A stretch of DNA of 64,000 bases from an uncultured Bacillota bacterium (GTDB lineage: Bacteria; Bacillota_I; Bacilli_A; RF39; UBA660): positions 1-64,000 of the forward strand of contig CANSAJ010000005.1 of the NCBI GenBank assembly GCA_947644695.1, in the 5' to 3' direction. Position 1 is the first letter of the stretch. The number at the start of each line of letters is the position of its first letter. Shown here in pieces: positions 1-64,000 of the stretch. Under the pieces are notes generated by a model. That model searched no databases. It had not been told where the DNA came from and saw nothing but the letters and a program-made list of their open reading frames with translations. A program made the position numbers and the translations under genes.

Positions 1-9
1 ATTTTTTTT

Positions 10-20
10 ACACTCGTAAA
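10..20. promoter_or_regulatory. Third copy of the switch operator half-site
   Basis: ACACTCGTAAA is identical to the half-sites at 724-734 and (inverted) 755-765 in the divergent promoter of the HTH regulator. Its orientation matches the leftward promoter, so it probably controls a leftward gene beyond the window edge. The sequence match is seen; the function is inferred. Confidence 0.5.
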
Positions 21-80
21 CTTGTTAATAAAATAATAAACTTTTTTTGTTAAAAAGTCAATAGTGTTTTTAAAACAAAT

Positions 81-104
81 GCTGTATAGAATTTTCTATA
101 CAGC
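81..104 (-). terminator. Intrinsic terminator of the leftward small-gene operon
   Basis: A perfect 10-bp stem (GCTGTATAGA / TCTATACAGC) with a 4-nt loop lies just after the stop codon at 110. In the leftward direction it is followed by a T-rich stretch (ATTTGTTTT). Confidence 0.75.
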
Positions 105-109
105 CAGTA

Positions 110-427
110 CTACTTCATCTCTATTTTTTGAATATATTTATTTAAAACCTTCAAAGATTTATCCATAACATCTTCATCACCAGTTGAGATAGTACTGATT
201 ATACCAATTAATTCTACGAACTTCTCTAGCTTCATTAACGAAGAATTACAGTCTAAAAGATCTTGAAACATTAATTTGTAATCTTCTAATAATTTGCTTA
301 TTCTTGGATATAATTTTTTCCATTCTTTATAGGAAATATCCTTTTGGTTATTATTATATCTAGTCATTACTTCTAACACATCATTTACTTCTTTTACTAC
401 TCGATAATCTTCTTTTTTCATTTGCAT
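110..427 (-). CDS. Hypothetical protein of the mobile element (105 aa)
   Basis: I do not recognise a family. The protein is charged and helical, with no membrane segment, starting MQMKKEDYRVVKE. A longer reading frame begins with TTG at 442, but an AGGA ribosome-binding site at 434-437 lies inside that extension, so the ATG at 427 is preferred. It is the last gene of a leftward run (669 to 110) and ends at a strong hairpin terminator. Its position in the element next to a repressor-controlled promoter suggests an accessory or transfer-control role, which is inference only. Confidence 0.6.
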   Translation of the reverse strand: MQMKKEDYRVVKEVNDVLEVMTRYNNNQKDISYKEWKKLYPRISKLLEDYKLMFQDLLDCNSSLMKLEKFVELIGIISTISTGDEDVMDKSLKVLNKYIQKIEMK

Positions 428-449
428 CAAAATTCCTTTCAAATTGGTA

Positions 450-614
450 CTACTTATTTTGTGATGCTTTCTCCTTTTTTAAATCTTTTAAACATCTCTC
501 CAAAATTTCGATTGCGTCATTAACTTCCAATTGACTAAAAAATCCAATTTGCTTAGAATCATTAATTGTAATCTTAATACTCTTCAATTGTTTAGAAGAA
601 CCATCTTTGTTCAA
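450..614 (-). CDS. Small hypothetical protein (54 aa), TTG start
   Basis: The frame begins at TTG 614, preceded by a good ribosome-binding site (GAGGTG, 5 nt spacing), and reads NKDGSSKQLKSIKITIND... to a lysine-rich C-terminus (KDLKKEKASQNK), ending in TAG at 450-452. No family is recognised. It sits 22 nt upstream of the 105-aa gene and probably shares its transcript. The strong Shine-Dalgarno and codon-like composition support a real gene, but there is no homology evidence. Confidence 0.55.
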   Translation of the reverse strand: MNKDGSSKQLKSIKITINDSKQIGFFSQLEVNDAIEILERCLKDLKKEKASQNK

Positions 615-633
615 TCTTTCACCTCACTTTCTT

Positions 634-669
634 CTAAGGTGAAATCATCACCCATAATTTAATAATCAT
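634..669 (-). CDS. Possible 11-codon leader peptide
   Basis: The first ATG downstream of the leftward switch promoter has a near-perfect ribosome-binding site (GGAGGTG, then TAGC, then ATG) but encodes only MIIKLWVMISP before TAG. The stop lies 19 nt before the next gene's TTG start. It could be a leader peptide or a truncated remnant of a regulator. Confidence 0.3.
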   Translation of the reverse strand: MIIKLWVMISP

Positions 670-695
670 GCTACACCTCCAAATACTTCTACATA

Positions 696-724
696 ATAAT
701 ATCAAAAAACGCCTATCTTGTCCA
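696..724 (-). promoter_or_regulatory. Leftward switch promoter
   Basis: Read leftward, TGGACA (-35, at 724-719) is separated by exactly 17 nt from TATTAT (-10, at 701-696). The -35 box is part of the left operator half-site, so a bound regulator would block polymerase. Confidence 0.5.
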
Positions 725-770
725 CACTCGTAAAAATAATTAATAGTATTTTAATTTACGAGTGTAGACA
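719..770. promoter_or_regulatory. Divergent operator (16-bp inverted repeat pair)
   Basis: TGTCCACACTCGTAAA at 719-734 and TTTACGAGTGTAGACA at 755-770 are inverted copies matching at 15 of 16 positions, 20 nt apart. They lie between the leftward small-gene operon and the rightward HTH gene. Each half-site contains the -35 box of one promoter. This is the layout of a phage-type repressor switch; the HTH protein next door is the likely ligand (inference). Confidence 0.65.
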
Positions 771-793
771 AATTAGTTAAAAAATAGTAAAAT
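765..793 (+). promoter_or_regulatory. Promoter of the HTH regulator
   Basis: TAGACA (-35, 765-770) is followed after 17 nt by TAAAAT (-10, 788-793), mirroring the leftward promoter. The -35 overlaps the right operator half-site, consistent with autorepression. Confidence 0.45.
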
Positions 794-826
794 AAGACTA
801 CAATATATTTAATGAAAGGTGATAAG

Positions 827-1285
827 ATGGATAGAAATTATGCTTTAAAGTTTATCATTGAACAGTATATGACAACACATGATCTCAAAAAGTATGAATT
901 TGCTGATAAATGTGAAGTCAGTAAATCGTTCATAAGTAAGATATGTAATAGGAAACAAGGCAAATTTAATGTTTCTGAAATGTATTTCATAAGACTTGCC
1001 AAAGGTATGGGAATAACTTCAGATGAGCTACATAAAATGCTGGAAAATATTGAAACAGTAAGCTTCAAGAAAAGCAATATTGAAGGGCAACCATTAGATT
1101 TACTAATTAAAGATGCTAAAAAGTTAAGTGATGAGAAGTTGAAGTTGATACATAGTATTACCAAAGAAATATTAAAATGTAGATCTAAAAAAATGAATTT
1201 ATTAATTCCAATATTCGACACCATTTTAAATATGAATATTGATGAATTAGAATCAATACATGAATCTATTAAGAATATGAGTTAG
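827..1285 (+). CDS. XRE-type helix-turn-helix regulator of the mobile element
   Basis: A 152-aa protein with an N-terminal cro/C1-like helix-turn-helix (KKYEFADKCEVSKSFISKIC, within the first 45 residues) and a helical C-terminal part probably used for dimerisation. The ATG at 812 is rejected as start because AAAGGTGAT, the ribosome-binding site for ATG 827, lies directly after it. The gene is divergent from a leftward operon and preceded by a paired inverted-repeat operator. In XRE-type element regulators this arrangement normally means a repressor that maintains quiescence and represses its own promoter. The DNA target is inferred from position only. Confidence 0.75.
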   Translation: MDRNYALKFIIEQYMTTHDLKKYEFADKCEVSKSFISKICNRKQGKFNVSEMYFIRLAKGMGITSDELHKMLENIETVSFKKSNIEGQPLDLLIKDAKKLSDEKLKLIHSITKEILKCRSKKMNLLIPIFDTILNMNIDELESIHESIKNMS

Positions 1286-1310
1286 TCATATTTTTTATTT
1301 TTCATAGAAA

Positions 1311-1332
1311 AAGTAAACCACACAGTTTACTT
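1311..1332. terminator. Hairpin between convergent genes
   Basis: An 8-bp stem (AAGTAAAC / GTTTACTT) with a 6-nt loop lies between the end of the rightward regulator and the end of the leftward 53-aa gene. There are T-rich or A-rich flanks, but no strong U-tract directly adjoining, so termination efficiency is uncertain. Confidence 0.4.
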
Positions 1333-1340
1333 AAATATAC

Positions 1341-1502
1341 TTAATTCTTTTTAAAAGTTAAAAATATTTTTTCATTATTAGCATAAAATTGATAAGTAAT
1401 TAATGAGTATCCATCCTTATCCATTTTATTACATATATCATCTATTGATTGTGCTACCATTTCAGCGTCTCCAAATCTTTCAATTACTTTTGTTAAATAC
1501 AT
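1341..1502 (-). CDS. Small hypothetical protein (53 aa)
   Basis: The frame starts at ATG 1502 after a strong GGAGGT ribosome-binding site and encodes MYLTKVIERFGDAEMVAQSI..., ending with an alternating hydrophobic strand (KIFLTFKKN). The alpha-beta pattern resembles small single-domain proteins found beside element regulators, but no specific family can be named. It is leftward, downstream of the replication-type gene, and convergent with the HTH regulator. Confidence 0.6.
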   Translation of the reverse strand: MYLTKVIERFGDAEMVAQSIDDICNKMDKDGYSLITYQFYANNEKIFLTFKKN

Positions 1503-1737
1503 AATCTACCTCCATATAATTTGATTTTTACTACTTACATACTATTTATCTTTATCAGTTAATTGCACCAACAACTTATACTATACAGTTGTAAATAACT
1601 AAATCCAATACCATTTTACTCTAGAAGTAAAATATATGTTTTTTTAATTTGCTCATATTTTATCTTCCTTTTAAAGTTATCGGTGAGTTTATTATAACAT
1701 TTTTCTATCTGTTTTTATAGATGGTATGTTGCTTTTT
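1503..1737. other. Intergenic stretch with a tiny ORF
   Basis: This 235-nt AT-rich spacer holds one candidate, leftward ATG 1656 to TAG 1621 (MSKLKKHIFYF, 11 codons), with AAGGAAGA upstream. A leftward TATAAT lies at 1691-1696 but without a good -35. Nothing else is supported. Confidence 0.3.
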
Positions 1738-2544
1738 CTAGTAGTCATAATCCAATTCTTTATCTTGTTCATATAAATCACTATTTTCTATTGTATCTTT
1801 AAACCAACCTAATTCATCATCCCACTCTATTTCATTATTTTTAAATTTATCTATATTTTCTAATATAGATTTTTTCAAATATCCAAACCTATTATTTATT
1901 TTTTTATCATTTTCGTCTTTGAAGTTTCTACTCTTAACACTCTTAATAACATAATGCAAGATTGTAACCACATCATCTAGATCATGATCCTCTAAAAGAC
2001 TTTTAAAAAAATTATCATATTTACCTAATTCTACATCATTCTTTTTTAAATACTTTCGTTTAATAAGATCTTTTGTTAATATATGTCTTTTTTGGGATGA
2101 AATAGAATCTTTCTTTTCATCTTTGATGGTTTTATCTATTTTATCTATTTGTTCTTTAATATTTGATTTATTAGTACTTATTTGTCCCTGATTATCTACT
2201 TCTTGATTTTCAAGAGGTTGATTTTCTACCTCTTGCTCTTTATTTATAAAAGGCTCTTCGTAAATAACATATTCATATTCAATTTTACCTGTTTTAGTTT
2301 GATTCGGATATAACTTATTAATTTTTAAATATTTATTTATTTTTAATTCTTTTAACGCACTTTTTATAGCTGTTTCTTCTTCTTTGCAAATTGATACTAA
2401 TCCATTGATTGAATAATCCCAGTCTTCAGGTAATGATAGCATAAATGACAATAAGCCTTTAGCTTTTAGAGATAGATTCTTGTCTCTTAAATGGTAATTA
2501 CTCATCACAGTATAATTTTTGTTTTTTTCAATCTTAAATACCAT
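1738..2544 (-). CDS. Helix-turn-helix replication-type protein of the mobile element
   Basis: A 268-aa protein whose N-terminus (KNYTVMSNYHLRDKNLSLKA, then GLLSFMLSLPEDWDYS) is the typical start of the HTH_36 winged-helix proteins encoded by integrative elements and plasmids of Firmicutes. In those, it is usually annotated as a replication initiator or replisome organiser. The middle is polar and rich in Asn, Gln and Lys, probably disordered. The C-terminal third (about residues 150-255) is a separate acidic helical region ending WDDELGWFKDTIENS. ATG 2544 follows GGTGATGGAGT. Family assignment is from the N-terminal pattern; function in replication is inferred from element context. Confidence 0.65.
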   Translation of the reverse strand: MVFKIEKNKNYTVMSNYHLRDKNLSLKAKGLLSFMLSLPEDWDYSINGLVSICKEEETAIKSALKELKINKYLKINKLYPNQTKTGKIEYEYVIYEEPFINKEQEVENQPLENQEVDNQGQISTNKSNIKEQIDKIDKTIKDEKKDSISSQKRHILTKDLIKRKYLKKNDVELGKYDNFFKSLLEDHDLDDVVTILHYVIKSVKSRNFKDENDKKINNRFGYLKKSILENIDKFKNNEIEWDDELGWFKDTIENSDLYEQDKELDYDY

Positions 2545-2573
2545 ACTCCATCACCTTTTCCTTTCATAATAAA

Positions 2574-2594
2574 AAGAGCTTAAATTAAGCTCTT
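2574..2594 (-). terminator. Terminator after the recombinase-like ORF
   Basis: A near-perfect palindrome, AAGAGCTTAA / TTAAGCTCTT, followed leftward by a T-tract (TTTTTATTAT). It overlaps the stop codon of the 179-aa ORF by 2 nt. Confidence 0.7.
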
Positions 2595-3132
2595 AACAAA
2601 TATCAATTTCATCATTTAAAATAGTAATATTATTATTTTCTAAATCAATATCCTTCCATTTTAGGTTTCTTATTTCCTTCCACGAACATTCTGCATTTTC
2701 TTTGATGGATTTTAATTGATTATATAAATCTTTATTATCACCAAACCAAATCATAAATTCTAAATAGTCTAATTGTGGTAATTCTTTACAAACACTCGAG
2801 TCATTATTTTTAGTATTACAAGTTTTATAATGTTTTAAAGTATCATCAATTGTACTATGTCCAACTATTTTACTTAAATCTATTCTTCCAATATTGCTTA
2901 ACTCTTTATAGGAAATCCCATATTTCTCTTTTATATATTTTACAGTAGGATACATTTGTAAAGATATAGGTGTTAAATCAAAGTACTCAAAATATTCCTG
3001 CTCTGATTTTTTACCTAAGTCATTTAAAGAATCTAAAAATTCTTTTTTTGTTAATTTTGGTTCAATAAAAATTATCTTATCTCCAACTTTTATACTTTTT
3101 TTACTCAATATTGCTTCATATAAATTATTCAT
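2593..3132 (-). CDS. Recombinase-like ORF with motifs in permuted order (179 aa)
   Basis: Residues 90-102 (VGHSTIDDTLKHY) resemble the C-terminal GHS...Y box of tyrosine recombinases. Residues 151-171 (WKEIRNLKWKDIDLENNNIT) resemble box I, which in the adjacent integrase reads RISEVFGLTWEDIDLENKKI. In a normal recombinase box I comes before the GHS...Y box; here it comes after. No HxxR motif is visible. The ORF starts at ATG 3132 (AAAGGT upstream), 30 nt after the integrase stop, and probably shares its transcript. It could be a rearranged or recombined fragment, or a distinct regulator. Activity as a recombinase is unlikely. Confidence 0.45.
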   Translation of the reverse strand: MNNLYEAILSKKSIKVGDKIIFIEPKLTKKEFLDSLNDLGKKSEQEYFEYFDLTPISLQMYPTVKYIKEKYGISYKELSNIGRIDLSKIVGHSTIDDTLKHYKTCNTKNNDSSVCKELPQLDYLEFMIWFGDNKDLYNQLKSIKENAECSWKEIRNLKWKDIDLENNNITILNDEIDIC

Positions 3133-3162
3133 ATATAACCTTTCTCCTTTTCTATTTTATAA

Positions 3163-4434
3163 TTATGCTGCTAAATATTCTTCAAATTTATTTACTATTT
3201 CTTCTTCCATCTTAGTAGTAACTCTTACATAAATATTATAAGTAAATTCTACTGTACTATGTCCTAATCTTTTTGATACTGCTTTTATATCTGCACCTGC
3301 TTCAATCAGCCTTGTTGCGTGAGTATCTCTAAAATCGTGAAATCTACCTTGTATTCCTAATTGATAGTGAATTACTTTAAATGCGTGTTTACAACTATCT
3401 GTTCCTTCAAATATACCATTATCTTTTAAAAATACCAAGTGTGCTTCTGGTAATGCAACATCAATTTCAGCATAGGCATTAACTATTTTTGTCTCTGGTT
3501 TCTTAGTATATGGATTTTCTACTATTTTCTTATAATGTTTCATATACATATCTCCATACATTTCCTTAAATATTTCTTGCTCTTCTTTATATTTTTTTAA
3601 TGCAGCTACAAGTGTATCTCCTATATCTATTGTTCTATAACTATTAGCTGTTTTACATGTACCATAATACCATACTGTAGTAGAATTTCCACTTATATGC
3701 CTTTTTTTAGTACCACCTGCCTGATTTTTTTTAACAATATTTCTTCTAACGTGGATTTTTTTATTTTCTAAATCTATATCTTCCCATGTTAGTCCAAATA
3801 CTTCAGATATACGAAGCCCAGTATGATATGCAGTTAAAAACGCATAATAAACACAATGATTATTCTTAACACTATTAAATATTAAGTCTATTTCTTCCTT
3901 AGTAAAAATATGTACTGGATCTCCATCTGGCTCATCATACTTTGGAACTTTAACCTTTATGGAAGGATCATATTTTATAAAATTTACTATTTCTGCTGCA
4001 TAATCAAAAGAAGATTTTATAACTTTAAGTATACTCTTCATATAACTTTTTGCAAAACCTCTTTCGACATATATATCATTTATTGCTTCTTGTATTGTTG
4101 CTGTTGTAATTTGTGATATTCTATACATTCCTAATCGAGGTTTTAAATGATTTTTAATAATATACTTATAAGTTTCAATGGTTCTATGCTTTAGATTTAT
4201 ATAACAATACTCTTCCATCCAATAATCTAAATAATCACTATATGAAATTTCTGAAGGTTTAAAACTATGACCTGTTTCTAAATACTCATTAAGTGCTTTC
4301 AACCCTTCTCTTTCTGCTTCTGGTTTTGTTTTAAAACCAGACTTTGTTATCCACTTTCTTTTTCCGTCTTGGGGAGCTATTTCAAACGTATATTGATAAT
4401 ACTTCCCTCTTTTTTTTATTTGTACTTTTACCAT
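3163..4434 (-). CDS. int: Tyrosine recombinase / integrase
   Basis: A 423-aa site-specific integrase. The N-terminal part (residues 5-55, strands with KYYQYTFEI...KRKWITKSGFKT) is the arm-site DNA-binding domain of Tn916/phage-type integrases. It is followed by a SAM-like core-binding domain (about 62-160) and the catalytic domain. Catalytic residues are visible: Arg208 (TGLRISEV), Lys261, His366 and Arg369 (HDFRD), His392 (LGHS) and Tyr402 (YNIYVRV). The length is normal and nothing is missing, so it should be active. Its 5' end faces the end of secA across 256 nt that carry inverted repeats, so the element boundary and attachment site probably lie there. The other boundary is outside the window. 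Confidence 0.92.
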   Translation of the reverse strand: MVKVQIKKRGKYYQYTFEIAPQDGKRKWITKSGFKTKPEAEREGLKALNEYLETGHSFKPSEISYSDYLDYWMEEYCYINLKHRTIETYKYIIKNHLKPRLGMYRISQITTATIQEAINDIYVERGFAKSYMKSILKVIKSSFDYAAEIVNFIKYDPSIKVKVPKYDEPDGDPVHIFTKEEIDLIFNSVKNNHCVYYAFLTAYHTGLRISEVFGLTWEDIDLENKKIHVRRNIVKKNQAGGTKKRHISGNSTTVWYYGTCKTANSYRTIDIGDTLVAALKKYKEEQEIFKEMYGDMYMKHYKKIVENPYTKKPETKIVNAYAEIDVALPEAHLVFLKDNGIFEGTDSCKHAFKVIHYQLGIQGRFHDFRDTHATRLIEAGADIKAVSKRLGHSTVEFTYNIYVRVTTKMEEEIVNKFEEYLAA

Positions 4435-4690
4435 AACTTCAACATCTTACAAAGTTATCTGTAAAGACTAAAAAATGCCAACAATTAGGAAATGTTGACA
4501 TCTATAAATTTATACCTCATTTTTGTCCTCATTCATAAACCCTTGATTTTAAAGGGATTTTTGAGGTTTCTGTCCTCATTTTTTTTAAAACGAGGACAAA
4601 ATGAGGTATTTTTTATAATTTTTATGTGATTTATAGTCTTTTTAAAATTTTTATTATTTTTTAAACCCTTATAAATAAAGGGTTTAAAGA
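4435..4690. other. Probable element end / attachment region
   Basis: The spacer between the integrase start and the secA stop carries a 19-bp imperfect inverted repeat (4512-4533 and 4591-4609), a further GTCCTCATT direct copy at 4572-4580, and two related hairpins: AAACCCTT-N6-AAAGGG at 4538-4555 and TTTAAACCCTT / AAGGGTTTAAA at 4660-4688. Neither hairpin has a U-tract in the secA direction, so they are poor terminators. ATAGTCTTT (4633-4641) recurs inverted at 4686-4694 across the secA stop. The set looks like integrase arm and core sites; the exact core needs the other element end. Confidence 0.4.
4512..4609. repeat. Inverted repeat, candidate integrase arm sites
   Basis: ATACCTCATTTT(T)GTCCTC at 4512-4530 is inverted as GAGGACAAAATGAGGTAT at 4592-4609, differing by one extra T; TGTCCTCATT recurs at 4571-4580. 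Repeats of this size beside an integrase with an arm-binding N-terminal domain are typical arm-type sites (inference). Confidence 0.45.
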
Positions 4691-7183
4691 CTATTTACCA
4701 CAACAATTTTTATATTTCTTACCTGAGCCACAAGGACAACTATCATTTCTTCCAATCTTATTCTCAACTTTTTTAGGAGATTTTTTAGAAGATTCTTTAG
4801 AATCATTGGTCTGCGCATTCTTAACTTCTTCACGTTCAAGATTTTGTCTTACTTCTGCTTTTAACAAATAAGTAGTCGCTTCTTTATTAGTATCTCTTAA
4901 CATACTATCAAAAAGTTCAAAACCTTCTAATGCATATGCTTGTAAAGGATTTGTCTGTGCATAACCTCTTAACCCTATACCTTCTTTTAAATGCTCCATA
5001 TTATCCAGCTGTTCCATCCAGTTCTTATCAAGAACCTTTAATGTTATAGCTTTTTCAAAATCATTCTGAATATCCTCTGGAACTTCCTTAAGCTTCTCAT
5101 TATAATCATCTACTACTACATCATAAATAAAATTCTGTATTTCATCTATCTCTTTTCCTTCCAAAGATTTTTCATCTAACTTTCTAGTTTTAAGTAAATT
5201 AGCGTTAAAATACTCGCACATATTTACTATATCATTATGAGTTAAAGCATCTTCTGGAGGAAAATGTGCATTAACTTCATCTATTACAAAATCTTTAAAA
5301 ATACTTAAAATTCTATCTCTAATACTTTCTTTATCTAAAATTTCATTACGTCTTTCATACACGATTTCTCTTTGCTTACTAATAACATTATCATAATCAA
5401 GTAAAGCCTTACGTCTATCATAGTTAAATCCTTCAACTCTTTTTTGACTACTTTCAATATTCTTACTCATCATTTTATGAGTGATAGGAGTATCTTCAGT
5501 AAATCCCAAAGTTTTCATCAAGCTTTTAATTTTATCACTACCAAATTTCATCATTAAATCATCTTCCATTGAAATATAAAATCTAGTAACACCAGGATCT
5601 CCTTGACGACCACTTCTACCTCTTAACTGATTATCAATACGTCTGCTTTCATGCCTTTCAGTTCCTATAACAACTAAACCACCTAATTCTGCAACACCTT
5701 CACCTAATTTAATATCTGTTCCACGTCCTGCCATGTTAGTAGCGATAGTAACAGCACCTTTTTGACCAGCCTGTTCTATTATATGCGCTTCTCTTTCATG
5801 ATTCTTAGCATTTAAAAGCTCATGCTTAACATTTCGTTTCTTTAATAAATTACTAAGAACTTCTGAACTCTCAATAGAAGCTGTTCCCACTAAAATTGGT
5901 TGCCCTGTTTTATGTATTTCTTCTATTGTATTAGCAATAGCATTATATTTACCTCTCATATTAATATAAATTAAATCTTCCATATCATTTCTTAAAATAG
6001 GCTTATTAGTAGGTATTTCTATAACATACATATTATAAATATTTCTAAATTCTTCTTCTTCAGTTTTTGCAGTTCCTGTCATTCCAGCAAGTTTATTATA
6101 CATTCTAAATAAATTTTGAAAAGTAATTGTTGCTAATACTTTAGTCTCTTCATTTATATGCACATTTTCTTTAGCTTCAAGAGCTTGATGCAAACCATCA
6201 CTATATTGCCTTCCATACATAAGTCTACCTGTAAATGAATCTACAATAACAATCTTATCAGAATCTACAACATAATCCACATCTTTTTTAAAACCATAAT
6301 TTGCTACTAATGCCTTATCCAAATTATGAACCATAGAAGCATTTTTAATATCATATAAATTCTCTAAATTCAATAATTTTTCACATTTCTTAATACCATC
6401 TTCTGTCAAAGTAACACTTCTAGTTTTCTCATCTAAAACATAGTCATCTACCTTCAAAGATTTAGCAGTTTTATCAGCTAACTTATATAAATCTGCACTT
6501 TTACTTATTCCTCCACTAATAATAAGTGGTGTTCTAGCCTCATCAATTAATATAGAATCCACTTCATCAATAATTGCAAAATTAAGTGGTCTTTGAACTC
6601 TATTCTCAGGTCTAACAACCATATTATCTCTAAGATAATCAAACCCAAGTTCATTATTTGTAGTATAAGTTATATCTTTACTATAAGCTTCTCTTTTCTC
6701 CTTAGTAGAAGATTCTTTTCTATTAACTCCCACACTTATTCCAAGATAATCATATACCTTACCCATCCACTCTGCATCACGCACGCTTAAATACTCATTT
6801 ACTGTAACAATATGTACACCTTTTCCACTTAAAGCATTTAAATATGCAGGTAATGTACTAGTAAGTGTTTTACCTTCTCCAGTTTTCATCTCAGCTATAT
6901 TACCATAATGAATACAAATTCCACCTATAATTTGCACCTTATAAGGTTTTTCACCAAGTACTCTATAAGCAGCCTCTCTTACAACTGCAAAAGCTTCAAC
7001 TAAAATATCATCTAATGTTTCACCTTCGCTAAGTCTTGATTTAAATTCACCTGTCTTAGACTTAAGCTCCATATCCGTCATCTTAGTCATTTCATCATCT
7101 AATAATAAAACTTGTTCAGCTAATGCATCAAATCTTTTTAATTCTTTATATTCATGATCAAACAATCTTGTTAGTATTCCCAT
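4691..7183 (-). CDS. secA: Preprotein translocase ATPase SecA
   Basis: An 830-aa motor ATPase that drives secretory preproteins through SecYEG at the membrane. Walker A is seen at about residues 99-107 (MKTGEGKTL) and the DEAD-like Walker B in the DEVDSILIDEARTPL stretch near residue 205. The preprotein cross-linking, helical scaffold and wing regions follow in the usual order. The C-terminus is a zinc-binding SEC-C motif (CPCGSGKKYKNCCGK). The start ATG follows GGAGATGAAAAT. In many Firmicutes prfB follows secA; here the mobile element's integrase end lies immediately downstream and prfB is 50 kb away. Confidence 0.98.
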   Translation of the reverse strand: MGILTRLFDHEYKELKRFDALAEQVLLLDDEMTKMTDMELKSKTGEFKSRLSEGETLDDILVEAFAVVREAAYRVLGEKPYKVQIIGGICIHYGNIAEMKTGEGKTLTSTLPAYLNALSGKGVHIVTVNEYLSVRDAEWMGKVYDYLGISVGVNRKESSTKEKREAYSKDITYTTNNELGFDYLRDNMVVRPENRVQRPLNFAIIDEVDSILIDEARTPLIISGGISKSADLYKLADKTAKSLKVDDYVLDEKTRSVTLTEDGIKKCEKLLNLENLYDIKNASMVHNLDKALVANYGFKKDVDYVVDSDKIVIVDSFTGRLMYGRQYSDGLHQALEAKENVHINEETKVLATITFQNLFRMYNKLAGMTGTAKTEEEEFRNIYNMYVIEIPTNKPILRNDMEDLIYINMRGKYNAIANTIEEIHKTGQPILVGTASIESSEVLSNLLKKRNVKHELLNAKNHEREAHIIEQAGQKGAVTIATNMAGRGTDIKLGEGVAELGGLVVIGTERHESRRIDNQLRGRSGRQGDPGVTRFYISMEDDLMMKFGSDKIKSLMKTLGFTEDTPITHKMMSKNIESSQKRVEGFNYDRRKALLDYDNVISKQREIVYERRNEILDKESIRDRILSIFKDFVIDEVNAHFPPEDALTHNDIVNMCEYFNANLLKTRKLDEKSLEGKEIDEIQNFIYDVVVDDYNEKLKEVPEDIQNDFEKAITLKVLDKNWMEQLDNMEHLKEGIGLRGYAQTNPLQAYALEGFELFDSMLRDTNKEATTYLLKAEVRQNLEREEVKNAQTNDSKESSKKSPKKVENKIGRNDSCPCGSGKKYKNCCGK

Positions 7184-7252
7184 ATTTTCATCTCCTAAAA
7201 GTATTTTATCAAATTTAAATGTTTTTTTAAACTTTATTTAATATAAAAACAC

Positions 7253-7281
7253 AAAAAGTAAATTCTAAGAACTTACTTTTT
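7253..7281 (-). terminator. Terminator of hpf
   Basis: A 9-bp stem (AAAAAGTAA / TTACTTTTT) with an 11-nt loop overlaps the hpf stop codon. The leftward transcript ends in TTTTTGTGTTTTT. Confidence 0.65.
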
Positions 7282-7798
7282 AATTGGTTTCAATAACACC
7301 ATATTTATCATCATATCTTTTATAAATAACATTTACCTTTTCTGTATCTATATCTTTATATATATAAAATGAATGTCCTAAAAGTTCCATTTGAACAATA
7401 GCCTCATCTTCATCCATAGGTTTTAAATAAACTTTTTTTCTTTTTACTATGCTTTCAAATGTCTCTTCGCTATAATCATCATCTTCATAAACTATTTCAA
7501 CTCTTTCTTTAGACATCAATTTTGATTTATATTTCTTTACTTGAGATTCTAATTTATCTAAAACTAAATCTATAGCTGCATACATATCACTATGAGATAC
7601 TTCTGCTCTCAAATCATAATTTTTACATACAATTGTAACCTCTACTTTTTGCTCTCTTCCTCTAATACTAAAAAGCACTTTCACTTGAACTTCATCTGGA
7701 TTATCAAAATACTTCTCCATTTTAGAAATCTTATCAATTGCATATTCTCTAATAGAATCAGTAACATCTAATTTTTCTCCACGAACTGTAAATTTCAT
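7280..7798 (-). CDS. hpf: Long-form ribosome hibernation promoting factor
   Basis: A 172-aa protein with the N-terminal ribosome-binding HPF/RaiA domain (residues 1-100: MKFTVRGEKLDVTDSIREYA...) and the C-terminal dimerisation domain found only in the long form (about 115-172: KVYLKPMDEDEAIVQMELLG...). Long HPF pairs 70S ribosomes into inactive 100S dimers in stationary phase. The start ATG has an AGAGGTGAT ribosome-binding site. It lies between csp and secA, and hpf-secA adjacency is common in Firmicutes. A terminator separates it from secA. Confidence 0.95.
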   Translation of the reverse strand: MKFTVRGEKLDVTDSIREYAIDKISKMEKYFDNPDEVQVKVLFSIRGREQKVEVTIVCKNYDLRAEVSHSDMYAAIDLVLDKLESQVKKYKSKLMSKERVEIVYEDDDYSEETFESIVKRKKVYLKPMDEDEAIVQMELLGHSFYIYKDIDTEKVNVIYKRYDDKYGVIETN

Positions 7799-7840
7799 AT
7801 CATCACCTCTAGTTTAATTCTAACACAATAAAAAGAAAAA

Positions 7841-7858
7841 AACTACTAAACAGTAGTT
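7841..7858 (-). terminator. Terminator of the cold-shock gene
   Basis: AACTACT / AGTAGTT stem with a 4-nt loop, then TTTTTTTCTTTTT in the leftward direction. The csp stop codon is inside the hairpin. Confidence 0.75.
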
Positions 7859-8070
7859 AATTTTACTTCTTTGACATTTATAGCTTGATTGCCTTTAGCT
7901 GTTCTAATTAAGGTAAACTCAACAACATCACCTTCGCTAAGAGACTTATAACCTTCTTGCTCTATTGCTGAATAATGAACAAATACATCCTCGCCTTCTC
8001 CAGCACCTATCTCAATAAATCCATAACCTTTTTCATTATTGAACCACTTAACTCTGCCTTTTCTAGTCAC
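7846..8070 (-). CDS. csp: Cold-shock protein, CspA family
   Basis: A 74-aa single cold-shock domain with both RNA-binding motifs visible: RNP1 (KGYGFIEI) and RNP2 (DVFVHYSAI). It acts as an RNA chaperone. A GTG at 8079 would add three residues but overlaps the GAGAGG ribosome-binding site, so GTG 8070 (8 nt spacing) is chosen. About 280 nt separate it from the divergent agrB. This spacer includes TCGG...CCGA, a short inverted repeat at 8131-8151, which could sit in a long csp leader, as is usual for cold-shock mRNAs; that is speculative. Confidence 0.93.
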
Positions 8071-8353
8071 ACTTAACACCTCTCTTCCATACCTCTATAT
8101 TAAAACACGCGCATGTTCTAATCAAATTAAATCGGGTCAAAAATTCCGACATATTTTTTAACATTACAATCATACTAAAAATTAACTATAATTAGTAAAC
8201 ATATGCATTAAATATCTAATTTTTTGTTTTAAATGGAATTAACAATGTAAAAATAAGATCTTTTTTCTTTTTTAAACAAAAAAACACGAAAAAAAGACAA
8301 AAAATAATAAAAAAGCTAAATAAAAAATTATAATGGTCTCGGAAGTGGTAAAA

Positions 8354-8962
8354 ATGAAAGATCTTTTAATAAATTCCGCTATGAACAATATTGAAAAATA
8401 TTGTAATTATGATAAAGTAAAACTCAAAGAAATTAGGTATGGATTATCCAGTTTATACCTTACAGTAACTAAAACTATCGTAATATTTGGTATATCATAT
8501 ATATTGGGATATATAAAACCGCTTCTACTATTAATGGCCCTCTATAGTATACTAAGACTTACTGGGTTTGGTGCACATGCTAAAAAAAGCTGGCACTGTT
8601 GGATATCATCATTATTGGTATTCTTAATATTACCCTACTTATGTACAATTCTAATTATAGACTATAGAGTTAAAGTTACATTAGGTATTATTTGTGTAAT
8701 TTTATTAGGATTTTTCGCACCTGCAGATACGGAAAAAAGACCATTAATAAACAAAAAAAGGAGAATAGCTTATAAGATAATCAGTGTATTAATGGGATTA
8801 TTATATATAGTATTATTCACCTTTATAAAAGATAACACATTAAACAATTGCATTTTATTCGGACTAATAATAGAAACTTGTGTTATTTTACCAATAACTT
8901 ATAAAGTATTTGGTTTAAAATATAATAACTATAAAACTTATAATTTAAATAAAAAAGAATGA
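8354..8962 (+). CDS. agrB: AgrB-type autoinducer peptide-processing protease
   Basis: A 202-aa polytopic membrane protein with about six hydrophobic segments. The AgrB signature is visible: a conserved His in GFGAHAKKSW and the nucleophile Cys seven residues later (SWHCW), the pair that cleaves AgrD and forms the thiolactone. The length fits the family (about 190-205). The reading frame opens at ATG 8333, but GGAAGTGG at 8341-8348 positions initiation at ATG 8354. It is followed after 14 nt by a 39-aa AgrD-like peptide gene, with the kinase and regulator genes convergent downstream, forming a full agr locus. Confidence 0.92.
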   Translation: MKDLLINSAMNNIEKYCNYDKVKLKEIRYGLSSLYLTVTKTIVIFGISYILGYIKPLLLLMALYSILRLTGFGAHAKKSWHCWISSLLVFLILPYLCTILIIDYRVKVTLGIICVILLGFFAPADTEKRPLINKKRRIAYKIISVLMGLLYIVLFTFIKDNTLNNCILFGLIIETCVILPITYKVFGLKYNNYKTYNLNKKE

Positions 8963-8976
8963 AAGGAGATTAAAAA

Positions 8977-9096
8977 ATGAAATTATTTGCTACATTAACA
9001 GGATTTTTAGGAGAACTAGTTGCTAAAACTACATCAGGAGCTTGCTGGTTTAGCTATTTCGACGAAGAAGAAATGCCTGAAAGTCTTTTAAAATAA
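8977..9096 (+). CDS. agrD: AgrD-type cyclic (thio)lactone autoinducer precursor
   Basis: A 39-aa precursor. It has an N-terminal amphipathic leader (MKLFATLTGFLGELVAKTTS), a central SGACWFSYF segment with the single Cys at residue 23, and an acidic C-terminal recognition tail (DEEEMPESLLK) that closely parallels the DEVEVPKEL tail of S. aureus AgrD. By that alignment AgrB would cleave before the DE pair, giving a ring C-W-F-S-Y-F, or C-W-F-S-Y if the ring has the usual five residues. AAAGGAGAT lies 6 nt upstream of the ATG. The peptide is too short for routine gene finding. Confidence 0.92.
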   Translation: MKLFATLTGFLGELVAKTTSGACWFSYFDEEEMPESLLK

Positions 9097-9126
9097 AAAT
9101 TAAATTTATTATTACTACCTTTAAAT

Positions 9127-9147
9127 ACCCTAGTCATTGGCTAGGGT
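9127..9147. terminator. Bidirectional terminator between agrBD and agrAC
   Basis: ACCCTAG / CTAGGGT stem with a 7-nt loop, followed rightward by TTCTTTATTTTT. The agrC stop codon lies within the hairpin, so it serves both convergent operons. Confidence 0.8.
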
Positions 9148-10441
9148 TCTTTATTTTTAAAACAGTTATAAATCTATTATTTTCAATATGTTGATTAAAA
9201 TCTAACAAATCTGTATCTTCAAGTAATTTACTAACAATATACAAACCATATCCACGATTATCACCTTTACTTGAAACACCTTTTAAATGAATATTATTCA
9301 GGTTTATAGAATTTTCAAAACTATTTTCTATATAAATTACTAATCCACCGTCATAATAAATATCTATCAATAATAACCTATCTTTTGCAATCGATGCTGC
9401 TTCGATAGCATTATCTATGACTATTCCTAATATTTTACATACTTTAAAATACAATTTTTGATTTAATTTATCAAAACTTTCTTCAATATTTGGAGCACTT
9501 AACAAAGTTAAATTAATATCATTTTCATGAATGCTAGCAATTTTATAATAAATAATACCTTTAATTCCAGATGGCAATTTATGTAAATTAGAAAATAATT
9601 GATATTTATTACTTCCTTGATAGGTATGCATAATTTCATCTAATGTCTCTTCATATTCAACTGAAGACTTATCTTTAAAACTTTTCAATATTACTAAATT
9701 ATTTAAAATTTCATGTCTGTTTATTCTCTCATTATCTAATAGTCTTTCATAATCACTCATTAAATTTAATAAAACTTTCTGTTCTTCTTCACTACTTTTA
9801 TTCTTAAAATATTGAACGATCATCACCACACATAAAAATAAGAAAAAAGAAATTAATAACATAGAAAATAAAAAGACATCTACACTTAAAACAAAAGCAT
9901 TTAAATGAGTAATCATTAAAAACACTAAGAATGCAAATAAAGAGCCTATCAAAAATACATAACTCCATTTTTTATTCAAATAACCTATCATTCTATTTAT
10001 AAAGACCCTAAACTTTTTAAATAAAAAGATAAATATTAAAATTAATGAAACTAATATAGTATTTAACCCTCTAACATAAGTTATACTTTCTAATATCAAA
10101 GAAGCATCTACTACATTAAATAGAAAAATAACAGCTAATAATGCATCACATAGTGATAATATTACATAAATAATAAAAATTTTAAAAAGTAATATATTAA
10201 TATTTTCTCTAAAGAAGAAATAAAATAAGAACAAAACCACAAGAAAAGAAACCATAAAATTAAAAGGAGTATCTAAAGAATAATTAGCTGTATAGGCAGC
10301 TAAAGACATAAAGAACACAACAAAAATATGAGAAAGATTTATATTTAATTTCTTATTAGTTGTAAGAGAATATACTATTACAAATGCACATAGATTAAAC
10401 ACTATTGCTAAATAAGATAAAATTGCATTAAATAACACCAC
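9134..10441 (-). CDS. agrC: AgrC-type sensor histidine kinase
   Basis: A 435-aa receptor kinase of the HPK10 (GHKL) type. Six or so membrane helices fill residues 1-212. The phospho-acceptor is His243 (INRHEILNNL), followed by the N box (DNAIEAAS, 343-350) and the G box (KGDNRGYGLYIV, 392-403). The family senses secreted cyclic peptides. The start is GTG 10441, overlapping the agrA stop by 14 nt, implying translational coupling. The gene is convergent with agrBD. The cognate signal is almost certainly the peptide of the adjacent agrD (inference from locus structure). Confidence 0.92.
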   Translation of the reverse strand: MVLFNAILSYLAIVFNLCAFVIVYSLTTNKKLNINLSHIFVVFFMSLAAYTANYSLDTPFNFMVSFLVVLFLFYFFFRENINILLFKIFIIYVILSLCDALLAVIFLFNVVDASLILESITYVRGLNTILVSLILIFIFLFKKFRVFINRMIGYLNKKWSYVFLIGSLFAFLVFLMITHLNAFVLSVDVFLFSMLLISFFLFLCVVMIVQYFKNKSSEEEQKVLLNLMSDYERLLDNERINRHEILNNLVILKSFKDKSSVEYEETLDEIMHTYQGSNKYQLFSNLHKLPSGIKGIIYYKIASIHENDINLTLLSAPNIEESFDKLNQKLYFKVCKILGIVIDNAIEAASIAKDRLLLIDIYYDGGLVIYIENSFENSINLNNIHLKGVSSKGDNRGYGLYIVSKLLEDTDLLDFNQHIENNRFITVLKIKNPSQ

Positions 10442-11144
10442 TTTCGCTCAACTCCTTCTTGTGTGTCTTCGATAGAAAGTGTGCCTCTTTTCCATTATCA
10501 AAAATTATTTTACCTTCACTCCACACATATGCATCTACTCTTTTAGTATTAACTATACAAGCTTTATGAGTAAAGACAAAATCATCATTCAACATTTCTT
10601 TAACTTTAATTAAATTTAAAGATACTTTATATTCATTTTTATCAGTCACTATTACGCTTTTTCTTTCAACTGTATCTTTATAAATATAAAGTATTTTATC
10701 AAAATCTATACTATAATCTACTTTACCTATTTTATATTTAAAATTTTCTCTAACATTTAATTGCTTTAAACAAATATCGAATAACTCATGCAAATTCTTT
10801 TCAGCTTCAAACTGTTTATTAACAAAATCTAAAATTTGTAATCTTTGTTTAAACGTATCATATGCCATACCACCATTAACAGTAAAAATTATTATAGGAC
10901 TTATCCAGTCCTTCTTTCTAATTCTTCTAGCTACTTCTATAGCTGTTGTGTTAGGAAGTTCAAAATCTAATATATAAATATAATTAGAATCATGATTCTC
11001 TACTAACTCTATAAAAGTATCAGTTTCCCTTTCAAAAAATAAAATATCAAACTCATACTTATTTTTCATCATATAATTGAAGATAATATCCTTTGCTTTC
11101 TTTCTATGATGTGGATTATCCTCTAAAACAATAAAATTAATCAC
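10428..11144 (-). CDS. agrA: AgrA-type LytTR response regulator
   Basis: A 238-aa regulator with a receiver domain (residues 1-125; acidic Glu8/Asp9, phospho-acceptor Asp60 in YILDFELP, Lys near 114) and a C-terminal LytTR DNA-binding domain (about 140-235, ...FVFTHKACIVNTKRV...). It is transcribed before agrC in one unit, agrA-agrC, the reverse of the staphylococcal agrC-agrA order. Targets are not visible with certainty: I found no convincing pair of AgrA-type direct repeats upstream of agrB. Confidence 0.92.
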   Translation of the reverse strand: MINFIVLEDNPHHRKKAKDIIFNYMMKNKYEFDILFFERETDTFIELVENHDSNYIYILDFELPNTTAIEVARRIRKKDWISPIIIFTVNGGMAYDTFKQRLQILDFVNKQFEAEKNLHELFDICLKQLNVRENFKYKIGKVDYSIDFDKILYIYKDTVERKSVIVTDKNEYKVSLNLIKVKEMLNDDFVFTHKACIVNTKRVDAYVWSEGKIIFDNGKEAHFLSKTHKKELSESGVI

Positions 11145-11221
11145 TAAAAACCAACTCCATTACTTTTAAAATTATAATAACATCTAAAATTAAAAGATAA
11201 CAGGGAGCACTAGGTCCAATT

Positions 11222-11470
11222 TTAGAAATTTTTAAATTTTTTTCTTGTAGCTTCTCCACCATGAATGTGCCTTACTTTAACATGATCATTCATAATATTA
11301 TGAACAAGTAAATACCTTTCATAATCTAAAAAATAAAGTCTTTCATTAATATCTTTATGAACACTACTTTTACTACAATTAAAAACATTAGCAACTTCCC
11401 TAATAGTTTTATTAGTTTCTATAATATAATCTGAAATTTTAAATACTCTCTCTTTTATAGCATTATTTAT
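11222..11470 (-). CDS. spoIIID: Sporulation regulator SpoIIID, apparently with an ATA start
   Basis: Residues read N-N-A-I-K-E-R-V-F-K-I, then HTH TIREVANVFNCSKSSVHKDI (22-41), then VRHIHGGEATRKKFKNF, matching Bacillus SpoIIID almost end to end (82 aa against about 93). No ATG, GTG or TTG exists in frame between an upstream TGA (11479-11477) and the HTH. The codon aligned with the SpoIIID methionine is ATA at 11470-11468, with GGGGG 10 nt upstream. SpoIIID is the mother-cell DNA-binding regulator acting with sigma-E. It follows spoIID and spoIIQ, the normal order. Identity is sure; initiation at AUA is inferred. Confidence 0.88.
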   Translation of the reverse strand: MNNAIKERVFKISDYIIETNKTIREVANVFNCSKSSVHKDINERLYFLDYERYLLVHNIMNDHVKVRHIHGGEATRKKFKNF

Positions 11471-11520
11471 ATTAAATCAACCCCCAATAAATATATGCTT
11501 AAAAATTTAAAACATGAAAA

Positions 11521-11543
11521 AACTAACCAATTAATAGTTAGTT
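11521..11543 (-). terminator. Terminator of spoIIQ
   Basis: AACTAAC / GTTAGTT stem with a 9-nt loop followed leftward by TTTTTTC. It overlaps the spoIIQ stop, so spoIIID probably needs its own promoter. Confidence 0.7.
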
Positions 11544-12209
11544 TCCTAAATCCTTTAAATTTAATTTGTAAAAGTTTTCTGGATCCATTAAAGAACCTTT
11601 ATAATAAACTTCAAAATGTAGAGAAGTTGAATAATTAGAATTAATTGAAGATGTACCACTTGTACCTATAACTTGTCCTTGTGTTACAGTATCTCCAACT
11701 TTTAAATTAACTTTATCTATACCTTGATAAACAGTTATTAATTCTTTATCATGTTCCACTTTTACAACATTTCCTAAAATTTCATCAGTATCTACACTTA
11801 ACACTTTACCATTTAGTACACTTACTACATCAAATACTGTCTCACTAATATAATCGACTCCTGAATTTTGCATATAAGTATTTTCATAGTAAATTATAGC
11901 ATTTTCTTGATTTTTAGCCTCTGCTTCAAAATCATAGAAATATCTACCTATTGTAACTTTATCAGACTTATATGGTCTTATTATTTCATTTGGATTAGTA
12001 GGTGTAGTTGTATTATCATTATTATCACTTCCTTGAACTGGAACCGAGTCTTCATCTATTAATCCATTTACACTATAAGTAAAATCTTTCTTTTCAGTTA
12101 AATATTTATTTATGCTAGTAATTGTAAGCACAATACATGCTATAACAGAAATTACGGAAATTAAATACACCCCTGGCACAAACAATTTCTTAACATTTAA
12201 ATTTTTCAT
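11538..12209 (-). CDS. spoIIQ: Stage II sporulation protein Q (degenerate M23 domain)
   Basis: A 223-aa forespore membrane protein with one N-terminal transmembrane helix (residues 10-32), a polar Asn/Thr/Pro-rich linker, and a LytM/M23 domain (about 105-215). The metallopeptidase motifs are broken: GVDYISETVFDV replaces the HxxxD motif, and SLHFEV replaces HxHFE. This is the state of Bacillus SpoIIQ, which works as a structural partner of mother-cell SpoIIIAH across the septum instead of as an enzyme. It lies directly downstream of spoIID, the conserved order. Confidence 0.9.
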   Translation of the reverse strand: MKNLNVKKLFVPGVYLISVISVIACIVLTITSINKYLTEKKDFTYSVNGLIDEDSVPVQGSDNNDNTTTPTNPNEIIRPYKSDKVTIGRYFYDFEAEAKNQENAIIYYENTYMQNSGVDYISETVFDVVSVLNGKVLSVDTDEILGNVVKVEHDKELITVYQGIDKVNLKVGDTVTQGQVIGTSGTSSINSNYSTSLHFEVYYKGSLMDPENFYKLNLKDLGN

Positions 12210-12257
12210 TGCTCACTCTCCTACTTATAATGTGAACAATAAATTTCTTTTTATACA

Positions 12258-13184
12258 CTATAATGTCGAAATATCTACTCCTTGATAATAATGCTTTAAT
12301 ATTTCTTTATAAGAATAACCAAGTTTAGCCATCTCATTAGCGCCATACTGACTTAAACCTACTCCATGTCCATACCCTCTAGTAACAAATGTAATTAAAT
12401 TATCAGAAATCTTAAAATCAAAATCTGTACTACGCAATCCTAACTTTTTCCTAAACTCTGTCCCCTTAAATATAGCCTCATTTACTTTAATAAAGTCTAC
12501 TCTACCTGAAGAACTTCTAGAAACTATTTCTATATTTATTTCTTTATTATCAGGTAAACCTAACTTATTTAAAAACTCACTAACTTCAAATTCTGTCTTT
12601 TTCTCATAAGAAGAAACATTTTTGTCCCATGAAGATGATACACTAACTAAATAAGGTCTACTATCACCAAACACATTCTCTAAATTTTCTGTATACCCAT
12701 TTGATATACTAAAATAAAAAGACTCTATAATTTGATTATTATACGTTATATATTCTCCATTAGTCTCTTCAACTACACCATTTATAATATTAAAATATTT
12801 ATTATAACCATCTCCCCATTTAGTTTTCATCGCCTCTTCATTAATAAAACACTGATCAGTATTAGTAGCAACATAAGTTGGACTCATATTTTGCTTATAT
12901 AAATAAAATGTTCTAATCGCCACAGCTCCTGCCTTTAAAGCCTCTACATTAAAAGAAGCAGGCATTTCACAAGATAAAACACCTACTACATACTCATCAA
13001 TTGTCATATTTAAATCCTGACCATTATAAGACACTGCCACTGACTCTAAATTCCACATATCTTTTTTAACTTCTTCTTCTACTTGACTATCCTCATTTTT
13101 ATCAGATATTTCTTTAGTAGAATAATTCAAAGTAGCAATGTATACAACTAATAAAAATGGAATTAAAACAAAATATTTTTTCAT
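12258..13184 (-). CDS. spoIID: Stage II sporulation protein D (lytic transglycosylase)
   Basis: A 308-aa protein with an N-terminal membrane anchor (residues 2-20) and the SpoIID domain. Landmarks are VLSCEMPASFNVEALKAGAV (the catalytic Glu is in CEMP), AIRTFYLY, and the C-terminal GYGHGVGLSQYGANEMAKLG followed by the EILKHYY signature. SpoIID degrades peptidoglycan glycan strands during engulfment, working with SpoIIM and SpoIIP. It lies 48 nt upstream of spoIIQ. Confidence 0.95.
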   Translation of the reverse strand: MKKYFVLIPFLLVVYIATLNYSTKEISDKNEDSQVEEEVKKDMWNLESVAVSYNGQDLNMTIDEYVVGVLSCEMPASFNVEALKAGAVAIRTFYLYKQNMSPTYVATNTDQCFINEEAMKTKWGDGYNKYFNIINGVVEETNGEYITYNNQIIESFYFSISNGYTENLENVFGDSRPYLVSVSSSWDKNVSSYEKKTEFEVSEFLNKLGLPDNKEINIEIVSRSSSGRVDFIKVNEAIFKGTEFRKKLGLRSTDFDFKISDNLITFVTRGYGHGVGLSQYGANEMAKLGYSYKEILKHYYQGVDISTL

Positions 13185-13212
13185 ATAAATATATATGCAT
13201 AATAAATATATT

Positions 13213-13710
13213 TTATTCTTCTTTTTTTGTCTTTACTTCTCTTTTTTTAACTGATTTAGTACTTTTTAAAATAGAAGCTTCATATTCTCTTATCTTATTA
13301 ACGCGTCTAACAAGTCTATCTTCCTCTAAAAAACTAGATTTAAGAAATGCATCAATAATATCCTTTACTTCAAAAACTAATAAATCTGCAGATATACTTA
13401 TTACATTAGCATCATTGTGTTCTCTAGCAAGTCTTGCTTCCCTCACATTATCAACTTTAGCGCACATAATCCCAGGAACTTTATTAGCCGCAATAGTCAT
13501 ACCATTACCTGTCCAACAAATTAAAATAGCAAGTTCTATTTCTTTATTATTAATAGCTTCACACACTTTCATAGCATAATCAAAAGAGTCTACACTTACA
13601 CCTGAATCAGTTCCATAATCTATAAATTCTATATTCTTTTTATAAAAATATTTCTTTAACTTTTCTTTTAATTTAAAACCTCTATGATCTGCCGCAATTC
13701 CAACCTTCAT
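13213..13710 (-). CDS. rpiB: Ribose-5-phosphate isomerase B family protein
   Basis: A 165-aa RpiB/LacAB-fold sugar-phosphate isomerase. Visible family motifs are AADHRGFKLKE, the catalytic Cys region LAILICWTGNGMTIAANK and REARLAREHNDANVISI. The usual CGTGIGMS here reads CWTGNGMT, so the Gly after the Cys is Trp; substrate preference could differ. The frame opens at TTG 13722, but GGGTGAT sits just before ATG 13710, which is chosen. The C-terminal 20 residues are a lysine-rich extension. It converts ribose-5-P and ribulose-5-P in the pentose phosphate pathway. Confidence 0.85.
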   Translation of the reverse strand: MKVGIAADHRGFKLKEKLKKYFYKKNIEFIDYGTDSGVSVDSFDYAMKVCEAINNKEIELAILICWTGNGMTIAANKVPGIMCAKVDNVREARLAREHNDANVISISADLLVFEVKDIIDAFLKSSFLEEDRLVRRVNKIREYEASILKSTKSVKKREVKTKKEE

Positions 13711-13767
13711 TTTATCACCCAATATTATTATAAATTAAAATTAAAAAATTAAAAGAGAAAAAATAAA

Positions 13768-13791
13768 AAATAGTCACTATCTTGACTATTT
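13768..13791 (-). terminator. Terminator of rpmE
   Basis: AAATAGTCA / TGACTATTT stem with a 6-nt loop followed leftward by TTTTTTATTTTTT. Confidence 0.75.
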
Positions 13792-13983
13792 AATTCCATA
13801 CTTTTCTTTAAACTTTTGTACATTACCTGTTCTAGCAGTCATATGTTTACCTGTATAAAATGAATGACATTTATTACAAGATTCTAATTGAATCTCACTT
13901 TTAGTACTTTTAACAGTAAACTCGTTACCACAAGCACACTTAACACTACATTCTTTAAGTTCTGGATGAATTCCTTTTTTCAT
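13786..13983 (-). CDS. rpmE: 50S ribosomal protein L31 (zinc-binding type)
   Basis: A 65-aa L31 beginning MKKGIHPELKE. Four zinc ligands are visible as a C-A-C pair (VKCACGN) and a CNKC pair, so this is the C+ zinc form. The frame extends upstream to MAKGEYY, but AAAGGAGA inside that extension is the ribosome-binding site for ATG 13983. It has its own terminator. Confidence 0.95.
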   Translation of the reverse strand: MKKGIHPELKECSVKCACGNEFTVKSTKSEIQLESCNKCHSFYTGKHMTARTGNVQKFKEKYGIK

Positions 13984-14084
13984 ATAATATTCTCCTTTCG
14001 CCATAGTTAAATACTAAACTATAGAAACTCTTTTGCTAAAGTAATATACCATATAATTTAAAATATTTCAAGACCAAAATAAAC

Positions 14085-14588
14085 TTAATAAAATTCCATA
14101 GATAATAATGAATTAATAACTTCTATAACTAATTTATCTTTTTCATCTATCTCTTTCTTACTAAAAAGAATAACTGCTCCTATAGCATCTGCATCTATTA
14201 TTAATGGATAAATAAAATAAAACTTATCAATTTTTTCTTCTCCTATTACAAAAGAATAACCATTATCTTGTTTTCTATCATTTATCAAAGTTAATATCTT
14301 ATTATTTATCTTTTCGCTTAGATGCTTTTGATTAGAACTAGCAATTATTTGCTCTCTATCAGTAATATATATGTCATTATCAACTAATTTAGAAAACATT
14401 AACAAATATTTTTGCACATTTTCTTGAACCGTAAGAACTTTTTGATACTTTTTTAAAACTATTTTTTCATCTTCCACATATATCTGCACATCTTCCCCAT
14501 TTCTAATATTTAAATTCTTTCTAATTTCTTTTGGAATTACTATTCTACCAAGTTCATCTATTTTTCTAATAACACCTGTATTTTTCAT
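14085..14588 (-). CDS. spoVT: Stage V sporulation regulator SpoVT (AbrB family)
   Basis: A 167-aa regulator with an N-terminal AbrB swapped-hairpin DNA-binding domain (residues 1-50: TGVIRKIDELGRIVIPKEIR) and a C-terminal GAF-like domain (about 55-167). SpoVT acts in the forespore on sigma-G genes. The upstream GTG at 14594 overlaps the GAGGTG ribosome-binding site, so ATG 14588 is used. In Bacillus spoVT lies beside mfd; here ppa is inserted between the two in opposite orientation. Confidence 0.92.
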   Translation of the reverse strand: MKNTGVIRKIDELGRIVIPKEIRKNLNIRNGEDVQIYVEDEKIVLKKYQKVLTVQENVQKYLLMFSKLVDNDIYITDREQIIASSNQKHLSEKINNKILTLINDRKQDNGYSFVIGEEKIDKFYFIYPLIIDADAIGAVILFSKKEIDEKDKLVIEVINSLLSMEFY

Positions 14589-14681
14589 AAACACCTCTAA
14601 TAGTTATTTTTACTTATTATTAGAAATTTATACTATTTGACATTAAACTTTAGATAAATTATACTTTAAATAGGTGATAAT

Positions 14682-15164
14682 ATGAATAATGTATATGAAT
14701 GTATTATAGAAATTCCAATGGGAACTAAGAATAAATATGAAGTAAATAAAGAGACAGGTAGAATAACTCTGGATAGAGTTTTATATAGTGCTTTAACCTA
14801 CCCTGGAGAATATGGTTTTATAGAAGACACATTATCAGAAGATGGAGATCCACTAGATATATTGGTAATTAGTTCTTATCCAACTTTTCCAGGATGTGTA
14901 GTCGCAGCAAGAATTCTTGGATATTTAACCGTTATAGATAATGGAGAACATGATGAAAAAGTAATAGCTGTTGTAGACAAAGACCCTAGATTTGATGGAA
15001 TAAACTGCATTGAAGACTTAAAAGAACAACAAAAAGCAGAAATAAAAGACTTCTTTGAAAGTTATAAAAAATTACAAAATATCAAAGTAGAAATAGATGA
15101 CTTTCATGGCAAAGAAGAAGCATTAGATTTAATAAAAAAATGTAAAGAAAATTTTAAAGGCTAA
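14682..15164 (+). CDS. ppa: Inorganic pyrophosphatase, family I
   Basis: A 160-aa soluble family I pyrophosphatase that hydrolyses pyrophosphate released by biosynthesis. Motifs include the Lys-rich GTKNKYEV start, YPGEYGFIEDT and the metal-binding EDGDPLDILV, with a third Asp in VDKDPRFDGI. It is rightward, against the flow of its neighbours, and has its own promoter region and terminator. AGGTGATAAT precedes the ATG. Confidence 0.95.
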   Translation: MNNVYECIIEIPMGTKNKYEVNKETGRITLDRVLYSALTYPGEYGFIEDTLSEDGDPLDILVISSYPTFPGCVVAARILGYLTVIDNGEHDEKVIAVVDKDPRFDGINCIEDLKEQQKAEIKDFFESYKKLQNIKVEIDDFHGKEEALDLIKKCKENFKG

Positions 15165-15177
15165 TAAGCCTTTTTTA
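15157..15177 (+). terminator. Terminator of ppa
   Basis: AAGGCT / AGCCTT stem, 4-nt loop, then six T. The ppa stop is in the loop. Confidence 0.85.
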
Positions 15178-15217
15178 ATATTGATTATCTTTTTAAAGCT
15201 AAAATCCAAAACAAATG

Positions 15218-15254
15218 AAAACTAAGAACGTTAATACTAACTATTCTTAGTTTT
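15218..15254 (-). terminator. Terminator of mfd
   Basis: An 11-bp stem AAAACTAAGAA / TTCTTAGTTTT with a 15-nt loop overlaps the end of mfd; the leftward product ends in TTTTC. Confidence 0.65.
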
Positions 15255-18200
15255 TTCTATATAATTTAAAAGTTCAAAAATATAATATAAATAATGTTTC
15301 TCTAAATTAAGTTTAGAAAGTGTAATATGAATTGCATTCCCTCTATATGCAAAATTAAATCTAGTAGATATTTTTGTAGACTCAATAAATAACTTTTCTA
15401 CATTTATATGTTTATATAAATCTTCTTCCAATTTAAAAGAAAATTTCATTCTATCATTAATTAACAATTTTATATTTAACCTATTTATGTATTTTTCTAC
15501 TAATTCTTGATACATATATATTTCTAATTTTTCTTCGACTTTACCAAATCTATCCTCTATTTCATCATAAACTAATTTGAAATCATTCATATTTTCAATA
15601 CTTGCTATCTTTTTATGTAGTTCAATTATAATAGTGTCTTCATCTGAATAATCTACTCCAATATGATTAGCAACATCATCTATCTTAATTAGAGAATTAT
15701 CACTTTCTTCCTCTTCTTTTCCACTCAATTCTTCATTAACAAGGGCAATATACATATCAACACCAACTGAATCTATAAATCCAGCCTGTTCTCTTCCAAG
15801 CAAATCCCCAGCTCCACGTATACTTAAATCTCTCATTGCAATCTTATATCCACTTCCAAGTTCAGTAAACTCTTTTATAGCATCTAATCTCTTAATAGCA
15901 GTCTCAGTTAAAACACGTGCTTTATCATACATAAGATACGCATATGCTTGTCTATCTCCTCTTCCAACTCTTCCTCTTATTTGATAAAGTTGAGAAAGCC
16001 CAAACCTATCAGCATTCATAACTATAATAGTATTAGCATTAGGTATATCAATTCCATTTTCAATTATAGTAGTACTAACTAGCACATCAAAACTACCTTG
16101 ATCAAACTCATACATCACATCTTGCATTTCTTCTTTATTCATTTGCCCATGTGCATAATCAATACTCACTTCTGGTATTAATCTTCTAAGTCCATTAACT
16201 AAACTATCCATATCTTCCACTTTATTATATAAAATGAATACTTGCCCATTTCTTGCTTTTTCCTTTAATACAACTTCTCTAAGCAAATATGGATCATAAC
16301 TTATGACATAAGTTTGAACAGGCAATTTATTAAGCGGTGGAGTTTCAATTAAAGATAAATCTCTGACACCTATTAAACTCATTTGAAGACTTCTTGGAAT
16401 AGGAGTTGCAGACACACTTAAAACATGAACATCAGACTTTATTTCTTTTATTCTTTCTTTGTGCATAACTCCAAATCTTTGCTCTTCATCTATTACTAAA
16501 AGTCCTAAATCTTTAAACTGAATATCACCACTTAACAATCTATGAGTTCCAAAAATAACATCTATAGTCCCTTTTTTAAGGCTTTCTAGAATATCTTTAA
16601 CCTCTTTATGTGTAGTATATCTATTTAAAACAGCAATATTAACTCCAAAATTTTTAAATCTACTTTGTGCGGACAGAAATTGTTGATAACTAAGTAAAGT
16701 TGTAGGACACAAGTACATAACTTGTTTATTATTCATAACTGTTTTAAAAATCGCGCGAAAAATTACTTCTGTTTTACCATACCCAACATCTCCACATAAA
16801 AGCCTATCCATAGGTTTATTACTTTCTAAGTCTCTTTTTATTTCAATTGTACTTCTTAACTGATCCGCAGTCACTTCATAAGGAAACTCATTTTCAAAAA
16901 CTGTTTGCTCGGGTGTATCTGACAAAAATGCTTCTACTTTAGAATTACTTCTATTTTTATAAATTTTAATTAATTCTTCACTTATATCTTTAATCTTATT
17001 CTTAATTTTCATTTTAGTTTTTTGCCATTCAGTACTATTAAGTTTATGAATTACAGGCCTAGCGCCATCTTTTGAAGAATACTTATATAATTTATCTAGA
17101 TTATCAACAGAAAGATATAATTTATCATCACCCTTATACTTAATTAAAATATAATCTTTATCTAACCCGTTTTTAGATATAGTTGAAATACCCATATACA
17201 CACCAATACCATTAGTTTGATGTACAACATAATCTCCTATTTCCAATTTATCTATAGAGTCTATCTTTTTCCCTATTTTATAACCAGTATTATATTTAAG
17301 CCTCTTAGTAACTTCACATAAATCATTCTTAGAATAATATGATATACCATTATATATAAAACCATTAATCAAGTTGACATCTATTATTTTACTAGGAGAA
17401 ACATTAATTGAATTTAAAAACTGTTTATCTGTAGTACATAAAAAAGCATTAGATGAATTTATATCACTTTGAAATCTTTCTTTATCATTTGAATAATTAA
17501 TAATTGATTTAGCACTTATAACAATATCATATTTACTATTATTATCTATAGTATCAATAAAAACAAAAGATTCACTTCTTATATCCTGTAGACTAAACAT
17601 AGATATATTATCATCATAATGACTCATCTGTTCTATTATACTTCTCTCTACATTTAATATTTGATTATAGTCTTGATATATTACCATAGGATTAAAAATA
17701 TAATCTAAAACTGAAGAAGAACTATCTTGATACTCATCTACTATTGGTTTTATTATAAATTCTTCAATATTTTCTGAAGACCTTTGTGTATTTTCATCAA
17801 AATATTTAATTTCATCTATAACACTATCAAAAAATTCTATCCTAATTGGATGATCTTCAAAAATAGGAAAAATATCCACAACAAAACCCCTAACACTATA
17901 CTCACCTGTATTAGTTACTAAACTTTCTCTTTTATATCCAATATCTTCTAACTTCTCTATCAAGGTGTCTCTATCAACACTTTTAGAAATACTAAGTTTA
18001 ATATTCTTTTCTGCTAATTTATCTTTTTTAGGTAATTTCTTTAAAAAACTATTAGTATGACATATTAATAAACATTTTTCATTAGAATTTATATTATTAA
18101 GAAATCTCATTCTCATATACTGAAGTTCAGGAGAAGTAGCTATAGCTTTTTTAGTTAAATAATCATCATCAGGAAATATAAAAACATTAGAAATAGATCC

Positions 18201-18371
18201 GTCTAACATACCATATAACTTATTAGCTTCATTTAAAGACGGTGTTACTAAAACTATACTTTTCTCCAATGAAGAAAACATATACATTAATAATTGTCTG
18301 TATATTTCATTATCAGTTATAGAAATTTTATTTCCTTCATTAATTTTTAAATCAAAGAGATTTTCTATCAT
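15237..18371 (-). CDS. mfd: Transcription-repair coupling factor Mfd
   Basis: A 1044-aa SF2 translocase that removes stalled RNA polymerase and recruits UvrABC. The UvrB-like N-terminal module, the RNA polymerase interaction domain (IGDYVVHQTNGIGVYMGI), and RecG-like motor motifs follow in order: Walker A GDVGYGKTEV, the DEEQRFGV box and QIRGRVGRGDRQAYAYLMY. The C-terminal TRCF domain is present, though slightly short. The start overlaps the preceding gene by 20 nt. Bacillus has the same pth-fin-mfd-spoVT block, with a different gene in the fin position here. Confidence 0.97.
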   Translation of the reverse strand: MIENLFDLKINEGNKISITDNEIYRQLLMYMFSSLEKSIVLVTPSLNEANKLYGMLDGSISNVFIFPDDDYLTKKAIATSPELQYMRMRFLNNINSNEKCLLICHTNSFLKKLPKKDKLAEKNIKLSISKSVDRDTLIEKLEDIGYKRESLVTNTGEYSVRGFVVDIFPIFEDHPIRIEFFDSVIDEIKYFDENTQRSSENIEEFIIKPIVDEYQDSSSSVLDYIFNPMVIYQDYNQILNVERSIIEQMSHYDDNISMFSLQDIRSESFVFIDTIDNNSKYDIVISAKSIINYSNDKERFQSDINSSNAFLCTTDKQFLNSINVSPSKIIDVNLINGFIYNGISYYSKNDLCEVTKRLKYNTGYKIGKKIDSIDKLEIGDYVVHQTNGIGVYMGISTISKNGLDKDYILIKYKGDDKLYLSVDNLDKLYKYSSKDGARPVIHKLNSTEWQKTKMKIKNKIKDISEELIKIYKNRSNSKVEAFLSDTPEQTVFENEFPYEVTADQLRSTIEIKRDLESNKPMDRLLCGDVGYGKTEVIFRAIFKTVMNNKQVMYLCPTTLLSYQQFLSAQSRFKNFGVNIAVLNRYTTHKEVKDILESLKKGTIDVIFGTHRLLSGDIQFKDLGLLVIDEEQRFGVMHKERIKEIKSDVHVLSVSATPIPRSLQMSLIGVRDLSLIETPPLNKLPVQTYVISYDPYLLREVVLKEKARNGQVFILYNKVEDMDSLVNGLRRLIPEVSIDYAHGQMNKEEMQDVMYEFDQGSFDVLVSTTIIENGIDIPNANTIIVMNADRFGLSQLYQIRGRVGRGDRQAYAYLMYDKARVLTETAIKRLDAIKEFTELGSGYKIAMRDLSIRGAGDLLGREQAGFIDSVGVDMYIALVNEELSGKEEEESDNSLIKIDDVANHIGVDYSDEDTIIIELHKKIASIENMNDFKLVYDEIEDRFGKVEEKLEIYMYQELVEKYINRLNIKLLINDRMKFSFKLEEDLYKHINVEKLFIESTKISTRFNFAYRGNAIHITLSKLNLEKHYLYYIFELLNYIEKTKNS

Positions 18372-18942
18372 AAGAAACGTCTACCTTTTCACTCGCATTT
18401 ATACAATTCCTTACATCATATCCATTAATATGATATCTAAATTTATTAAATTTATAAATATAAATTGCATTTTTATTATAATCTATAGGAACTTTTCCTT
18501 CAAATATCTGTTTACGCATAAAAACATCTAAAGAACACATAATTAATTCTTTAATATCACTAAACTCATGTATTCCAGCATAGTATATTGAATTATCATT
18601 ATACATAGGCTCAAACCAATATACTTTATCATTCTCATAAAACACTAAAAAAGTATGACTAGGACAGCCCGCATTATCATCATAAAAAATATAGTAAGTT
18701 TCAAATTTAAAATCTGTCATCGCTTCAAAAAAAGCCCTAGAGAGTTCAGTCAAATCCCAACATATACCTATTCTACTTTTTAAAAGTTCACTTGGACTTT
18801 GCAAACTATAAGTCGCTGCATCATTTACTCCAAAATGTTGAACACCATTATTATCTACCCAACCATAACGAAAATTATCTCTAACAAATTCAAAGTAATC
18901 TTTAATATTTAAAATGCCAAGTTTCTCAAATTCTTTTTTCAT
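18352..18942 (-). CDS. Transglutaminase-like cysteine-fold protein
   Basis: A 196-aa protein with a transglutaminase/papain-like core. The candidate nucleophile is Cys61 in RIGICWDLTELSRAFFE, the histidine is His96 in CPSHTFLVFYENDK, and an acidic partner follows in YWFEP (Glu111). There is no signal peptide. It occupies the place of fin (the anti-sigma-F gene) between pth and mfd, overlapping mfd by 20 nt and ending 2 nt from pth, so it is translated with housekeeping genes. Transglutaminase-fold enzymes include peptidases, cross-linkers and amidases; the reaction cannot be specified. Confidence 0.7.
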   Translation of the reverse strand: MKKEFEKLGILNIKDYFEFVRDNFRYGWVDNNGVQHFGVNDAATYSLQSPSELLKSRIGICWDLTELSRAFFEAMTDFKFETYYIFYDDNAGCPSHTFLVFYENDKVYWFEPMYNDNSIYYAGIHEFSDIKELIMCSLDVFMRKQIFEGKVPIDYNKNAIYIYKFNKFRYHINGYDVRNCINASEKVDVSYDRKSL

Positions 18943-18944
18943 AC

Positions 18945-19493
18945 TTACCTCTGATTATACTTACTCATTAAAACTTCGAAGTCTAACTTAAAATAATCAT
19001 TTAACACGCTTTTAAGAGTCTCAAATTCTTTATCTAATTTATTTTGTTCTTCTTTTCCAAAATTACCTAAAACATAATTAACTTTATCATACTTACTTCT
19101 TGATATACCTATTCTAATTCTTTTAAATTCTTCAGTACCTATATTACTAATAATACTTTTGATTCCATTGTGCCCCGCAGCAGAACCATTTTTCTTAATC
19201 TTAAAAGCTCCCACTTCAAAATCCATATCATCATATATAACTAACAAATTCTCTATAGAGATTTTATAATAGTCCAAAAATTTTCTAACGGCTCTTCCAC
19301 TATCATTCATATATGTAATAGGTTTTAAAAAAATAACTTTATCTCCATTAATTGTCTTTTCACAAAAAAGAGCAGAATGTTTTTCTTTAAATAAAACATC
19401 TCCTAAATAATAATCAATAAATCTAAATCCAACATTATGACGAGTATTTTCATATTCTTTACCTGGGTTACCTAAACCTACAACTAATTTCAT
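18945..19493 (-). CDS. pth: Peptidyl-tRNA hydrolase
   Basis: A 182-aa enzyme that frees tRNA from prematurely released peptidyl-tRNA. It begins VVGLGNPGKEYENTRHNVGF, with catalytic His20 and Asn10 in place, followed by the KPITYMNDSGRAV motif and DDMDFEVGAFKIKKNGSAAGHNG. The length is normal. It overlaps rsmI by 4 nt, giving a coupled rsmI-pth-TGase-like-mfd series. Confidence 0.97.
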   Translation of the reverse strand: MKLVVGLGNPGKEYENTRHNVGFRFIDYYLGDVLFKEKHSALFCEKTINGDKVIFLKPITYMNDSGRAVRKFLDYYKISIENLLVIYDDMDFEVGAFKIKKNGSAAGHNGIKSIISNIGTEEFKRIRIGISRSKYDKVNYVLGNFGKEEQNKLDKEFETLKSVLNDYFKLDFEVLMSKYNQR

Positions 19494-20329
19494 TTCTTTC
19501 TCTCCTCATACATATTATATAGTAAATTTCTACTAACATTATTATCTTTTGCCAACTTTTTAATTGCTTCTTTTGGAGCAACACCTAAATTAATTAAATT
19601 AATTACTTCCTCATATACTTTTTCAATATCAATTTCATTACTTCCAGCCTCAATTACTATAACAATTTCTCCTCTTACTTCAGTGTAAAATTCTAAAGCC
19701 TCATTTACAGTTCCTCTAAATACCTCTTCATGTAGTTTTGATATTTCCCGGGAAATAGAAATCGCCCTATTTCCAAGGGTTTGCGAGATTTTTTGTAAAG
19801 TTTTATAAAGTCTATGAGGGGCTTCATATAAAACAATAGTAAAGTTTATATTGCTTAACATTTTTAATTCAGTCATCGCTTCAGATTCTTTTGAACTTAG
19901 AAAACCGTAAAATAAAAACCTCTCCGCTGATATATTTGACATATTTAATGCTGGTAATAAAGCACTAGCTCCTGGCAAAGCAATTACATTATAACCTGCT
20001 TTAATTACATTACTAACTACCACTGAACCAGGATCACTAATTAATGGAGTTCCTCTATCTGTCACCAAAGCAAGATTTTTATTTTGAGAAAGTAAATTTA
20101 AAACAGAATCACTCACCTTGACTTCATTAAATTTATGGCATGGATAAACTTTATTTTTAATATCTAGTGCATTTAATAATTGAATAGTTACTCTAGTATC
20201 CTCCGCAAAAATAGCATCAACACTAGATAATATCTCCACCGCTCTATAAGTTATATCTTTTAAATTTCCTATTGGTGTAGGAACAATATATAAATTTCCA
20301 TTTTCTCTATCATAACTTTTTTGTACCAT
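19490..20329 (-). CDS. rsmI: 16S rRNA (cytidine-1402-2'-O)-methyltransferase
   Basis: A 279-aa tetrapyrrole-methylase-fold enzyme with the family start YIVPTPIGNLKDIT, then EDTRVT, the SAM loop VTDRGTPLISDPG and ALPGASALLPAL. It modifies C1402 of 16S rRNA in the decoding centre. The codons for ISRE at 19742-19757 form a perfect Noc-binding palindrome using the CGG arginine codon, rare in this AT-rich genome. GAGAGGTAGTT precedes the ATG. Confidence 0.95.
   Translation of the reverse strand: MVQKSYDRENGNLYIVPTPIGNLKDITYRAVEILSSVDAIFAEDTRVTIQLLNALDIKNKVYPCHKFNEVKVSDSVLNLLSQNKNLALVTDRGTPLISDPGSVVVSNVIKAGYNVIALPGASALLPALNMSNISAERFLFYGFLSSKESEAMTELKMLSNINFTIVLYEAPHRLYKTLQKISQTLGNRAISISREISKLHEEVFRGTVNEALEFYTEVRGEIVIVIEAGSNEIDIEKVYEEVINLINLGVAPKEAIKKLAKDNNVSRNLLYNMYEERKK
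19742..19757. promoter_or_regulatory. Noc-binding site (NBS) inside rsmI
   Basis: TATTTCCCGGGAAATA is a perfect 16-bp palindrome equal to the Bacillus Noc-binding consensus (ATTTCCCGGGAAAT core). Noc spreads from such sites to block division over the nucleoid. A noc gene is at 43702. Confidence 0.75.
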
Positions 20330-20331
20330 AA

Positions 20332-21066
20332 CTACCTCTCAAACATATTTAAAACTTCCTCTGTATATGAACCATCTTCATTATGGCAAATAAGCGGAGG
20401 CAAAACTTTAAGACCTACATTTCCATTTTTTCTAGCATCTATTAAAACTAAATTTGAATTTTCTCCTGTTTTAGGATAAATAAATCTCATTCTTTTAGGT
20501 GCTAAATTATTATCTTCCATTAATTTTATTATTTCCGAAAGCCTATCAGTTCTATGAACAATAACTAAACTTCCATTATTCTTTAATAATTTTCTTCCTA
20601 TTTTAATTATATCTTCTAAAGTTATAGAAATCTCATGCCTAGCAATTGATTTTACAGAATTATCATTTATATTACTACTTTCAACATATTTAAAATAAGG
20701 AGGATTGCAAGTAATTAGATCAAAACTATCTGTATTAAACTCACTTGCTATATTACGCGCATCCATATTAATGAGACTAATTCTATCTTGAAGATTATTT
20801 ATACCAACTGACTTCACTGCCAAATCATAAATTTCCTTTTGAATTTCTACGCCTATTATATTTGAAGAAGTCAAAGTACTTAGAATAAGAGGAATAGGTG
20901 CATTACCCGTACACAAATCCATAATCTTAAGATTTCCTTTTTTTATCTCGCAAAATCTTGGAAGTAAAACAGATTCTAAACTAAAATTAAAATATTCAGT
21001 ATTTTGAACAATTTTTAAATTTTCATATCCGACTAAATCATTTACTACATTTGCCACATTCATCAC
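20332..21066 (-). CDS. trmN6: tRNA1(Val) A37 N6-methyltransferase family (TrmN6/YabB)
   Basis: A 244-aa class I SAM-dependent methyltransferase with the SAM loop IMDLCTGNAPIPLIL, Asp/Glu motif IIGVEIQ and N6-adenine catalytic motif ITCNPPYFKY. In Firmicutes this yabB-type gene sits beside rsmI and ricT, as it does here. Its start (GTG 21066, with ATG 21063 one codon later) overlaps the end of ricT by about 29 nt, so translation is coupled. The exact tRNA substrate is inferred from the family. Confidence 0.88.
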   Translation of the reverse strand: MMNVANVVNDLVGYENLKIVQNTEYFNFSLESVLLPRFCEIKKGNLKIMDLCTGNAPIPLILSTLTSSNIIGVEIQKEIYDLAVKSVGINNLQDRISLINMDARNIASEFNTDSFDLITCNPPYFKYVESSNINDNSVKSIARHEISITLEDIIKIGRKLLKNNGSLVIVHRTDRLSEIIKLMEDNNLAPKRMRFIYPKTGENSNLVLIDARKNGNVGLKVLPPLICHNEDGSYTEEVLNMFER

Positions 21067-21850
21067 ACTTACTTTTTAAAGATACTACAACTTTTCCTTC
21101 TTCTGGAACATTAACTGTATAAGTTTTATTCAAAATATCTAATGAAACAACCTTACCTTTACCACTATCTGTTTGAACTTCATCTCCTAAGTTAGGTAAA
21201 TCTTTTCTATGCTCTGAATAAACATCATCTTCATAATTTAAACAACAAAGAAGTCTTCCGCATTGACCATTAATTTTATTAGGATTTAAAGCTATATTTT
21301 GATTTTTAGCCATATTAATACTAACTGATTCCATAAAATCATTTAAAAAAGAAGAACAGCATAATTCTCTACCACATTGGCCAATACCAGAAATTGTTTT
21401 TGCTTTATCTCTAACACCTATCTGTCTTAACTCTATTCTAGTCTTATATATTGATGCTAGCTCCTTAGCCATATCTCGAAAATCAACTCTTATATCTGAT
21501 AAAAAATAAAAGATTAATTGATTTCTATCTAAAGTATATACTGATTCAATTACATTCATATTTAAATTAAGTTTTTTAGATATACTTTTCGCTTTTATCA
21601 AAGCTTTACTTGCATCAATTAGATTTTTATTATAATTTTTAATATCTTTATCAGTAGCTATCCTTAAAATTGGTTTAATATTATCTAAAACATCTTTATT
21701 CTTAATATCACAAATTACAACTGTACCTAATTGAAGGCCTCTTTCAGTTTCTACTACTACCTTATTTCCATCACTTAAATTTAAATTATTACTATCAAAA
21801 AAATAAGCTTTACCATTTTCCTTAAAAATAATTCCTACAATTTTATTCAT
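21038..21850 (-). CDS. ricT: RicT / PSP1-domain protein (YaaT)
   Basis: A 270-aa PSP1-family protein. The cysteine pairs typical of RicT are visible in GQCGRELCCSSF and GQCGRLLCCLNYE, and an additional C-terminal Cys set (KCDECGKCSK) is present. In Bacillus RicT, with RicA and RicF, forms an Fe-S complex that partners RNase Y and affects sporulation and competence. Overlaps holB by 8 nt and trmN6 by 29 nt, so the three are one translational unit. Confidence 0.93.
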   Translation of the reverse strand: MNKIVGIIFKENGKAYFFDSNNLNLSDGNKVVVETERGLQLGTVVICDIKNKDVLDNIKPILRIATDKDIKNYNKNLIDASKALIKAKSISKKLNLNMNVIESVYTLDRNQLIFYFLSDIRVDFRDMAKELASIYKTRIELRQIGVRDKAKTISGIGQCGRELCCSSFLNDFMESVSINMAKNQNIALNPNKINGQCGRLLCCLNYEDDVYSEHRKDLPNLGDEVQTDSGKGKVVSLDILNKTYTVNVPEEGKVVVSLKSKCDECGKCSK

Positions 21851-22670
21851 TATTAATCATCCCCAACTCAATAATAAGCTTGTCCAAAAATAAATTAACA
21901 TTTAAATTATATTCTAACATACTTTCTGCTTTTAATATAATAATTAATTTATTTATTAAACCTCTTTCAGTATTATTTTTAATTACATATATAATTAATT
22001 CATTATATTTCTCAAAATAACATAGATCTTTTTTTATTAATTTATTAAAACAATCACGATAAAAATATTTAATTATACATATTATCTTACTAATAATTTC
22101 TTTATCTTCTTTCTTATCTAGAAATTCTGTTAAATATGCGATTGCTTCAGTTTTGTATCGTTCAATACAATTAATAAGATTAACTGCTTTATCAATTACA
22201 TTCTCGTCATACGAATCTAAAATAAAGTTTGAAGAACTATCAATAACTAAAACTTGAGTTCTCGATTTAATAGTTGGTAAAACTTTATTAATATTTGAAG
22301 AAATTAAAATCGCATAAATATTTTCTTCTGGTTCTTCTAAAAATTTAAGAAGCGAATTAGAAGCATAATCATTCATTTTTTCAACACCATCAATAATATA
22401 AACCCTATTAAGATGTGATTGGGATTTTACCTTTAATACTTCCTGTAAATTTAAAATTGATTCCTTTAAAATCTTACCATTTTCTGGTCTTACCAATACC
22501 ACATCTACATTATCTTCAATATTTATTTTCTCCCTAAAAAAATAATCAGAAAGAACCAAAGTTAAATCCTCTTTCAGATTATCATAATTAGTATTACATA
22601 ACAAAAATGCATGACTCATTCTATTCTTGTCATACAAATTTTTAAAATAATCTCCTAAAATAATATTCAT
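21843..22670 (-). CDS. holB: DNA polymerase III delta' subunit
   Basis: A 275-aa clamp-loader subunit with the AAA+ delta' layout: KNRMSHAFLLCN, VYIIDGVEKMNDYASNSLLKFLEEPEEN and the arginine motif KSRTQVLVI. A Walker A loop is degenerate, as expected for delta', which does not hydrolyse ATP. It pairs with DnaX, encoded close by in the same direction, to load the DnaN sliding clamp. Confidence 0.93.
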   Translation of the reverse strand: MNIILGDYFKNLYDKNRMSHAFLLCNTNYDNLKEDLTLVLSDYFFREKINIEDNVDVVLVRPENGKILKESILNLQEVLKVKSQSHLNRVYIIDGVEKMNDYASNSLLKFLEEPEENIYAILISSNINKVLPTIKSRTQVLVIDSSSNFILDSYDENVIDKAVNLINCIERYKTEAIAYLTEFLDKKEDKEIISKIICIIKYFYRDCFNKLIKKDLCYFEKYNELIIYVIKNNTERGLINKLIIILKAESMLEYNLNVNLFLDKLIIELGMINNE

Positions 22671-22681
22671 TCAACCACATC

Positions 22682-22864
22682 CTACATGAAATTTTGTAAA
22701 ACTAATAAACCGAAAATACCAGGTAACCCTAAAAATGCAACAAAAATTATAGTTATAACATTTATAGGAACTAAAACACCTGCACTACTCACTATAACAT
22801 CAAATGCATATAACATACACAATGACATAACCAATCTTTTAATGATAAAGAAAATATATTGCAT
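22682..22864 (-). CDS. bofA: BofA-like regulator of pro-sigma-K processing
   Basis: A 60-aa protein, nearly all hydrophobic, with two membrane segments and the BofA C-terminal signature VPINVITIIFVAFLGLPG followed by a hydrophobic tail. BofA inhibits the SpoIVFB protease in the mother-cell membrane until the sigma-K checkpoint is passed. Its place beside recR is the same as in Bacillus, which supports the call despite the small size. Confidence 0.85.
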   Translation of the reverse strand: MQYIFFIIKRLVMSLCMLYAFDVIVSSAGVLVPINVITIIFVAFLGLPGIFGLLVLQNFM

Positions 22865-22903
22865 TAGTATTCCTCCAATAAAGAATACTAACTTTTTTAA
22901 AAT

Positions 22904-23503
22904 TTATGATAAAAACTTTCTATCATCTATTGCTCTAATAATAGTAAGTGGATCTAAATATTCAATATCAGCACCCATTGGTATTCCATAAGATAATCTA
23001 GATAATTTAATGTTTTTCTTCTCTAGAACTTTTTGAATATATAATGATGTCGTTTCACCTTCAAGTGAAGGATTTAAAGCAATTATCACTTCACTTAAAT
23101 CATTATTTATTCTATTATTTATTAAAGAATGTAAATTAATATCTTCTGGATTTACCTCATCAATCGGAGATATAAGTCCACCAAGTACATGATATACTCC
23201 ATTATACTTTCCTGTCTTTTCAAACATAAAAACACTTTTAGAATCTTCAACTACACATATTAAAGATTTATCACGATTCTCTGAACTACAAATTGAACAT
23301 ACATCTTTATTAGTAATATGCCCACATACACTACATCTTTTTATATTTTTTTTAAAGTCTTGTAAATTTTTTGAAAAAGCATCTATTTTATCATTATCTA
23401 ACTCATCCACTGCATATACAAATCGTTCAGCAGATTTATCACCAATTCCAGGAAAATTTTTAAAGCTATCCATTAACTGCTGAAACTCTTCTGGATAAAT
23501 CAT
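22904..23503 (-). CDS. recR: Recombination protein RecR
   Basis: A 199-aa protein with helix-hairpin-helix (FPGIGDKSAERF), a C4 zinc finger (CSVCGHITNKDVCSIC) and a Toprim domain (LICVVEDSKSVFMFEKTG). It acts with RecF and RecO to load RecA at gaps. The ebfC-recR pair (3 nt apart) is conserved. Confidence 0.97.
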   Translation of the reverse strand: MIYPEEFQQLMDSFKNFPGIGDKSAERFVYAVDELDNDKIDAFSKNLQDFKKNIKRCSVCGHITNKDVCSICSSENRDKSLICVVEDSKSVFMFEKTGKYNGVYHVLGGLISPIDEVNPEDINLHSLINNRINNDLSEVIIALNPSLEGETTSLYIQKVLEKKNIKLSRLSYGIPMGADIEYLDPLTIIRAIDDRKFLS

Positions 23504-23506
23504 TGT

Positions 23507-23800
23507 TTAAAATAAACCTCCGAGTCCATTAGTATATCTACCTAATTTTTCTTCTTTCATCTTTGCTAATTTTGAAAAAGCATCATTAACTGCAACCATT
23601 ATCATATCTTCTAATAACTCTTTTTCATTTAAAACACTTGAATCTGTTATTTCTACTTTATTTATTAAAGAATTACCAGTAATAGTAACCTTTACAGCGC
23701 CACTATTTCCTTCAAATGTACTATTCTCAATTTCTGTATTAGCTTTCTCTAATTCCTTTTGCACTTTTTGAGCTTGTGCCATTAAATTTTGCATATTCAT
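23507..23800 (-). CDS. ebfC: Nucleoid-associated protein EbfC/YbaB
   Basis: A 97-aa YbaB-family DNA-binding protein starting MNMQNLMAQAQKVQKELEKA and ending LGRYTNGLGGLF. It is encoded between dnaX and recR as in nearly all bacteria. The long N-terminal helix and three-strand sheet are evident. Confidence 0.95.
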   Translation of the reverse strand: MNMQNLMAQAQKVQKELEKANTEIENSTFEGNSGAVKVTITGNSLINKVEITDSSVLNEKELLEDMIMVAVNDAFSKLAKMKEEKLGRYTNGLGGLF

Positions 23801-23814
23801 ATTATTAATCCCTC

Positions 23815-25494
23815 CTATTTAACACTAATTGCGTCTTCACCAAAAATATTTAATGCTGAGTTTTCTAATTCATCTAAACTATCACTCACTTCTAATGATA
23901 CATCATTTTCATCAATAAATACATATTTAATATTATTTTTTTTATTTAAAATAAATTCATTTCTTACTTCTGTCCATTCATTATCAGTAATTGCAACAAC
24001 TTTATATTTATGATCAAAAACTTCGTTTAAAAATAATTCTATTTGTTTATAATTAAGATCAAATACACTTACATAAGATTCCTCTTTAAAAGTAAATAAT
24101 AAATAATCAGTTGATGCAACCACTACTTTTGCCTCAATTAATAAAGCAGAAATTGAATTATAGACCTTATTAGAAATATAATCATTAACCCTATCATAAC
24201 AATTATTAATCTTATTTAAAACGTCTTTATTTGCTCCCGCTAAGACATTATTAATTCTTATTTTTTTTATTTTATTATATCCTTCGTTATCATTTTCCTC
24301 TTTAGGATAATCTTCATTATCGGCTACATTAATTTCTTCAGATTCAGTTAAAACTTTTTGATTATCACTGTTAATAATTTCATCAGGTTGTTGAGAAAGG
24401 TGTTGGCAACTATTATTAGTAGAAAATTTAGTGTTAATAATTTCTGCCAAGTGCATAATATATATTTCAAACAAAACCTTCTGATCATTAGTATTTTTCA
24501 TTTCTATCAATAATTCATTCAATACTTTAGATATATTAATAATTGTATCAGAAGAAAATTCATATTTAGATAAACTATTTGAATATTCTTCAGGAAAATA
24601 ATCCTTAACAGACAGATTAACAGAATAATCTCTTATAAATATAAGTAGATTATTAACTATATCATTATAATCTTTACCTTCTAAGCTTAATTTTTCTATT
24701 AAATCTAGTAATTTTGGATAATCAGAATTTACTAAATAATCTATTATTTCAAATATGATAGATTTAGAAATCTTACCACTCAATTTATCTACATCATCAA
24801 TTGATATATTCTCATTTGACAAAGATAATGTTTGATCCAATAGATTAATCGCATCTCTAAGTCCTCCATCAGAAAGTAACGCTATATGTTCTAGAACATT
24901 ATCAGGCAAAGATTTGTTTTCCTGTTCTAATATAAACTTTAATCTTAAAAATAATGCATCTTCACTTATTTTATTAAAATCAAATCTTTGACATCTAGAC
25001 ATAATAGTGACAGGAATTTTATTAGGCTCAGTAGTTGCTAATACAAATATTACATGAGCTGGTGGCTCTTCTAAAGTTTTAAGCAATGCATTAAAAGCTC
25101 CTGTTGATAACATATGAACCTCATCAATTATATAAATTTTATACTTACAAAAACTTGGCAAAAGTTTAACATTATCTCTAATTGTACGTATCTCTTCCAC
25201 ACCATTATTACTCGCTGCATCTATTTCTATAATATCAGTATCATTGCTCTCTAAAAATTTACAATTATCACACGCTGCACAAATATCCTCTTCAAAATTC
25301 AAACAATTAACTGCATGAGCAAATATCTTCGCAATACTTGTTTTACCAGTACCTCTTGGACCAGCAAATAAATATGCATGAGAAATATGTTTGTATTTAA
25401 TAGAATTTTTTAAAACGTTAACTATTACATCCTGACCCACAACATTAGCAAAATTAGTTGGTCTATATTTTCTATATAAAGCTGTATATGACAT
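23815..25494 (-). CDS. dnaX: DNA polymerase III subunits gamma/tau
   Basis: A 559-aa clamp-loader ATPase. Walker A is GPRGTGKTSIAKIFA, the zinc module is CLNFEEDICAACDNC, and the DEVHMLS box and sensor/arginine motif SRCQRFDF follow. Residues beyond about 370 are an acidic, low-complexity tau extension with a C-terminal polymerase-binding region. The preceding gene product is the SRP RNA/tadA pair, as in Bacillus. Confidence 0.97.
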   Translation of the reverse strand: MSYTALYRKYRPTNFANVVGQDVIVNVLKNSIKYKHISHAYLFAGPRGTGKTSIAKIFAHAVNCLNFEEDICAACDNCKFLESNDTDIIEIDAASNNGVEEIRTIRDNVKLLPSFCKYKIYIIDEVHMLSTGAFNALLKTLEEPPAHVIFVLATTEPNKIPVTIMSRCQRFDFNKISEDALFLRLKFILEQENKSLPDNVLEHIALLSDGGLRDAINLLDQTLSLSNENISIDDVDKLSGKISKSIIFEIIDYLVNSDYPKLLDLIEKLSLEGKDYNDIVNNLLIFIRDYSVNLSVKDYFPEEYSNSLSKYEFSSDTIINISKVLNELLIEMKNTNDQKVLFEIYIMHLAEIINTKFSTNNSCQHLSQQPDEIINSDNQKVLTESEEINVADNEDYPKEENDNEGYNKIKKIRINNVLAGANKDVLNKINNCYDRVNDYISNKVYNSISALLIEAKVVVASTDYLLFTFKEESYVSVFDLNYKQIELFLNEVFDHKYKVVAITDNEWTEVRNEFILNKKNNIKYVFIDENDVSLEVSDSLDELENSALNIFGEDAISVK

Positions 25495-25589
25495 ATTTTA
25501 CGTCTAAAAGACTTCACCTCCTAAATCAATCCTTTAAATATATTACATACTAAAATTATAACATCTTCTATTTAATAATTATACATAAC

Positions 25590-25997
25590 TTACCTTAATT
25601 TTTTAAAAAAATTTGTTAATAACTCAGAATGTTTTATACTACTATTATTATTTATTAATTCAAAATTTGTTTTAGAGTTAATAACTTTTTCTTTACTCAC
25701 ATAATAGTAGACATTTTTAATACGAACTTCTTTAATTATCTCTCTACACATACTACAAGGTTCTAAAGTCACGTACATATCACAATCACTTAAACGCCAA
25801 TCTTTTAATTTTTTAGTTGCCTTAATTATACAATTTATTTCAGCATGTGAAAGAGGATCTATTTTATTATGTCTCTTATTATAAGCCTTAGATATAATAA
25901 CATTATTTCTTACTATAATAGCCGCGACCGGAACTTCGTCATTCGTATACGCTTTTTTAGAAAGTTCATATAAAATCTTTTCATATTTTTCTTGCAT
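25590..25997 (-). CDS. tadA: tRNA-specific adenosine deaminase
   Basis: A 135-aa zinc deaminase that makes inosine at the wobble base of tRNA-Arg(ACG). Zinc and catalytic motifs are HAEINCIIKA and EPCSMCREII. An open frame runs 25 codons further upstream, but that stretch is the SRP RNA gene. GAGGTGTTAT places the start at ATG 25997. The C-terminus (IKHSELLTNFFKKLR) is typical. Confidence 0.95.
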   Translation of the reverse strand: MQEKYEKILYELSKKAYTNDEVPVAAIIVRNNVIISKAYNKRHNKIDPLSHAEINCIIKATKKLKDWRLSDCDMYVTLEPCSMCREIIKEVRIKNVYYYVSKEKVINSKTNFELINNNSSIKHSELLTNFFKKLR

Positions 25998-26007
25998 ATA
26001 ACACCTC

Positions 26008-26088
26008 AAAAAAAGCGCACACATATAGTTTAGTGTTAAGGCTGCTATTTTCCAATCCTGACCTGTTTCCACGCTATATGTTGCGCAA
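26008..26088 (-). ncRNA. ffs: Small SRP RNA (4.5S type)
   Basis: Read leftward, the conserved SRP core appears as GGTCAGG-ATT-GGAA-AAT-AGCAGCC, with the GGAA tetraloop and the asymmetric/symmetric internal loops that bind Ffh. The outer stem pairs GCGCAACATATAG (26086-26074) with CTATATGTGTGCGC (26028-26015), followed by seven T. This is the short, Alu-less form, not the 270-nt Bacillus scRNA. It lies between gyrA and tadA, the usual tadA-ffs-dnaX neighbourhood. Its T-tract directly abuts the tadA ribosome-binding site. Confidence 0.92.
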
Positions 26089-26195
26089 TGTAATTATAAC
26101 ATATGAATTACATTTATCAATATTTTTTTTAGACTAATAATTATAATATTATCAAGATATGTATTCTTCACTATTTCATTAGGAATTAACAAATA

Positions 26196-26211
26196 TGTTC
26201 CACGTGAAACA
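26196..26211. promoter_or_regulatory. parS: parS site 1
   Basis: TGTTCCACGTGAAACA, a perfect match to the bacterial parS consensus bound by ParB/Spo0J. Confidence 0.95.
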
Positions 26212-26390
26212 TAATTTCAAATAATTGAACATTGGTAAAAAAATAATTATCTACTATATATTAATTAAAATCAAACATATCTTAATATTTCAATTATTAC
26301 ATACTAAATTAATTATATAAAAATAATTTAATAATTAAAGCTATATGATAACTAATTCTTTTATTAGTCTATGTATACTAATCATTCTTA

Positions 26391-26406
26391 TGTTTCACGT
26401 GAAACA
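26391..26406. promoter_or_regulatory. parS: parS site 2
   Basis: TGTTTCACGTGAAACA, the fully palindromic parS consensus. Confidence 0.95.
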
Positions 26407-26496
26407 TAGAAAATATAATAACCTATATTAAATTAAGTTATATAAACACTAATTAATATACCTTTAATAAAATATTCTGATATATCTGAACTAATA

Positions 26497-26512
26497 TGTT
26501 CCACGTGGAACA
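26497..26512. promoter_or_regulatory. parS: parS site 3 (variant)
   Basis: TGTTCCACGTGGAACA, a perfect palindrome with C/G at the variable position in both halves. Confidence 0.9.
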
Positions 26513-26664
26513 TACTTTTAAATAATTAAATATTCATAAAAAATAAATAATCATTTAATATCTAAAAAAATTAAACAAAGCTATATATTCTAATCAAAAT
26601 ATTTAATTATATATGGAAATTTAATAATTAATACTAGATATAAATGATATATATAAAATATAAA

Positions 26665-26680
26665 TGTTTCACGTGAAACA
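26665..26680. promoter_or_regulatory. parS: parS site 4
   Basis: TGTTTCACGTGAAACA, identical to site 2. Confidence 0.95.
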
Positions 26681-26872
26681 TAAAATTGTAATATAACTAA
26701 AATTACTATTTATAAATATACATTGTAATTGTAAGTAAATTTTAAAAAATATCTTAATACTTTTAAACAAATACGTAGAACATTTAATAAAAATTAATCA
26801 TCAAAGAAACACGCATATTTAAAAACACTAATAATTATTATTTTTAGTTAATTAATATCATGTAAAATTTAA

Positions 26873-26888
26873 TGTTCCACGTGAAACT
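26873..26888. promoter_or_regulatory. parS: parS site 5 (one mismatch)
   Basis: TGTTCCACGTGAAACT; only the last base deviates from consensus. Confidence 0.88.
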
Positions 26889-26997
26889 AAAAAAATATAA
26901 GAAGCTAAATGAAATAATGTAATATAAATAATAATAAATATATCCTTCTAATTATAAATAAATTTAGTAAAACATTCTGATATGTTTAAACAACTAA

Positions 26998-27013
26998 CGT
27001 TCCACGTGAAACA
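26998..27013. promoter_or_regulatory. parS: parS site 6 (one mismatch)
   Basis: CGTTCCACGTGAAACA; only the first base deviates from consensus. Confidence 0.88.
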
Positions 27014-27210
27014 TTAAATAAAAAAATGATCTATCAAATTAATTATTTACTTTATTTTTACTGATTATCTGTTTACAAGAAACTATGTCTGTTAATAGAA
27101 ACTAATAATTTCTCTTTATATTTAATTTTTTTTTAAATAAATATAACTTTTATCTGTATTTAAATATACTTCTTAATTTTAAATTATAAATAAAGCTTAC
27201 AGACAAAATA

Positions 27211-27232
27211 AAAAAGCGATAATTCGCTTTTT
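27211..27232 (-). terminator. Terminator of gyrA
   Basis: AAAAAGCGA / TCGCTTTTT stem with a 4-nt loop and a leftward T-tract, 6 nt after the gyrA stop. Confidence 0.85.
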
Positions 27233-27237
27233 TAACA

Positions 27238-29718
27238 TTATTCTTCTATATTTTTCTCTTCAATCGTTTCTTCCTCTAAATTTTTGTTAATAACTGAAAT
27301 TGATGCAACCTTATTTTCATCTTTTAAGTGGATAAGTCTTACTCCCTGTGTAACTCTTCCCATCATTGAGATATTTTCAATGCCCAATCTTATAATAATT
27401 CCATTATTAGTGATTATCATTAAATCTTTATCATCTTCTACAGATTTAAATCCAACTATTTTACCATTCTTATCAGTTATATTAAGTGTTTTTACACCCT
27501 TGCTTCCACGTTTAGTTTCACGATATTCAGAAACCGCCGTTTTCTTACCATAACCTTTTTCTGTAACAACTAATACATTTTTATTTAGCGTTGTAACTTC
27601 TGTTCCTACACATATATCACTCGTTAAATTAATTCCTTTAACTCCTGCTGCTGTTCTTCCCATAACTCTTACTTCTTCTTCATTAAATCTAACCATTCGT
27701 CCTTCAGAAGAACACATTAACACATAATCTTCACCTGTAGATCTTTTTACAGAATTTAGCTCATCACCCTCTCTTAATGTAATAGCAACTTTTCCACTCT
27801 GTCTAATATTTTCAAATTCAGAGATCATAGTTCTTTTAATAACACCATTTTTTGTTCCAAAGATTAGATATTTATAACTATTTTCTCTTTCTATTTTAAC
27901 TACTGCATTTATAGTTTCATCTTTATCAATTTGAATTAGATTAACTAGTGGTAATCCCTTCGACGTTCTTGAAAATTCAGGGATTTCATAACCTTTTAGT
28001 CTATAAACTCGACCTTTATTACTAAAGAACAATAAGAAATCATGTGTGGATAAGTTTATAATTTGTTCTACAAAATCTTCATCATTAGTAGACATACCTT
28101 TTATTCCTACTCCACCTCTATTTTGAATCTTATAAGTATCAGTAGTCATTCTCTTAATATAGTTTTTATTAGTAATAGTAATAATTACATCTTCTTCTGG
28201 TATTAAAGATTCATCTTCAATAAATTCGATCGCTGTCATATCTATTTTAGTTCTTCTCTCATCTGCAAATTTATTTTTAATTTCTAACATTTCTTCTTTT
28301 ATTATATTTAAAATCTTTTCTTCGCTTCCTAAAATTGACCTTAACTCATCTATAAGTTTAAGTAATTCTTCTAGCTCTGATTCTATTTTACTACGTTCTA
28401 AGCCAGTTAAACGTCTCAATTTCATTTCTAAAATACTATCAGTTTGAATTTCAGTTAAACCGAAACGCTCCATTAATGTTGCCTTAGCTACAACATCACT
28501 TTCACTTTCTTTAATAATTTTAATAACTTCATCTATATTATCTAAAGCAATCTTATATCCCTCTAAAATATGAACTCGTCTTTCTGCTCTATCTAATTCA
28601 AATCTAGTTCTTCTAATAATTACTTCTTTTTGGAAATCAATATATTTTGAAATAATGTGTTTAAGTCCTAATAATCTTGGCTGATTTTGATCTAACATTA
28701 AGAAGTTAATTCCAAAAGTAGTTTGTAATGCTGTATGTTTGTAAAGATTGTTTAATACAACGTTTGCATTCGCTTCTTTCTTTAAAGTAACAACGATTTT
28801 AATACCATTTTCAAGGTTAGTTTCCTCATGTAAATCAGCAATACCATCTATTACTTTATCTCTAACTAATTCTCCAATACGTTGCTGTAAATCACGTTTA
28901 TTTGTTTGATATGGTAATTCTGTTATAATTAATTTACTTTTACCATTACTCTCATCAATTTCTACCTTACTTCTAATTGTAATAGAACCTTTTCCTGTTT
29001 CATACGCTTTTACAATACCACTATTACCTAAAATTATAGCGCCAGTAGGAAAATCAGGACCTTTAATGTAATTCATTAATTCCAAAGTTGTTATATCTGG
29101 ATTATCTATATAAGCAACACATCCATCAATAACTTCACCCAAATTATGCGGAGGAATATTTGTTGCCATACCTACAGCTATTCCCATAGTTCCATTAACC
29201 AAAATATTAGGAAATCTACTAGGAATAACTTTAGGTTCTTTTCTAGTTGAGTCAAAATTATCTTCAAAATCAACAGTATTTTTATTTATATCACGTAAAA
29301 GTTCCATTGATAACTTAGATAATCTAGCCTCTGTATAACGCATTGCAGCTGCCCCATCTCCATCCATTGATCCAAAGTTACCATGGCCATCTATTAAAGT
29401 ATGTCTATAGCTAAAAGGTTGAGCCATTCTTACTAAAGATTCATAAATAGCTGAATCTCCATGTGGATGGTAATTACCCATTACTTCTCCTACTGTTTTA
29501 GCACTTTTTCTAAAAGGCTTATCAGGAGTATAACCACTCTCATACATAGAATATAAAATTCTTCTATGAACAGGCTTCAACCCATCTCTTAAATCAGGTA
29601 AAGCACGTGCTACTATAACACTCATTGAATAATTCAAAAATGATTTATTCATCTCATCTACTATATTTGTATTTTGTAACTTATCAATATCTAAACTTTT
29701 TTCTAATTCATTATCCAT
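27238..29718 (-). CDS. gyrA: DNA gyrase subunit A
   Basis: An 826-aa type IIA topoisomerase subunit that cuts and rejoins DNA. The catalytic tyrosine is Tyr128 (AMRYTEARL). The quinolone-resistance region [18 protein letters not shown] has Ser89 and Glu93 at the two usual resistance positions, that is, a wild-type pattern. The C-terminal beta-pinwheel has GyrA-type repeats and a GyrA-box-like RGSKGV. It lies 13 nt after gyrB. Confidence 0.98.
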
Positions 29719-29731
29719 AACCTACTACCTC

Positions 29732-31648
29732 CTACACATCCAAATCTATTGCATACTGCGCATTAGTCTCTATAAAATCACGTCTAGGTTCAACTTCTTC
29801 TCCCATAAGTGTTTCAAAAACTTTATCCGCAAGCATAGCATCTTCTACAGTAATTTGTTTTAAAACTCTATTTTTAATACTCATTGTTGTTTCTCTTAAT
29901 TCTTTAGCATCCATCTCTCCTAAACCTTTATTACGACTTATTTCATATTTAGCAGTTTCTGGCAAACTAGAAATATAATCATTTAACTCAGGTTCATCCA
30001 GACACCATTTAATATTTTTCCCATGAACAACTTTATATAAAGGAGGCTGAGCAGCAAATACATGACCAGCTTCAACAACAGGTCTAAAGAATCTATAGAA
30101 TAGAGTTAATAACAACGTTCTAATATGGTCTCCATCAACATCCGCATCGGTCATAATAACAATTTTATGGTATCTTAATTTAGTTAAATCAAACTCATCA
30201 CCAATTCCAGTTCCAAATGCTGTTATAATACTTCTTATTTCTTCATTACCAAGCGCCTTATCAAGACGAGCTTTTTCTACATTTAAAATTTTACCTCTAA
30301 GAGGAAGAATAGCTTGGGTCATATAATCTCTACCTTCTTTTGCACTTCCACCCGCAGAATCACCCTCGACTATAAAGATTTCGCTAACAGTAGGATCATT
30401 ACTCTTACAATCAGTTAGTTTTCCCCATTTATTAGTTATTTCTAAGCCACCTTTTCTTCTTGTCATCTCTCTAGCCTTCTTAGCAGCCATACGTGCTCGA
30501 GAAGCCATCATGCTCTTTTCTATTATTAACTTAGCTTCGGCTGGATTCTCAAGTAAAAATTTTTCCAACTTTTCACCAAAAACACTACTAGCAATCTTTC
30601 TAACTTCAGCATTTCCTAACTTAGTCTTAGTCTGACCTTCAAATTGAGGATCTGGATGTTTACAACTTACTATCATTGCTAAACCTTCTTTAACATCATC
30701 AGCAGTTAAAGCATCTTCTTTAGTCTTTATAATATTGTTATTTCTTGCATAATTGTTAATAACTCTCGAAAGCGCTAATCTTACACCATCTTCATGAGTT
30801 CCACCTTCAACTGTATTAATATTATTTGTAAATGAATAAATATTTGAGCTGTACCCATCATTATATTGAAGAGCAACTTCTATCTCTATACCACTTTCTT
30901 CTCCTTCACAATAAATAACTGTATCATGAATAGGTTTCTTATTTTCATTAAGCATATGAACATACTCAATAATACCACCATTATAAAGAAACGCTTCACT
31001 CTTATCTGGTTCTCTTAAATCTATTAACTTTATCTGAAGACCTTTATTTAAAAATGCAAGTTCTCTAGCTCTATGTTTCAAAGTATCATAATTATAAATT
31101 GTCGTTTCTTTAAAAATCTCAGGATCAGGCTTAAAAGTAACTGTCGTTCCTGTTCTATTAATATCACATTTATCTATTATTTCTAATTTACCTGCAGGTT
31201 TTCCTCCAGAAACAAATTTTTGATAATATACATTACCATTTTGATAAATTTTTACCTCTAAACTAGTACTAAGAGCATTTACGACACTAGCGCCCACACC
31301 ATGTAAGCCACCACTTACTTTATAACCTCCTCCACCAAATTTTCCTCCAGCATGAAGTACTGTGAATATTGTTTCAACTGTACTAACACCTGTTTTTGGA
31401 TGTATTCCTGTAGGAATACCTCTACCATCATCTTTTACAGTTATAGATTCATCTTTATTTATAACAATTTCTATATCATCACAATATCCAGCTAATGCCT
31501 CGTCAACGGCATTATCAACAATTTCCCATACTAAATGGTTAAGACCTCTTTCACTAGTACTTCCTATATACATTCCTGGTCTTTTTCTAACTGCTTCCAA
31601 TCCCTCTAAAACTTGAATATCACTTTCATTATAATGTTCTTCTTTCAT
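29732..31648 (-). CDS. gyrB: DNA gyrase subunit B
   Basis: A 638-aa ATPase subunit of gyrase. The GHKL ATP-binding site ([39 protein letters not shown]), the Toprim metal site ([14 protein letters not shown] and DADVDGDH) and the C-terminal [13 protein letters not shown]-type end (here [13 protein letters not shown]) are all visible. The length is normal for Gram-positive GyrB. Confidence 0.98.
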
Positions 31649-31651
31649 TAC

Positions 31652-32731
31652 TTAATCCCTCCTACTTAATTCAATCACATTTGCCCGTTTTACCATACTA
31701 GGCTTTATATTATTAATATCAGTTGTCGTAATAAACACCTGAATATTTTTATTTAAATTATTTAAAATACTATTTTGATTAATACTATCTAATTCACTAA
31801 ATAAGTCATCCAAAAGTAATATTGGTTCTTCATAATAATCATTAACAAGAACCTCTAATTCACTTAACTTTAAAGATAAAAGAATTAACTTTTGAATCCC
31901 TTGTGAACTATATTCTTTAGCATTATTACTATTGTGGATAAATTCTATGTCATCTCTATGCACTCCTGTTTTAGTAAGACCTAACATAATCTCACTATTC
32001 CTATTCTTAACAAGCATTTTAAAAATCTCTTCATTATTCTTTTTCAAAAATTGACTATTATATCTAATATATATATCATCATCTTTTCTAAATTTTCTAA
32101 ATATTTTTTTAATATACTTATTTAATTTTTGTACATATTCATCCCTAATTTTACATATTTCATAACCAAGGTCTGATATTTTCGAATCTAATACATCCAA
32201 ATAAACTAAATCCATATTAGAATTAATATATAATTTCTTCAAGTAATCATTTTTATTCTTTATTAACGTATTATAATCATTTAATAATTTAATATAAGAT
32301 TTATTAATCTGAGATAAACAAATATTTAAATAATTCCTTCTAGTATTAGGAGACTCTTTAATTATTCTTAATTCATCAGGCGAAAATAAAATCACTTTAT
32401 ATTGAGATATAAAATCACTTATTTTCTTTTTTAAATTATTATTAATTTTTGTTTTCTTTCCTTTAAAAGATAAGGTAAAATCTAGTTTCTTTAACTTATC
32501 TCCAATATCTAAGTCTATTTTAATCTTAACAAAGTCAGAATTATTTTTTAAAATTACATAATCATCATTGCTTTTAAACGTCCGCGCTAAACTACATACA
32601 TAAATACTTTCTAAAACCGAAGTTTTTCCTATACCATTATCCCCTATAATAATATTTAAATCTTTCAAATTATCTAACTTAAGTTTTTCATAATTTCTAA
32701 AATTTGTTAATTCTAACTTCTTGACATACAT
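31652..32731 (-). CDS. recF: DNA repair ATPase RecF
   Basis: A 359-aa SMC-like ATPase for recombination at gaps. Walker A is GDNGIGKTSVLE, the signature YSSQGIQKLILLSLKLSE and Walker B PILLLDDLFSELD. The reading frame extends 23 codons upstream, but those cross a 13-bp hairpin. AGAGGTTTTAAA points to ATG 32731, which gives the canonical start MYVKKLELTNFRNY. It ends 3 nt from gyrB. Confidence 0.96.
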   Translation of the reverse strand: MYVKKLELTNFRNYEKLKLDNLKDLNIIIGDNGIGKTSVLESIYVCSLARTFKSNDDYVILKNNSDFVKIKIDLDIGDKLKKLDFTLSFKGKKTKINNNLKKKISDFISQYKVILFSPDELRIIKESPNTRRNYLNICLSQINKSYIKLLNDYNTLIKNKNDYLKKLYINSNMDLVYLDVLDSKISDLGYEICKIRDEYVQKLNKYIKKIFRKFRKDDDIYIRYNSQFLKKNNEEIFKMLVKNRNSEIMLGLTKTGVHRDDIEFIHNSNNAKEYSSQGIQKLILLSLKLSELEVLVNDYYEEPILLLDDLFSELDSINQNSILNNLNKNIQVFITTTDINNIKPSMVKRANVIELSRRD

Positions 32732-32761
32732 TTTAAAACCTCTTTTACCCCACATATTAAA

Positions 32762-32797
32762 AATAATAGGTATACAAGTACTCCTATACCTATTATT
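32762..32797 (-). terminator. Hairpin between comK and recF
   Basis: A perfect 13-bp inverted repeat (AATAATAGGTATA / TATACCTATTATT) with a 10-nt loop, followed leftward by TTTAATATG. It may end the comK transcript or fold in the recF leader. Confidence 0.55.
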
Positions 32798-32833
32798 CAT
32801 TATATCACAAATATGCCCACTTCACTAGATTTT

Positions 32834-33292
32834 TTACATTTTTCTATAGATTCTATCAGCTAAAACTGCACTAAGTCTAGATGCTTTTAAATACTGATTA
32901 TTAAAACTATAAAATGAAACAGGAACTTCCATGTTATATCCATTCCTAAATCTCACAACAGTAGCTCGTTTTTTGTTCTTACATGGATAAAAATCTATAA
33001 TATTGTTATAACTTATCCACAATGTATCTTTTTTATATATAGATGATATAGGAAAAAATACTAACCTTGATGATTCCTCAATAACTATAGGTGTTTTATA
33101 TTTAGACTTAATAAATTTCTGACTGCCTTCTATCCTAGATCTATAACTAACCCCAAAATACTCACAGCTATGTTCAATGACTTTATAAGACGACTTATCT
33201 ATATCATAAGTTTGATCTTCTTCTACTATCTGGCATTGATAATCATCAATTGGAACTAATGCTAAAGTTTTTTCATTAACCTCGTAATTCAT
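32834..33292 (-). CDS. comK: ComK-family competence regulator
   Basis: A 152-aa protein that aligns along Bacillus ComK: start YEVNEKTLALVP, core HSCEYFGVSYRSRIEG, then KTPIVIEESSRLVFFP, WISY, and FRNGYNMEVPVSFYSFNNQYLKASRL. ComK binds A-box/T-box promoters as tetramers and switches on DNA-uptake genes. This version lacks the roughly 40-residue C-terminal tail through which Bacillus ComK is bound by MecA. It sits between dnaN and recF, where Bacillus has yaaA. Family identity is well supported; a role in competence is inferred. Confidence 0.85.
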   Translation of the reverse strand: MNYEVNEKTLALVPIDDYQCQIVEEDQTYDIDKSSYKVIEHSCEYFGVSYRSRIEGSQKFIKSKYKTPIVIEESSRLVFFPISSIYKKDTLWISYNNIIDFYPCKNKKRATVVRFRNGYNMEVPVSFYSFNNQYLKASRLSAVLADRIYRKM

Positions 33293-33368
33293 ACTCTCCC
33301 TCCTTTCTTAGCTCGATATAATAACACACTTGTTTGTCGAATTTTGTCATATCCTGTCGAAAAAATAA

Positions 33369-33393
33369 AAAAAGTGTAATTTTAACACTTTTT
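33369..33393 (-). terminator. Terminator of dnaN
   Basis: AAAAAGTGT / ACACTTTTT stem, 7-nt loop, 3 nt after the dnaN stop; leftward T-tract TTTTTTTATTTTT. Confidence 0.8.
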
Positions 33394-33395
33394 AT

Positions 33396-34517
33396 CTAAT
33401 AAGTCTTAATTGGAAGAATTAACTGAAGTAAATCACCATTATCATTTTCCCTAATAATAATAGGTTTTATTTCACCATTAAAATAAATTGTAACTTCTTC
33501 ACTATTAAAACTTTTTAAAGCTTCCATCATATATTTTGCACTGAATGAAATCTTTATATTTTCACCCTTAATTACATCCATATTCATAACTTCCTCAATC
33601 TTACCTATTTCTGGACTACTTGAAGTTATCATTAATCTACTACCTTGAGTTTCTAAAGATACAATATTCTTATCTTTAGCTTGTGCCAATATTGAAGCAC
33701 GATCCATTATACTATAAAATTCATTTAAATTTAGTTTATAAATAATTTCAAATTCTGATGGTACTAATGAATCTGTATTTGGATAAGTTCCATTTAATAA
33801 ACTAGATTGAAATAAAATTCCTCGATATTTAAATAAAACCTTATTCGAAAAAGCATGTAGCTCTATCTCATCATTATCATCCTCTATTAACTTTACAAAC
33901 TCATTAATATTCTTCGCGGGTATTACTAAATTTATATTTTCCTCAGTCATACTAGCAAATTTAACTGACTTTTTAGCTAATCTATAAGAATCTGTAGCAA
34001 CACACTCTAAATTATTTGCTAAAATTTTTAAATTTATACCAGTAAGTAATGGTTTACTCTCCTGTTGAGAAGTAGCGAATACTGTTTGACTAACAATTTC
34101 CTTAAAATTACCAGCAGTAAGTTTTATAGGTACTTTTACATATTCCATTTTTATATTAGGAAAATCATTTACATCAAAACAATTTAAATTATATTTACTA
34201 GTAGGTGTTGATATAATAGCTTTGCCACCATCTATTTCCTCAATATCTATGTCCTCCGCTGGTAATTTTCTAATTATATCTAATATAAATCTACCATATA
34301 TTACTAATTTTCCTTCTTCTTTTATATCTTTTATTTCATCTCTGTTGATAAAAGCTTTAATTGTAATCTCATTATCAGTAGCAGTTAAATACAAACCTTC
34401 ACTAGTAAGTTCAAATAAAATACCATTAATAACAGGAATTATATTCCTATTAGATAAAGCCCTTCCTACATAATTTAAATTTTCAAATAAAACATTCTTA
34501 TTAATTTTTAATTTCAT
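33396..34517 (-). CDS. dnaN: DNA polymerase III beta sliding clamp
   Basis: A 373-aa clamp with the three repeated clamp folds. It starts MKLKINKNVLFENLNYVGRALSNRNIIPVIN and ends LLQLILPIKTY; the terminal motif lies in the partner-binding half. It sits immediately after dnaA, separated by 134 nt that contain one DnaA-box-like sequence, and terminates before comK. Confidence 0.97.
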   Translation of the reverse strand: MKLKINKNVLFENLNYVGRALSNRNIIPVINGILFELTSEGLYLTATDNEITIKAFINRDEIKDIKEEGKLVIYGRFILDIIRKLPAEDIDIEEIDGGKAIISTPTSKYNLNCFDVNDFPNIKMEYVKVPIKLTAGNFKEIVSQTVFATSQQESKPLLTGINLKILANNLECVATDSYRLAKKSVKFASMTEENINLVIPAKNINEFVKLIEDDNDEIELHAFSNKVLFKYRGILFQSSLLNGTYPNTDSLVPSEFEIIYKLNLNEFYSIMDRASILAQAKDKNIVSLETQGSRLMITSSSPEIGKIEEVMNMDVIKGENIKISFSAKYMMEALKSFNSEEVTIYFNGEIKPIIIRENDNGDLLQLILPIKTY

Positions 34518-34624
34518 AATTTCCTCCTCATTTATTTTTATTAAAATAATTTTATTATTAAAGTGAATAATGTTTATAATGTTACTTTTTGTCGAATTTT
34601 AGGTTTTTTCTCAACCTTACTCAC

Positions 34625-34633
34625 TGTTGATAA
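34625..34633. promoter_or_regulatory. DnaA-box-like site in the dnaA-dnaN spacer
   Basis: TGTTGATAA, the reverse complement of TTATCAACA (one mismatch to the TTATCCACA consensus). Confidence 0.5.
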
Positions 34634-34651
34634 CACCACTTTTCTCACATT

Positions 34652-36046
34652 TTATTCACTCATTTTTAATTTTAACTCAGAAATAATCTTTTCAAGTTCA
34701 CTATTATTTTTAATGTCTTCATTTATTTTTTCATATCCATGAATAACTGTAGAATGATCTCTCCCACCAAACTCAAGACCAATCCGTGGATAAGTTTCAT
34801 CAGTAAGAGTTCTACATAAATACATCGCTATCATTCTAGCATTCGCTATTTCCTTACTTCTTTTTTTCCCTTTTAAGTCATCCACACTCAATTTAAAGTA
34901 ATTAGCGACTACAAGCATAATTTTATTTATTGAATTATCTATATATAACATATTATTAGTATACTCATCTAACGCCTCAAGAGCTTTTTCTAAAGTTAAG
35001 TGATTTATTCCCATAATCGCAGAATAAGCATATAGTCTTGTAATCGCTCCTTCAAGATTTCTTACATCACTTCCACAATTAGATGCTATAAAATCTATAA
35101 TATCATCAGAGAGATCCATCATTAAATCTCCACTTTTAATCTTATTTTTAATGATTTTAACCTTTAATTCAAAATCAGGAACACTAATAATAGCTTTTAA
35201 TCCCCAATTAAATCTTGTTTTTAGTCTATCAGCAAACATTTTAAGGTCATCAACACTTCTATCAGAACATATAATAATTTGTTTATCATTATAATATAGA
35301 CTATTAAAAGTATTAGTAAACTCTTGTTGAGTAACAGTAGCACTTCCTAAAAATTGAATATCATCAATCATCAAAACATCAACATCTCTATATTTACTTT
35401 TAAACAAATCAATATAATTAAGATTTTCTTCTTTATTTCCACTATCTTTAGTTATACTAATAAATTCATTCATAAACTCATCTGTAGTAATATATAATAC
35501 CTTCAAATTTGAATTATTGTTAATATAATTTCCAATCGCATGCATCAAATGTGTTTTACCTAATCCACTTTTTCCATATAAGAACAATGGATTATAAAGC
35601 TTTCCTGGATTTTGTGCAACTGCCATACAACTACTATAAGCAAATCTATTAGAATCACCTACAACAAAGTTTTCAAAAGTGTATTTTTCATTTAAATTAG
35701 TTTTTCTAGTTTGTACAAAATTATCAATTTCATCATCGCTAGCTTGATAAACGTCATAATTAGGAGAATTCATATTTTTTTTAGGCATAGCTTCTTGATA
35801 TTCTCCTTCTAAACAAATATTAATATTGTGAATAACTCCAGTTATTTCTAAAAAGATTTCTTCTACCAAATCTAAATAATTGTTAATAATATGATTCTTA
35901 TGAACTAAATATGGGACTAAAATATAAATATCTTTATCATTAATAGCAAGTAATCTAAGTCCCTTAAACCAAGTATTAAAAGTAATCAAACTTACTCTAA
36001 GGTTAATTTGTTCTAAAAACTTTTCCCATATTTTATCCTTGTCCAT
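34652..36046 (-). CDS. dnaA: Chromosomal replication initiator DnaA
   Basis: A 464-aa AAA+ initiator. Domain I is residues 1-80; Walker A is GKSGLGKTHL (158-167), Walker B is VLMIDDIQFL, and the C-terminal DNA-binding signature is GGRDHSTVIHGYEKI. It is the first gene leftward of oriC; upstream DnaA boxes overlap its promoter region, so autorepression is expected. Confidence 0.98.
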   Translation of the reverse strand: MDKDKIWEKFLEQINLRVSLITFNTWFKGLRLLAINDKDIYILVPYLVHKNHIINNYLDLVEEIFLEITGVIHNINICLEGEYQEAMPKKNMNSPNYDVYQASDDEIDNFVQTRKTNLNEKYTFENFVVGDSNRFAYSSCMAVAQNPGKLYNPLFLYGKSGLGKTHLMHAIGNYINNNSNLKVLYITTDEFMNEFISITKDSGNKEENLNYIDLFKSKYRDVDVLMIDDIQFLGSATVTQQEFTNTFNSLYYNDKQIIICSDRSVDDLKMFADRLKTRFNWGLKAIISVPDFELKVKIIKNKIKSGDLMMDLSDDIIDFIASNCGSDVRNLEGAITRLYAYSAIMGINHLTLEKALEALDEYTNNMLYIDNSINKIMLVVANYFKLSVDDLKGKKRSKEIANARMIAMYLCRTLTDETYPRIGLEFGGRDHSTVIHGYEKINEDIKNNSELEKIISELKLKMSE

Positions 36047-36277
36047 AGAATCACCTCACTATTCACCGCTTATCCACATTCATTTTAACCCCATTTATTC
36101 TATTTTCAAAGTAAAATTTAAATCAAAAGTTATTAACATCTACTTATCAACACCTTATTCACTATTTTTTCATTTAATTTACGTATATTTTAAAAGTTAT
36201 TAACATTATCAACATTTTATTATTTACATATGTTAATATTATTGTCCACAATTATGTGGATATGTGAATAAATCCAA
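36047..36277. other. oriC: Chromosomal replication origin oriC
   Basis: Between divergent dnaA and rpmH lie DnaA boxes: a perfect TTATCCACA at 36070-36078; one-mismatch TTATCAACA at 36144-36152 and 36206-36214; TTGTCCACA at 36242-36250; and the inverted ATATCCACA at 36255-36263. TTATTAACA occurs at 36130-36138 and 36197-36205. The intervening sequence is almost pure A+T and would serve as the unwinding element. Gene direction flips here, as expected at an origin. Confidence 0.92.
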
Positions 36278-36306
36278 TTGACAAATAATATTCTATAGTT
36301 TATAAT
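36278..36306 (+). promoter_or_regulatory. Consensus sigma-A promoter of rpmH
   Basis: TTGACA, 17 nt, TATAAT: an exact match to the sigma-A consensus, directly beside the last DnaA box. Confidence 0.9.
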
Positions 36307-36343
36307 CAGTTACGTCAAGAAGAAAAAGTTGGGAGGAACAAAA

Positions 36344-36469
36344 ATGAAAAAAACACCAGTAGTAAAAAAGAAAAATACTAAAGCAAAAAAGCAAGGTTTT
36401 TTGTCTAGGAGTAAAAGAATTTTAAAAAGTAGAAGACAAAAAGGAAGAAAAAGCTTAACAAATAAATAA
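36344..36469 (+). CDS. rpmH: 50S ribosomal protein L34, shortened form
   Basis: A 41-aa very basic peptide. The C-terminal half KKQGFLSRSKRILKSRRQKG then RKSLTNK matches the L34 pattern (GFR-R-----VL--RR-KGR--L). About five residues between the GF and RR motifs, the TKNGR part of ordinary L34, are absent, and the usual THGF reads KQGF. GGGAGG lies upstream of the ATG, a consensus promoter precedes it, and rnpA follows, as is universal. A real L34 is the only reasonable identity. Confidence 0.88.
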   Translation: MKKTPVVKKKNTKAKKQGFLSRSKRILKSRRQKGRKSLTNK

Positions 36470-36492
36470 CTACTTGAAATAGTAGTTTTTTT
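36468..36492 (+). terminator. Terminator / attenuator after rpmH
   Basis: AACTACT / AGTAGTT stem, 6-nt loop, seven T. It overlaps the rpmH stop and precedes rnpA, so it probably lowers rnpA expression relative to L34. Confidence 0.8.
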
Positions 36493-36529
36493 GTATAAAA
36501 AAATATTATTTAAACATAGAGGCGATATA

Positions 36530-36853
36530 ATGAACAAAGAATATATTGTAAGAAAAAACGAAGAAATAGAAAAAATTGTAAAAAAAGGAAAAAAAACAGT
36601 TAGTAAATTGTTTATTATATATAATATAGAAAGCAAAGATAAAAAAAATCAGTATTGTATAAGTGTTAGTAAAAAACTTGGAAAAGCCCATCTTCGCAAT
36701 AAAATGAAAAGAAGAATTAAAGATATATTAATGAAAAATAAAATGGAATTACATAGAAAGTATGTTATAATATTAAGAAAAGAAGCAATAGCTTCTACAT
36801 ATAATGAATTAAAAGAAGTTTTAATTAATCAAATAAAAGGAGAAATTAAATGA
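36530..36853 (+). CDS. rnpA: Ribonuclease P protein component
   Basis: A 107-aa basic protein with the RNA-binding signature HLRNKMKRRIKDIL (family RNR motif) and start MNKEYIVRKNEEIEKIVKKG. The frame opens at 36491 inside the rpmH terminator, so the ATG at 36530 after AGAGGCGAT is chosen. It overlaps yidC by 4 nt (ATGA). Confidence 0.95.
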   Translation: MNKEYIVRKNEEIEKIVKKGKKTVSKLFIIYNIESKDKKNQYCISVSKKLGKAHLRNKMKRRIKDILMKNKMELHRKYVIILRKEAIASTYNELKEVLINQIKGEIK

Positions 36854-37755
36854 AACGAATCAAAAAAATAGCAGTTATCTTAATAGCAGTAATATTTTTA
36901 ACAACAGGTTGTACAAAAAACTTTAAGGATGAAGAAACAAATAAAGTATACACCGAAAATATTTTATGTAAGCCCAAAGATAAAAAATCATTAGAAGCTT
37001 ATGAAAAGAATGAAAATATAAAATTGGATAAATTACCAGATTGTGAAAACTTAAAAGTAACATCTGGAGGATATGAAGGACTTTGGACTAGCATCTTTGT
37101 AAAACCACTAGCTTGGTTAATTGTTAAAGTAGGATTATTAGTAAAGAATTATGGATTATCAATAATATTATTAGGAATTTTACTAAGATTATTAGTTTTT
37201 CCTTTAAGCAAGAGAACATTAGATATGTCAGAAAATATGAAAAAAGCTAATCCAGAACTTCAAAGATTAGAAAAAAAATATGCTAATAGACAAGATCAAG
37301 AATCACTATTAAAGAAAAATCAAGAAATGCTTTTAATATATAAAAAATACAATATAAAACCATTTTCAGGCTGCCTAGTATCTCTAATACAACTCCCATT
37401 ATTCTTCGCCTTTTTAGAAGCAATACAAAGAATACCAGCAATTTTAGAAGAAAGATTAATAGGCTTTGATTTAGGAACAACACCTTGGATAGCAATTACT
37501 TCAGGAAAATATTATTATATTATTATAGTTATTGTAATAGCATTAAGTACATATTTTTCATTTAAAAATATGAATACAACTTCCTTAAACGAAGAACAAG
37601 CAAATCAAACAAAATTTATGACAAAAATGATGGTAGTATTTATTACGATAATGTCTTTCACACTAAATGTTGGTATAGGACTTTATTGGTGCTCAACTAA
37701 TACATTTGCAATTGTACAAAACCAAGTAATAAAGAAAATCAGAAATAAAAAATAA
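36850..37755 (+). CDS. yidC: Membrane protein insertase YidC/SpoIIIJ (lipoprotein form)
   Basis: A 301-aa insertase. It has a type II signal peptide with lipobox LTTGC (Cys21), then the 60KD_IMP domain: a first helix GLWTSIFVKPLAWLIVKVG, the coiled hairpin around residues 125-165, and further helices containing SGCLVSLIQLPLFFAFLEAI. The conserved Arg of the hydrophilic groove is likely in LLRLLVFPL. It inserts small membrane proteins with or without Sec; in sporulating relatives SpoIIIJ is needed for forespore development. Confidence 0.95.
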   Translation: MKRIKKIAVILIAVIFLTTGCTKNFKDEETNKVYTENILCKPKDKKSLEAYEKNENIKLDKLPDCENLKVTSGGYEGLWTSIFVKPLAWLIVKVGLLVKNYGLSIILLGILLRLLVFPLSKRTLDMSENMKKANPELQRLEKKYANRQDQESLLKKNQEMLLIYKKYNIKPFSGCLVSLIQLPLFFAFLEAIQRIPAILEERLIGFDLGTTPWIAITSGKYYYIIIVIVIALSTYFSFKNMNTTSLNEEQANQTKFMTKMMVVFITIMSFTLNVGIGLYWCSTNTFAIVQNQVIKKIRNKK

Positions 37756-37770
37756 TAAGGAAGTGAAACT

Positions 37771-38388
37771 GTGGAAAAATATATTTATAAAGGAAAGAAT
37801 AAAGAGGAAATATTAAGAATAGCATGCGAAGAATTAAAAACAACAGAACAAGAAATTATATATAAACAAACAGAAGAAAAAAGTGGCCTTTTTGGAGGAA
37901 AGAAAATTATTTTAGAAATTGTCAAAATATCAGACATAGCAGAATTAGGAAAATCATTATTAGAAAACTTATTATATGGTTTAAAAATAAAAGGAAAAAT
38001 AGAAAAAAAGATAAGAGAAAATTCTATATCATATAACATTCACTCTAATAATAACGGTCTTTTAATAGGAAAAAATGGCAAAATTTTAGAATCAATATCT
38101 ACCTTTATAAAACACAGTATAAACAGTCAAATAGGATTATATATAAATATATTAATAGATGTAGAAAACTATAAAGAAAAGCAAAATTATTATCTTGAAA
38201 GAGATGTTAAAAAAATAGCAAGAGAAGTAACTCTATCAAAAATTCCAGTTAAACTAGATCCAATGAATTCTTATGAAAGAAGAATAGTTCATAATGCATT
38301 AGCGAAATTTGAATACATTGAAACAGCTAGTGAAGGAGAAGAACCAAATAGATATGTTGTTATAAAATATAAAGAAATAGATGACTAA
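37771..38388 (+). CDS. jag: RNA-binding protein Jag/KhpB
   Basis: A 205-aa protein with Jag-N (residues 1-52, KSGLFGGKK), a type II KH domain (about 75-150, LLIGKNGKILESI) and an R3H domain (about 150-200, MNSYERRIVHNAL). It binds RNA and affects cell elongation and division. GTG is used as start, after AAGGAAGTGAAACT. The yidC-jag pair is conserved. Confidence 0.93.
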   Translation: MEKYIYKGKNKEEILRIACEELKTTEQEIIYKQTEEKSGLFGGKKIILEIVKISDIAELGKSLLENLLYGLKIKGKIEKKIRENSISYNIHSNNNGLLIGKNGKILESISTFIKHSINSQIGLYINILIDVENYKEKQNYYLERDVKKIAREVTLSKIPVKLDPMNSYERRIVHNALAKFEYIETASEGEEPNRYVVIKYKEIDD

Positions 38389-38415
38389 CTAAAATTTAAA
38401 ATAGTTAGTTTTTTT
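38384..38415 (+). terminator. Terminator of the rnpA-yidC-jag operon
   Basis: ACTAACT / AGTTAGT with a 12-nt loop and seven T, overlapping the jag stop. Confidence 0.8.
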
Positions 38416-38485
38416 ATGATAAAAAGTTGTAATTTTCCATATAAACCCTTTATTTGTAGAGATTTGTAAAAATATTTTATAGTTC

Positions 38486-38507
38486 TTTACTACCAATTTA
38501 CTACTTT
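38486..38507. repeat. 22-bp direct repeat, left copy
   Basis: TTTACTACCAA immediately followed by TTTACTACTTT: two 11-mers in tandem. The same 22 bp recur exactly at 39393-39414, bracketing the acetyltransferase and a folded segment. Confidence 0.85.
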
Positions 38508-38566
38508 ATAAAAAATTTTAGTTGATGTATAATATGATTATAATAATTTTAAGAAAGAGGGATTTT

Positions 38567-39166
38567 ATGGAAAAATTTTATTTTGCAGTTCCAGATATAA
38601 ATAGAAAAGAAGACGCATTATCGTATATAAATGAATTTTATGAATATAATTCTGAAATTAATGGTGTTGGAGGACTTAATAGATATTTAGATGACTATGA
38701 TGAATGGTTAAAAAAATTGGAAGAAGATTATACAAGAATACCTAATGAAGACAAAGTTCCCGCGAGAACATATTTTTTAGTAAGGGAGAGCGATAATCGA
38801 ATTGTTGGTATGATTAACATTAGATTAGCATTAAATGAAAATTTAAAAAAATTTGGAGGACATATTGGTTATAGCATTCGCCCTACAGAAAGAGGAAAAG
38901 GGTATAACAAAATAAATTTATATCTAGGATTAAAAGTTTGCCAAGAGTATGGAATAGAGACAGTCTTAATGGATGCAGATAAAGATAATCCTGCTTCATG
39001 GCGTACAATGGAATCTTTGGGTGGTAAAAATATAAGGGAATTTTTTGATAATGAAAACGCCCATTGCATAGTAAAAGATTATGAAATAAATGTAAATGAA
39101 AGCATAAATAACAATTCAGCAATTTACGAACCAATGATTAAACAAACAATGTTACGAAAAAAATAA
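38567..39166 (+). CDS. GNAT-family N-acetyltransferase
   Basis: A 199-aa GNAT enzyme transferring an acyl group from acyl-CoA to an unknown amine. The acyl-CoA-binding motif A is IGYSIRPTERGKGYNKINL, preceded by the strand NRIVGMINIRL and followed by LMDADKDNPASWRTMESLGG. The start ATG 38567 follows AGAGGGATTTT; the longer frame from 38522 is promoter-like sequence. It uses Arg codons CGA, CGC and CGT and is richer in G+C than its neighbours, which nearly always use AGA. With the flanking direct repeats this suggests recent acquisition. It interrupts the conserved jag-mnmE order. Confidence 0.85.
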   Translation: MEKFYFAVPDINRKEDALSYINEFYEYNSEINGVGGLNRYLDDYDEWLKKLEEDYTRIPNEDKVPARTYFLVRESDNRIVGMINIRLALNENLKKFGGHIGYSIRPTERGKGYNKINLYLGLKVCQEYGIETVLMDADKDNPASWRTMESLGGKNIREFFDNENAHCIVKDYEINVNESINNNSAIYEPMIKQTMLRKK

Positions 39167-39230
39167 TTTAGAAAATCATTATTCCGATATTACAATTTTA
39201 AATATCAAAAATAAAAAAAACGAATTTTTT

Positions 39231-39357
39231 GCTACATGCTACACGCTACATAATAAGGGTAATACTATCCTTATTATGGCGAGGACTTTAGTGGCTAACG
39301 CCACTAGTCTCGCCTATAAGACTATACTTTGTTACTATGACACTGTATAGTTTTTTT
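39231..39357 (+). ncRNA. Structured non-coding segment of unknown function
   Basis: A GC-richer island in an AT-rich spacer. In order: three tandem heptamers GCTACAT/GCTACAC/GCTACAT (39231-39251); hairpin TAATAAGG / CCTTATTA (39251-39276); a bulged long hairpin from GGCGAG to CTCGCC with inner stem AGTGGC / GCCACT and TAAC loop (39278-39314); and an intrinsic terminator ACTATAC / GTATAGT with seven T (39321-39357). It may be a small RNA, the folded 3' UTR of the acetyltransferase mRNA, or recombination-site DNA. I recognise no known RNA family. Confidence 0.5.
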
Positions 39358-39392
39358 AATATTTTAAATTAATGCATAAAAAATTTCTAAAT

Positions 39393-39414
39393 TTTACTAC
39401 CAATTTACTACTTT
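39393..39414. repeat. 22-bp direct repeat, right copy
   Basis: Identical to 38486-38507. The copies are 907 bp apart (start to start). Tandem 11-mers of this kind resemble integrase arm-type sites, and the pair resembles the ends of an inserted cassette. Confidence 0.85.
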
Positions 39415-39588
39415 TGAAAGCAAAAATATAAGAAATTATAAAAATATATGTGAATATCTTTCAAAAATAAAAATGCCGTAAACACATATAAATAATGGTT
39501 ATAACAACATTTAAGAACTTATAAAAAGACAGGTGAAAATTATATAACTTTTTGTATTAAAAAAATCAAAATCTTGGGAAATATCCCA

Positions 39589-39604
39589 TATTTCCCGGGA
39601 AATA
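39589..39604. promoter_or_regulatory. Noc-binding site (NBS) upstream of mnmE
   Basis: TATTTCCCGGGAAATA, the same perfect palindrome as at 19742. It lies 10 nt upstream of the mnmE -35 box. A shorter palindrome, GGGAAATATCCC, sits just before it (39576-39587). Confidence 0.8.
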
Positions 39605-39614
39605 CGACATAGAA

Positions 39615-39643
39615 TTTACATCTTTAGCTTTACGTGGTATAAT
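39615..39643 (+). promoter_or_regulatory. Promoter of mnmE
   Basis: TTTACA, 17 nt, TATAAT with a TGG extension before the -10. The start ATG is 26 nt beyond the -10 box. Confidence 0.8.
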
Positions 39644-39668
39644 CTAAAATCGTAATGGAGGGACTATT

Positions 39669-41024
39669 ATGAATGATACTATCGCAGCAATTGCAACAGC
39701 TGTAGGAAACAGTGCAATCAACATAATTAAAGTAAGTGGAACAAATTCTATCGACATTGTAAATAAATTGTTTAAAGGAAAAAATTTGACAGAAGTACCA
39801 AGCCACACAATTAATTATGGTTATATTATAGATAAAGATGAAAAAATAGATGAAGTCTTAGTTTCTATTTTTAAATCTCCAAATACATATACAGGAGAAG
39901 ATATAGTTGAAATAAATTGTCATGGTGGAGTCTCTTGTACAAATAAAATATTAGAATTAACACTAAATAATGGTTGCCGTCTTGCAGAACCAGGAGAATT
40001 CATAAAACGTGCTTTCTTAAATGGAAAAAAAGATCTATTAGAAGCTGAATCTATTGCAGACCTAATAAATGCTAAAACAGAAGAAGCAAGAAAAATGAGC
40101 ATGAAAGGCATAACTGGAGAACTTTCAAAAATGATAAAAACATTAAGAGAGAAATTATTAACCATAATAGCAAATATAGAAGTAAATATAGATTATCCAG
40201 AATATGAAGATGCTATAGTTTATACTAACGAACTTTTAGAAGAAAATATATCAGAGATAAAAAAATCTCTAGAAAAGATTTTAAAAGAATCAGAAAAAGG
40301 AAGAATAATTAAAGACGGACTTAATATTGGAATAATTGGAAAACCAAACGTTGGAAAAAGTAGTCTTTTAAATCATCTTCTGGGAGAAGAAAAAGCTATA
40401 GTAACAGACATAGAAGGAACAACTAGAGATATAGTTGAAGGAAAAATAATCTTAAATGGAATAACACTCAATTTAATAGACACAGCTGGAATAAGAGAAA
40501 CAGAAAATGTAGTTGAACAAATTGGAGTAGAAAAAAGTAAAAAAATATTAGATGAATCAGATCTAATAATTGCAATATTTGATGGAAGTAGACCTTTAAG
40601 TGAAGAAGATAACAAAATATTAGAAAGCTTGAAAAATAAAAAAGTAATTATAGTATTAAATAAAGTAGACTTACCTCAAATGATAGATCTAAAAAACTTT
40701 TCACCTTTTTCAATTGTAGAAACATCAATAATAAATAACAAAGGAGTAACAGACATATTAGAAAAAATAAAAGAATTATTTAACTTGAATGAAATAGAAA
40801 ATCAAGATTTTACATATCTATCAAATGCAAGACAAATATCTCTAGTAAAAAAATGCGTAGTATTAGCAAATGAAATATATGAATCAAATAAACAAGGAAC
40901 GGAAATAGACTTAATGCAAATAGATATTCAATCTTTATGGGACCTCTTAGGAGAAATAATAGGAGTATCATATAAAGATGAACTACTAGATGAAATATTT
41001 AGTAAATTTTGTCTAGGAAAATAG
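39669..41024 (+). CDS. mnmE: tRNA modification GTPase MnmE
   Basis: A 451-aa GTPase that, with MnmG, modifies U34 of tRNAs (cmnm5U). The N-terminal THF-binding domain, a central helical domain and an inserted Ras-like G domain (GKPNVGKSSLLNHLLG; DIEGTTRD; DTAGIRET; NKVD) are all visible. It ends with the C-terminal CLGK motif, whose Cys is conserved. AATGGAGGGAC precedes the ATG. First gene of mnmE-mnmG-rsmG. Confidence 0.97.
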   Translation: MNDTIAAIATAVGNSAINIIKVSGTNSIDIVNKLFKGKNLTEVPSHTINYGYIIDKDEKIDEVLVSIFKSPNTYTGEDIVEINCHGGVSCTNKILELTLNNGCRLAEPGEFIKRAFLNGKKDLLEAESIADLINAKTEEARKMSMKGITGELSKMIKTLREKLLTIIANIEVNIDYPEYEDAIVYTNELLEENISEIKKSLEKILKESEKGRIIKDGLNIGIIGKPNVGKSSLLNHLLGEEKAIVTDIEGTTRDIVEGKIILNGITLNLIDTAGIRETENVVEQIGVEKSKKILDESDLIIAIFDGSRPLSEEDNKILESLKNKKVIIVLNKVDLPQMIDLKNFSPFSIVETSIINNKGVTDILEKIKELFNLNEIENQDFTYLSNARQISLVKKCVVLANEIYESNKQGTEIDLMQIDIQSLWDLLGEIIGVSYKDELLDEIFSKFCLGK

Positions 41025-41035
41025 GAAGTGATAAT

Positions 41036-42895
41036 ATGTATGAAGTAATAGTAATAGGAGGCGGTCATGCGGGATGCGAAGCTTCTTTAGCATGTTCTAG
41101 ACTAAGTCACAAAACATTACTCATAACCGGAAATATAAATAATATTGCTGATATGCCATGCAATCCTTCAATAGGAGGTTCAGCAAAAGGAATAGTTGTA
41201 AGAGAAATAGATGCATTAGGTGGAGAGATGGGTATAATAGCCGATAACTCTCACTTACAAATTAAAATGTTAAATAGTAAAAAAGGTCCAGGAGTTAGAA
41301 GTCTAAGATGCCAAGCAGATAAAACTACATATCCAGAAAATATGCTAAAGTCACTTAAATCTGAACAAAACTTAGACTTAAAAGAAGACTTAGTAAAAGA
41401 GCTCATAGTAGAAAATAATATTATAAAAGGTGTAATAACAGAATCAAATGAAAGAATATTATCCAAAAAAGTAATTATAACAACAGGAACTTATCTAAAT
41501 TCAGATATTTTAAGAGGACATAATAAAGTTAAAGGTGGTCCACATGGTGAAAAATCATCTCTTTATTTAAGTGATTCTATGAAATCTTTAGGACTTACCA
41601 TGAGAAGATTAAAAACAGGAACTCCACCTAGAGTATTAAAAGATACTATTAATTATGAGGAATGCCAAGAAGAAAAAGGAGATGAAAAACTACTCAGTTT
41701 TAGTAACTTCTTTAAACCAGTCTATAATATAGAAAGCCAACACTCATGTTTTTTAACTTATACTAACCAAACTACTCATAAAATAATATTAGAAAATTTA
41801 GATAAATGTGCTTTATACAGTGGACTAATCGTTGGTGTAGGACCAAGATACTGTCCATCAGTAGAAGATAAAATTGTTAAATTTAGAGATAAAGAAAGAC
41901 ATCAAATATTTTTAGAACCTGAACGAGAAAATGGTAATGAAATTTATGTAGGAGGCTTCTCTACTACAATGCCAGAAGAGATTCAAGAAAAATTGATTCA
42001 TTCTATGGAAGGACTACACAATGCAAAAATAACAAAATATGGATATGCCATAGAATATGATGCAATAGAATCAACAGAACTACAAATGACTTTAGAAACA
42101 AAAAAAATAAAAGGATTATATACAGCAGGACAAATAAATGGCACAAGTGGATATGAAGAAGCTGCTGCACAAGGTTTAATCGCAGGAATAAATGCTAGTC
42201 TAAGTTTAAAAGGTTTAGAACCATTAATATTAAAAAGAAATGAGGCTTATATAGGTGTTTTAATTGATGATCTTATAAATAAAGGAATAACCGAGCCATA
42301 CAGACTATTAACCTCAAGGGCAGAATTCCGTCTTTTATTAAGACATGATAATGCAGATATAAGGCTTACAGAAATAGGAAGAAAAATCGGACTCATCAAC
42401 GACGAAAAATATAATATTTTTCAAAATAAACTTAAAAATATAAAAGAATTAGAAGAATATCTAACTTCTAATAAAATTCTAAACACAAAAGAAAATAATG
42501 ATTATTTAACTAACATAGGCACTACCCCATTAGATGGAAAAATATCAGCAATAGAATTACTAAAAAGACCAGAAGTTAAAATAAGAGATATAGAATACAT
42601 ATTAAAAGAACAATTTGACCCTACGGCTAAAGAACAAGTAGAAATAAAAGTAAAATACAAAGGATATATAGATAAAACAGAAAAAGAAGTAGAAAAAATG
42701 CTTAATTTAGAAAAGAAAAAACTTCCATTAAACATTAATTATAATAATGTAAAAAACATAGCAACAGAAGCTAGACAAAAACTAGAAACAGTAAGACCAT
42801 TAACTATTGGACAAGCTTCTAGAATAAGTGGTGTTAATCCATCTGATATAACAATGCTATTAGTTTATTTAAAAAAGGAGTTCCCACATGAATAA
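41036..42895 (+). CDS. mnmG: tRNA uridine-5-carboxymethylaminomethyl enzyme MnmG (GidA)
   Basis: A 619-aa FAD-dependent partner of MnmE. The dinucleotide-binding start is VIVIGGGHAGCEASLA, followed by CNPSIGGSAKG, and the second family signature near residue 365 is GLYTAGQINGTSGYEEAAAQG. The frame extends back to 41009, but GGAAGTGAT places the start at ATG 41036. It overlaps rsmG by 8 nt. Confidence 0.97.
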   Translation: MYEVIVIGGGHAGCEASLACSRLSHKTLLITGNINNIADMPCNPSIGGSAKGIVVREIDALGGEMGIIADNSHLQIKMLNSKKGPGVRSLRCQADKTTYPENMLKSLKSEQNLDLKEDLVKELIVENNIIKGVITESNERILSKKVIITTGTYLNSDILRGHNKVKGGPHGEKSSLYLSDSMKSLGLTMRRLKTGTPPRVLKDTINYEECQEEKGDEKLLSFSNFFKPVYNIESQHSCFLTYTNQTTHKIILENLDKCALYSGLIVGVGPRYCPSVEDKIVKFRDKERHQIFLEPERENGNEIYVGGFSTTMPEEIQEKLIHSMEGLHNAKITKYGYAIEYDAIESTELQMTLETKKIKGLYTAGQINGTSGYEEAAAQGLIAGINASLSLKGLEPLILKRNEAYIGVLIDDLINKGITEPYRLLTSRAEFRLLLRHDNADIRLTEIGRKIGLINDEKYNIFQNKLKNIKELEEYLTSNKILNTKENNDYLTNIGTTPLDGKISAIELLKRPEVKIRDIEYILKEQFDPTAKEQVEIKVKYKGYIDKTEKEVEKMLNLEKKKLPLNINYNNVKNIATEARQKLETVRPLTIGQASRISGVNPSDITMLLVYLKKEFPHE

Positions 42896-43592
42896 AGAAA
42901 GATTTATAGAAGAAGCAAAAGAACTTAACATAATATTAGATAAAGAAGAATTAGATAAATTTGAAACTTATAAAAACTTACTCAAAGAATATAATAAAAA
43001 ATTTAACTTAACCAGCATTACTGATGATGAAAATATTTATTTAAAACATTTCTACGATTCATTATGTTTATTCAAAGTTCCAGAACTTATAAATGCTTCT
43101 ACTCTTTTAGATATTGGCACAGGTGCTGGATTTCCAGGAATACCAATAGCTATATGTAAAAAAAATATTAAAGTAACATTAGTAGAAGCTAATGGAAAAA
43201 AATGTAATTTTTTGAATTTAGTAAAAGAAAAATTAAATTTAAATAATGTAGAAGTAATTAATAGAAGAGCAGAAGATTACACCAAGACTCATAAAAATGA
43301 ATATGATATAGTTACCTCCAGAGCTGTCGCTCATCTAAGTGTTTTATCAGAACTTGAAATTCCATCATTAAAAATAAATGGCTATTTTCTCCCACTTAAA
43401 TCTAACATCGACAATGAAATAATCGAATCATCTAATAAAATTGAAAAACTTGGAGGAATAATAGAAGAAAAAATTGCTTTTAAATTACCAATAGAAAATT
43501 CAAATAGAAGTATTATAAAAATAAAGAAAATAAAAGAAACTCCAGAAATATATCCACGAGAATATAGTAAAATTATAAAAGAAATAAAATAG
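42888..43592 (+). CDS. rsmG: 16S rRNA (guanine-527-N7)-methyltransferase
   Basis: A 234-aa SAM-dependent methyltransferase with SAM motif LLDIGTGAGFPGIPIAI, VTLVEANGKKCNFL and TSRAVAHLSVL. Loss gives low-level streptomycin resistance in relatives. Translationally coupled to mnmG and followed by a terminator before noc. Confidence 0.96.
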   Translation: MNKERFIEEAKELNIILDKEELDKFETYKNLLKEYNKKFNLTSITDDENIYLKHFYDSLCLFKVPELINASTLLDIGTGAGFPGIPIAICKKNIKVTLVEANGKKCNFLNLVKEKLNLNNVEVINRRAEDYTKTHKNEYDIVTSRAVAHLSVLSELEIPSLKINGYFLPLKSNIDNEIIESSNKIEKLGGIIEEKIAFKLPIENSNRSIIKIKKIKETPEIYPREYSKIIKEIK

Positions 43593-43628
43593 TTATAAGA
43601 AATAGTAAAATATTTAAATAACTATTTT
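43586..43628 (+). terminator. Terminator of mnmE-mnmG-rsmG
   Basis: AAAATAGTTAT / ATAACTATTTT stem with a 21-nt loop and eight T in total, overlapping the rsmG stop. Confidence 0.7.
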
Positions 43629-43701
43629 TTTTAAACACTTGAAAATTATATAAAAATAGCTTAAAATAACAGTAGAATAAAAAATAAGGGGCTGTAGATA
43701 T

Positions 43702-44970
43702 ATGAATCGAGAAAATGAAATAAAAAATATAAGAATTGAGGATATAATACCAAATAGGTTTCAACCAAGACTTGCATTTAATCAGAATGAATTGAAAGAA
43801 CTGTCTGATTCTATTAAGGTGCATGGAATAATTCAACCATTAGTGTTAAGAAGAAATGGTGATAAATTTGAAATCATAGCTGGTGAAAGAAGATATAAAG
43901 CTGCTGTAATGGCAGGCTTAACTACAGTACCTGCAATAATAATGAATATAGATGATAAACAAAGTGCAGAGGTGGCAGTAGTTGAAAACTTACAAAGAAA
44001 AGATTTAACAGCTATAGAAGAAGCACAATCTTACAAGAAAATACTAGACATGGGATACTTAACACAAGAAGAACTCGCGTCTAGAATGGGAGTTACTCAA
44101 CCTACTGTTGCTAATAAACTAAGATTACTTAATTTGTCAGAAGTAGTCCAACAAGCATTATTAAAAAATCAAATTTCTGAAAGACATGCTAGAAGTCTAC
44201 TACAAATACCAGATCAAAGTCTTCAAGTAAATATGTTAAATAGAATAATTTCTGAAAGATTAACTGTAAGACAAACTGATGAAGAAATTAGCAAAATTTT
44301 AGGAAGACCAGTAATGCCATCAGTGACTCCTGTTCCACCACAACAACCAGTACGTACACCAGAACCAGTACAACCTGCACCAGTTCAAACTCCAAATAAT
44401 AATTTTGTTAATCCAACACCTACTCCAGTAACAAATCAACAACCATTTGATGTTGATATAGACAAAATAAAAAATCAATCTGAAGATATTATTAAAGAAC
44501 ATAAACCAAGTGATATAGATTTTCTATTAAGAAAACCATCAACAACTGATGAAGAAACATCAACATCATCTTCACCAGCAAAAAAAGTCTCTTTAGAAGA
44601 TGTTGCTGCAAATGTTGATATGGGTGATATAGTTAAACCTTCTCAAATGGCAATAAATCCCTTTCAAGAAGTAGAAACTGAAATAATGAACTTTGAAATT
44701 CCAACACAACGAGTTGAATCACCAACGCAATTAAAACCAGAAGTTCCTAAAAATAGTTTAATAGAAGAGTTTAGACAACAACAAGCATCCTCTGCACCAA
44801 TCTCTCCAATAAAACCATTAATGCCAGAAGGAAATGAAAGAAGCATTAGCAAAGCAATAAATGTTGTAAGAGAAGAAAGCAGAAAAATTGAACAATTAGG
44901 ATTTAATGTTGATACTGAAGAATTTGATTTTGAAGATATGTATCAAATAATAATAAAAATAAAAAAATAG
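43702..44970 (+). CDS. noc: Nucleoid occlusion protein Noc (ParB-family CTPase)
   Basis: A 422-aa ParB-fold protein. The CTPase motifs GERRYKAA (61-68) and ENLQRKDL (95-102) and a helix-turn-helix are clear. Gln133 (VTQPTVANK), Lys139 and Arg161 (ISERHAR) match Noc, not Spo0J, at positions known to separate NBS from parS binding. The C-terminal dimer part (GFNVDTEEFDFEDMYQIIIK) is Noc-like. Two features are unusual: about 170 residues of Pro/Gln/Thr-rich linker (205-380) and no N-terminal amphipathic membrane helix, which Bacillus Noc (about 283 aa) has. It follows rsmG as in Bacillus, but soj-spo0J do not follow. Confidence 0.88.
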   Translation: MNRENEIKNIRIEDIIPNRFQPRLAFNQNELKELSDSIKVHGIIQPLVLRRNGDKFEIIAGERRYKAAVMAGLTTVPAIIMNIDDKQSAEVAVVENLQRKDLTAIEEAQSYKKILDMGYLTQEELASRMGVTQPTVANKLRLLNLSEVVQQALLKNQISERHARSLLQIPDQSLQVNMLNRIISERLTVRQTDEEISKILGRPVMPSVTPVPPQQPVRTPEPVQPAPVQTPNNNFVNPTPTPVTNQQPFDVDIDKIKNQSEDIIKEHKPSDIDFLLRKPSTTDEETSTSSSPAKKVSLEDVAANVDMGDIVKPSQMAINPFQEVETEIMNFEIPTQRVESPTQLKPEVPKNSLIEEFRQQQASSAPISPIKPLMPEGNERSISKAINVVREESRKIEQLGFNVDTEEFDFEDMYQIIIKIKK

Positions 44971-44998
44971 TAACTCTTTTAAGAGTTATTATTTTTTC
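44971..44998. terminator. Bidirectional terminator between noc and the PBP gene
   Basis: TAACTCTT / AAGAGTTA followed by TTATTTTTT rightward; leftward the product ends in ACTATTTTTTT. It overlaps the stop of the PBP gene. Confidence 0.7.
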
Positions 44999-46937
44999 TA
45001 AAAAAGTTCTCCATATCTTCAATAACATAAGATGGTTCGGTTCCTTTAATATAATAAAGAGCATCTTTAACAGATAAATCTGCAGTACTACCACTGATTG
45101 GATTAACTATAGTAGCAGTAACTCCAGTTGGTATTGAATACCAAGAAGCATCTTTTCCTTCTAAATAACTTTCAATAGTCCTAGCCCATATTCGTTTTGG
45201 TATTTTAGAAGAAACAGAATCAACATCACTATTATCATCAAATCCATTCCAAACCATCACTAAAGCATCGGGATTATAGCCAATTACCCAATAATCGGTA
45301 TCTGTAGTTCCAGATTTAGCAGCATATTTCTTTGTTAATAACCCATTAACACTTAATAAAGTTGGAGAAGCATAATCAATATAATCATAATTATAAGTAT
45401 TGCTCATCATTTCATTTAATATAAATGTGTAGCGCTTATCTAAAACACTCTCCTCTTCATAATCAGCTTCATATATAATATTACCGTCTAAATCAGTAAC
45501 TTTTCTTATAAGTCTCGCATCATTCTTAATTCCTTCATTAGCTAAAGTTGCAAAAGCATTACTAAAATCAATCATTCCAATTTCAGTAGTACCTAAAGAT
45601 AATGATACATTATTAGGAAGCTCAGTTTTAATTCCCATCTTATTTCCAGTCTCCTTTAATACATTAGTGCCTAAAAATAAATGAGTTTTAACAGCAAAAA
45701 TATTATCTGACAAAGCTAAAGCATCTGCCATAGTAATAGGCTTCTCTGCATATTTATTCCCAAAATTACTAGGTGAATAAATTTCATCATTACCTATAGA
45801 AAAAGTAGTAGCTTCACTAACAAAAGTAGAAGAAGGTGTCATTCCGTTTTCTAAAGCGGCATAATAAAGAATAGGTTTAAACGTAGAACCAACTTGCCTC
45901 CTCGCTTGAGTAACTCTATTAAATTGACTTTCGTTATAATTTTTACCACCAATTAAAGCGACAATATTCCCAGTTTTAGGCTCTCTTATTAAAGCGCCAA
46001 CTTGTAAATCTCCAGCCTCTGCCATCTCTTCAGAAACAATTTGCTCTAATTTTCTCTGAGCCTCACCATCTAAATTAGTATATATTTTCAAACCACCAGT
46101 TTCTATTAAAGATTTAGGAATATCAGAAATAGAATTTAATTCACTAATAACAGCATCTTTATAATATAAAGAACTAACTATATAATTATTAGGCTTAACT
46201 CCATGAAATTTTAATTCCTCATTTAACGCATTTTTCATTTCTTCATCTGTAATATACCCATTACTAGCCATACTTTGTAAAACTACTTTTTGCCTATTTT
46301 TAGCATTATCATAATAATATATTGGATTATAATAAGTGGGATTTTTAGGAATTCCAACGATCATAGACGCCTCCGCCAAAGTTAAATCCTTAGCATTTTT
46401 GTTAAAATAATATAAACTAGCATTCTGAATACCATAATTACCTGCACCATAATTTATAGTATTTAAATACCCTTCTAAAATTTCATCTTTAGAATAATGA
46501 ACTTCTAATTCAAATGTTAAAAATGCCTCTTCAATTTTACGCTCCCAAGTTTTATCAAAAGTTAAAAACAAATTTTTAATATACTGTTGTGAAATAGTTG
46601 AAGCTCCTTGATCAAATTCACCAGACTTAAAATCATAATATAAAGCCTTTATTATCCTCAAATAATCAAATCCATTATGTGCATAAAAGTTTTTATCTTC
46701 AGTAGCAATAATACCATCAATAGCAAATGGACTAATATCTTTTAAATCTACCCATGAAGAATTATTAGTATTCTCATAAAATACCTCATCATCTTTATCT
46801 AACATAACTATTCTATTTGAATTATGAATATCCATTTTAGGTGTAATATAAGCATACAAATAAAATCCGAATAACACTAAAAGTCCAGATATAAATAAAA
46901 ATACAAATAATTTCCATAAAAAGTAAATTTTTTTCAT
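44979..46937 (-). CDS. Class A penicillin-binding protein (glycosyltransferase/transpeptidase)
   Basis: A 652-aa bifunctional cell-wall synthase. It has one N-terminal membrane helix (10-30). The GT51 domain carries Glu80 (ATEDKNFYAHNG), GASTISQQYIKNL and EGYLNTINYGAGNYG. The transpeptidase domain has Ser351-x-x-Lys354 (GSTFK), SDN at 410-412 and KSGTT near 528. It polymerises and cross-links peptidoglycan on the outer face of the membrane. It is one of few genes here transcribed toward the origin. Which PBP1 paralogue it is cannot be told from one sequence. Confidence 0.93.
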   Translation of the reverse strand: MKKIYFLWKLFVFLFISGLLVLFGFYLYAYITPKMDIHNSNRIVMLDKDDEVFYENTNNSSWVDLKDISPFAIDGIIATEDKNFYAHNGFDYLRIIKALYYDFKSGEFDQGASTISQQYIKNLFLTFDKTWERKIEEAFLTFELEVHYSKDEILEGYLNTINYGAGNYGIQNASLYYFNKNAKDLTLAEASMIVGIPKNPTYYNPIYYYDNAKNRQKVVLQSMASNGYITDEEMKNALNEELKFHGVKPNNYIVSSLYYKDAVISELNSISDIPKSLIETGGLKIYTNLDGEAQRKLEQIVSEEMAEAGDLQVGALIREPKTGNIVALIGGKNYNESQFNRVTQARRQVGSTFKPILYYAALENGMTPSSTFVSEATTFSIGNDEIYSPSNFGNKYAEKPITMADALALSDNIFAVKTHLFLGTNVLKETGNKMGIKTELPNNVSLSLGTTEIGMIDFSNAFATLANEGIKNDARLIRKVTDLDGNIIYEADYEEESVLDKRYTFILNEMMSNTYNYDYIDYASPTLLSVNGLLTKKYAAKSGTTDTDYWVIGYNPDALVMVWNGFDDNSDVDSVSSKIPKRIWARTIESYLEGKDASWYSIPTGVTATIVNPISGSTADLSVKDALYYIKGTEPSYVIEDMENFFRKNNNS

Positions 46938-47098
46938 AATATCTCCTAAATATTATTATTAAAAAATTTTCTTAAAATATAAGCAAAAATCATATATAAA
47001 ATACACATATATGGAATATAATAAAAAAGATTAATTAAAATTACTTGATTTATTACAAAATATAAGTATAATTTTAGTGGAAAAGAGAAGGTGATAAT

Positions 47099-47533
47099 AT
47101 GAAATTAAAATCATTAAGTAAAGAAGAAATCGAGACAATGTCTTTTGATGATCTAGCATATGAAATACTAAAAGAAAAAGGAAAAAAAATGAAAACTGCT
47201 GATATTTTCAAAACAATATGTGACTTACTTGAAATGAATGATGCTGCCTATGAGGCTCAAATAGCTGATTTTTTCACATTATTAGCAACTGAAAAAAGAT
47301 TTATACAACTTGATAAAGGTTTTTGGGATTTAAGAGAAAATCACACTGCCAAAATAGAAATAGAAGATTTTAGCGAAGATGAAGAAGAAATAGAAGATAC
47401 AATAGAAGAAGAAACAATTAATGACGAAGATGATATATATTTAGATGAAACTAAAGAATCAGATGATGATGAAACAGATGACGAATTAAAAGACTTTGTC
47501 GTAATAGATGAAGATAACGAATCAGAACTTTAA
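47099..47533 (+). CDS. rpoE: RNA polymerase delta subunit
   Basis: A 144-aa protein with the HARE-HTH-type N-terminal domain (residues 1-80, MSFDDLAYEILKEKGKKMKT...DKGFWDLREN) and a disordered tail almost entirely of Asp and Glu. Delta releases RNA polymerase from nucleic acid and sharpens promoter selectivity in Firmicutes. AGGTGATAAT precedes the ATG. It heads a run toward prfA. Confidence 0.94.
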   Translation: MKLKSLSKEEIETMSFDDLAYEILKEKGKKMKTADIFKTICDLLEMNDAAYEAQIADFFTLLATEKRFIQLDKGFWDLRENHTAKIEIEDFSEDEEEIEDTIEEETINDEDDIYLDETKESDDDETDDELKDFVVIDEDNESEL

Positions 47534-47573
47534 CCTTAAATAATTAGAAATAATTAAAAGGAAAGGTGAAAAA

Positions 47574-48635
47574 ATGTTAGAAAGATTAAAAATAATAGAA
47601 GAAAGATATAAATTTTTAGATGCTGAACTTATGAAGCCAGAAGTATATAACGACTTTAAAAAGATGAAAGAACTATCAAAAGAAAAAACATCTTTAGAAG
47701 AATCTGTTGAAGCATACCATAAATATAGTACAGTTTTAGATGATATAGAAGCAGCTAAAGAAATGATGCATGATCCAGAAATGGCTGATTTTGCAAAAGA
47801 AGAATTAGATAGACTAACTACTGAAAAAGAAGAATTAGAAGAAAAGATTACTATATTATTGCTTCCAAAAGATCCAAATGATGACAAAAACGTTATCATG
47901 GAAATAAGAGGAGCAGCTGGAGGAGATGAGGCTAATATCTTCGCAGGAGACCTATTTAGAATGTACTCTAAATATGCTGAAAAAGAAGGCTGGAAATTAG
48001 AAATAACTAATGAAGTTCCAGGAGAAGCTGGAGGTTTCGCAGGTATAGAATTTATGCTATCTGGTGAGAATGTTTATTCAAAATTAAAATTTGAAAGTGG
48101 CTCTCACAGAGTTCAAAGAGTCCCCGCGACAGAAACACAAGGAAGAGTTCATACTTCAACCGCTACAGTTTTAGTCATGCCAGAAGCAGAAGATGTTGAA
48201 GTAGAATTATTAGATAAAGACTTAAAAATAGACGTATGTAGAAGTTCAGGTGCTGGTGGGCAATGTGTAAATACTACCGACTCAGCAGTAAGAGTAACTC
48301 ATATTCCAACTGGGTTAATGGTATATTGCCAAGTAGAAAGAAGTCAAATTAAGAATAAAGAAAAAGCTTTAACTATATTAAAGTCACGACTTTATGACCT
48401 TAAACTTAAAGAACAAGAAGAAGCTCTAGGCGCAGACAGAAAAACAAAAATAGGAACAGGAGATCGTTCTGAAAAAATTAGGACATATAACTATCCTCAA
48501 AACAGACTTACTGATCATAGAATTGGACTTACTTTAATGCATTTAGACAAAGTAATGGAAGGAAATTTAGAAGAAGTTATAGAATCCTTAATAACTGAAG
48601 ATCAAAAATTAAAAATGGGCGTAACAAATGAATAA
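47574..48635 (+). CDS. prfA: Peptide chain release factor 1
   Basis: A 353-aa class I release factor for UAA and UAG. The anticodon-like tripeptide PAT is in [13 protein letters not shown] and the peptidyl-hydrolysis GGQ motif in [17 protein letters not shown]. Normal length. It overlaps prmC, the enzyme that methylates its GGQ glutamine, by 8 nt, so the substrate and its modifier are co-translated. Confidence 0.98.
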
Positions 48636-49365
48636 AGATTTAAACGTATCAAATTTAGAAATCGAAGAATTAAAAAAATTAAATAAATATAATGAAGAAA
48701 ACATAGCTAAAATTGAATCAGGTTATCCTGTTCAATACTTAATTGGCTATGTTAATTTCTATGGTTTAATAATAGAAGTAAATGAAAGTACACTTATACC
48801 TAGATATGAAACAGAATATTTAATAGAAAAAACAATTAACTATATAAAAAAATATAACTTTGATAATCCTAAAATATTAGACATGTGCACAGGTTCTGGG
48901 TGTATAGGCTTAACATTAAAACATGAATTAAAGAATTCGAATGTAACTATTAGTGATATTTCTATCTCTGCTTTAGAAGTGGCAAAACAAAATAAAGAAA
49001 ACTTAAAACTAGATGTAGAAATAATAGAAAGCGATTTATTTAATAATATTAAAACAAAAGACTTTGATATTTTAATAAGTAATCCACCATATGTTATGGA
49101 AACAGAACCTCTTCCAAAAAATGTTTTATTTGAACCACACTTAGCTTTATACAGTAAGAATAATGGAACTTACCATATTGAAGAAATCCTAAAAAATGCC
49201 AAAGCTTATCTAAAAGACAAATTTATAATTGCTTTAGAAATAAATGAAAAAAGTGAAGAAGATTTAACAGAAATAATAAAAAAATATTTTGATGAAAACA
49301 TTAGATATAATTTTGAAAAAGACCTAGCAGGAAAAATAAGATATTTATTTATTTTCCAAAACTAA
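48628..49365 (+). CDS. prmC: Release factor glutamine methyltransferase PrmC
   Basis: A 245-aa SAM-dependent N5-glutamine methyltransferase. Visible are [11 protein letters not shown] (substrate-binding part), [12 protein letters not shown], the SAM loop [15 protein letters not shown] and the catalytic SNPPYV motif. The N-terminal helical domain is about 30 residues shorter than usual. Directly coupled to prfA. Confidence 0.95.
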
Positions 49366-49457
49366 AAGAAAAATCTACACAATATAATATATTTTTATAA
49401 AAAATTGTATAAAGCTAACAAAAAAAGAACAACATTAATTAGAAAGGTTGGTTTCAA

Positions 49458-49979
49458 ATGAAAAAGGCTTTAATAGTTTTAGCTTTAATAACAATTTATT
49501 TAATGTTTACTAACAAAACTGAAGATTATGTAATAGTACCTAAAGAATCAATAAGATTTAGAATAATTCCTAACAGTAATACCCCTCAAGATATATTTAT
49601 GAAAGAAAAAGTAAAAGAAGAAATTAGCTCAGTTATTAATAACATTGAAAAATCTAATAACATAGAAGAATCAAGAAATAATATAGAAGCCAGTATACCA
49701 CAAATAGAAAATAAAATAGATTCACTATTTTTAAAAAATAACTATAATGAAAATTATAATATAAACTATGGAATGAATTACTTTCCAGAAAAAATATACA
49801 AGGGTGTCAAATATGAAGAAGGTTACTATGAATCTATGGTAATAGAAATTGGAGAATCAGAAGGAGACAATTACTGGTGTGTACTATTTCCTCCACTTTG
49901 TTTAATTGAAGCAGAAGAAAGTGATGACGTAGAATATAGCTTCTTTATAAATGAAATAATAAAAAAATTCTTTAAATAA
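49458..49979 (+). CDS. spoIIR: Stage II sporulation protein R
   Basis: A 173-aa secreted/membrane-anchored signalling protein. It has an N-terminal hydrophobic segment (3-18), the SpoIIR start VPKESIRFRIIPNSNTPQD, and the C-terminal signature YYESMVIEIGESEGDNYWCV then LFPPLCLIE. Made in the forespore, SpoIIR triggers the SpoIIGA protease in the mother cell to activate sigma-E. The prfA-prmC-spoIIR order is the Bacillus order. Confidence 0.93.
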   Translation: MKKALIVLALITIYLMFTNKTEDYVIVPKESIRFRIIPNSNTPQDIFMKEKVKEEISSVINNIEKSNNIEESRNNIEASIPQIENKIDSLFLKNNYNENYNINYGMNYFPEKIYKGVKYEEGYYESMVIEIGESEGDNYWCVLFPPLCLIEAEESDDVEYSFFINEIIKKFFK

Positions 49980-49992
49980 GTAATAATAATAC

Positions 49993-50027
49993 AAAATGTC
50001 ACTATAATTAAATAGGTGACATTTTTT
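49993..50027 (+). terminator. Terminator-like hairpin ending at the mntP start codon
   Basis: A perfect 10-bp stem AAAATGTCAC / GTGACATTTT with a 13-nt loop and a T-tract. The right arm contains most of the mntP ribosome-binding site (AGGTGAC), and the last two T of the tract belong to the mntP TTG start. It can therefore stop spoIIR transcription or mask mntP translation. Confidence 0.65.
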
Positions 50028-50556
50028 GGAAACAATAACTATAATTTTAATTGGATTATCTCTTAGTATTGATGCATTTACTTTATCACTAGCATACGGT
50101 CTTTTAAACATACCTAAGAGTAAAATTATCTTTACTTCATTATCTGTAGGTATATTTCATTTTATTATGCCTTTATTAGGACTTGCTGTAGGCCACGTTT
50201 TAACAGACATGATAAACATTAACTCAAAATATATACTTATAGTTGTACTATTAATAATTTTCGTAAGTATGATAAAATCCTTAAAAGAGGAAGAACAAGA
50301 ACATGATTTATCATTCATAAATATATTAACATTTTCATTCTTAGTATCTTTAGATAGCTTCTCTGTAGGAATAGGATTAACGTACATAACTAATAAAATA
50401 TTCTTAGGCTCAATAATTTTCAGCATAATAAGTTGCACATTTACTTATCTTGGATTTACTTTAGGAAAATATCTATCAGTGAAAGCAGAAAAACATGCCA
50501 AAATATTAGGAATTGTCTTTATAACATTATTAATAATTTATTTTATATTTAAATAA
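50026..50556 (+). CDS. mntP: Manganese efflux pump MntP family
   Basis: A 176-aa membrane protein with six helices in two inverted repeats. The repeated acidic motifs LSIDAFTLSLAYG (about 14-26) and VSLDSFSVGIG (about 108-118) hold the conserved Asp residues of the family. It exports Mn2+. TTG 50026 is the start, after AGGTG with 9 nt spacing. No yybP-ykoY riboswitch fits in the 46-nt spacer; a hairpin masks the ribosome-binding site instead. mntP downstream of spoIIR also occurs in Bacillus. Confidence 0.9.
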   Translation: METITIILIGLSLSIDAFTLSLAYGLLNIPKSKIIFTSLSVGIFHFIMPLLGLAVGHVLTDMININSKYILIVVLLIIFVSMIKSLKEEEQEHDLSFINILTFSFLVSLDSFSVGIGLTYITNKIFLGSIIFSIISCTFTYLGFTLGKYLSVKAEKHAKILGIVFITLLIIYFIFK

Positions 50557-50560
50557 ACAA

Positions 50561-50589
50561 TTGACATATTAGTTTAATAATTTTATATT
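50561..50589 (+). promoter_or_regulatory. Promoter of murA
   Basis: TTGACA, 17 nt, TATATT; the murA ATG lies 23 nt beyond. Confidence 0.75.
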
Positions 50590-50612
50590 ATAAATATGAT
50601 ATCGGAGGATTT

Positions 50613-51863
50613 ATGCCAAAATTAAAAATAACAGGTGGTAATACTTTAAGTGGAGAAATAAAAATCAGTGGTGCCAAAAACAGTGCTGTAGCTTTATTAC
50701 CTGCAGCATTACTATCAGAAAGTAAAAGTAAAATTTATAAAGTACCAAAAATTAGAGACATAGAATACTTATTAAAAATTTTAGAAGTTTTAAATTGTAC
50801 TTACAAAATAACAAACGATGAAATAGAAATAAATACTACAAAACTAAAAAACGCTCCAATTCCTGAAGAATTAAGTGAACAAATGAGAGCATCATATTAT
50901 TTTATGGGAACTCTTTTATCTAGATTTAAAAAAGTAGAAATATCTTTTCCAGGAGGCTGTAACATTGGTGCCAGACCAATTGACCTTCACATAAAAGGAT
51001 TTGAAGCATTAGGTGCTAAAGTAGAAATAATAAAAAATAAATACATAATAACTGCAGAAAGACTAATCGGTACAAAAATCACATTAGACTTTCCAAGTGT
51101 AGGTGCAACAATAAATTTAATGCTAGCAGCCACAGGCGCAGAAGGAAGAACTATAATAGAAAATGCTGCAAGAGAACCAGAAATAGTAAACGTAGCAAAC
51201 TTTTTAATAAGTATGGGATGCCAAATAACTGGAGCTGGTGAAGACACAATAATAATAAATCAATCAGAAAAAAAAGATGATGGAAAAATAGAAGTATATC
51301 CAGACAGAATAGAAGCCGCAACATATGTCATATTAGGCGCGCTTATAGGAAAAGACTTAACTATCAAAGGCTTAATAAAAGATCACATAAATGCAGTATT
51401 ACTAAAATTAAAAGAATCAGGAGTAGAATTTCTAGAAACAGAAAACTCAATAACCATATCTGCATGCTCTAATCCATTACCTATAAACATAACTACAGAA
51501 GTATTTCCAGGCTTTCCTACAGACGTACAACAACCTTTCACTGTTCTCTTAACACAAGCATGTGGAGAATCAATAATTACAGAAACAATATATGAATCAA
51601 GATTTATAAGTGCAGGATTACTAAATGAAATGGGAGCAAATACTTTTTCTAAAGGAAATATCTTAACAATAAAAGGAAAAACACCTCTCCACAGTGCTAA
51701 CTTATATGTTCCAGATCTTCGAGGAGGAGCCGCATTACTACTTGCCGCATTAACAGCAGAAGGAACATCTATATTAGACAATGTTTTATTAATATTAAGA
51801 GGATATGAAGATGTTGTAGAAAAATTAACAAATATCGGTGCTAAAATAGAAATAATCGAGTAA
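50613..51863 (+). CDS. murA: UDP-N-acetylglucosamine 1-carboxyvinyltransferase
   Basis: A 416-aa EPSP-synthase-fold enzyme performing the first committed step of peptidoglycan synthesis (enolpyruvyl transfer from PEP). The catalytic/fosfomycin-reactive Cys116 is present in FPGGCNIGARP, so the protein is predicted to be fosfomycin-sensitive. The Lys22-Asn23 pair (GAKNSAV) and the C-terminal Arg region DLRGGAALLLAAL are intact. CGGAGGATTT precedes the ATG. Confidence 0.97.
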   Translation: MPKLKITGGNTLSGEIKISGAKNSAVALLPAALLSESKSKIYKVPKIRDIEYLLKILEVLNCTYKITNDEIEINTTKLKNAPIPEELSEQMRASYYFMGTLLSRFKKVEISFPGGCNIGARPIDLHIKGFEALGAKVEIIKNKYIITAERLIGTKITLDFPSVGATINLMLAATGAEGRTIIENAAREPEIVNVANFLISMGCQITGAGEDTIIINQSEKKDDGKIEVYPDRIEAATYVILGALIGKDLTIKGLIKDHINAVLLKLKESGVEFLETENSITISACSNPLPINITTEVFPGFPTDVQQPFTVLLTQACGESIITETIYESRFISAGLLNEMGANTFSKGNILTIKGKTPLHSANLYVPDLRGGAALLLAALTAEGTSILDNVLLILRGYEDVVEKLTNIGAKIEIIE

Positions 51864-51884
51864 AATATTACGAGGAATGATAAA

Positions 51885-52607
51885 ATGAAAAAGAAGAAAC
51901 TTGTAGTATTTTTTCTTGCTTTAATACTTATTTATATAATTTATAACTTTACTTACAAAGAATCATACACATATTTAGCCATAGGAGACGATCTTGCGAA
52001 AGGTCATACACCATTTGACACATATGGAGAAGGATATCCTGATTTCGTATATGATTACTTAAAAACTAAAAATTCAACATTTATACTAAATAAAGACTTT
52101 ATAGAAGAAGACTTAAGAATAAAAGACCTACTTTCTAAACTTAAAACAAGTGAAACTTCTAATGGAAAAACATTAACTAATGCAATAAAAGAAGCTGATA
52201 TAATTACATTATCTATAGGAAGTGAAGAATTATTTAGTAAAATAAGATCTAATTACGAACTATATAAACTAAATAATCAAAAACTATTTAAATATATAGA
52301 TGAAATGATAAAAGAACTAGATCAACTTTTAACAGAAATTATTAAAATAAAAAAATCCAAGATTTATCTAGTAGGATATTATAATCCAATAGTAGATAAC
52401 TTAGACAAACAAACAGAACTTACAAGTATTTTTAACTATTTAGATGTAAAATTAAAAGCATTAGAAAAAAAACATAAAATTCATTATATATCTATATATG
52501 AGGAATTTAAACAAAAACCATATTATCTCCCTAACCCATCTCATGCATTTCCATCACTAGAAGGATACAACTATATTGCTAATGAAATAATAGAAGAATT
52601 GGATTAA
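51885..52607 (+). CDS. Membrane-anchored SGNH-hydrolase-like protein lacking the catalytic Ser
   Basis: A 240-aa protein with an N-terminal membrane anchor (residues 5-22) and an SGNH/GDSL-type fold. Block I reads AIGDDLAKG (34-40), with Asp36 where GDSL has the nucleophilic Ser. The block III position reads IGSEEL instead of GxND. Block V keeps a His (NPSHAFPSLEGY, His220) but lacks the usual Asp two or three residues before it. It is probably not an ordinary esterase. It lies 20 nt after murA and upstream of an ABC transporter, outside the membrane by topology. A structural or lipid-binding role is possible. Confidence 0.65.
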   Translation: MKKKKLVVFFLALILIYIIYNFTYKESYTYLAIGDDLAKGHTPFDTYGEGYPDFVYDYLKTKNSTFILNKDFIEEDLRIKDLLSKLKTSETSNGKTLTNAIKEADIITLSIGSEELFSKIRSNYELYKLNNQKLFKYIDEMIKELDQLLTEIIKIKKSKIYLVGYYNPIVDNLDKQTELTSIFNYLDVKLKALEKKHKIHYISIYEEFKQKPYYLPNPSHAFPSLEGYNYIANEIIEELD

Positions 52608-52667
52608 TATAATTTATTGACTTAAAAGACCTGCTTTGCTATCATTAAAACGAAATCAGGTGAAGTC

Positions 52668-54419
52668 ATAAAAAGAAAAACACAAAAAATAAATCTATTA
52701 AAAAACATAAAACGTTTATGGAAATATATTAAAACAAGTAGATTTAGTTTAATTGGTTACCTACTCGTAAGTATTACTGAAGGAATAATAGGTGCGATAC
52801 TACCTTTAATCTCAGCTAAAATAATTTTAAATCTTACAAATGGTTTAATGAATCAATTAGTACTTTCTGCACTTACTGTCTTTATAATAGATATGGTAGC
52901 TTATACTTTAGGATATCTTAAAGGATACTTTTATTACAAAATATACTTAAAAACTTTAGTTGACTTACAATATGCAATTGCTAGAGAAACTTTAAAAATA
53001 GAAATAAGTGAGATAGATAAATCTACAACAGGACTATTTATTGACAGATTAAATAATGATACTAAAGAAATATCAGGAGTATTCATGGAATACTCTTACT
53101 GGATGTCATATGTTATATCTAACTTAGGTGTACTAGTCGCAATCTTTATTTTAAATAAATATCTATTTATATATGCTGTAATAGTTTCTCTTATAATTTT
53201 TGCAATAAATAAAAAGAGACTAAGAAGACAATATGAAATAGAAAAAGACTTAAAAGTTTTACAAGAAAAAAAGACAAGTCTTACTAGCGAAATAATAAGA
53301 GGAATAAGAGATATAAAAGTTTTGAATGCTTCTAATAATGTATTAGAAAAAACTATGGCAAAAATAAAAGACGCAGCTAATGAAGAAAGTAAAAATTTAA
53401 ATGTTCACAGATCATATTTTACGTTAGAAAATTATTTTAGAGGAATAAGTGATTTCGCTCTAATATTATTCGGAATATTTTTATATAATAATAGCCTAAT
53501 AACTATACCTACATTTGTAATAATATACAATTATCAATCAAAAGTTAAAAATTTACTTATTGGCGTAGTAAACTTACTTGAATATAATAAAAAGTTTGCA
53601 CTAGCCGCTAATAGAATATTTGAAGTAATAGATAATCATAAATTTAAAAAAGAAACATTTGGTAATACTGAAGTAAATAAACTAGAAGGAAATATTAAAT
53701 TTAAAAATATTGTATTTGGATATGATAAAAATAAAAAGGTATTAAATAAATTAAATTTTGAAATAAAACCAAATGAAACAGTAGCATTCGTAGGTAAAAG
53801 TGGAGTTGGTAAATCTACTATATTTAGTTTAATAACTAAACTATATCACGCAGATTCAGGAAATATATATTTAGATAAACACAATATTAACGATTTAACT
53901 TGTGACTCTATTAGAAATAACATGTCTATAATAACTCAAAATCCATATATATTTAACTTTTCAATTAAAGAAAATATTCAACTAGCGAAAGAATCTGCAA
54001 CAATGAAAGAAATAAGAGAAGCTTGTAAAATGGCATGTATAGATGATTATATAATGTCTCTTCCAAAAAAATATAACACTATCTTAGGAGAAAATGGAGT
54101 AATTTTATCTGGAGGTCAAAAACAAAGAATAGCCATCGCAAGAGCCCTTTTAACTAAAACAGAAATAATACTATTTGATGAAGAAACAAGCGCACTTGAT
54201 AATGAAACTCAAAACGAAATACAACAAGCTATACGTAATATGAAAGGTGAATACACAATACTTATAATTGCTCATAGATTATCAACTGTAGTAGATAGTG
54301 ATAAAATATTTGTAGTTGATGAAGGAAAAGTCGTAGACAGTGGAACTCATAAAGAATTATTAAAAAAATGTGAATTTTATAGACACTTATACGAAAAAGA
54401 TTTAGAGACAAGTAAATAA
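52668..54419 (+). CDS. ABC exporter half-transporter, apparently with an ATA start
   Basis: 583 aa if begun at ATA 52668, the only start position consistent with the ribosome-binding site AGGTGA (52658-52663). The first in-frame ATG (52848) would remove the pre-helix KRLWKYIKTSRFSLIGYLL and the first membrane helix, which are typical of type I exporters. The ATPase domain is complete: Walker A GKSGVGKST, signature LSGGQKQRIAIARALL, Walker B IILFDEETSALD and H-loop AHRLS. Half-transporters of this form export lipids, peptides or drugs; the substrate is unknown. It lies 60 nt after the SGNH-like gene. Confidence 0.88.
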   Translation: MKRKTQKINLLKNIKRLWKYIKTSRFSLIGYLLVSITEGIIGAILPLISAKIILNLTNGLMNQLVLSALTVFIIDMVAYTLGYLKGYFYYKIYLKTLVDLQYAIARETLKIEISEIDKSTTGLFIDRLNNDTKEISGVFMEYSYWMSYVISNLGVLVAIFILNKYLFIYAVIVSLIIFAINKKRLRRQYEIEKDLKVLQEKKTSLTSEIIRGIRDIKVLNASNNVLEKTMAKIKDAANEESKNLNVHRSYFTLENYFRGISDFALILFGIFLYNNSLITIPTFVIIYNYQSKVKNLLIGVVNLLEYNKKFALAANRIFEVIDNHKFKKETFGNTEVNKLEGNIKFKNIVFGYDKNKKVLNKLNFEIKPNETVAFVGKSGVGKSTIFSLITKLYHADSGNIYLDKHNINDLTCDSIRNNMSIITQNPYIFNFSIKENIQLAKESATMKEIREACKMACIDDYIMSLPKKYNTILGENGVILSGGQKQRIAIARALLTKTEIILFDEETSALDNETQNEIQQAIRNMKGEYTILIIAHRLSTVVDSDKIFVVDEGKVVDSGTHKELLKKCEFYRHLYEKDLETSK

Positions 54420-54444
54420 AAAAGAGTTTAATAACTCTCATAAG

Positions 54445-54469
54445 ACACTAATTAAAATAGTGTTTTTTT
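54445..54469 (+). terminator. Terminator of the ABC transporter gene
   Basis: ACACTA / TAGTGT with a 7-nt loop and seven T. A second hairpin, AGAGTT / AACTCT, lies just before it (54423-54436). Confidence 0.8.
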
Positions 54470-54478
54470 ATATCTAAT

Positions 54479-55559
54479 TTAATTTCTAATATAAGCCTCT
54501 AAAAATAAATTAATGTCTCCGTCCAATACACCACTCACATCGCTAGTCTCAATACCAGTTCTTAAATCTTTAACCATATTATATGGTTGCATTACATAGT
54601 TTCTTATTTGACTTCCAAAATTAACATCCATAACAGAACCCTTCAAAGCATTAATTTTTTCATCTATTGTTTGCTTTTCTAATAAAAATAATTTACCTTT
54701 TAAAATCTCTAAAGCTTTCTCTTTATTCTTAATTTGACTTCTCTCATTTTGACAAGTTACAACTATATTTGTAGGAATATGTGTAATTCTAACTGCCGAA
54801 TCTGTAGTATTAACACTCTGTCCACCAGCTCCACTACTTCTAAAAACATCTATTCTCAAATCTTCTTCTTTAACATCTATTTCTACTTTAGTATTAATTT
54901 CAGGCGTAACCAAAACAGATGCAAATGAAGTATGCCTTCTCTTATTTGAATCAAAAGGACTTATCCTAACTAAACGATGAACTCCAGTTTCCCCTTTTAA
55001 AAAACCAAAAGAATTTAAACCTTTAACATGTATAAAAACACCTTTAATCCCAACTTCTTCACCTGGCTGTTCACTAATAATCTCATATTTATAATTATTC
55101 TTTTCAAGATATCTAACATACATTCTTTTAATCATATTAGCCCAGTCGTTACTCTCAGTACCCCCGGCCCCACTATGAATTTCAATATATGCATTATTTT
55201 TATCAAATTCACCAGATAATAAGATTTCCGTTTTAAGAGTTTCTATGTTTTTTTCTATAACGCTAATATCCTTTTCTATTTCCTTATAATCATTATCACT
55301 TAAATCCATATCTATAAGAATTAAATCGTCTTCAATCATATTATTAGTCAAATCGAATAATGAAACACTAGATTTTAAACTAGATATTTCACTCATAACT
55401 TCACTTGAGTCTTCCCTATTCCAAAAACTCTCATCCCTACTCTCTTTTTCTAATAACAAAATTCTTTCTTTCTTATTATCGTAGTCAAAGTGACCTCCTA
55501 AAAGATTCTGTTTTTTCTTTAAATTCTTCTAACATATTTTTTAAATTTTTCTTATCCAT
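54479..55559 (-). CDS. prfB: Peptide chain release factor 2, with programmed +1 frameshift
   Basis: 359 aa when read through the frameshift. ATG 55559 opens MDKKNLKNMLEEFKEKTESF; after RRSL the frame meets TGA (55487-55485) and must shift +1 to continue DYDNKKERILLLEKESRDES. The release-factor domain has the SPF motif (ISPFDSNKRRHTSF, for UGA and UAA) and GGQ ([16 protein letters not shown]). The intact frameshift shows UGA is a stop in this organism and that RF2 autoregulates. The start is 2 nt from the pduL stop. The gene is not next to secA. Confidence 0.96.
55484..55499 (-). promoter_or_regulatory. RF2 programmed frameshift element
   Basis: Read leftward, AGGAGG-TCA-CTT-TGA-C: an internal Shine-Dalgarno 3 nt before the slippery CTT, then the UGA stop followed by C, the same arrangement as in E. 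coli prfB. Confidence 0.95.
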
Positions 55560-55561
55560 AA

Positions 55562-56131
55562 CTATTCTCCCTTAATAACTTCTACTTCGTCTCCATTTTT
55601 AAGCCCCATCGCATTAGCTTCATCCATATCTAAATGAAGTTCTAAATTATAATTATCTTTAGCTTTAACTAAAACCTTATCAAGTCTTCCGCCTCTGTCA
55701 CCACTCACTAAAACACTAACTTCATCTCCATCATAAAGTCCGTATTCATCTTGTTTTTCACTATTAATATGTATATGTCTATTCGCAATAATACAAGAAT
55801 TCTTGCATAGTAATTCCTTATCTCCATTAACAAGTATAACATCTAATGCTCCATCAAAGTTCTTGCTCATCCTAACTGGTGGCTTTAACCCTAAAAAGTA
55901 TGCATCTGTTATACTGATTTCTACTTGTGTTTTATCTCTGAAAGGTCCTATTAATCTTACATTTTTAAGTATATTTTTATCTGTTTTAATATCTACAACT
56001 AAACTAGAAGCAAATTCACCATTTTGAGATAATTCCTTTAAAACTGGCAAATCAGAATCACCAAAAAGTAACTTAAAATCTTCTTTAGAAAAATGAACAT
56101 GCCTATTACTCACTCCTACTTTTACTTTCAT
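55562..56131 (-). CDS. pduL: PduL-type phosphotransacylase
   Basis: A 189-aa phosphate acyltransferase of the PduL fold, two similar beta-barrel halves. Zinc-ligand histidines are in VSNRHVHFSKED and IANRHIHINSE; also visible are VRLIGPFRDKTQVEIS and the C-terminal LHLDMDEANAMGL. It interconverts acyl-CoA and acyl-phosphate, here probably acetyl, in place of Pta. No microcompartment genes are near and there is no N-terminal encapsulation peptide, so it is cytosolic. GAGGTG precedes ATG 56131; the TTG extension is rejected. Confidence 0.93.
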   Translation of the reverse strand: MKVKVGVSNRHVHFSKEDFKLLFGDSDLPVLKELSQNGEFASSLVVDIKTDKNILKNVRLIGPFRDKTQVEISITDAYFLGLKPPVRMSKNFDGALDVILVNGDKELLCKNSCIIANRHIHINSEKQDEYGLYDGDEVSVLVSGDRGGRLDKVLVKAKDNYNLELHLDMDEANAMGLKNGDEVEVIKGE

Positions 56132-56275
56132 AACGTCACACCTCAATATTATTATATAATAAAAGTATCTATTTTTTAAGTCTTAGGATACACATGGTAA
56201 AAAACTTGTTAATTTTAACCTATTCTCTATTCTATTTTTAAAAATATTGAATATTCTATAATAGGAGTGATTTAT

Positions 56276-56602
56276 ATGAATGGAAGTTATTACAAGAGTC
56301 CAATGTTTCCTGGTGATTCATCTTATGAAAGAGATACACAAAGTCCAGAAGAATTACCTAACTTAGCAATGGAACAAAGTTACATAGAAAACATCTTACG
56401 TCTCAATAAAGGAAAAAAAGTAACAGTATACATGAGTTTCTCAGATTCAATTAACTGGAGAGATAAGATATTTACAGGAATAATTGAACAAGCAGGAAGA
56501 GACCATTTAATCCTAAGTGATCCAGAAACAGGAAAATGGTTTATGTTATTAATGATATACTTAGATTATGTAGAATTTAATGATAGAATAAATTACAGAT
56601 AA
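56276..56602 (+). CDS. gerQ: Spore coat protein GerQ
   Basis: A 108-aa protein with the GerQ core: MEQSYIENILRLNKGKKVTV, then FTGIIEQAGRDHLILSDPETGKW and MIYLDYVEFN. In Bacillus GerQ is cross-linked into the coat by transglutaminase Tgl and is needed to localise the cortex-lytic enzyme CwlJ. AGGAGTGAT places the start at ATG 56276. The short N-terminal part lacks the long Gln-rich tract of Bacillus GerQ. Confidence 0.9.
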   Translation: MNGSYYKSPMFPGDSSYERDTQSPEELPNLAMEQSYIENILRLNKGKKVTVYMSFSDSINWRDKIFTGIIEQAGRDHLILSDPETGKWFMLLMIYLDYVEFNDRINYR

Positions 56603-56607
56603 AGTGT

Positions 56608-56644
56608 AAAGGGTAAAAATTACTAAAGATTTTTGCCTTTTATT
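56608..56644 (+). terminator. Terminator of gerQ
   Basis: AAAGGGTAAAAAT pairs with ATTTTTGCCTTT (one internal mismatch), 8-nt loop, followed by TATTATG. Confidence 0.6.
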
Positions 56645-56661
56645 ATGTTAAAATATTACTT

Positions 56662-57876
56662 ATGAAAAGAATAGTATTTATAATTTTAACTTTAATTTTA
56701 TTATTTCCACATAATCTATTTGCATTAGAATTTAGTGATTTAGATTCAGAAAAAGTATTGATATATAACAAAGATGAAGACAAGATTCTTTATGAAAAAA
56801 ATATAGATGAAGTTACAAGTATAGCAAGTTTAACAAAAATGATGACCACTTTAGTATCTATAGAAAAAATAAAAGATTTAGAAAAAGAAGTAACTATAAC
56901 AAAAGAAATGTTAGAAGACGTACCATGGGACGCAAGTACTGCAGGATTAGAAGTGGGAGATATTTTAACTTATGAAGACTTACTTTATGCTAGTATGTTA
57001 CCTTCAGGAGCAGATGCTACCAATAGCCTTGCAATTAGTCTAACAGGCTCTATAGATAATTTTGTAGAAGAAATGAACAAAAAAGCAAAAGAATTAAAAC
57101 TAGAAAAAACACACTTTGTTAATACGACAGGATATGATGAAACAGGGCATTATTCTACTGCAAGAGAAATACTAACAATATTAAATTATGCTTTAGAAAA
57201 TGAAACATTTAAAGAAATATTTACAACTAGAAATTATACAACAAACAATGGACTAAAACTAGAAGCTACTATAGAATCATATAATAAAAGACTAAACAAT
57301 GATCTTTCATACATTATTGGTAGTAAAACTGGATATACAGACGATGCAGGTCAATGTTTAGTTGCACTTTCAAATATTGATGACACTAATATAATAACAA
57401 TAACTATAAATGCACCTTACTCTTATGAAAGACCAGGAAATATAATAGATATGACTAAACTTTATGAAACATTAAAAGAAAAATACACAAAAGTAAATAT
57501 TATAACAGAAGACCAAATCCTAATAAGTTTAGAAACAAAATATGCAAAAGAAGATACAATAGATTTAAACTCACAAAAAAACATACCAATCTATATAGAA
57601 AAACCTTTTAATGAAGATTTATTAGAAATAAAATATGAAGGAGAAGAAATAATAAAAAGTTCTACAGCAAAAGGAACAGAAGTAGGAAAAATAAAAATAT
57701 ATTATGATGGAGAATTAATAGAAGAACTTCCAGGGATAACATCTAGTAATTTAAATTTTAGTATAATAAAATATTTAAAAGAAAATATTATTCTTTACAT
57801 TTCTCTTATAATATTATTAATAATAGGCTTAAAAATTATAAAAAAGCCAAAAAAGAAATTGACAAACAGGATATAA
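56662..57876 (+). CDS. D-alanyl-D-alanine carboxypeptidase (S11 family)
   Basis: A 404-aa low-molecular-weight PBP. It has a signal peptide (1-22), the catalytic SLTK (SIASLTKMMTTL), SGAD at the SxN position (MLPSGADATNS) and KTG (IIGSKTGYTDDAG). After the catalytic domain come a PBP5-type beta domain and a C-terminal membrane helix with a Lys-rich tail, where the classical enzymes have an amphipathic helix. It trims pentapeptide side chains. Its place after gerQ suggests, without proving, a spore-cortex role such as that of DacF. Confidence 0.9.
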   Translation: MKRIVFIILTLILLFPHNLFALEFSDLDSEKVLIYNKDEDKILYEKNIDEVTSIASLTKMMTTLVSIEKIKDLEKEVTITKEMLEDVPWDASTAGLEVGDILTYEDLLYASMLPSGADATNSLAISLTGSIDNFVEEMNKKAKELKLEKTHFVNTTGYDETGHYSTAREILTILNYALENETFKEIFTTRNYTTNNGLKLEATIESYNKRLNNDLSYIIGSKTGYTDDAGQCLVALSNIDDTNIITITINAPYSYERPGNIIDMTKLYETLKEKYTKVNIITEDQILISLETKYAKEDTIDLNSQKNIPIYIEKPFNEDLLEIKYEGEEIIKSSTAKGTEVGKIKIYYDGELIEELPGITSSNLNFSIIKYLKENIILYISLIILLIIGLKIIKKPKKKLTNRI

Positions 57877-57909
57877 TATGGTACCATTATAAACATTAAG
57901 GGGGAAATA

Positions 57910-58422
57910 ATGAAAAATAAAGAAAAATTAGCATTAATATTATCAGGATTAATAACACTAAACACACTTGGAGGATGTAGCATTCAAAATCAAAGTATGC
58001 AAGCATATAATAAATTACCAGAAGCAAAAACTATAGATACTACTAATAATTTAAAACCATCTCCAAAAATTAGAGGAAAAGTTAATCTAACCAAACCAAT
58101 ATATACAGTAAATACTATATTAGCATCAGTTATATACAACGAAAATGGAGATATCGAATACCGTGCACCAGAGGGATGTGTATTAATTGGAAATATGGCT
58201 TATCAAGTAGTGGTTGAAATATCATATACATATCCAGCTTTAAAAACTATAAATGAAAATGGTACAATTAATTATTCCGCACCATATGGAGGAACATTAA
58301 GTGGATCCAGTGTTATTGTAACTAATCGTGAAATACTTGGACCTGATAAGACTAGAGAATATCTAGAAGAAAATGGATATATACAAAAAGAAGATGCAAT
58401 ATTAGTAAAAATACCAAACTAA
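57910..58422 (+). CDS. Lipoprotein with a duplicated NENG-YxAP motif
   Basis: A 170-aa predicted lipoprotein: signal sequence with lipobox LGGC (Cys23). Two related segments occur, NENGDIEYRAPEGCVLIG (about 77-94) and NENGTINYSAPYGGTLSG (about 119-136), so the mature domain seems to be a tandem repeat. No known family recognised. The spacer before it holds TTGACA (57859-57864) and a perfect palindrome ATGGTACCAT (57878-57887) in the -10 region that could be an operator. It ends at a terminator shared with the convergent gene. Confidence 0.65.
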   Translation: MKNKEKLALILSGLITLNTLGGCSIQNQSMQAYNKLPEAKTIDTTNNLKPSPKIRGKVNLTKPIYTVNTILASVIYNENGDIEYRAPEGCVLIGNMAYQVVVEISYTYPALKTINENGTINYSAPYGGTLSGSSVIVTNREILGPDKTREYLEENGYIQKEDAILVKIPN

Positions 58423-58442
58423 GAATGACTAAGTTCATTCTT
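58421..58442. terminator. Terminator between the lipoprotein and ART-like genes
   Basis: AAGAATGA / TCATTCTT stem, 6-nt loop, then TTTTATATT rightward. It overlaps the lipoprotein stop codon. Confidence 0.75.
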
Positions 58443-58456
58443 TTTATATTGTCAAT

Positions 58457-59395
58457 TTATTGTTTAAAAGAATTACCAACCTTTCCTTCAATACTATTCT
58501 CAATTATTGAATTATTTGCAAATACATATAGATCTTTAGCTATTTCAGAAAAATCTCTTGTATCATTTAAAAATTTTATTCTCATTTGTTCACTTAATTC
58601 TTCGGAACACTGAAATCTATTTGATAAATTATCAATTAAATATGAGATTTTCTCCTCTTTTGATTTATCTAAAAATTCTAAGCTATCATTTAAATACGGT
58701 ACCAATTCAGGATAAACGTTAGAAATAGAAATGACTATTGATTTTAAATACTGTTCTCTATCAGGATACACTGCTTGCTTAATCACTGCATTATTAAACA
58801 AATCTATTAAATCTTCTTTTTTATAAGGCTCTGCATTTAAATTCAAACTAGCCATTCTAGCATTAACCTTCTCTATTAAATATGGATGTAATAATACTAT
58901 TCTTTCAAAAGATTTTTTAGTTAAATGACTATTGTATTTTATTTCTCTATCAATTAAATCGGAACTATCTTGTGGTATTTCTTTTGGCTTATTTGGATAC
59001 ATAAATAATTTAATCTTTCCCTCGGCCGCTAACTTTTTAATAGCATCATAAACATTTGGAATAAATTCTTCACTAATGATATCAACGCTTACTTCAGAAA
59101 CAACTTCAGAAAATCCTGTTTTGATATCCTTAAATGTTGAATCACTTAAAGTATATATAGAAGAACTATTACTAAACATAGTGTTAAATGCTTCAGGAAT
59201 TCTTTCCACAATTTGCCATGGTTCATTACCATTATTCCTAAATAAAGCATGTACACAATCATCGCCACATCTACTAGAAAAAATAATTGCTAATTCTTTA
59301 TAAATTGTAGCATACACATAATTACCATGTGTCGAATTATGTGGTTCAAGCCTCCTAATTCCCCTATTCTTACTACCATGATATACTTCTCCCAT
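58457..59395 (-). CDS. Uncharacterised protein with an ART-like N-terminus
   Basis: A 312-aa protein without signal peptide or membrane helix. Residues 4-40, YHGSKNRGIRRLEPHN...GNYVYATIYKELAIIFSS, follow the H-G...Y-AT...A pattern seen at the start of ADP-ribosyltransferase-like folds (a His-Gly strand followed by a Tyr/Ser strand). The remaining 270 residues are mainly helical and unknown. It is transcribed toward the origin, between sporulation/wall genes and rplI. ART-type activity, toxin or regulator status are all unproven; only the pattern is seen. Confidence 0.5.
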   Translation of the reverse strand: MGEVYHGSKNRGIRRLEPHNSTHGNYVYATIYKELAIIFSSRCGDDCVHALFRNNGNEPWQIVERIPEAFNTMFSNSSSIYTLSDSTFKDIKTGFSEVVSEVSVDIISEEFIPNVYDAIKKLAAEGKIKLFMYPNKPKEIPQDSSDLIDREIKYNSHLTKKSFERIVLLHPYLIEKVNARMASLNLNAEPYKKEDLIDLFNNAVIKQAVYPDREQYLKSIVISISNVYPELVPYLNDSLEFLDKSKEEKISYLIDNLSNRFQCSEELSEQMRIKFLNDTRDFSEIAKDLYVFANNSIIENSIEGKVGNSFKQ

Positions 59396-59503
59396 ATAAA
59401 ATTACCTCATTTTTAAGTTTATATAATTATATCATAACTTTTATTATTTACATAAAAATTCCTAATAAATAAGCCTTAAATTTAGTTTGCTTTACATAGA
59501 ATT

Positions 59504-59531
59504 TTGCATTTTATCATATTTGTGGTATAAT
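59504..59531 (+). promoter_or_regulatory. Promoter of the rplI-dnaB run
   Basis: TTGCAT, 16 nt, TATAAT with an extended -10 (TGGTATAAT). Confidence 0.7.
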
Positions 59532-59548
59532 TAACAGACGGAGGATTT

Positions 59549-59989
59549 ATGAAAGTAATACTCATAGAAGATGTAAAAGGAACAGGTAAGAAAAATGATA
59601 TTAAAGAAGTCAAAGACGGCTTTGGAAATTTTCTTATAAAAAATAAAAAAGCAGTTTCTTACACTAACAAAAGTAATGAAGTTTTAGAAAATCAAATTAA
59701 AGATAAACAACAAAAAGATGAAGAAGAACTAAAATTATGTCAAAAACTAAAAAGTGAACTAGAAAAACTAGAAATAAATATTTCTGTAAAAACAGGAAAA
59801 CAAGGCAAAGTTTTTGGAAGCATTAGTTCAAAACAAATTAGTGAAGAGTTAAAGAAAAGAAACTACAGCATTGATAAAAAAATAATAGAAGCTGAAAACT
59901 TAAATGTACTTGGAGTTCATTTAATAAAAATACACTTACATAAGAAAATAACTGCAGAACTTAAAGTAATTCTCCAAGGTGGTGATTAA
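59549..59989 (+). CDS. rplI: 50S ribosomal protein L9
   Basis: A 146-aa L9 with an N-terminal rRNA-binding domain (MKVILIEDVKGTGKKNDIKE VKDGFGNFLI), a connecting helix rich in charged residues, and a C-terminal domain (GKQGKVFGSISSKQISEEL...). The gdpP gene that commonly precedes rplI in Firmicutes is absent. It abuts dnaB, as is usual. Confidence 0.96.
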   Translation: MKVILIEDVKGTGKKNDIKEVKDGFGNFLIKNKKAVSYTNKSNEVLENQIKDKQQKDEEELKLCQKLKSELEKLEINISVKTGKQGKVFGSISSKQISEELKKRNYSIDKKIIEAENLNVLGVHLIKIHLHKKITAELKVILQGGD

Positions 59990-61339
59990 ATGGCTAGAAA
60001 AGAACCACAGAACCTAGAAGCAGAAATAAATGCTTTAGGATGTGCGTTTCTTAATAAAAGTGCATTAGACAAAGTATGTGAAGAACTAACTGGAGAAATG
60101 TTTTACTTAGAATCTCACAAAAAAATATATGAAGTTTTAATAAAATTAAGAAGCGAAAATATTGCAGTTGATATTACAACAGTTTCTAATGAATTAGAAA
60201 AATCTAAAAATTTAGGCACTGTAGGTGGGATAGAATATCTAACTGAAATTGTTGACTCAGTAGCAACTCCTGCTAATATTGAATATTATATAAACATAAT
60301 ATTTGAAAAATATGTTTTAAGAACTCTAATAAATAAATCAACAAAAATAATAGATGATTGCTACAATGAAGAAGAAAACCTAAATAATATTGTAGAAAAT
60401 GCAGAAAAAAGCATTTTAGCAGTAAATGCTGACAGAATGACTAAAGAAATAAAGCCAATTCAAGAAGTATTAGTAAACGCTCAAGAAGAAATAGAATTTC
60501 TAGCAAAAAATGGAGGAGATGTAACAGGTATACCATCTGGTTACATTGACTTAGATAAAAGAACAACTGGCTTTCATGGTAACGAACTAATAATAATGGC
60601 AGGACGTCCAGGAATGGGAAAAACAGCTTTAGCCATCAACATGGCAACAAACATGGCAATAAATGCGAAAAAATCAGTAGTATTTTTTACTCTCGAAATG
60701 GGAGCTGTACAAGTAGTAAACAGAATGTTCTCGTCAATCGGGCAAATAGATTCAATGAAACTAAGAACAGGAAGATTCGAACACACAGACTGGAAAAAAT
60801 ATAATGAAACATTAAGCCAATTAGCAGATACAAAAATTTTTATAGATGATACCCCAGGAATAACAGTATCAGAAATGAGAAGTAAATGTAGAAAACTAAA
60901 AAATAGTGATAAAGGCTTAGATGCAATTGTAATCGACTACCTACAGTTAATAAGTAGCTCAAGTAAATATGCAGGTCAAAGAACTAACGAAGTTAGTGAA
61001 ATATCAAGAGATCTAAAAAAACTAGCTATGGAACTAGAAGTTCCAGTAATAGCTCTAGCCCAGTTATCTCGTGGTGTTGAACAAAGAGAAGATAAAAGAC
61101 CTTTAATGAGCGATTTAAAAGAAAGCGGTTCAATCGAGCAAGATGCAGACATAGTAATGTTTATTTACTGTGATGATTACTATAAATTTAAATCTAAAGA
61201 TAGACCAACAATATCTCCAACAGAATTAATAATATCTAAAAACAGAAGTGGAGGTACAGGAATGGTTGAACTACTATTTGAAAGAAGTTTTGTAAACTTT
61301 AAAAATTACATAAAAAGTGAGGAATATAATAATGAATAG
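59990..61339 (+). CDS. dnaB: Replicative DNA helicase
   Basis: A 449-aa hexameric helicase (called DnaC in Bacillus). The N-terminal collar domain begins PQNLEAEINALGCAFLNKSA. The RecA-like motor has Walker A AGRPGMGKTALAINMA (about 203-218), EMGAVQVVNRM, Walker B DAIVIDYLQLIS and the LKESGSIEQDAD motif. It unwinds DNA ahead of the polymerase. GGTGATTAA precedes the ATG. Confidence 0.97.
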   Translation: MARKEPQNLEAEINALGCAFLNKSALDKVCEELTGEMFYLESHKKIYEVLIKLRSENIAVDITTVSNELEKSKNLGTVGGIEYLTEIVDSVATPANIEYYINIIFEKYVLRTLINKSTKIIDDCYNEEENLNNIVENAEKSILAVNADRMTKEIKPIQEVLVNAQEEIEFLAKNGGDVTGIPSGYIDLDKRTTGFHGNELIIMAGRPGMGKTALAINMATNMAINAKKSVVFFTLEMGAVQVVNRMFSSIGQIDSMKLRTGRFEHTDWKKYNETLSQLADTKIFIDDTPGITVSEMRSKCRKLKNSDKGLDAIVIDYLQLISSSSKYAGQRTNEVSEISRDLKKLAMELEVPVIALAQLSRGVEQREDKRPLMSDLKESGSIEQDADIVMFIYCDDYYKFKSKDRPTISPTELIISKNRSGGTGMVELLFERSFVNFKNYIKSEEYNNE

Positions 61340-62798
61340 AAAAAGTATATATTGGGGGTGCTTATTCGCAATAGTACTTACCAGCCTAATATTTATTCTA
61401 GGATTAGACAGAAAAACTTACACCGAATATCCAGTTACAGTATATCAAGTTTATTTAAACGGAAATACAATTGGAGTAATCGAAGATGAACAAGATTTAT
61501 ATAATTTAATTGATAAAGAACAAAAAAATCTAAAAAATGAATATAATGTAAAAAAAATATATGCACCTATAGGATTAGAAACAACTAAATTAGTAACATA
61601 CGAAGGAAAAGTAGATACAGTAAGCGATGTTTATGATAAAATCAAAGACGTTGAACCATTTACTGTAAAAGGTTACGAAATAACAATAACACATAGTGAA
61701 GACAATATAGAAAAATTAAATGTCTTAAATAAAGAAGACTTTGATGCTGCAGTAGAAAGTACAATAAAAGCCTTTGTAGACGATGAAACATATGAGAAAT
61801 ACTTAAAAAATGAACAAGAAGAAATAGTAACAACTGGTACAAAAGTAGCAGATATCTCATTAAGAGAAAATATAACTATAAAAGAAAAATACATAAGTAC
61901 AGAAGATGATATCTACACAGATGCAAGTAGACTAAGTAGATACATGCTATTTGGAACTGAAGAAACACAAGGAACACACATAGTATCTGCTGGTCAAACT
62001 ATAAAAGACATAGCAGATCAATATGAACTAAATGTAAAAGAATTCTTAATAGTTAATCCAGACATAATAAGTGAAAATGCTTTATTATTTACAGGACAAG
62101 AAGTTAATGTAGGACTAGTAAATCCTATAATTAGTGTAGTTGTTGAAAATAATTTAGTAGAAGATAAAGTTATACCTTATGGACAAGAAGTAAAATATGA
62201 TGATAAATTGATTGTTGGTACGACTTATACAGAACAACAAGGTAAAGATGGTCTTAGCAGAGTAGAATATTACACAGAAACTATTAATGGAGTAATGACA
62301 CAAGTTGTTCCAGTAAAGACAGAAGAAGTAACTCCTGTAATTAACGAAATAGTTGTAAAAGGAGGATTATCTTCTAACTATATAGGTGAAACAGGCAAAT
62401 GGGCATGGCCTACAATAAGACCATATGTTATAACATCTGAATTTGGTTGGAGAACAGATCCAGTAGACGGTACTCGTTCATTCCACAGAGGTATAGATAT
62501 CTCAGGAACAGGATATGGATCAAATATATTTGCTGCACAATCAGGAACAATAACTAGATTAGGTTATGCTTGGGATATGGGTAATTATATATATATTAAA
62601 CATAGTGATGATGTTGAAACAATATATATGCATTTAAGTGACTTTGCACCAGAAATGGCAGTTGGTAAAATAGTATATAAAGGAGACGTTATTGGCTATA
62701 TGGGAAGCTCAGGAAAAAGCACAGGAACGCACTTAGACTTCCGTGTAGTAGTAAATGGTCAATATGTTGACCCATACTTATTAACATACGATAAATAA
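61332..62798 (+). CDS. Cell-wall M23 metallopeptidase with LysM and G5 domains
   Basis: A 488-aa exported protein: N-terminal membrane segment (about 6-22), a long helical/beta spacer, LysM (HIVSAGQTIKDIADQYELNV...GQEVNV), G5 (about 260-345) and a C-terminal M23 domain. The first zinc motif is intact (FHRGIDISG). In the second, the usual HxHF reads HLDF, so the last His ligand is Asp. Activity may be altered. GTGAGG places the start at ATG 61332, overlapping the dnaB end by 8 nt. The LysM and G5 domains target peptidoglycan. Confidence 0.88.
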   Translation: MNRKSIYWGCLFAIVLTSLIFILGLDRKTYTEYPVTVYQVYLNGNTIGVIEDEQDLYNLIDKEQKNLKNEYNVKKIYAPIGLETTKLVTYEGKVDTVSDVYDKIKDVEPFTVKGYEITITHSEDNIEKLNVLNKEDFDAAVESTIKAFVDDETYEKYLKNEQEEIVTTGTKVADISLRENITIKEKYISTEDDIYTDASRLSRYMLFGTEETQGTHIVSAGQTIKDIADQYELNVKEFLIVNPDIISENALLFTGQEVNVGLVNPIISVVVENNLVEDKVIPYGQEVKYDDKLIVGTTYTEQQGKDGLSRVEYYTETINGVMTQVVPVKTEEVTPVINEIVVKGGLSSNYIGETGKWAWPTIRPYVITSEFGWRTDPVDGTRSFHRGIDISGTGYGSNIFAAQSGTITRLGYAWDMGNYIYIKHSDDVETIYMHLSDFAPEMAVGKIVYKGDVIGYMGSSGKSTGTHLDFRVVVNGQYVDPYLLTYDK

Positions 62799-63556
62799 TG
62801 AAAATTGTAGTACTAGGAAGCGGTTCTAAAGGAAACTCTACATTTATAGATTTGGGAAAACACAAAATTCTTATAGATGTAGGGTTTTCCTATAAAACAA
62901 TCAAAGAAAAATTAGAAAAAATAAACATTGACCCAAAAGAAATAACAGAAGTATTGATAACCCATGATCACCACGATCATACTTATGGACTAAAAATGTT
63001 TATTAATAAAGTAAATCCGTATTTATATATTACTCCTGAAATTGAAAAGGCAATTTTAGAAGAACCTTATGAAAAAAGCATATATATAACAGATGAAATG
63101 TTTATAGATAATTCACTTATCAAAATAATTCCAACATCACATGACGCAATTACTTCAAATGGATACTTAATTGAAACAGAAGAAGAAAGTGTTGTTTACA
63201 TAACTGATACGGGATATATAAATTTAAGATATATGCCCTACTTAACTGATAAAACATACTATATACTAGAAAGTAATCATGACACAGAAAGATTAATAAA
63301 TGGCCCTTATCCAGAATATTTACAAAGAAGAGTTTTAAGCGATAAAGGACATTTATCTAACGAATTATGTGCAGGATATTTATCTAAAATGGTAGGACCT
63401 CATACAAAAAAAATAATATTAGCTCATCTTTCAGAAATAAATAATACAGAAGAAATAGCATTAGATACAACTACCAAAATTTTAAAAGATAATAATATTG
63501 ACTTCAATGAAATAATCTGTGCTAAACAATACGATATTACTGAGGTAAATATATGA
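62798..63556 (+). CDS. walJ: Metallo-beta-lactamase-fold hydrolase WalJ/YycJ
   Basis: A 252-aa MBL-fold protein with start VVLGSGSKGNSTFIDLG, the metal-binding HDHHDHTYGL (THDHHDH) and later His/Asp ligands in TSHD, ITDTGYI and LAHLSEINN. WalJ-type proteins are linked to the walRK wall-stress system and to coordinating division with replication; walRK is not in the window. It overlaps the preceding stop by 1 nt and rlmH by 4 nt. Confidence 0.92.
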   Translation: MKIVVLGSGSKGNSTFIDLGKHKILIDVGFSYKTIKEKLEKINIDPKEITEVLITHDHHDHTYGLKMFINKVNPYLYITPEIEKAILEEPYEKSIYITDEMFIDNSLIKIIPTSHDAITSNGYLIETEEESVVYITDTGYINLRYMPYLTDKTYYILESNHDTERLINGPYPEYLQRRVLSDKGHLSNELCAGYLSKMVGPHTKKIILAHLSEINNTEEIALDTTTKILKDNNIDFNEIICAKQYDITEVNI

Positions 63557-63990
63557 TAAAAATAATATGTATTGGAAAAATAAAAGAAAACTATTTAACT
63601 GAATTAATAAATGATTATAAAACAAGAATCAACAAATACCATAAATTAGAAATAATTGAACTAAAAGACTCTAACATTGTTAAAGAAAAAGAAGAAATAT
63701 TAAAAGTTATCAACAAAAATGATTATATAATAACTATGTGCATTAACGGAAAATCATATACAACAATAGAATTTAAAGAAAAAATAGAAAACTTATTAAC
63801 ATATGGAAAATCAAATATAACTTTTATTATAGGCGGTAGCGATGGCTTAGATAAGGAAATTATTAACATTAGCAATGAGCAAATATCTTTCTCTAAACTA
63901 ACTTATCCACATGGACTTTTTAGAGGCTTACTTCTAGAACAAATATACCGTACATTTAAAATAATTAATGGTGAAACATATCATAAATAA
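63553..63990 (+). CDS. rlmH: 23S rRNA (pseudouridine-1915-N3)-methyltransferase
   Basis: A 145-aa SPOUT methyltransferase, complete within the window. Family features are FIIGGSDGLDKEI (SAM-binding knot) and the C-terminal KLTYPHGLFRGLLLEQIYRTF...ETYHK. It modifies helix 69 of 23S rRNA. walJ-rlmH adjacency is the normal Firmicutes order. Confidence 0.96.
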   Translation: MIKIICIGKIKENYLTELINDYKTRINKYHKLEIIELKDSNIVKEKEEILKVINKNDYIITMCINGKSYTTIEFKEKIENLLTYGKSNITFIIGGSDGLDKEIINISNEQISFSKLTYPHGLFRGLLLEQIYRTFKIINGETYHK

Positions 63991-64000
63991 AAAATAATGG

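Follow-up and report, generated by a model that had tools for sequence, protein, structure and literature searches.

The window analysed here, a stretch of 64 000 nucleotides from an uncultured Bacillota bacterium, carries an agr-type locus whose signal genes run rightward and whose sensing genes run leftward, with a cold-shock gene (csp) on the agrB side. From left to right, its features are as follows.

7841-7858, minus strand: intrinsic terminator at the csp 3' end, at the same position in 8/8 loci of the genus
7846-8079, minus strand: csp, cold-shock RNA-binding protein (PF00313, E 9.5e-26), proposed as a second AgrA target
8144-8151, strand unassigned: Spo0A-box-like TTCCGACA, a recurrent motif between the leftward -10 and csp
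8169-8174, minus strand: -10 hexamer TATGAT of the predicted leftward promoter to csp, at offset 29 from O1
8203-8235, minus strand: predicted operator O1 (EM model), two 12-bp half-sites 21 bp apart with their sense leftward, CATTTAAAACA / TATTTAATGCA
8268-8300, plus strand: predicted operator O2, sense toward agrB, of low score in the window and in the correct register
8329-8334, plus strand: -10 hexamer TATAAT of the predicted agrBD promoter, at offset 29 from O2
8354-8962, plus strand: agrB, membrane cysteine peptidase predicted to process and cyclise AgrD (PF04647, E 3.7e-30)
8977-9096, plus strand: agrD, signal precursor MKLFATLTGFLGELVAKTTSGACWFSYFDEEEMPESLLK, whose single Cys is residue 23 (TIGR04223)
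9127-9147, plus strand: intrinsic terminator of agrBD, with the agrC stop codon (9134-9136) inside the hairpin
9134-10441, minus strand: agrC, membrane sensor histidine kinase of the GHKL type (PF14501)
10428-11144, minus strand: agrA, response regulator with a LytTR DNA-binding domain (PF04397 and PF00072)
11145-11221, minus strand: promoter region of agrAC; TTGGACCTA and TCCCTGTTA are conserved in the genus alignment, and the -10 is TATTAT

Profile searches placed AgrB, AgrD and the GHKL, LytTR and receiver domains each above its curated cut-off, and the matches here are the sole ones for AgrB, AgrD and LytTR found in the 1.25-Mb genome. AgrB scored 104-105 bits against PF04647 (cut-off 23) and AgrD 29 bits against TIGR04223 (cut-off 19); the Pfam AgrD model, which is staphylococcal, gave the latter 16.4, below its cut-off of 22.7. 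AgrD adjoins agrB and follows the expected precursor plan of an amphipathic leader, a Cys core and an acidic tail. Matches to the NCBIfam staphylococcal AgrC and AgrA equivalogs fell under their cut-offs, which puts the window proteins outside the staphylococcal subfamily. Residues H75 and C82 of AgrB (numbered from 8354), seven residues apart, are invariant in 88/88 aligned homologues, while H243 and D343-N344 of AgrC (84 sequences aligned) and D9, D60 and K110 of AgrA (82 sequences aligned) are near-invariant. The agrB start at 8354 is the likely one, because the conserved -10 hexamer at 8329-8334 overlaps the first in-frame ATG at 8333. On the other arm, agrA lies 5' of agrC and both genes start with GTG. 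An agr-type quorum-sensing locus with convergent arms, in which agrA precedes and overlaps agrC, had been proposed in the initial annotation; all four gene families with their catalytic residues, the coordinates of the two arms and the 14-bp overlap at 10428-10441 bear this out, and the locus is evidently real and complete.

The layout was compared across 80 agrB loci of the family to which the bacterium belongs, drawn from about 60 genera; 77 of the loci were informative in that agrC or agrA was present on the agrB contig. AgrB homologues occur in 8/9 genomes of the genus and in 183/291 sampled family genomes. In every one of the 77 informative loci agrBD faces agrA-agrC, while the convergent layout was absent from about twenty agrB loci taken from weak members of the family or from other families in its class; among the non-family loci fetched, the Listeria-like ones are co-directional agrBDCA. 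We take the convergent layout to be an old, family-wide trait rather than a local oddity. The genes secA-hpf-csp are usually found on the left of family agr loci, and spoIIQ-spoIID on the right in the genus and in some other genera. Close to secA, the window holds a phage-type integrase gene (3166-4434, minus strand). Elsewhere in the family, seven loci (L063, L082, L089, L092, L100, L107 and L127) have at least two agrC-like genes beside a single agrB, and the extra copies are possibly receptors for foreign peptides. In the open-licence literature we found no report of quorum sensing in this family, and open-licence papers yielded no description of the convergent layout, the ring size or the paired operators as family traits.

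The single Cys at AgrD residue 23 that had been noted initially is seen in the translated precursor, and the claim that the peptide is new is also supported. The predicted core is CWFSYF, running from Cys 23 to Phe 28 and followed by DEEE. Cys plus five residues precede a conserved acidic pair, mostly in the context DEP or DEE, in 71/78 family AgrD precursors; of the remainder, five have Cys plus six, one has Cys plus four and one (L123) has no Cys. In S. aureus, AgrB cleaves AgrD directly ahead of the acidic pair. This cleavage site, taken with the conserved position of the DE pair, favours a six-residue ring, CWFSYF, over CWFSY; both had been put forward initially, and the shorter is now disfavoured. 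The AgrD of L123, in which Ser replaces Cys (STASAWLLLDEP), predicts a lactone rather than a thiolactone. Published agr rings mostly have five residues, with six in C. acetobutylicum and nine in E. faecalis (PMC4916163, PMC10301443). Among 65 family loci we counted 63 distinct six-residue rings, a natural library for work on ring-receptor specificity.

Between csp and agrB lie two mirror-image LytTR-type operators, O1 and O2, each a 21-bp direct repeat; this pair was overlooked in the initial annotation. The first motif searches upstream of agrB returned the start codon and Shine-Dalgarno sequence and then a Spo0A-box-like motif, and were superseded by a paired model. Self-similarity upstream of agrB is highest at exactly 21 bp (z 4.6), and an EM model with a doubled half-site scored 279 at that spacing versus 61-119 at 13 other spacings. 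The half-site in its sense (minus-strand) orientation is CATTT(C/A)AGACA, which we take to resemble the AgrA ACAGTTAAG and ComE ACANTTCAG sites. A LytTR repeat is itself 9 bp long. Since the gap between such repeats is roughly 12 bp (PMC6193735), the sum fits the 21-bp spacing seen here. AgrA-type direct repeats ahead of agrB, a mark of membership of the agr group, are present as computationally predicted sites.

Strong O1 sites lie mostly 146-162 bp 5' of the agrB start, and the one in the window is the genome's best match to the genus consensus. A leftward TAnnWT follows O1 at offset 29 in 28/43 loci and at offset 30 in 13/43, against no more than 8/43 for any rightward offset. O2 was found by scanning the other strand with the model built on O1 alone: it scored above 3 in 40 loci versus 6 shuffled, most often at positions -83 to -98, with a score of only 0.9 in the window. 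The agrBD -10 stands at offset 29 from O2 in 22/38 loci (control at most 8/38), and its TATAAT is identical in 9/9 aligned loci. The -10 hexamers played no part in finding either operator, and each operator is 28 bp away from its hexamer (offset 29). The starts of O1 and O2 are 64-66 bp apart in 25/26 loci, and 65 bp in the window. By the same model, O1 is missing in about half of the loci (42), which may reflect either altered sequence or true absence; a separate motif search of these 42 gave nothing specific at spacing 21, and a different class of operator in them was rejected on that result. A scan of the genome gave no second strong operator, the other pattern matches having three mismatches and lying mostly inside reading frames. 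In another genome (G235), a perfect O1-type repeat stands upstream of a sugar-transferase gene cluster (L189, 2512-2600), and a second pair in the opposite direction may come after it.

The sensing arm has a different kind of promoter. In the genus alignment, no AgrA-type repeats were found in the region upstream of agrA (11145-11221), so autoinduction is predicted for the signal arm alone. Beyond this region lies a SpoIIID gene (11222-11476, minus strand; PF12116, 6e-25) that lacks any ATG, GTG or TTG from the preceding stop up to the conserved start region, and most genus loci with an agrA-spoIIQ junction have too little room for SpoIIID there. Within the genus, the N-terminal sensor half of AgrC is 29-47% identical to that of the window and the kinase half 50-67%, with AgrB at 67-78% and AgrA at 72-93%; a fast-changing receptor is the usual agr pattern. 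Partial Mantel correlations of ring with receptor were 0.098 for the sensor half versus 0.107 for the kinase half, small and nearly equal values that do not separate covariation of ring and sensor from shared descent.

Where the two arms meet, the initial annotation had placed a shared bidirectional terminator. The hairpin at 9127-9147 is present, and two-way terminators were predicted in 43/69 family loci (0-2 for either strand in shuffles). In the window itself, the U-tract is on the plus strand only; with a weak tail on the minus strand (AUUUAAAGG) and a hairpin that contains the agrC stop codon, this terminator is strong in one direction only. A terminator follows agrBD in 58/69 loci, with one on the minus strand in 44/69. 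These numbers bear on whether convergence is a regulatory device in which read-through of each arm gives antisense to the other. Such a device would accord with the convergence kept in 77/77 informative loci and with the weak minus-strand terminator of the window, but the agrBD and agrAC genes do not overlap, and the frequency of terminators on both strands suggests that selection blocks read-through. We regard it as most improbable, since terminators separate the arms, and the antisense proposed initially does not sit well with non-overlapping genes and an intrinsic terminator after agrD. A further element, TTACTACCTTTA, follows agrD at 9108-9123 (plus strand) in all genus loci examined and is absent from the sister genus. 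It is anti-Shine-Dalgarno-like, and the agrB leader is a possible pairing partner; as an RNAIII-like part in the agrBD 3'UTR it was set aside as genus-restricted.

An RNAIII effector within the locus was rejected, as an Rfam search of 7000-11600 returned no RNAIII match, nor any other save a sub-threshold match to cspA. The gene csp adjoins agrB in most family loci, and the leftward promoter on the O1 side reads into it. Binding of AgrA to O1 and O2 is our inference, as is the role of csp as true output. The box at 8144-8151, TTCCGACA, is a putative Spo0A site; with Spo0A encoded in the genome, sporulation state may feed into csp. A second promoter nearer the csp start may also drive the gene.

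Genes, catalytic residues, layout, repeats, repeat spacing and the fixed distance to the -10 hexamers are read directly from the DNA. Our main reading, to which we give a probability of about two in three, is that of a working agr-type circuit whose form has become fixed in a single family of gut Bacillota with small genomes. AgrB would cut AgrD before DEEE and close a Cys23-Phe28 thiolactone, giving the ring CWFSYF; the exported cyclic peptide would activate AgrC; and phosphorylated AgrA would bind the LytTR repeats of both mirror-image operators in the csp-agrB interval. Binding at O2 would raise agrBD, and thus autoinduce the signal, while binding at O1 would raise a csp mRNA of about 340 nt. 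As this mRNA would be driven from O1 and end at its own terminator, the cold-shock RNA chaperone would be the direct output of the circuit. That the whole family shares this split design, in which divergent AgrA promoters couple a six-residue signal to csp mRNA and the sensing arm stays outside the feedback loop, is a more tentative proposal, with somewhat less than an even chance of being right.

Two other readings concern what AgrA regulates. Both operators could serve agrBD only, in tandem or looped, leaving the leftward -10 as an AgrA-independent csp promoter. The housekeeping type of the csp gene, the Spo0A-like box with another possible promoter nearer csp, and a place beside agrB that could be due to synteny are all compatible with this, but the sense of O1 faces csp and the offset to its -10 is identical to that between O2 and the agrBD hexamer; on balance we find it unlikely, if well worth keeping in mind. 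Much less probable is that the circuit times competence through comK, as the initial annotation had suggested. It had correctly reported comK (32837-33292, minus strand) and a sporulation-type background, with Spo0A, SpoIID, SpoIIID and SpoVT encoded, but no AgrA-type operator was found upstream of the window comK, where two Spo0A-box-like TGTCGAA sites (33335-33361) stand instead, and an AgrA-comK link in this genome was rejected. No clear operator was seen in the other comK upstream regions tested either, and 22/36 family comK genes are preceded by Spo0A-like boxes. Against this, another genus has two species (L241, L197) in which an AgrA-type pair in sense orientation precedes comK, its -10 at offset 28-29, so an AgrA-comK link may hold for other members of the family. 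A pattern match before comK in G174 (L171) proved correctly oriented and recurs in a second species of that genus.

If the split design with csp as a target is right, the position of RNAIII would be taken by the mRNA of an RNA-binding protein, which would carry the quorum output in place of a regulatory RNA, and csp beside its mirror-image promoter offers a concrete candidate for that output. The resemblance to S. aureus agr extends to the AgrB, AgrD, AgrC and AgrA families, to LytTR repeats with 21-bp periodicity and, for the sites predicted here, to divergent AgrA-type promoters upstream of agrB in the manner of P2 and P3. However, S. aureus has a single agrBDCA operon, whereas agrAC is convergent and order-reversed in the window, and the window sensing arm lacks AgrA-type repeats; the S. 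aureus ring has five residues rather than the predicted six, and in place of RNAIII the divergent transcript would be csp mRNA. The closest non-family AgrB in a search of genome contigs was that of Listeria grayi (L009; 30% identity), but Listeria and its relatives (L009, L143, L144, L147) have a co-directional agrBDCA and a five-residue ring. C. acetobutylicum also shares features of the plan: its agrBD and agrCA form separate operons, and its ring has six residues (PMC10301443, PMC4916163). There agrC precedes agrA, the reverse of the window order, a LanM-like effector gene lies downstream, and the text consulted describes no convergent arms.

Follow-up and report, generated by a model that had tools for sequence, protein, structure and literature searches.

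The window, as the whole 64,000-nucleotide stretch of DNA analysed here is called, carries on its minus strand the gene order spoIID, spoIIQ-like, spoIIID, LytTR response regulator and GHKL kinase, followed by AgrB on the plus strand (Table 1). Minus-strand translation of positions 11479–11222 gives stop-FNINNAIKERVFKISDYIIETNKTIREVANVFNCSKSSVHKDINERL...KKFKNF-stop, an 82-residue SpoIIID-family protein in a frame without stop or frameshift. The protein matches the SpoIIID family PF12116 (5.6e-25, 87.7 bits; Pfam gathering cut-off, 27), its gene occupies the position expected of spoIIID, after spoIID and spoIIQ, and it is the only spoIIID copy in the window's own genome. At 86.6 bits the protein misses the equivalog cut-off of NCBIfam TIGR02844 (111.5) and is thus assigned to PF12116, at the place of spoIIID, rather than to the NCBIfam equivalog. 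In a 145-row alignment of the family read by eye, 19 of 21 invariant or nearly invariant columns are retained, with Glu12 replaced by Ile and Thr36 by Ser in the other two. Judged from its sequence, the product is predicted to be the DNA-binding mother-cell regulator SpoIIID.

Table 1. Features of the spoIIID locus in the window, in order of position
Feature	Coordinates	Strand	Remarks
GHKL-domain histidine kinase gene	9134..10441	minus	next after the LytTR regulator
LytTR response regulator gene	10428..11144	minus	directly downstream of spoIIID; neighbour marking the ATA-start lineage
spoIIID reading frame	11222..11470	minus	ATA to TAA, 82 codons plus stop
ATA, putative start codon	11468..11470	minus	aligned with the family methionine
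TGA	11477..11479	minus	in frame, closes the frame upstream
GGGGG, Shine-Dalgarno (SD) core	11481..11485	minus	10 nt upstream of the ATA; predicted pairing energy with the 16S tail, -10.9 kcal/mol
Putative sigma-E -10 element, GCATATATTT	11489..11498	minus	fits KCATANANTN; by eye
Putative sigma-E -35 element, TCATGTTT	11510..11517	minus	one mismatch versus TYATATTT; by eye
spoIIQ-like M23 peptidase gene	11538..12209	minus	directly upstream of spoIIID
spoIID	12258..13184	minus	

No in-frame ATG, GTG or TTG occurs from the upstream TGA until an ATG approximately 59 codons past the ATA, and a start at that next in-frame ATG would delete the entire helix-turn-helix. The nearest ATG (11463–11461) lies in a different frame, which runs ATG CTA TAA. 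In a first alignment, the ATA coincided with the ATG, GTG or TTG start at every one of 18 same-family loci, and its spacing of 10 from the SD core is usable, as canonical loci span 3–14 with a mode of 7. The putative promoter elements, read against the sigma-E consensus as quoted in PMC3416734, include a -10 element that sits very near the SD. An earlier, sequence-only reading of this DNA had described a spoIIID lacking a canonical start, which the translation, the Pfam match and the family alignment confirm, and had placed the family start at this ATA with GGGGG 10 nt upstream, both of which are borne out. Relatives start at the same position and not in the shifted frame that this reading had allowed for, and the gene, as it had expected of gene callers, is absent from the program-made list of open reading frames.

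The start was surveyed across 145 spoIIID start sites of the same family, the window included, among the matches listed, with a few genomes contributing two loci each; four out-of-family loci (L020–L023), three duplicates (L072, L077 and L080) and places in G142, G210 (the second), G093, G158 and G287 were left out. A canonical ATG, GTG or TTG start was present at 134 of the 145 loci, of which 129 were scored by script at a usable spacing (86 ATG, 26 TTG, 17 GTG) and five were added by eye. The script flagged 16 loci, and five of these (L060, L069, L081, L147 and L160) were dismissed by eye, each having an ATG beside a mis-scored SD. The remaining 11 loci, from six genera, lacked a canonical start at a usable distance from the SD, and each of them carries an isoleucine codon 7–10 nt after the SD core: ATA at eight (spacing: window, 10; G063, 8; G318 [L158], 9; G229, 8; G101, 8; G174, 9; G277, 9; G201, 8), ATT at two (G141, 7; G295, 8) and ATC at one (G068, 9). 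As a yardstick, an AUH codon at spacing 7–10 was found in 37 of 258 other-frame cases of canonical loci.

At four of the loci (the window, L135, L181 and L189) there is no in-frame canonical codon from the upstream stop to the conserved region. Six others possess an in-frame GTG (five loci) or TTG (one) within or touching the SD (L123, L168, L193, L180, L059 and L074), and L158 has an ATG in frame at spacing 15. Within genus g58, the AUH codon corresponds to the isoleucine that is the family's conserved fifth residue, with AUH there in 81 of 129 canonical loci, so that its presence in this genus is weak evidence. When the g58 gene after spoIIID (L189 1–200, minus) is read by eye in the frame that corresponds to its L142 homologue, it too seems to have no canonical start. 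A stronger SD compensating for the AUA was considered and rejected; no strengthening was found at the 11 AUH loci, where duplex energies (-9.1 to -12.0) overlap those of the canonical loci (median, -9.7). As a control, the neighbouring mreB had canonical starts at all 32 loci with an mreB motif (43 loci tried), a difference that is not significant alone (Fisher p = 0.22).

The non-canonical starts are concentrated beside a particular neighbour. A LytTR regulator motif lies downstream of spoIIID at exactly seven of the 145 loci, the window included, and all seven have ATA; only four non-canonical starts occur among the 138 loci lacking this neighbour (Fisher p = 1.4e-9, with relatedness ignored). 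The six ATA loci that share the window's gene order come from separate assemblies and three other genera (g53, g91 and g164), and in two g95 genomes the same regulator (50–52% identity) follows spoIIQ with spoIIID missing. Where the start is canonical, the usual gene after spoIIID is mreB, the motif of which was found at 104 of 214 loci. In the window, an agr-like set (AgrB, GHKL kinase and LytTR regulator; 8333–11144) occupies the place that mreB holds in other genera, and this set might connect quorum sensing with sporulation.

In a SpoIIQ tree the 11 rows linked to the response regulator (RR) form one clade against four outgroups (support, 100/100), suggesting that the ATA is ancestral to at least four genera. 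The simplest history compatible with these sequences would be a single change to ATA before g1 (the window's genus), g53, g91 and g164 split, followed by losses in g1 and g95; G141, with mreB as its neighbour, and g58 would then represent additional cases. A SpoIIID tree requires approximately seven label changes, only two of them forced by well-supported branches, and its 79 columns are too few to fix the number of origins; in the RR tree, the outgroup G089 did not come out apart from the other rows. A private, recent mutation from ATG to ATA was dropped as an explanation, since other genera with this gene order also have ATA. Overall, the ATA looks to be inherited and to recur among the spoIIID genes of this family, and this recurrence and conservation in relatives lend support to the proposal in the sequence-only reading of a genuine AUA start.

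Near-cognate starts are also present elsewhere in these genomes. All 15 readable infC rows begin with ATA (n = 11) or ATC (n = 4) behind a near-perfect SD (row L095 was misplaced and left out of the count); each of the six g1 genomes read, including the window's own (L105), has ATA, and nine other family members have ATA or ATC. Within the window, an ABC transporter frame (52668–54419, plus strand) has an ATA at a spacing of 7 nt from an SD-like AGGTGA; at this point the nearly identical DNA of the sister genome G007 reads ATG. The next in-frame ATG lies 60 codons in, and a start there would cut into the transmembrane domain. From this comparison, the frame is apparently a second and recent candidate AUA start.

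Copies of spoIIID with an ATA start in g91 and g164 are under purifying selection. The g91 ATA-ATA pair has a dN/dS of 0.09 (bootstrap, 0.02–0.21; dS, 1.06) and the g164 pair 0.18 (bootstrap, 0.08–0.39; dS, 0.50), with values of 0.17–0.35 for comparisons with L158 and within g58; in both pairs the start is kept between species along with the selected protein, and synteny is shared. The window's spoIIID has no close homologue; its flanking genes differ from those of the sister G007 by a dS of 0.81. In simulated runs, a neutral frame as long as the window's breaks after a median of 0.014–0.042 changes per site, and 95% of dead frames of this length are broken by about 0.06–0.18, so that a frame still open at dS 0.81 indicates that selection held the gene for most of the branch. 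The SpoIIID branch leading to the window is long (1.12, compared to a median of 0.23). A pseudogene, as judged by sequence, was rejected based on the absence of a stop or frameshift and on the selection acting in ATA-start relatives.

Among the congeners, none of eight had a SpoIIID match. The spoIIQ locus was readable in five of them (67–78% identity) and spoIIID was missing from all five, with spoIIQ running directly into the regulator in four and the downstream side rearranged in G008. The window copy is nested beside G007, which lost spoIIID (FastTree). SpoIVA and a sigma-K-like factor (about 293–298 bits) were each found in seven of the eight congeners, G003 (55% complete) being the exception for both, indicating that sporulation genes persist where spoIIID is gone. 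Across the family, a SpoIIID match was found in 165 of 291 genomes and not found in 126. Of ten family genomes from other genera without spoIIID, nine keep SpoIVA, and loss of spoIIID thus does not track loss of sporulation genes.

Taken together, spoIIID is probably translated from the inherited AUA at 11470–11468, with weak initiation that would be further held down by IF3. The ribosome would bind the GGGGG site upstream of the AUA, with which the initiator tRNA would pair imperfectly; this imperfect pairing would make initiation weak, and IF3 should depress it further, keeping the amount of SpoIIID low. The AUA would not have been acquired in the window species but inherited from an ancestor common to four or more genera whose spoIIID precedes the LytTR regulator gene. 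We infer from these comparisons that AUA is the codon actually used, with a low yield and gating by IF3, and sensitivity of spoIIID to IF3 would follow by analogy with infC, S. aureus ccpN and Streptomyces sigR. The sequence-only reading had proposed low, IF3-sensitive expression, which would likewise fit the published AUA starts of S. aureus (PMC13009471) and the GTC start of sigR (PMC5472188). A broader proposal, which is conceivable but somewhat less likely to be right than wrong, is that, in this family of bacteria with small genomes and sporulation genes, SpoIIID came under an AUH start on three or more separate occasions (ATA in the clade with the LytTR neighbour; ATT in g131; ATA, ATT or ATC in g58) as an IF3-tied brake on late sporulation, and that this brake preceded the repeated loss of the gene in the LytTR-linked clade. 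The ATA may be adaptive as a brake, or it may be a weak start that is tolerated on a gene under loss.

The missing gene in all eight congeners, including the five readable spoIIQ loci, the placement of the window copy next to a genome that lost it and its long branch would also fit a gene in decay, in which the start is useless or nearly so in the window species, spoIIID is being lost and the frame remains open as the loss is recent. The same observations make the usefulness of the window copy doubtful and favour a weakening constraint in the window species, where spoIIID may be on its way out. However, the ATA is common to g53, g91 and g164 and the gene is under selection in the latter two, so that the ATA is not itself the lesion; further, the window frame has no stop or frameshift, keeps 19 of the 21 conserved columns and has outlasted the changes per site within which nearly all simulated dead frames were broken. 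Decay is an unlikely explanation.

Two readings that dispense with an AUA start carry far less weight. An error in sequencing or assembly, or an uncommon strain variant, with ATG as the true codon, might be suspected in a draft assembly of 56 contigs in which a second ATA start lies opposite an ATG in the sister genome, but ATA recurs at the six other loci of the same gene order, in separate assemblies from three other genera, making error highly improbable. Use of another start, whether internal or, on a near-leaderless mRNA, a GTG or TTG within the SD, would draw on the six loci with a GTG or TTG inside or touching the SD and on the promoter-like -10 very near the SD. No GTG or TTG of this kind is present in the window, L135, L181 or L189, and the window's next in-frame ATG would remove the whole helix-turn-helix, leaving a different start as a very remote prospect beside initiation at the inherited AUA.

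AUA starts are thought to be almost restricted to infC and a handful of genes, and no paper on an AUA-start spoIIID was found among those listed in searches of an open-licence library. Here, one regulator has AUH starts at 11 of 145 loci, with ATA kept across genera, which suggests that such genes are overlooked or given wrong starts by gene callers and that near-cognate starts can stay stable over long times. The family offers a natural series (ATG, ATA, ATT, ATC and gene lost) for relating the start codon to the dose of a developmental regulator.

The product belongs to the same Pfam family as SpoIIID of Bacillus and Clostridia and shares the spoIID-spoIIQ-spoIIID order, which PMC3533761 gives for C. 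difficile, with spoIIID footnote-marked in its table of core sporulation genes; it differs in its start codon and in the many genomes here without the gene, of which those checked mostly keep SpoIVA and sigma-K-like genes. With infC, whose start is ATT in E. coli, ATC in Streptomyces (both PMC5472188) and AUA in S. aureus (PMC13009471), spoIIID shares a near-cognate AUH start in a bacterial gene, ATA or ATC also being the infC starts in this family. In contrast, the infC product acts on initiation at its own gene, which carries a near-perfect GGAGGTG, while spoIIID encodes a developmental regulator behind an ordinary SD. A closer likeness in product is ccpN of S. aureus and B. subtilis, a small helix-turn-helix regulator with a conserved AUA for which PMC13009471 gives reporter levels of ~10% of AUG, and up to 30% in rich medium. 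It is of another family and process, and its SD is extended whereas that of spoIIID is unremarkable; extension, an S. aureus trait not required for the class, was not found at the spoIIID AUH loci. Streptomyces sigR, as described in PMC5472188, starts with GTC and is repressed by IF3, and swapping in canonical starts blocked sporulation. Like spoIIID as proposed here, sigR encodes a regulator whose level is restrained by a non-canonical start that IF3 represses; it differs in its GTC codon and in encoding an actinobacterial sigma factor, and the IF3 control demonstrated for sigR would extend to spoIIID by analogy.
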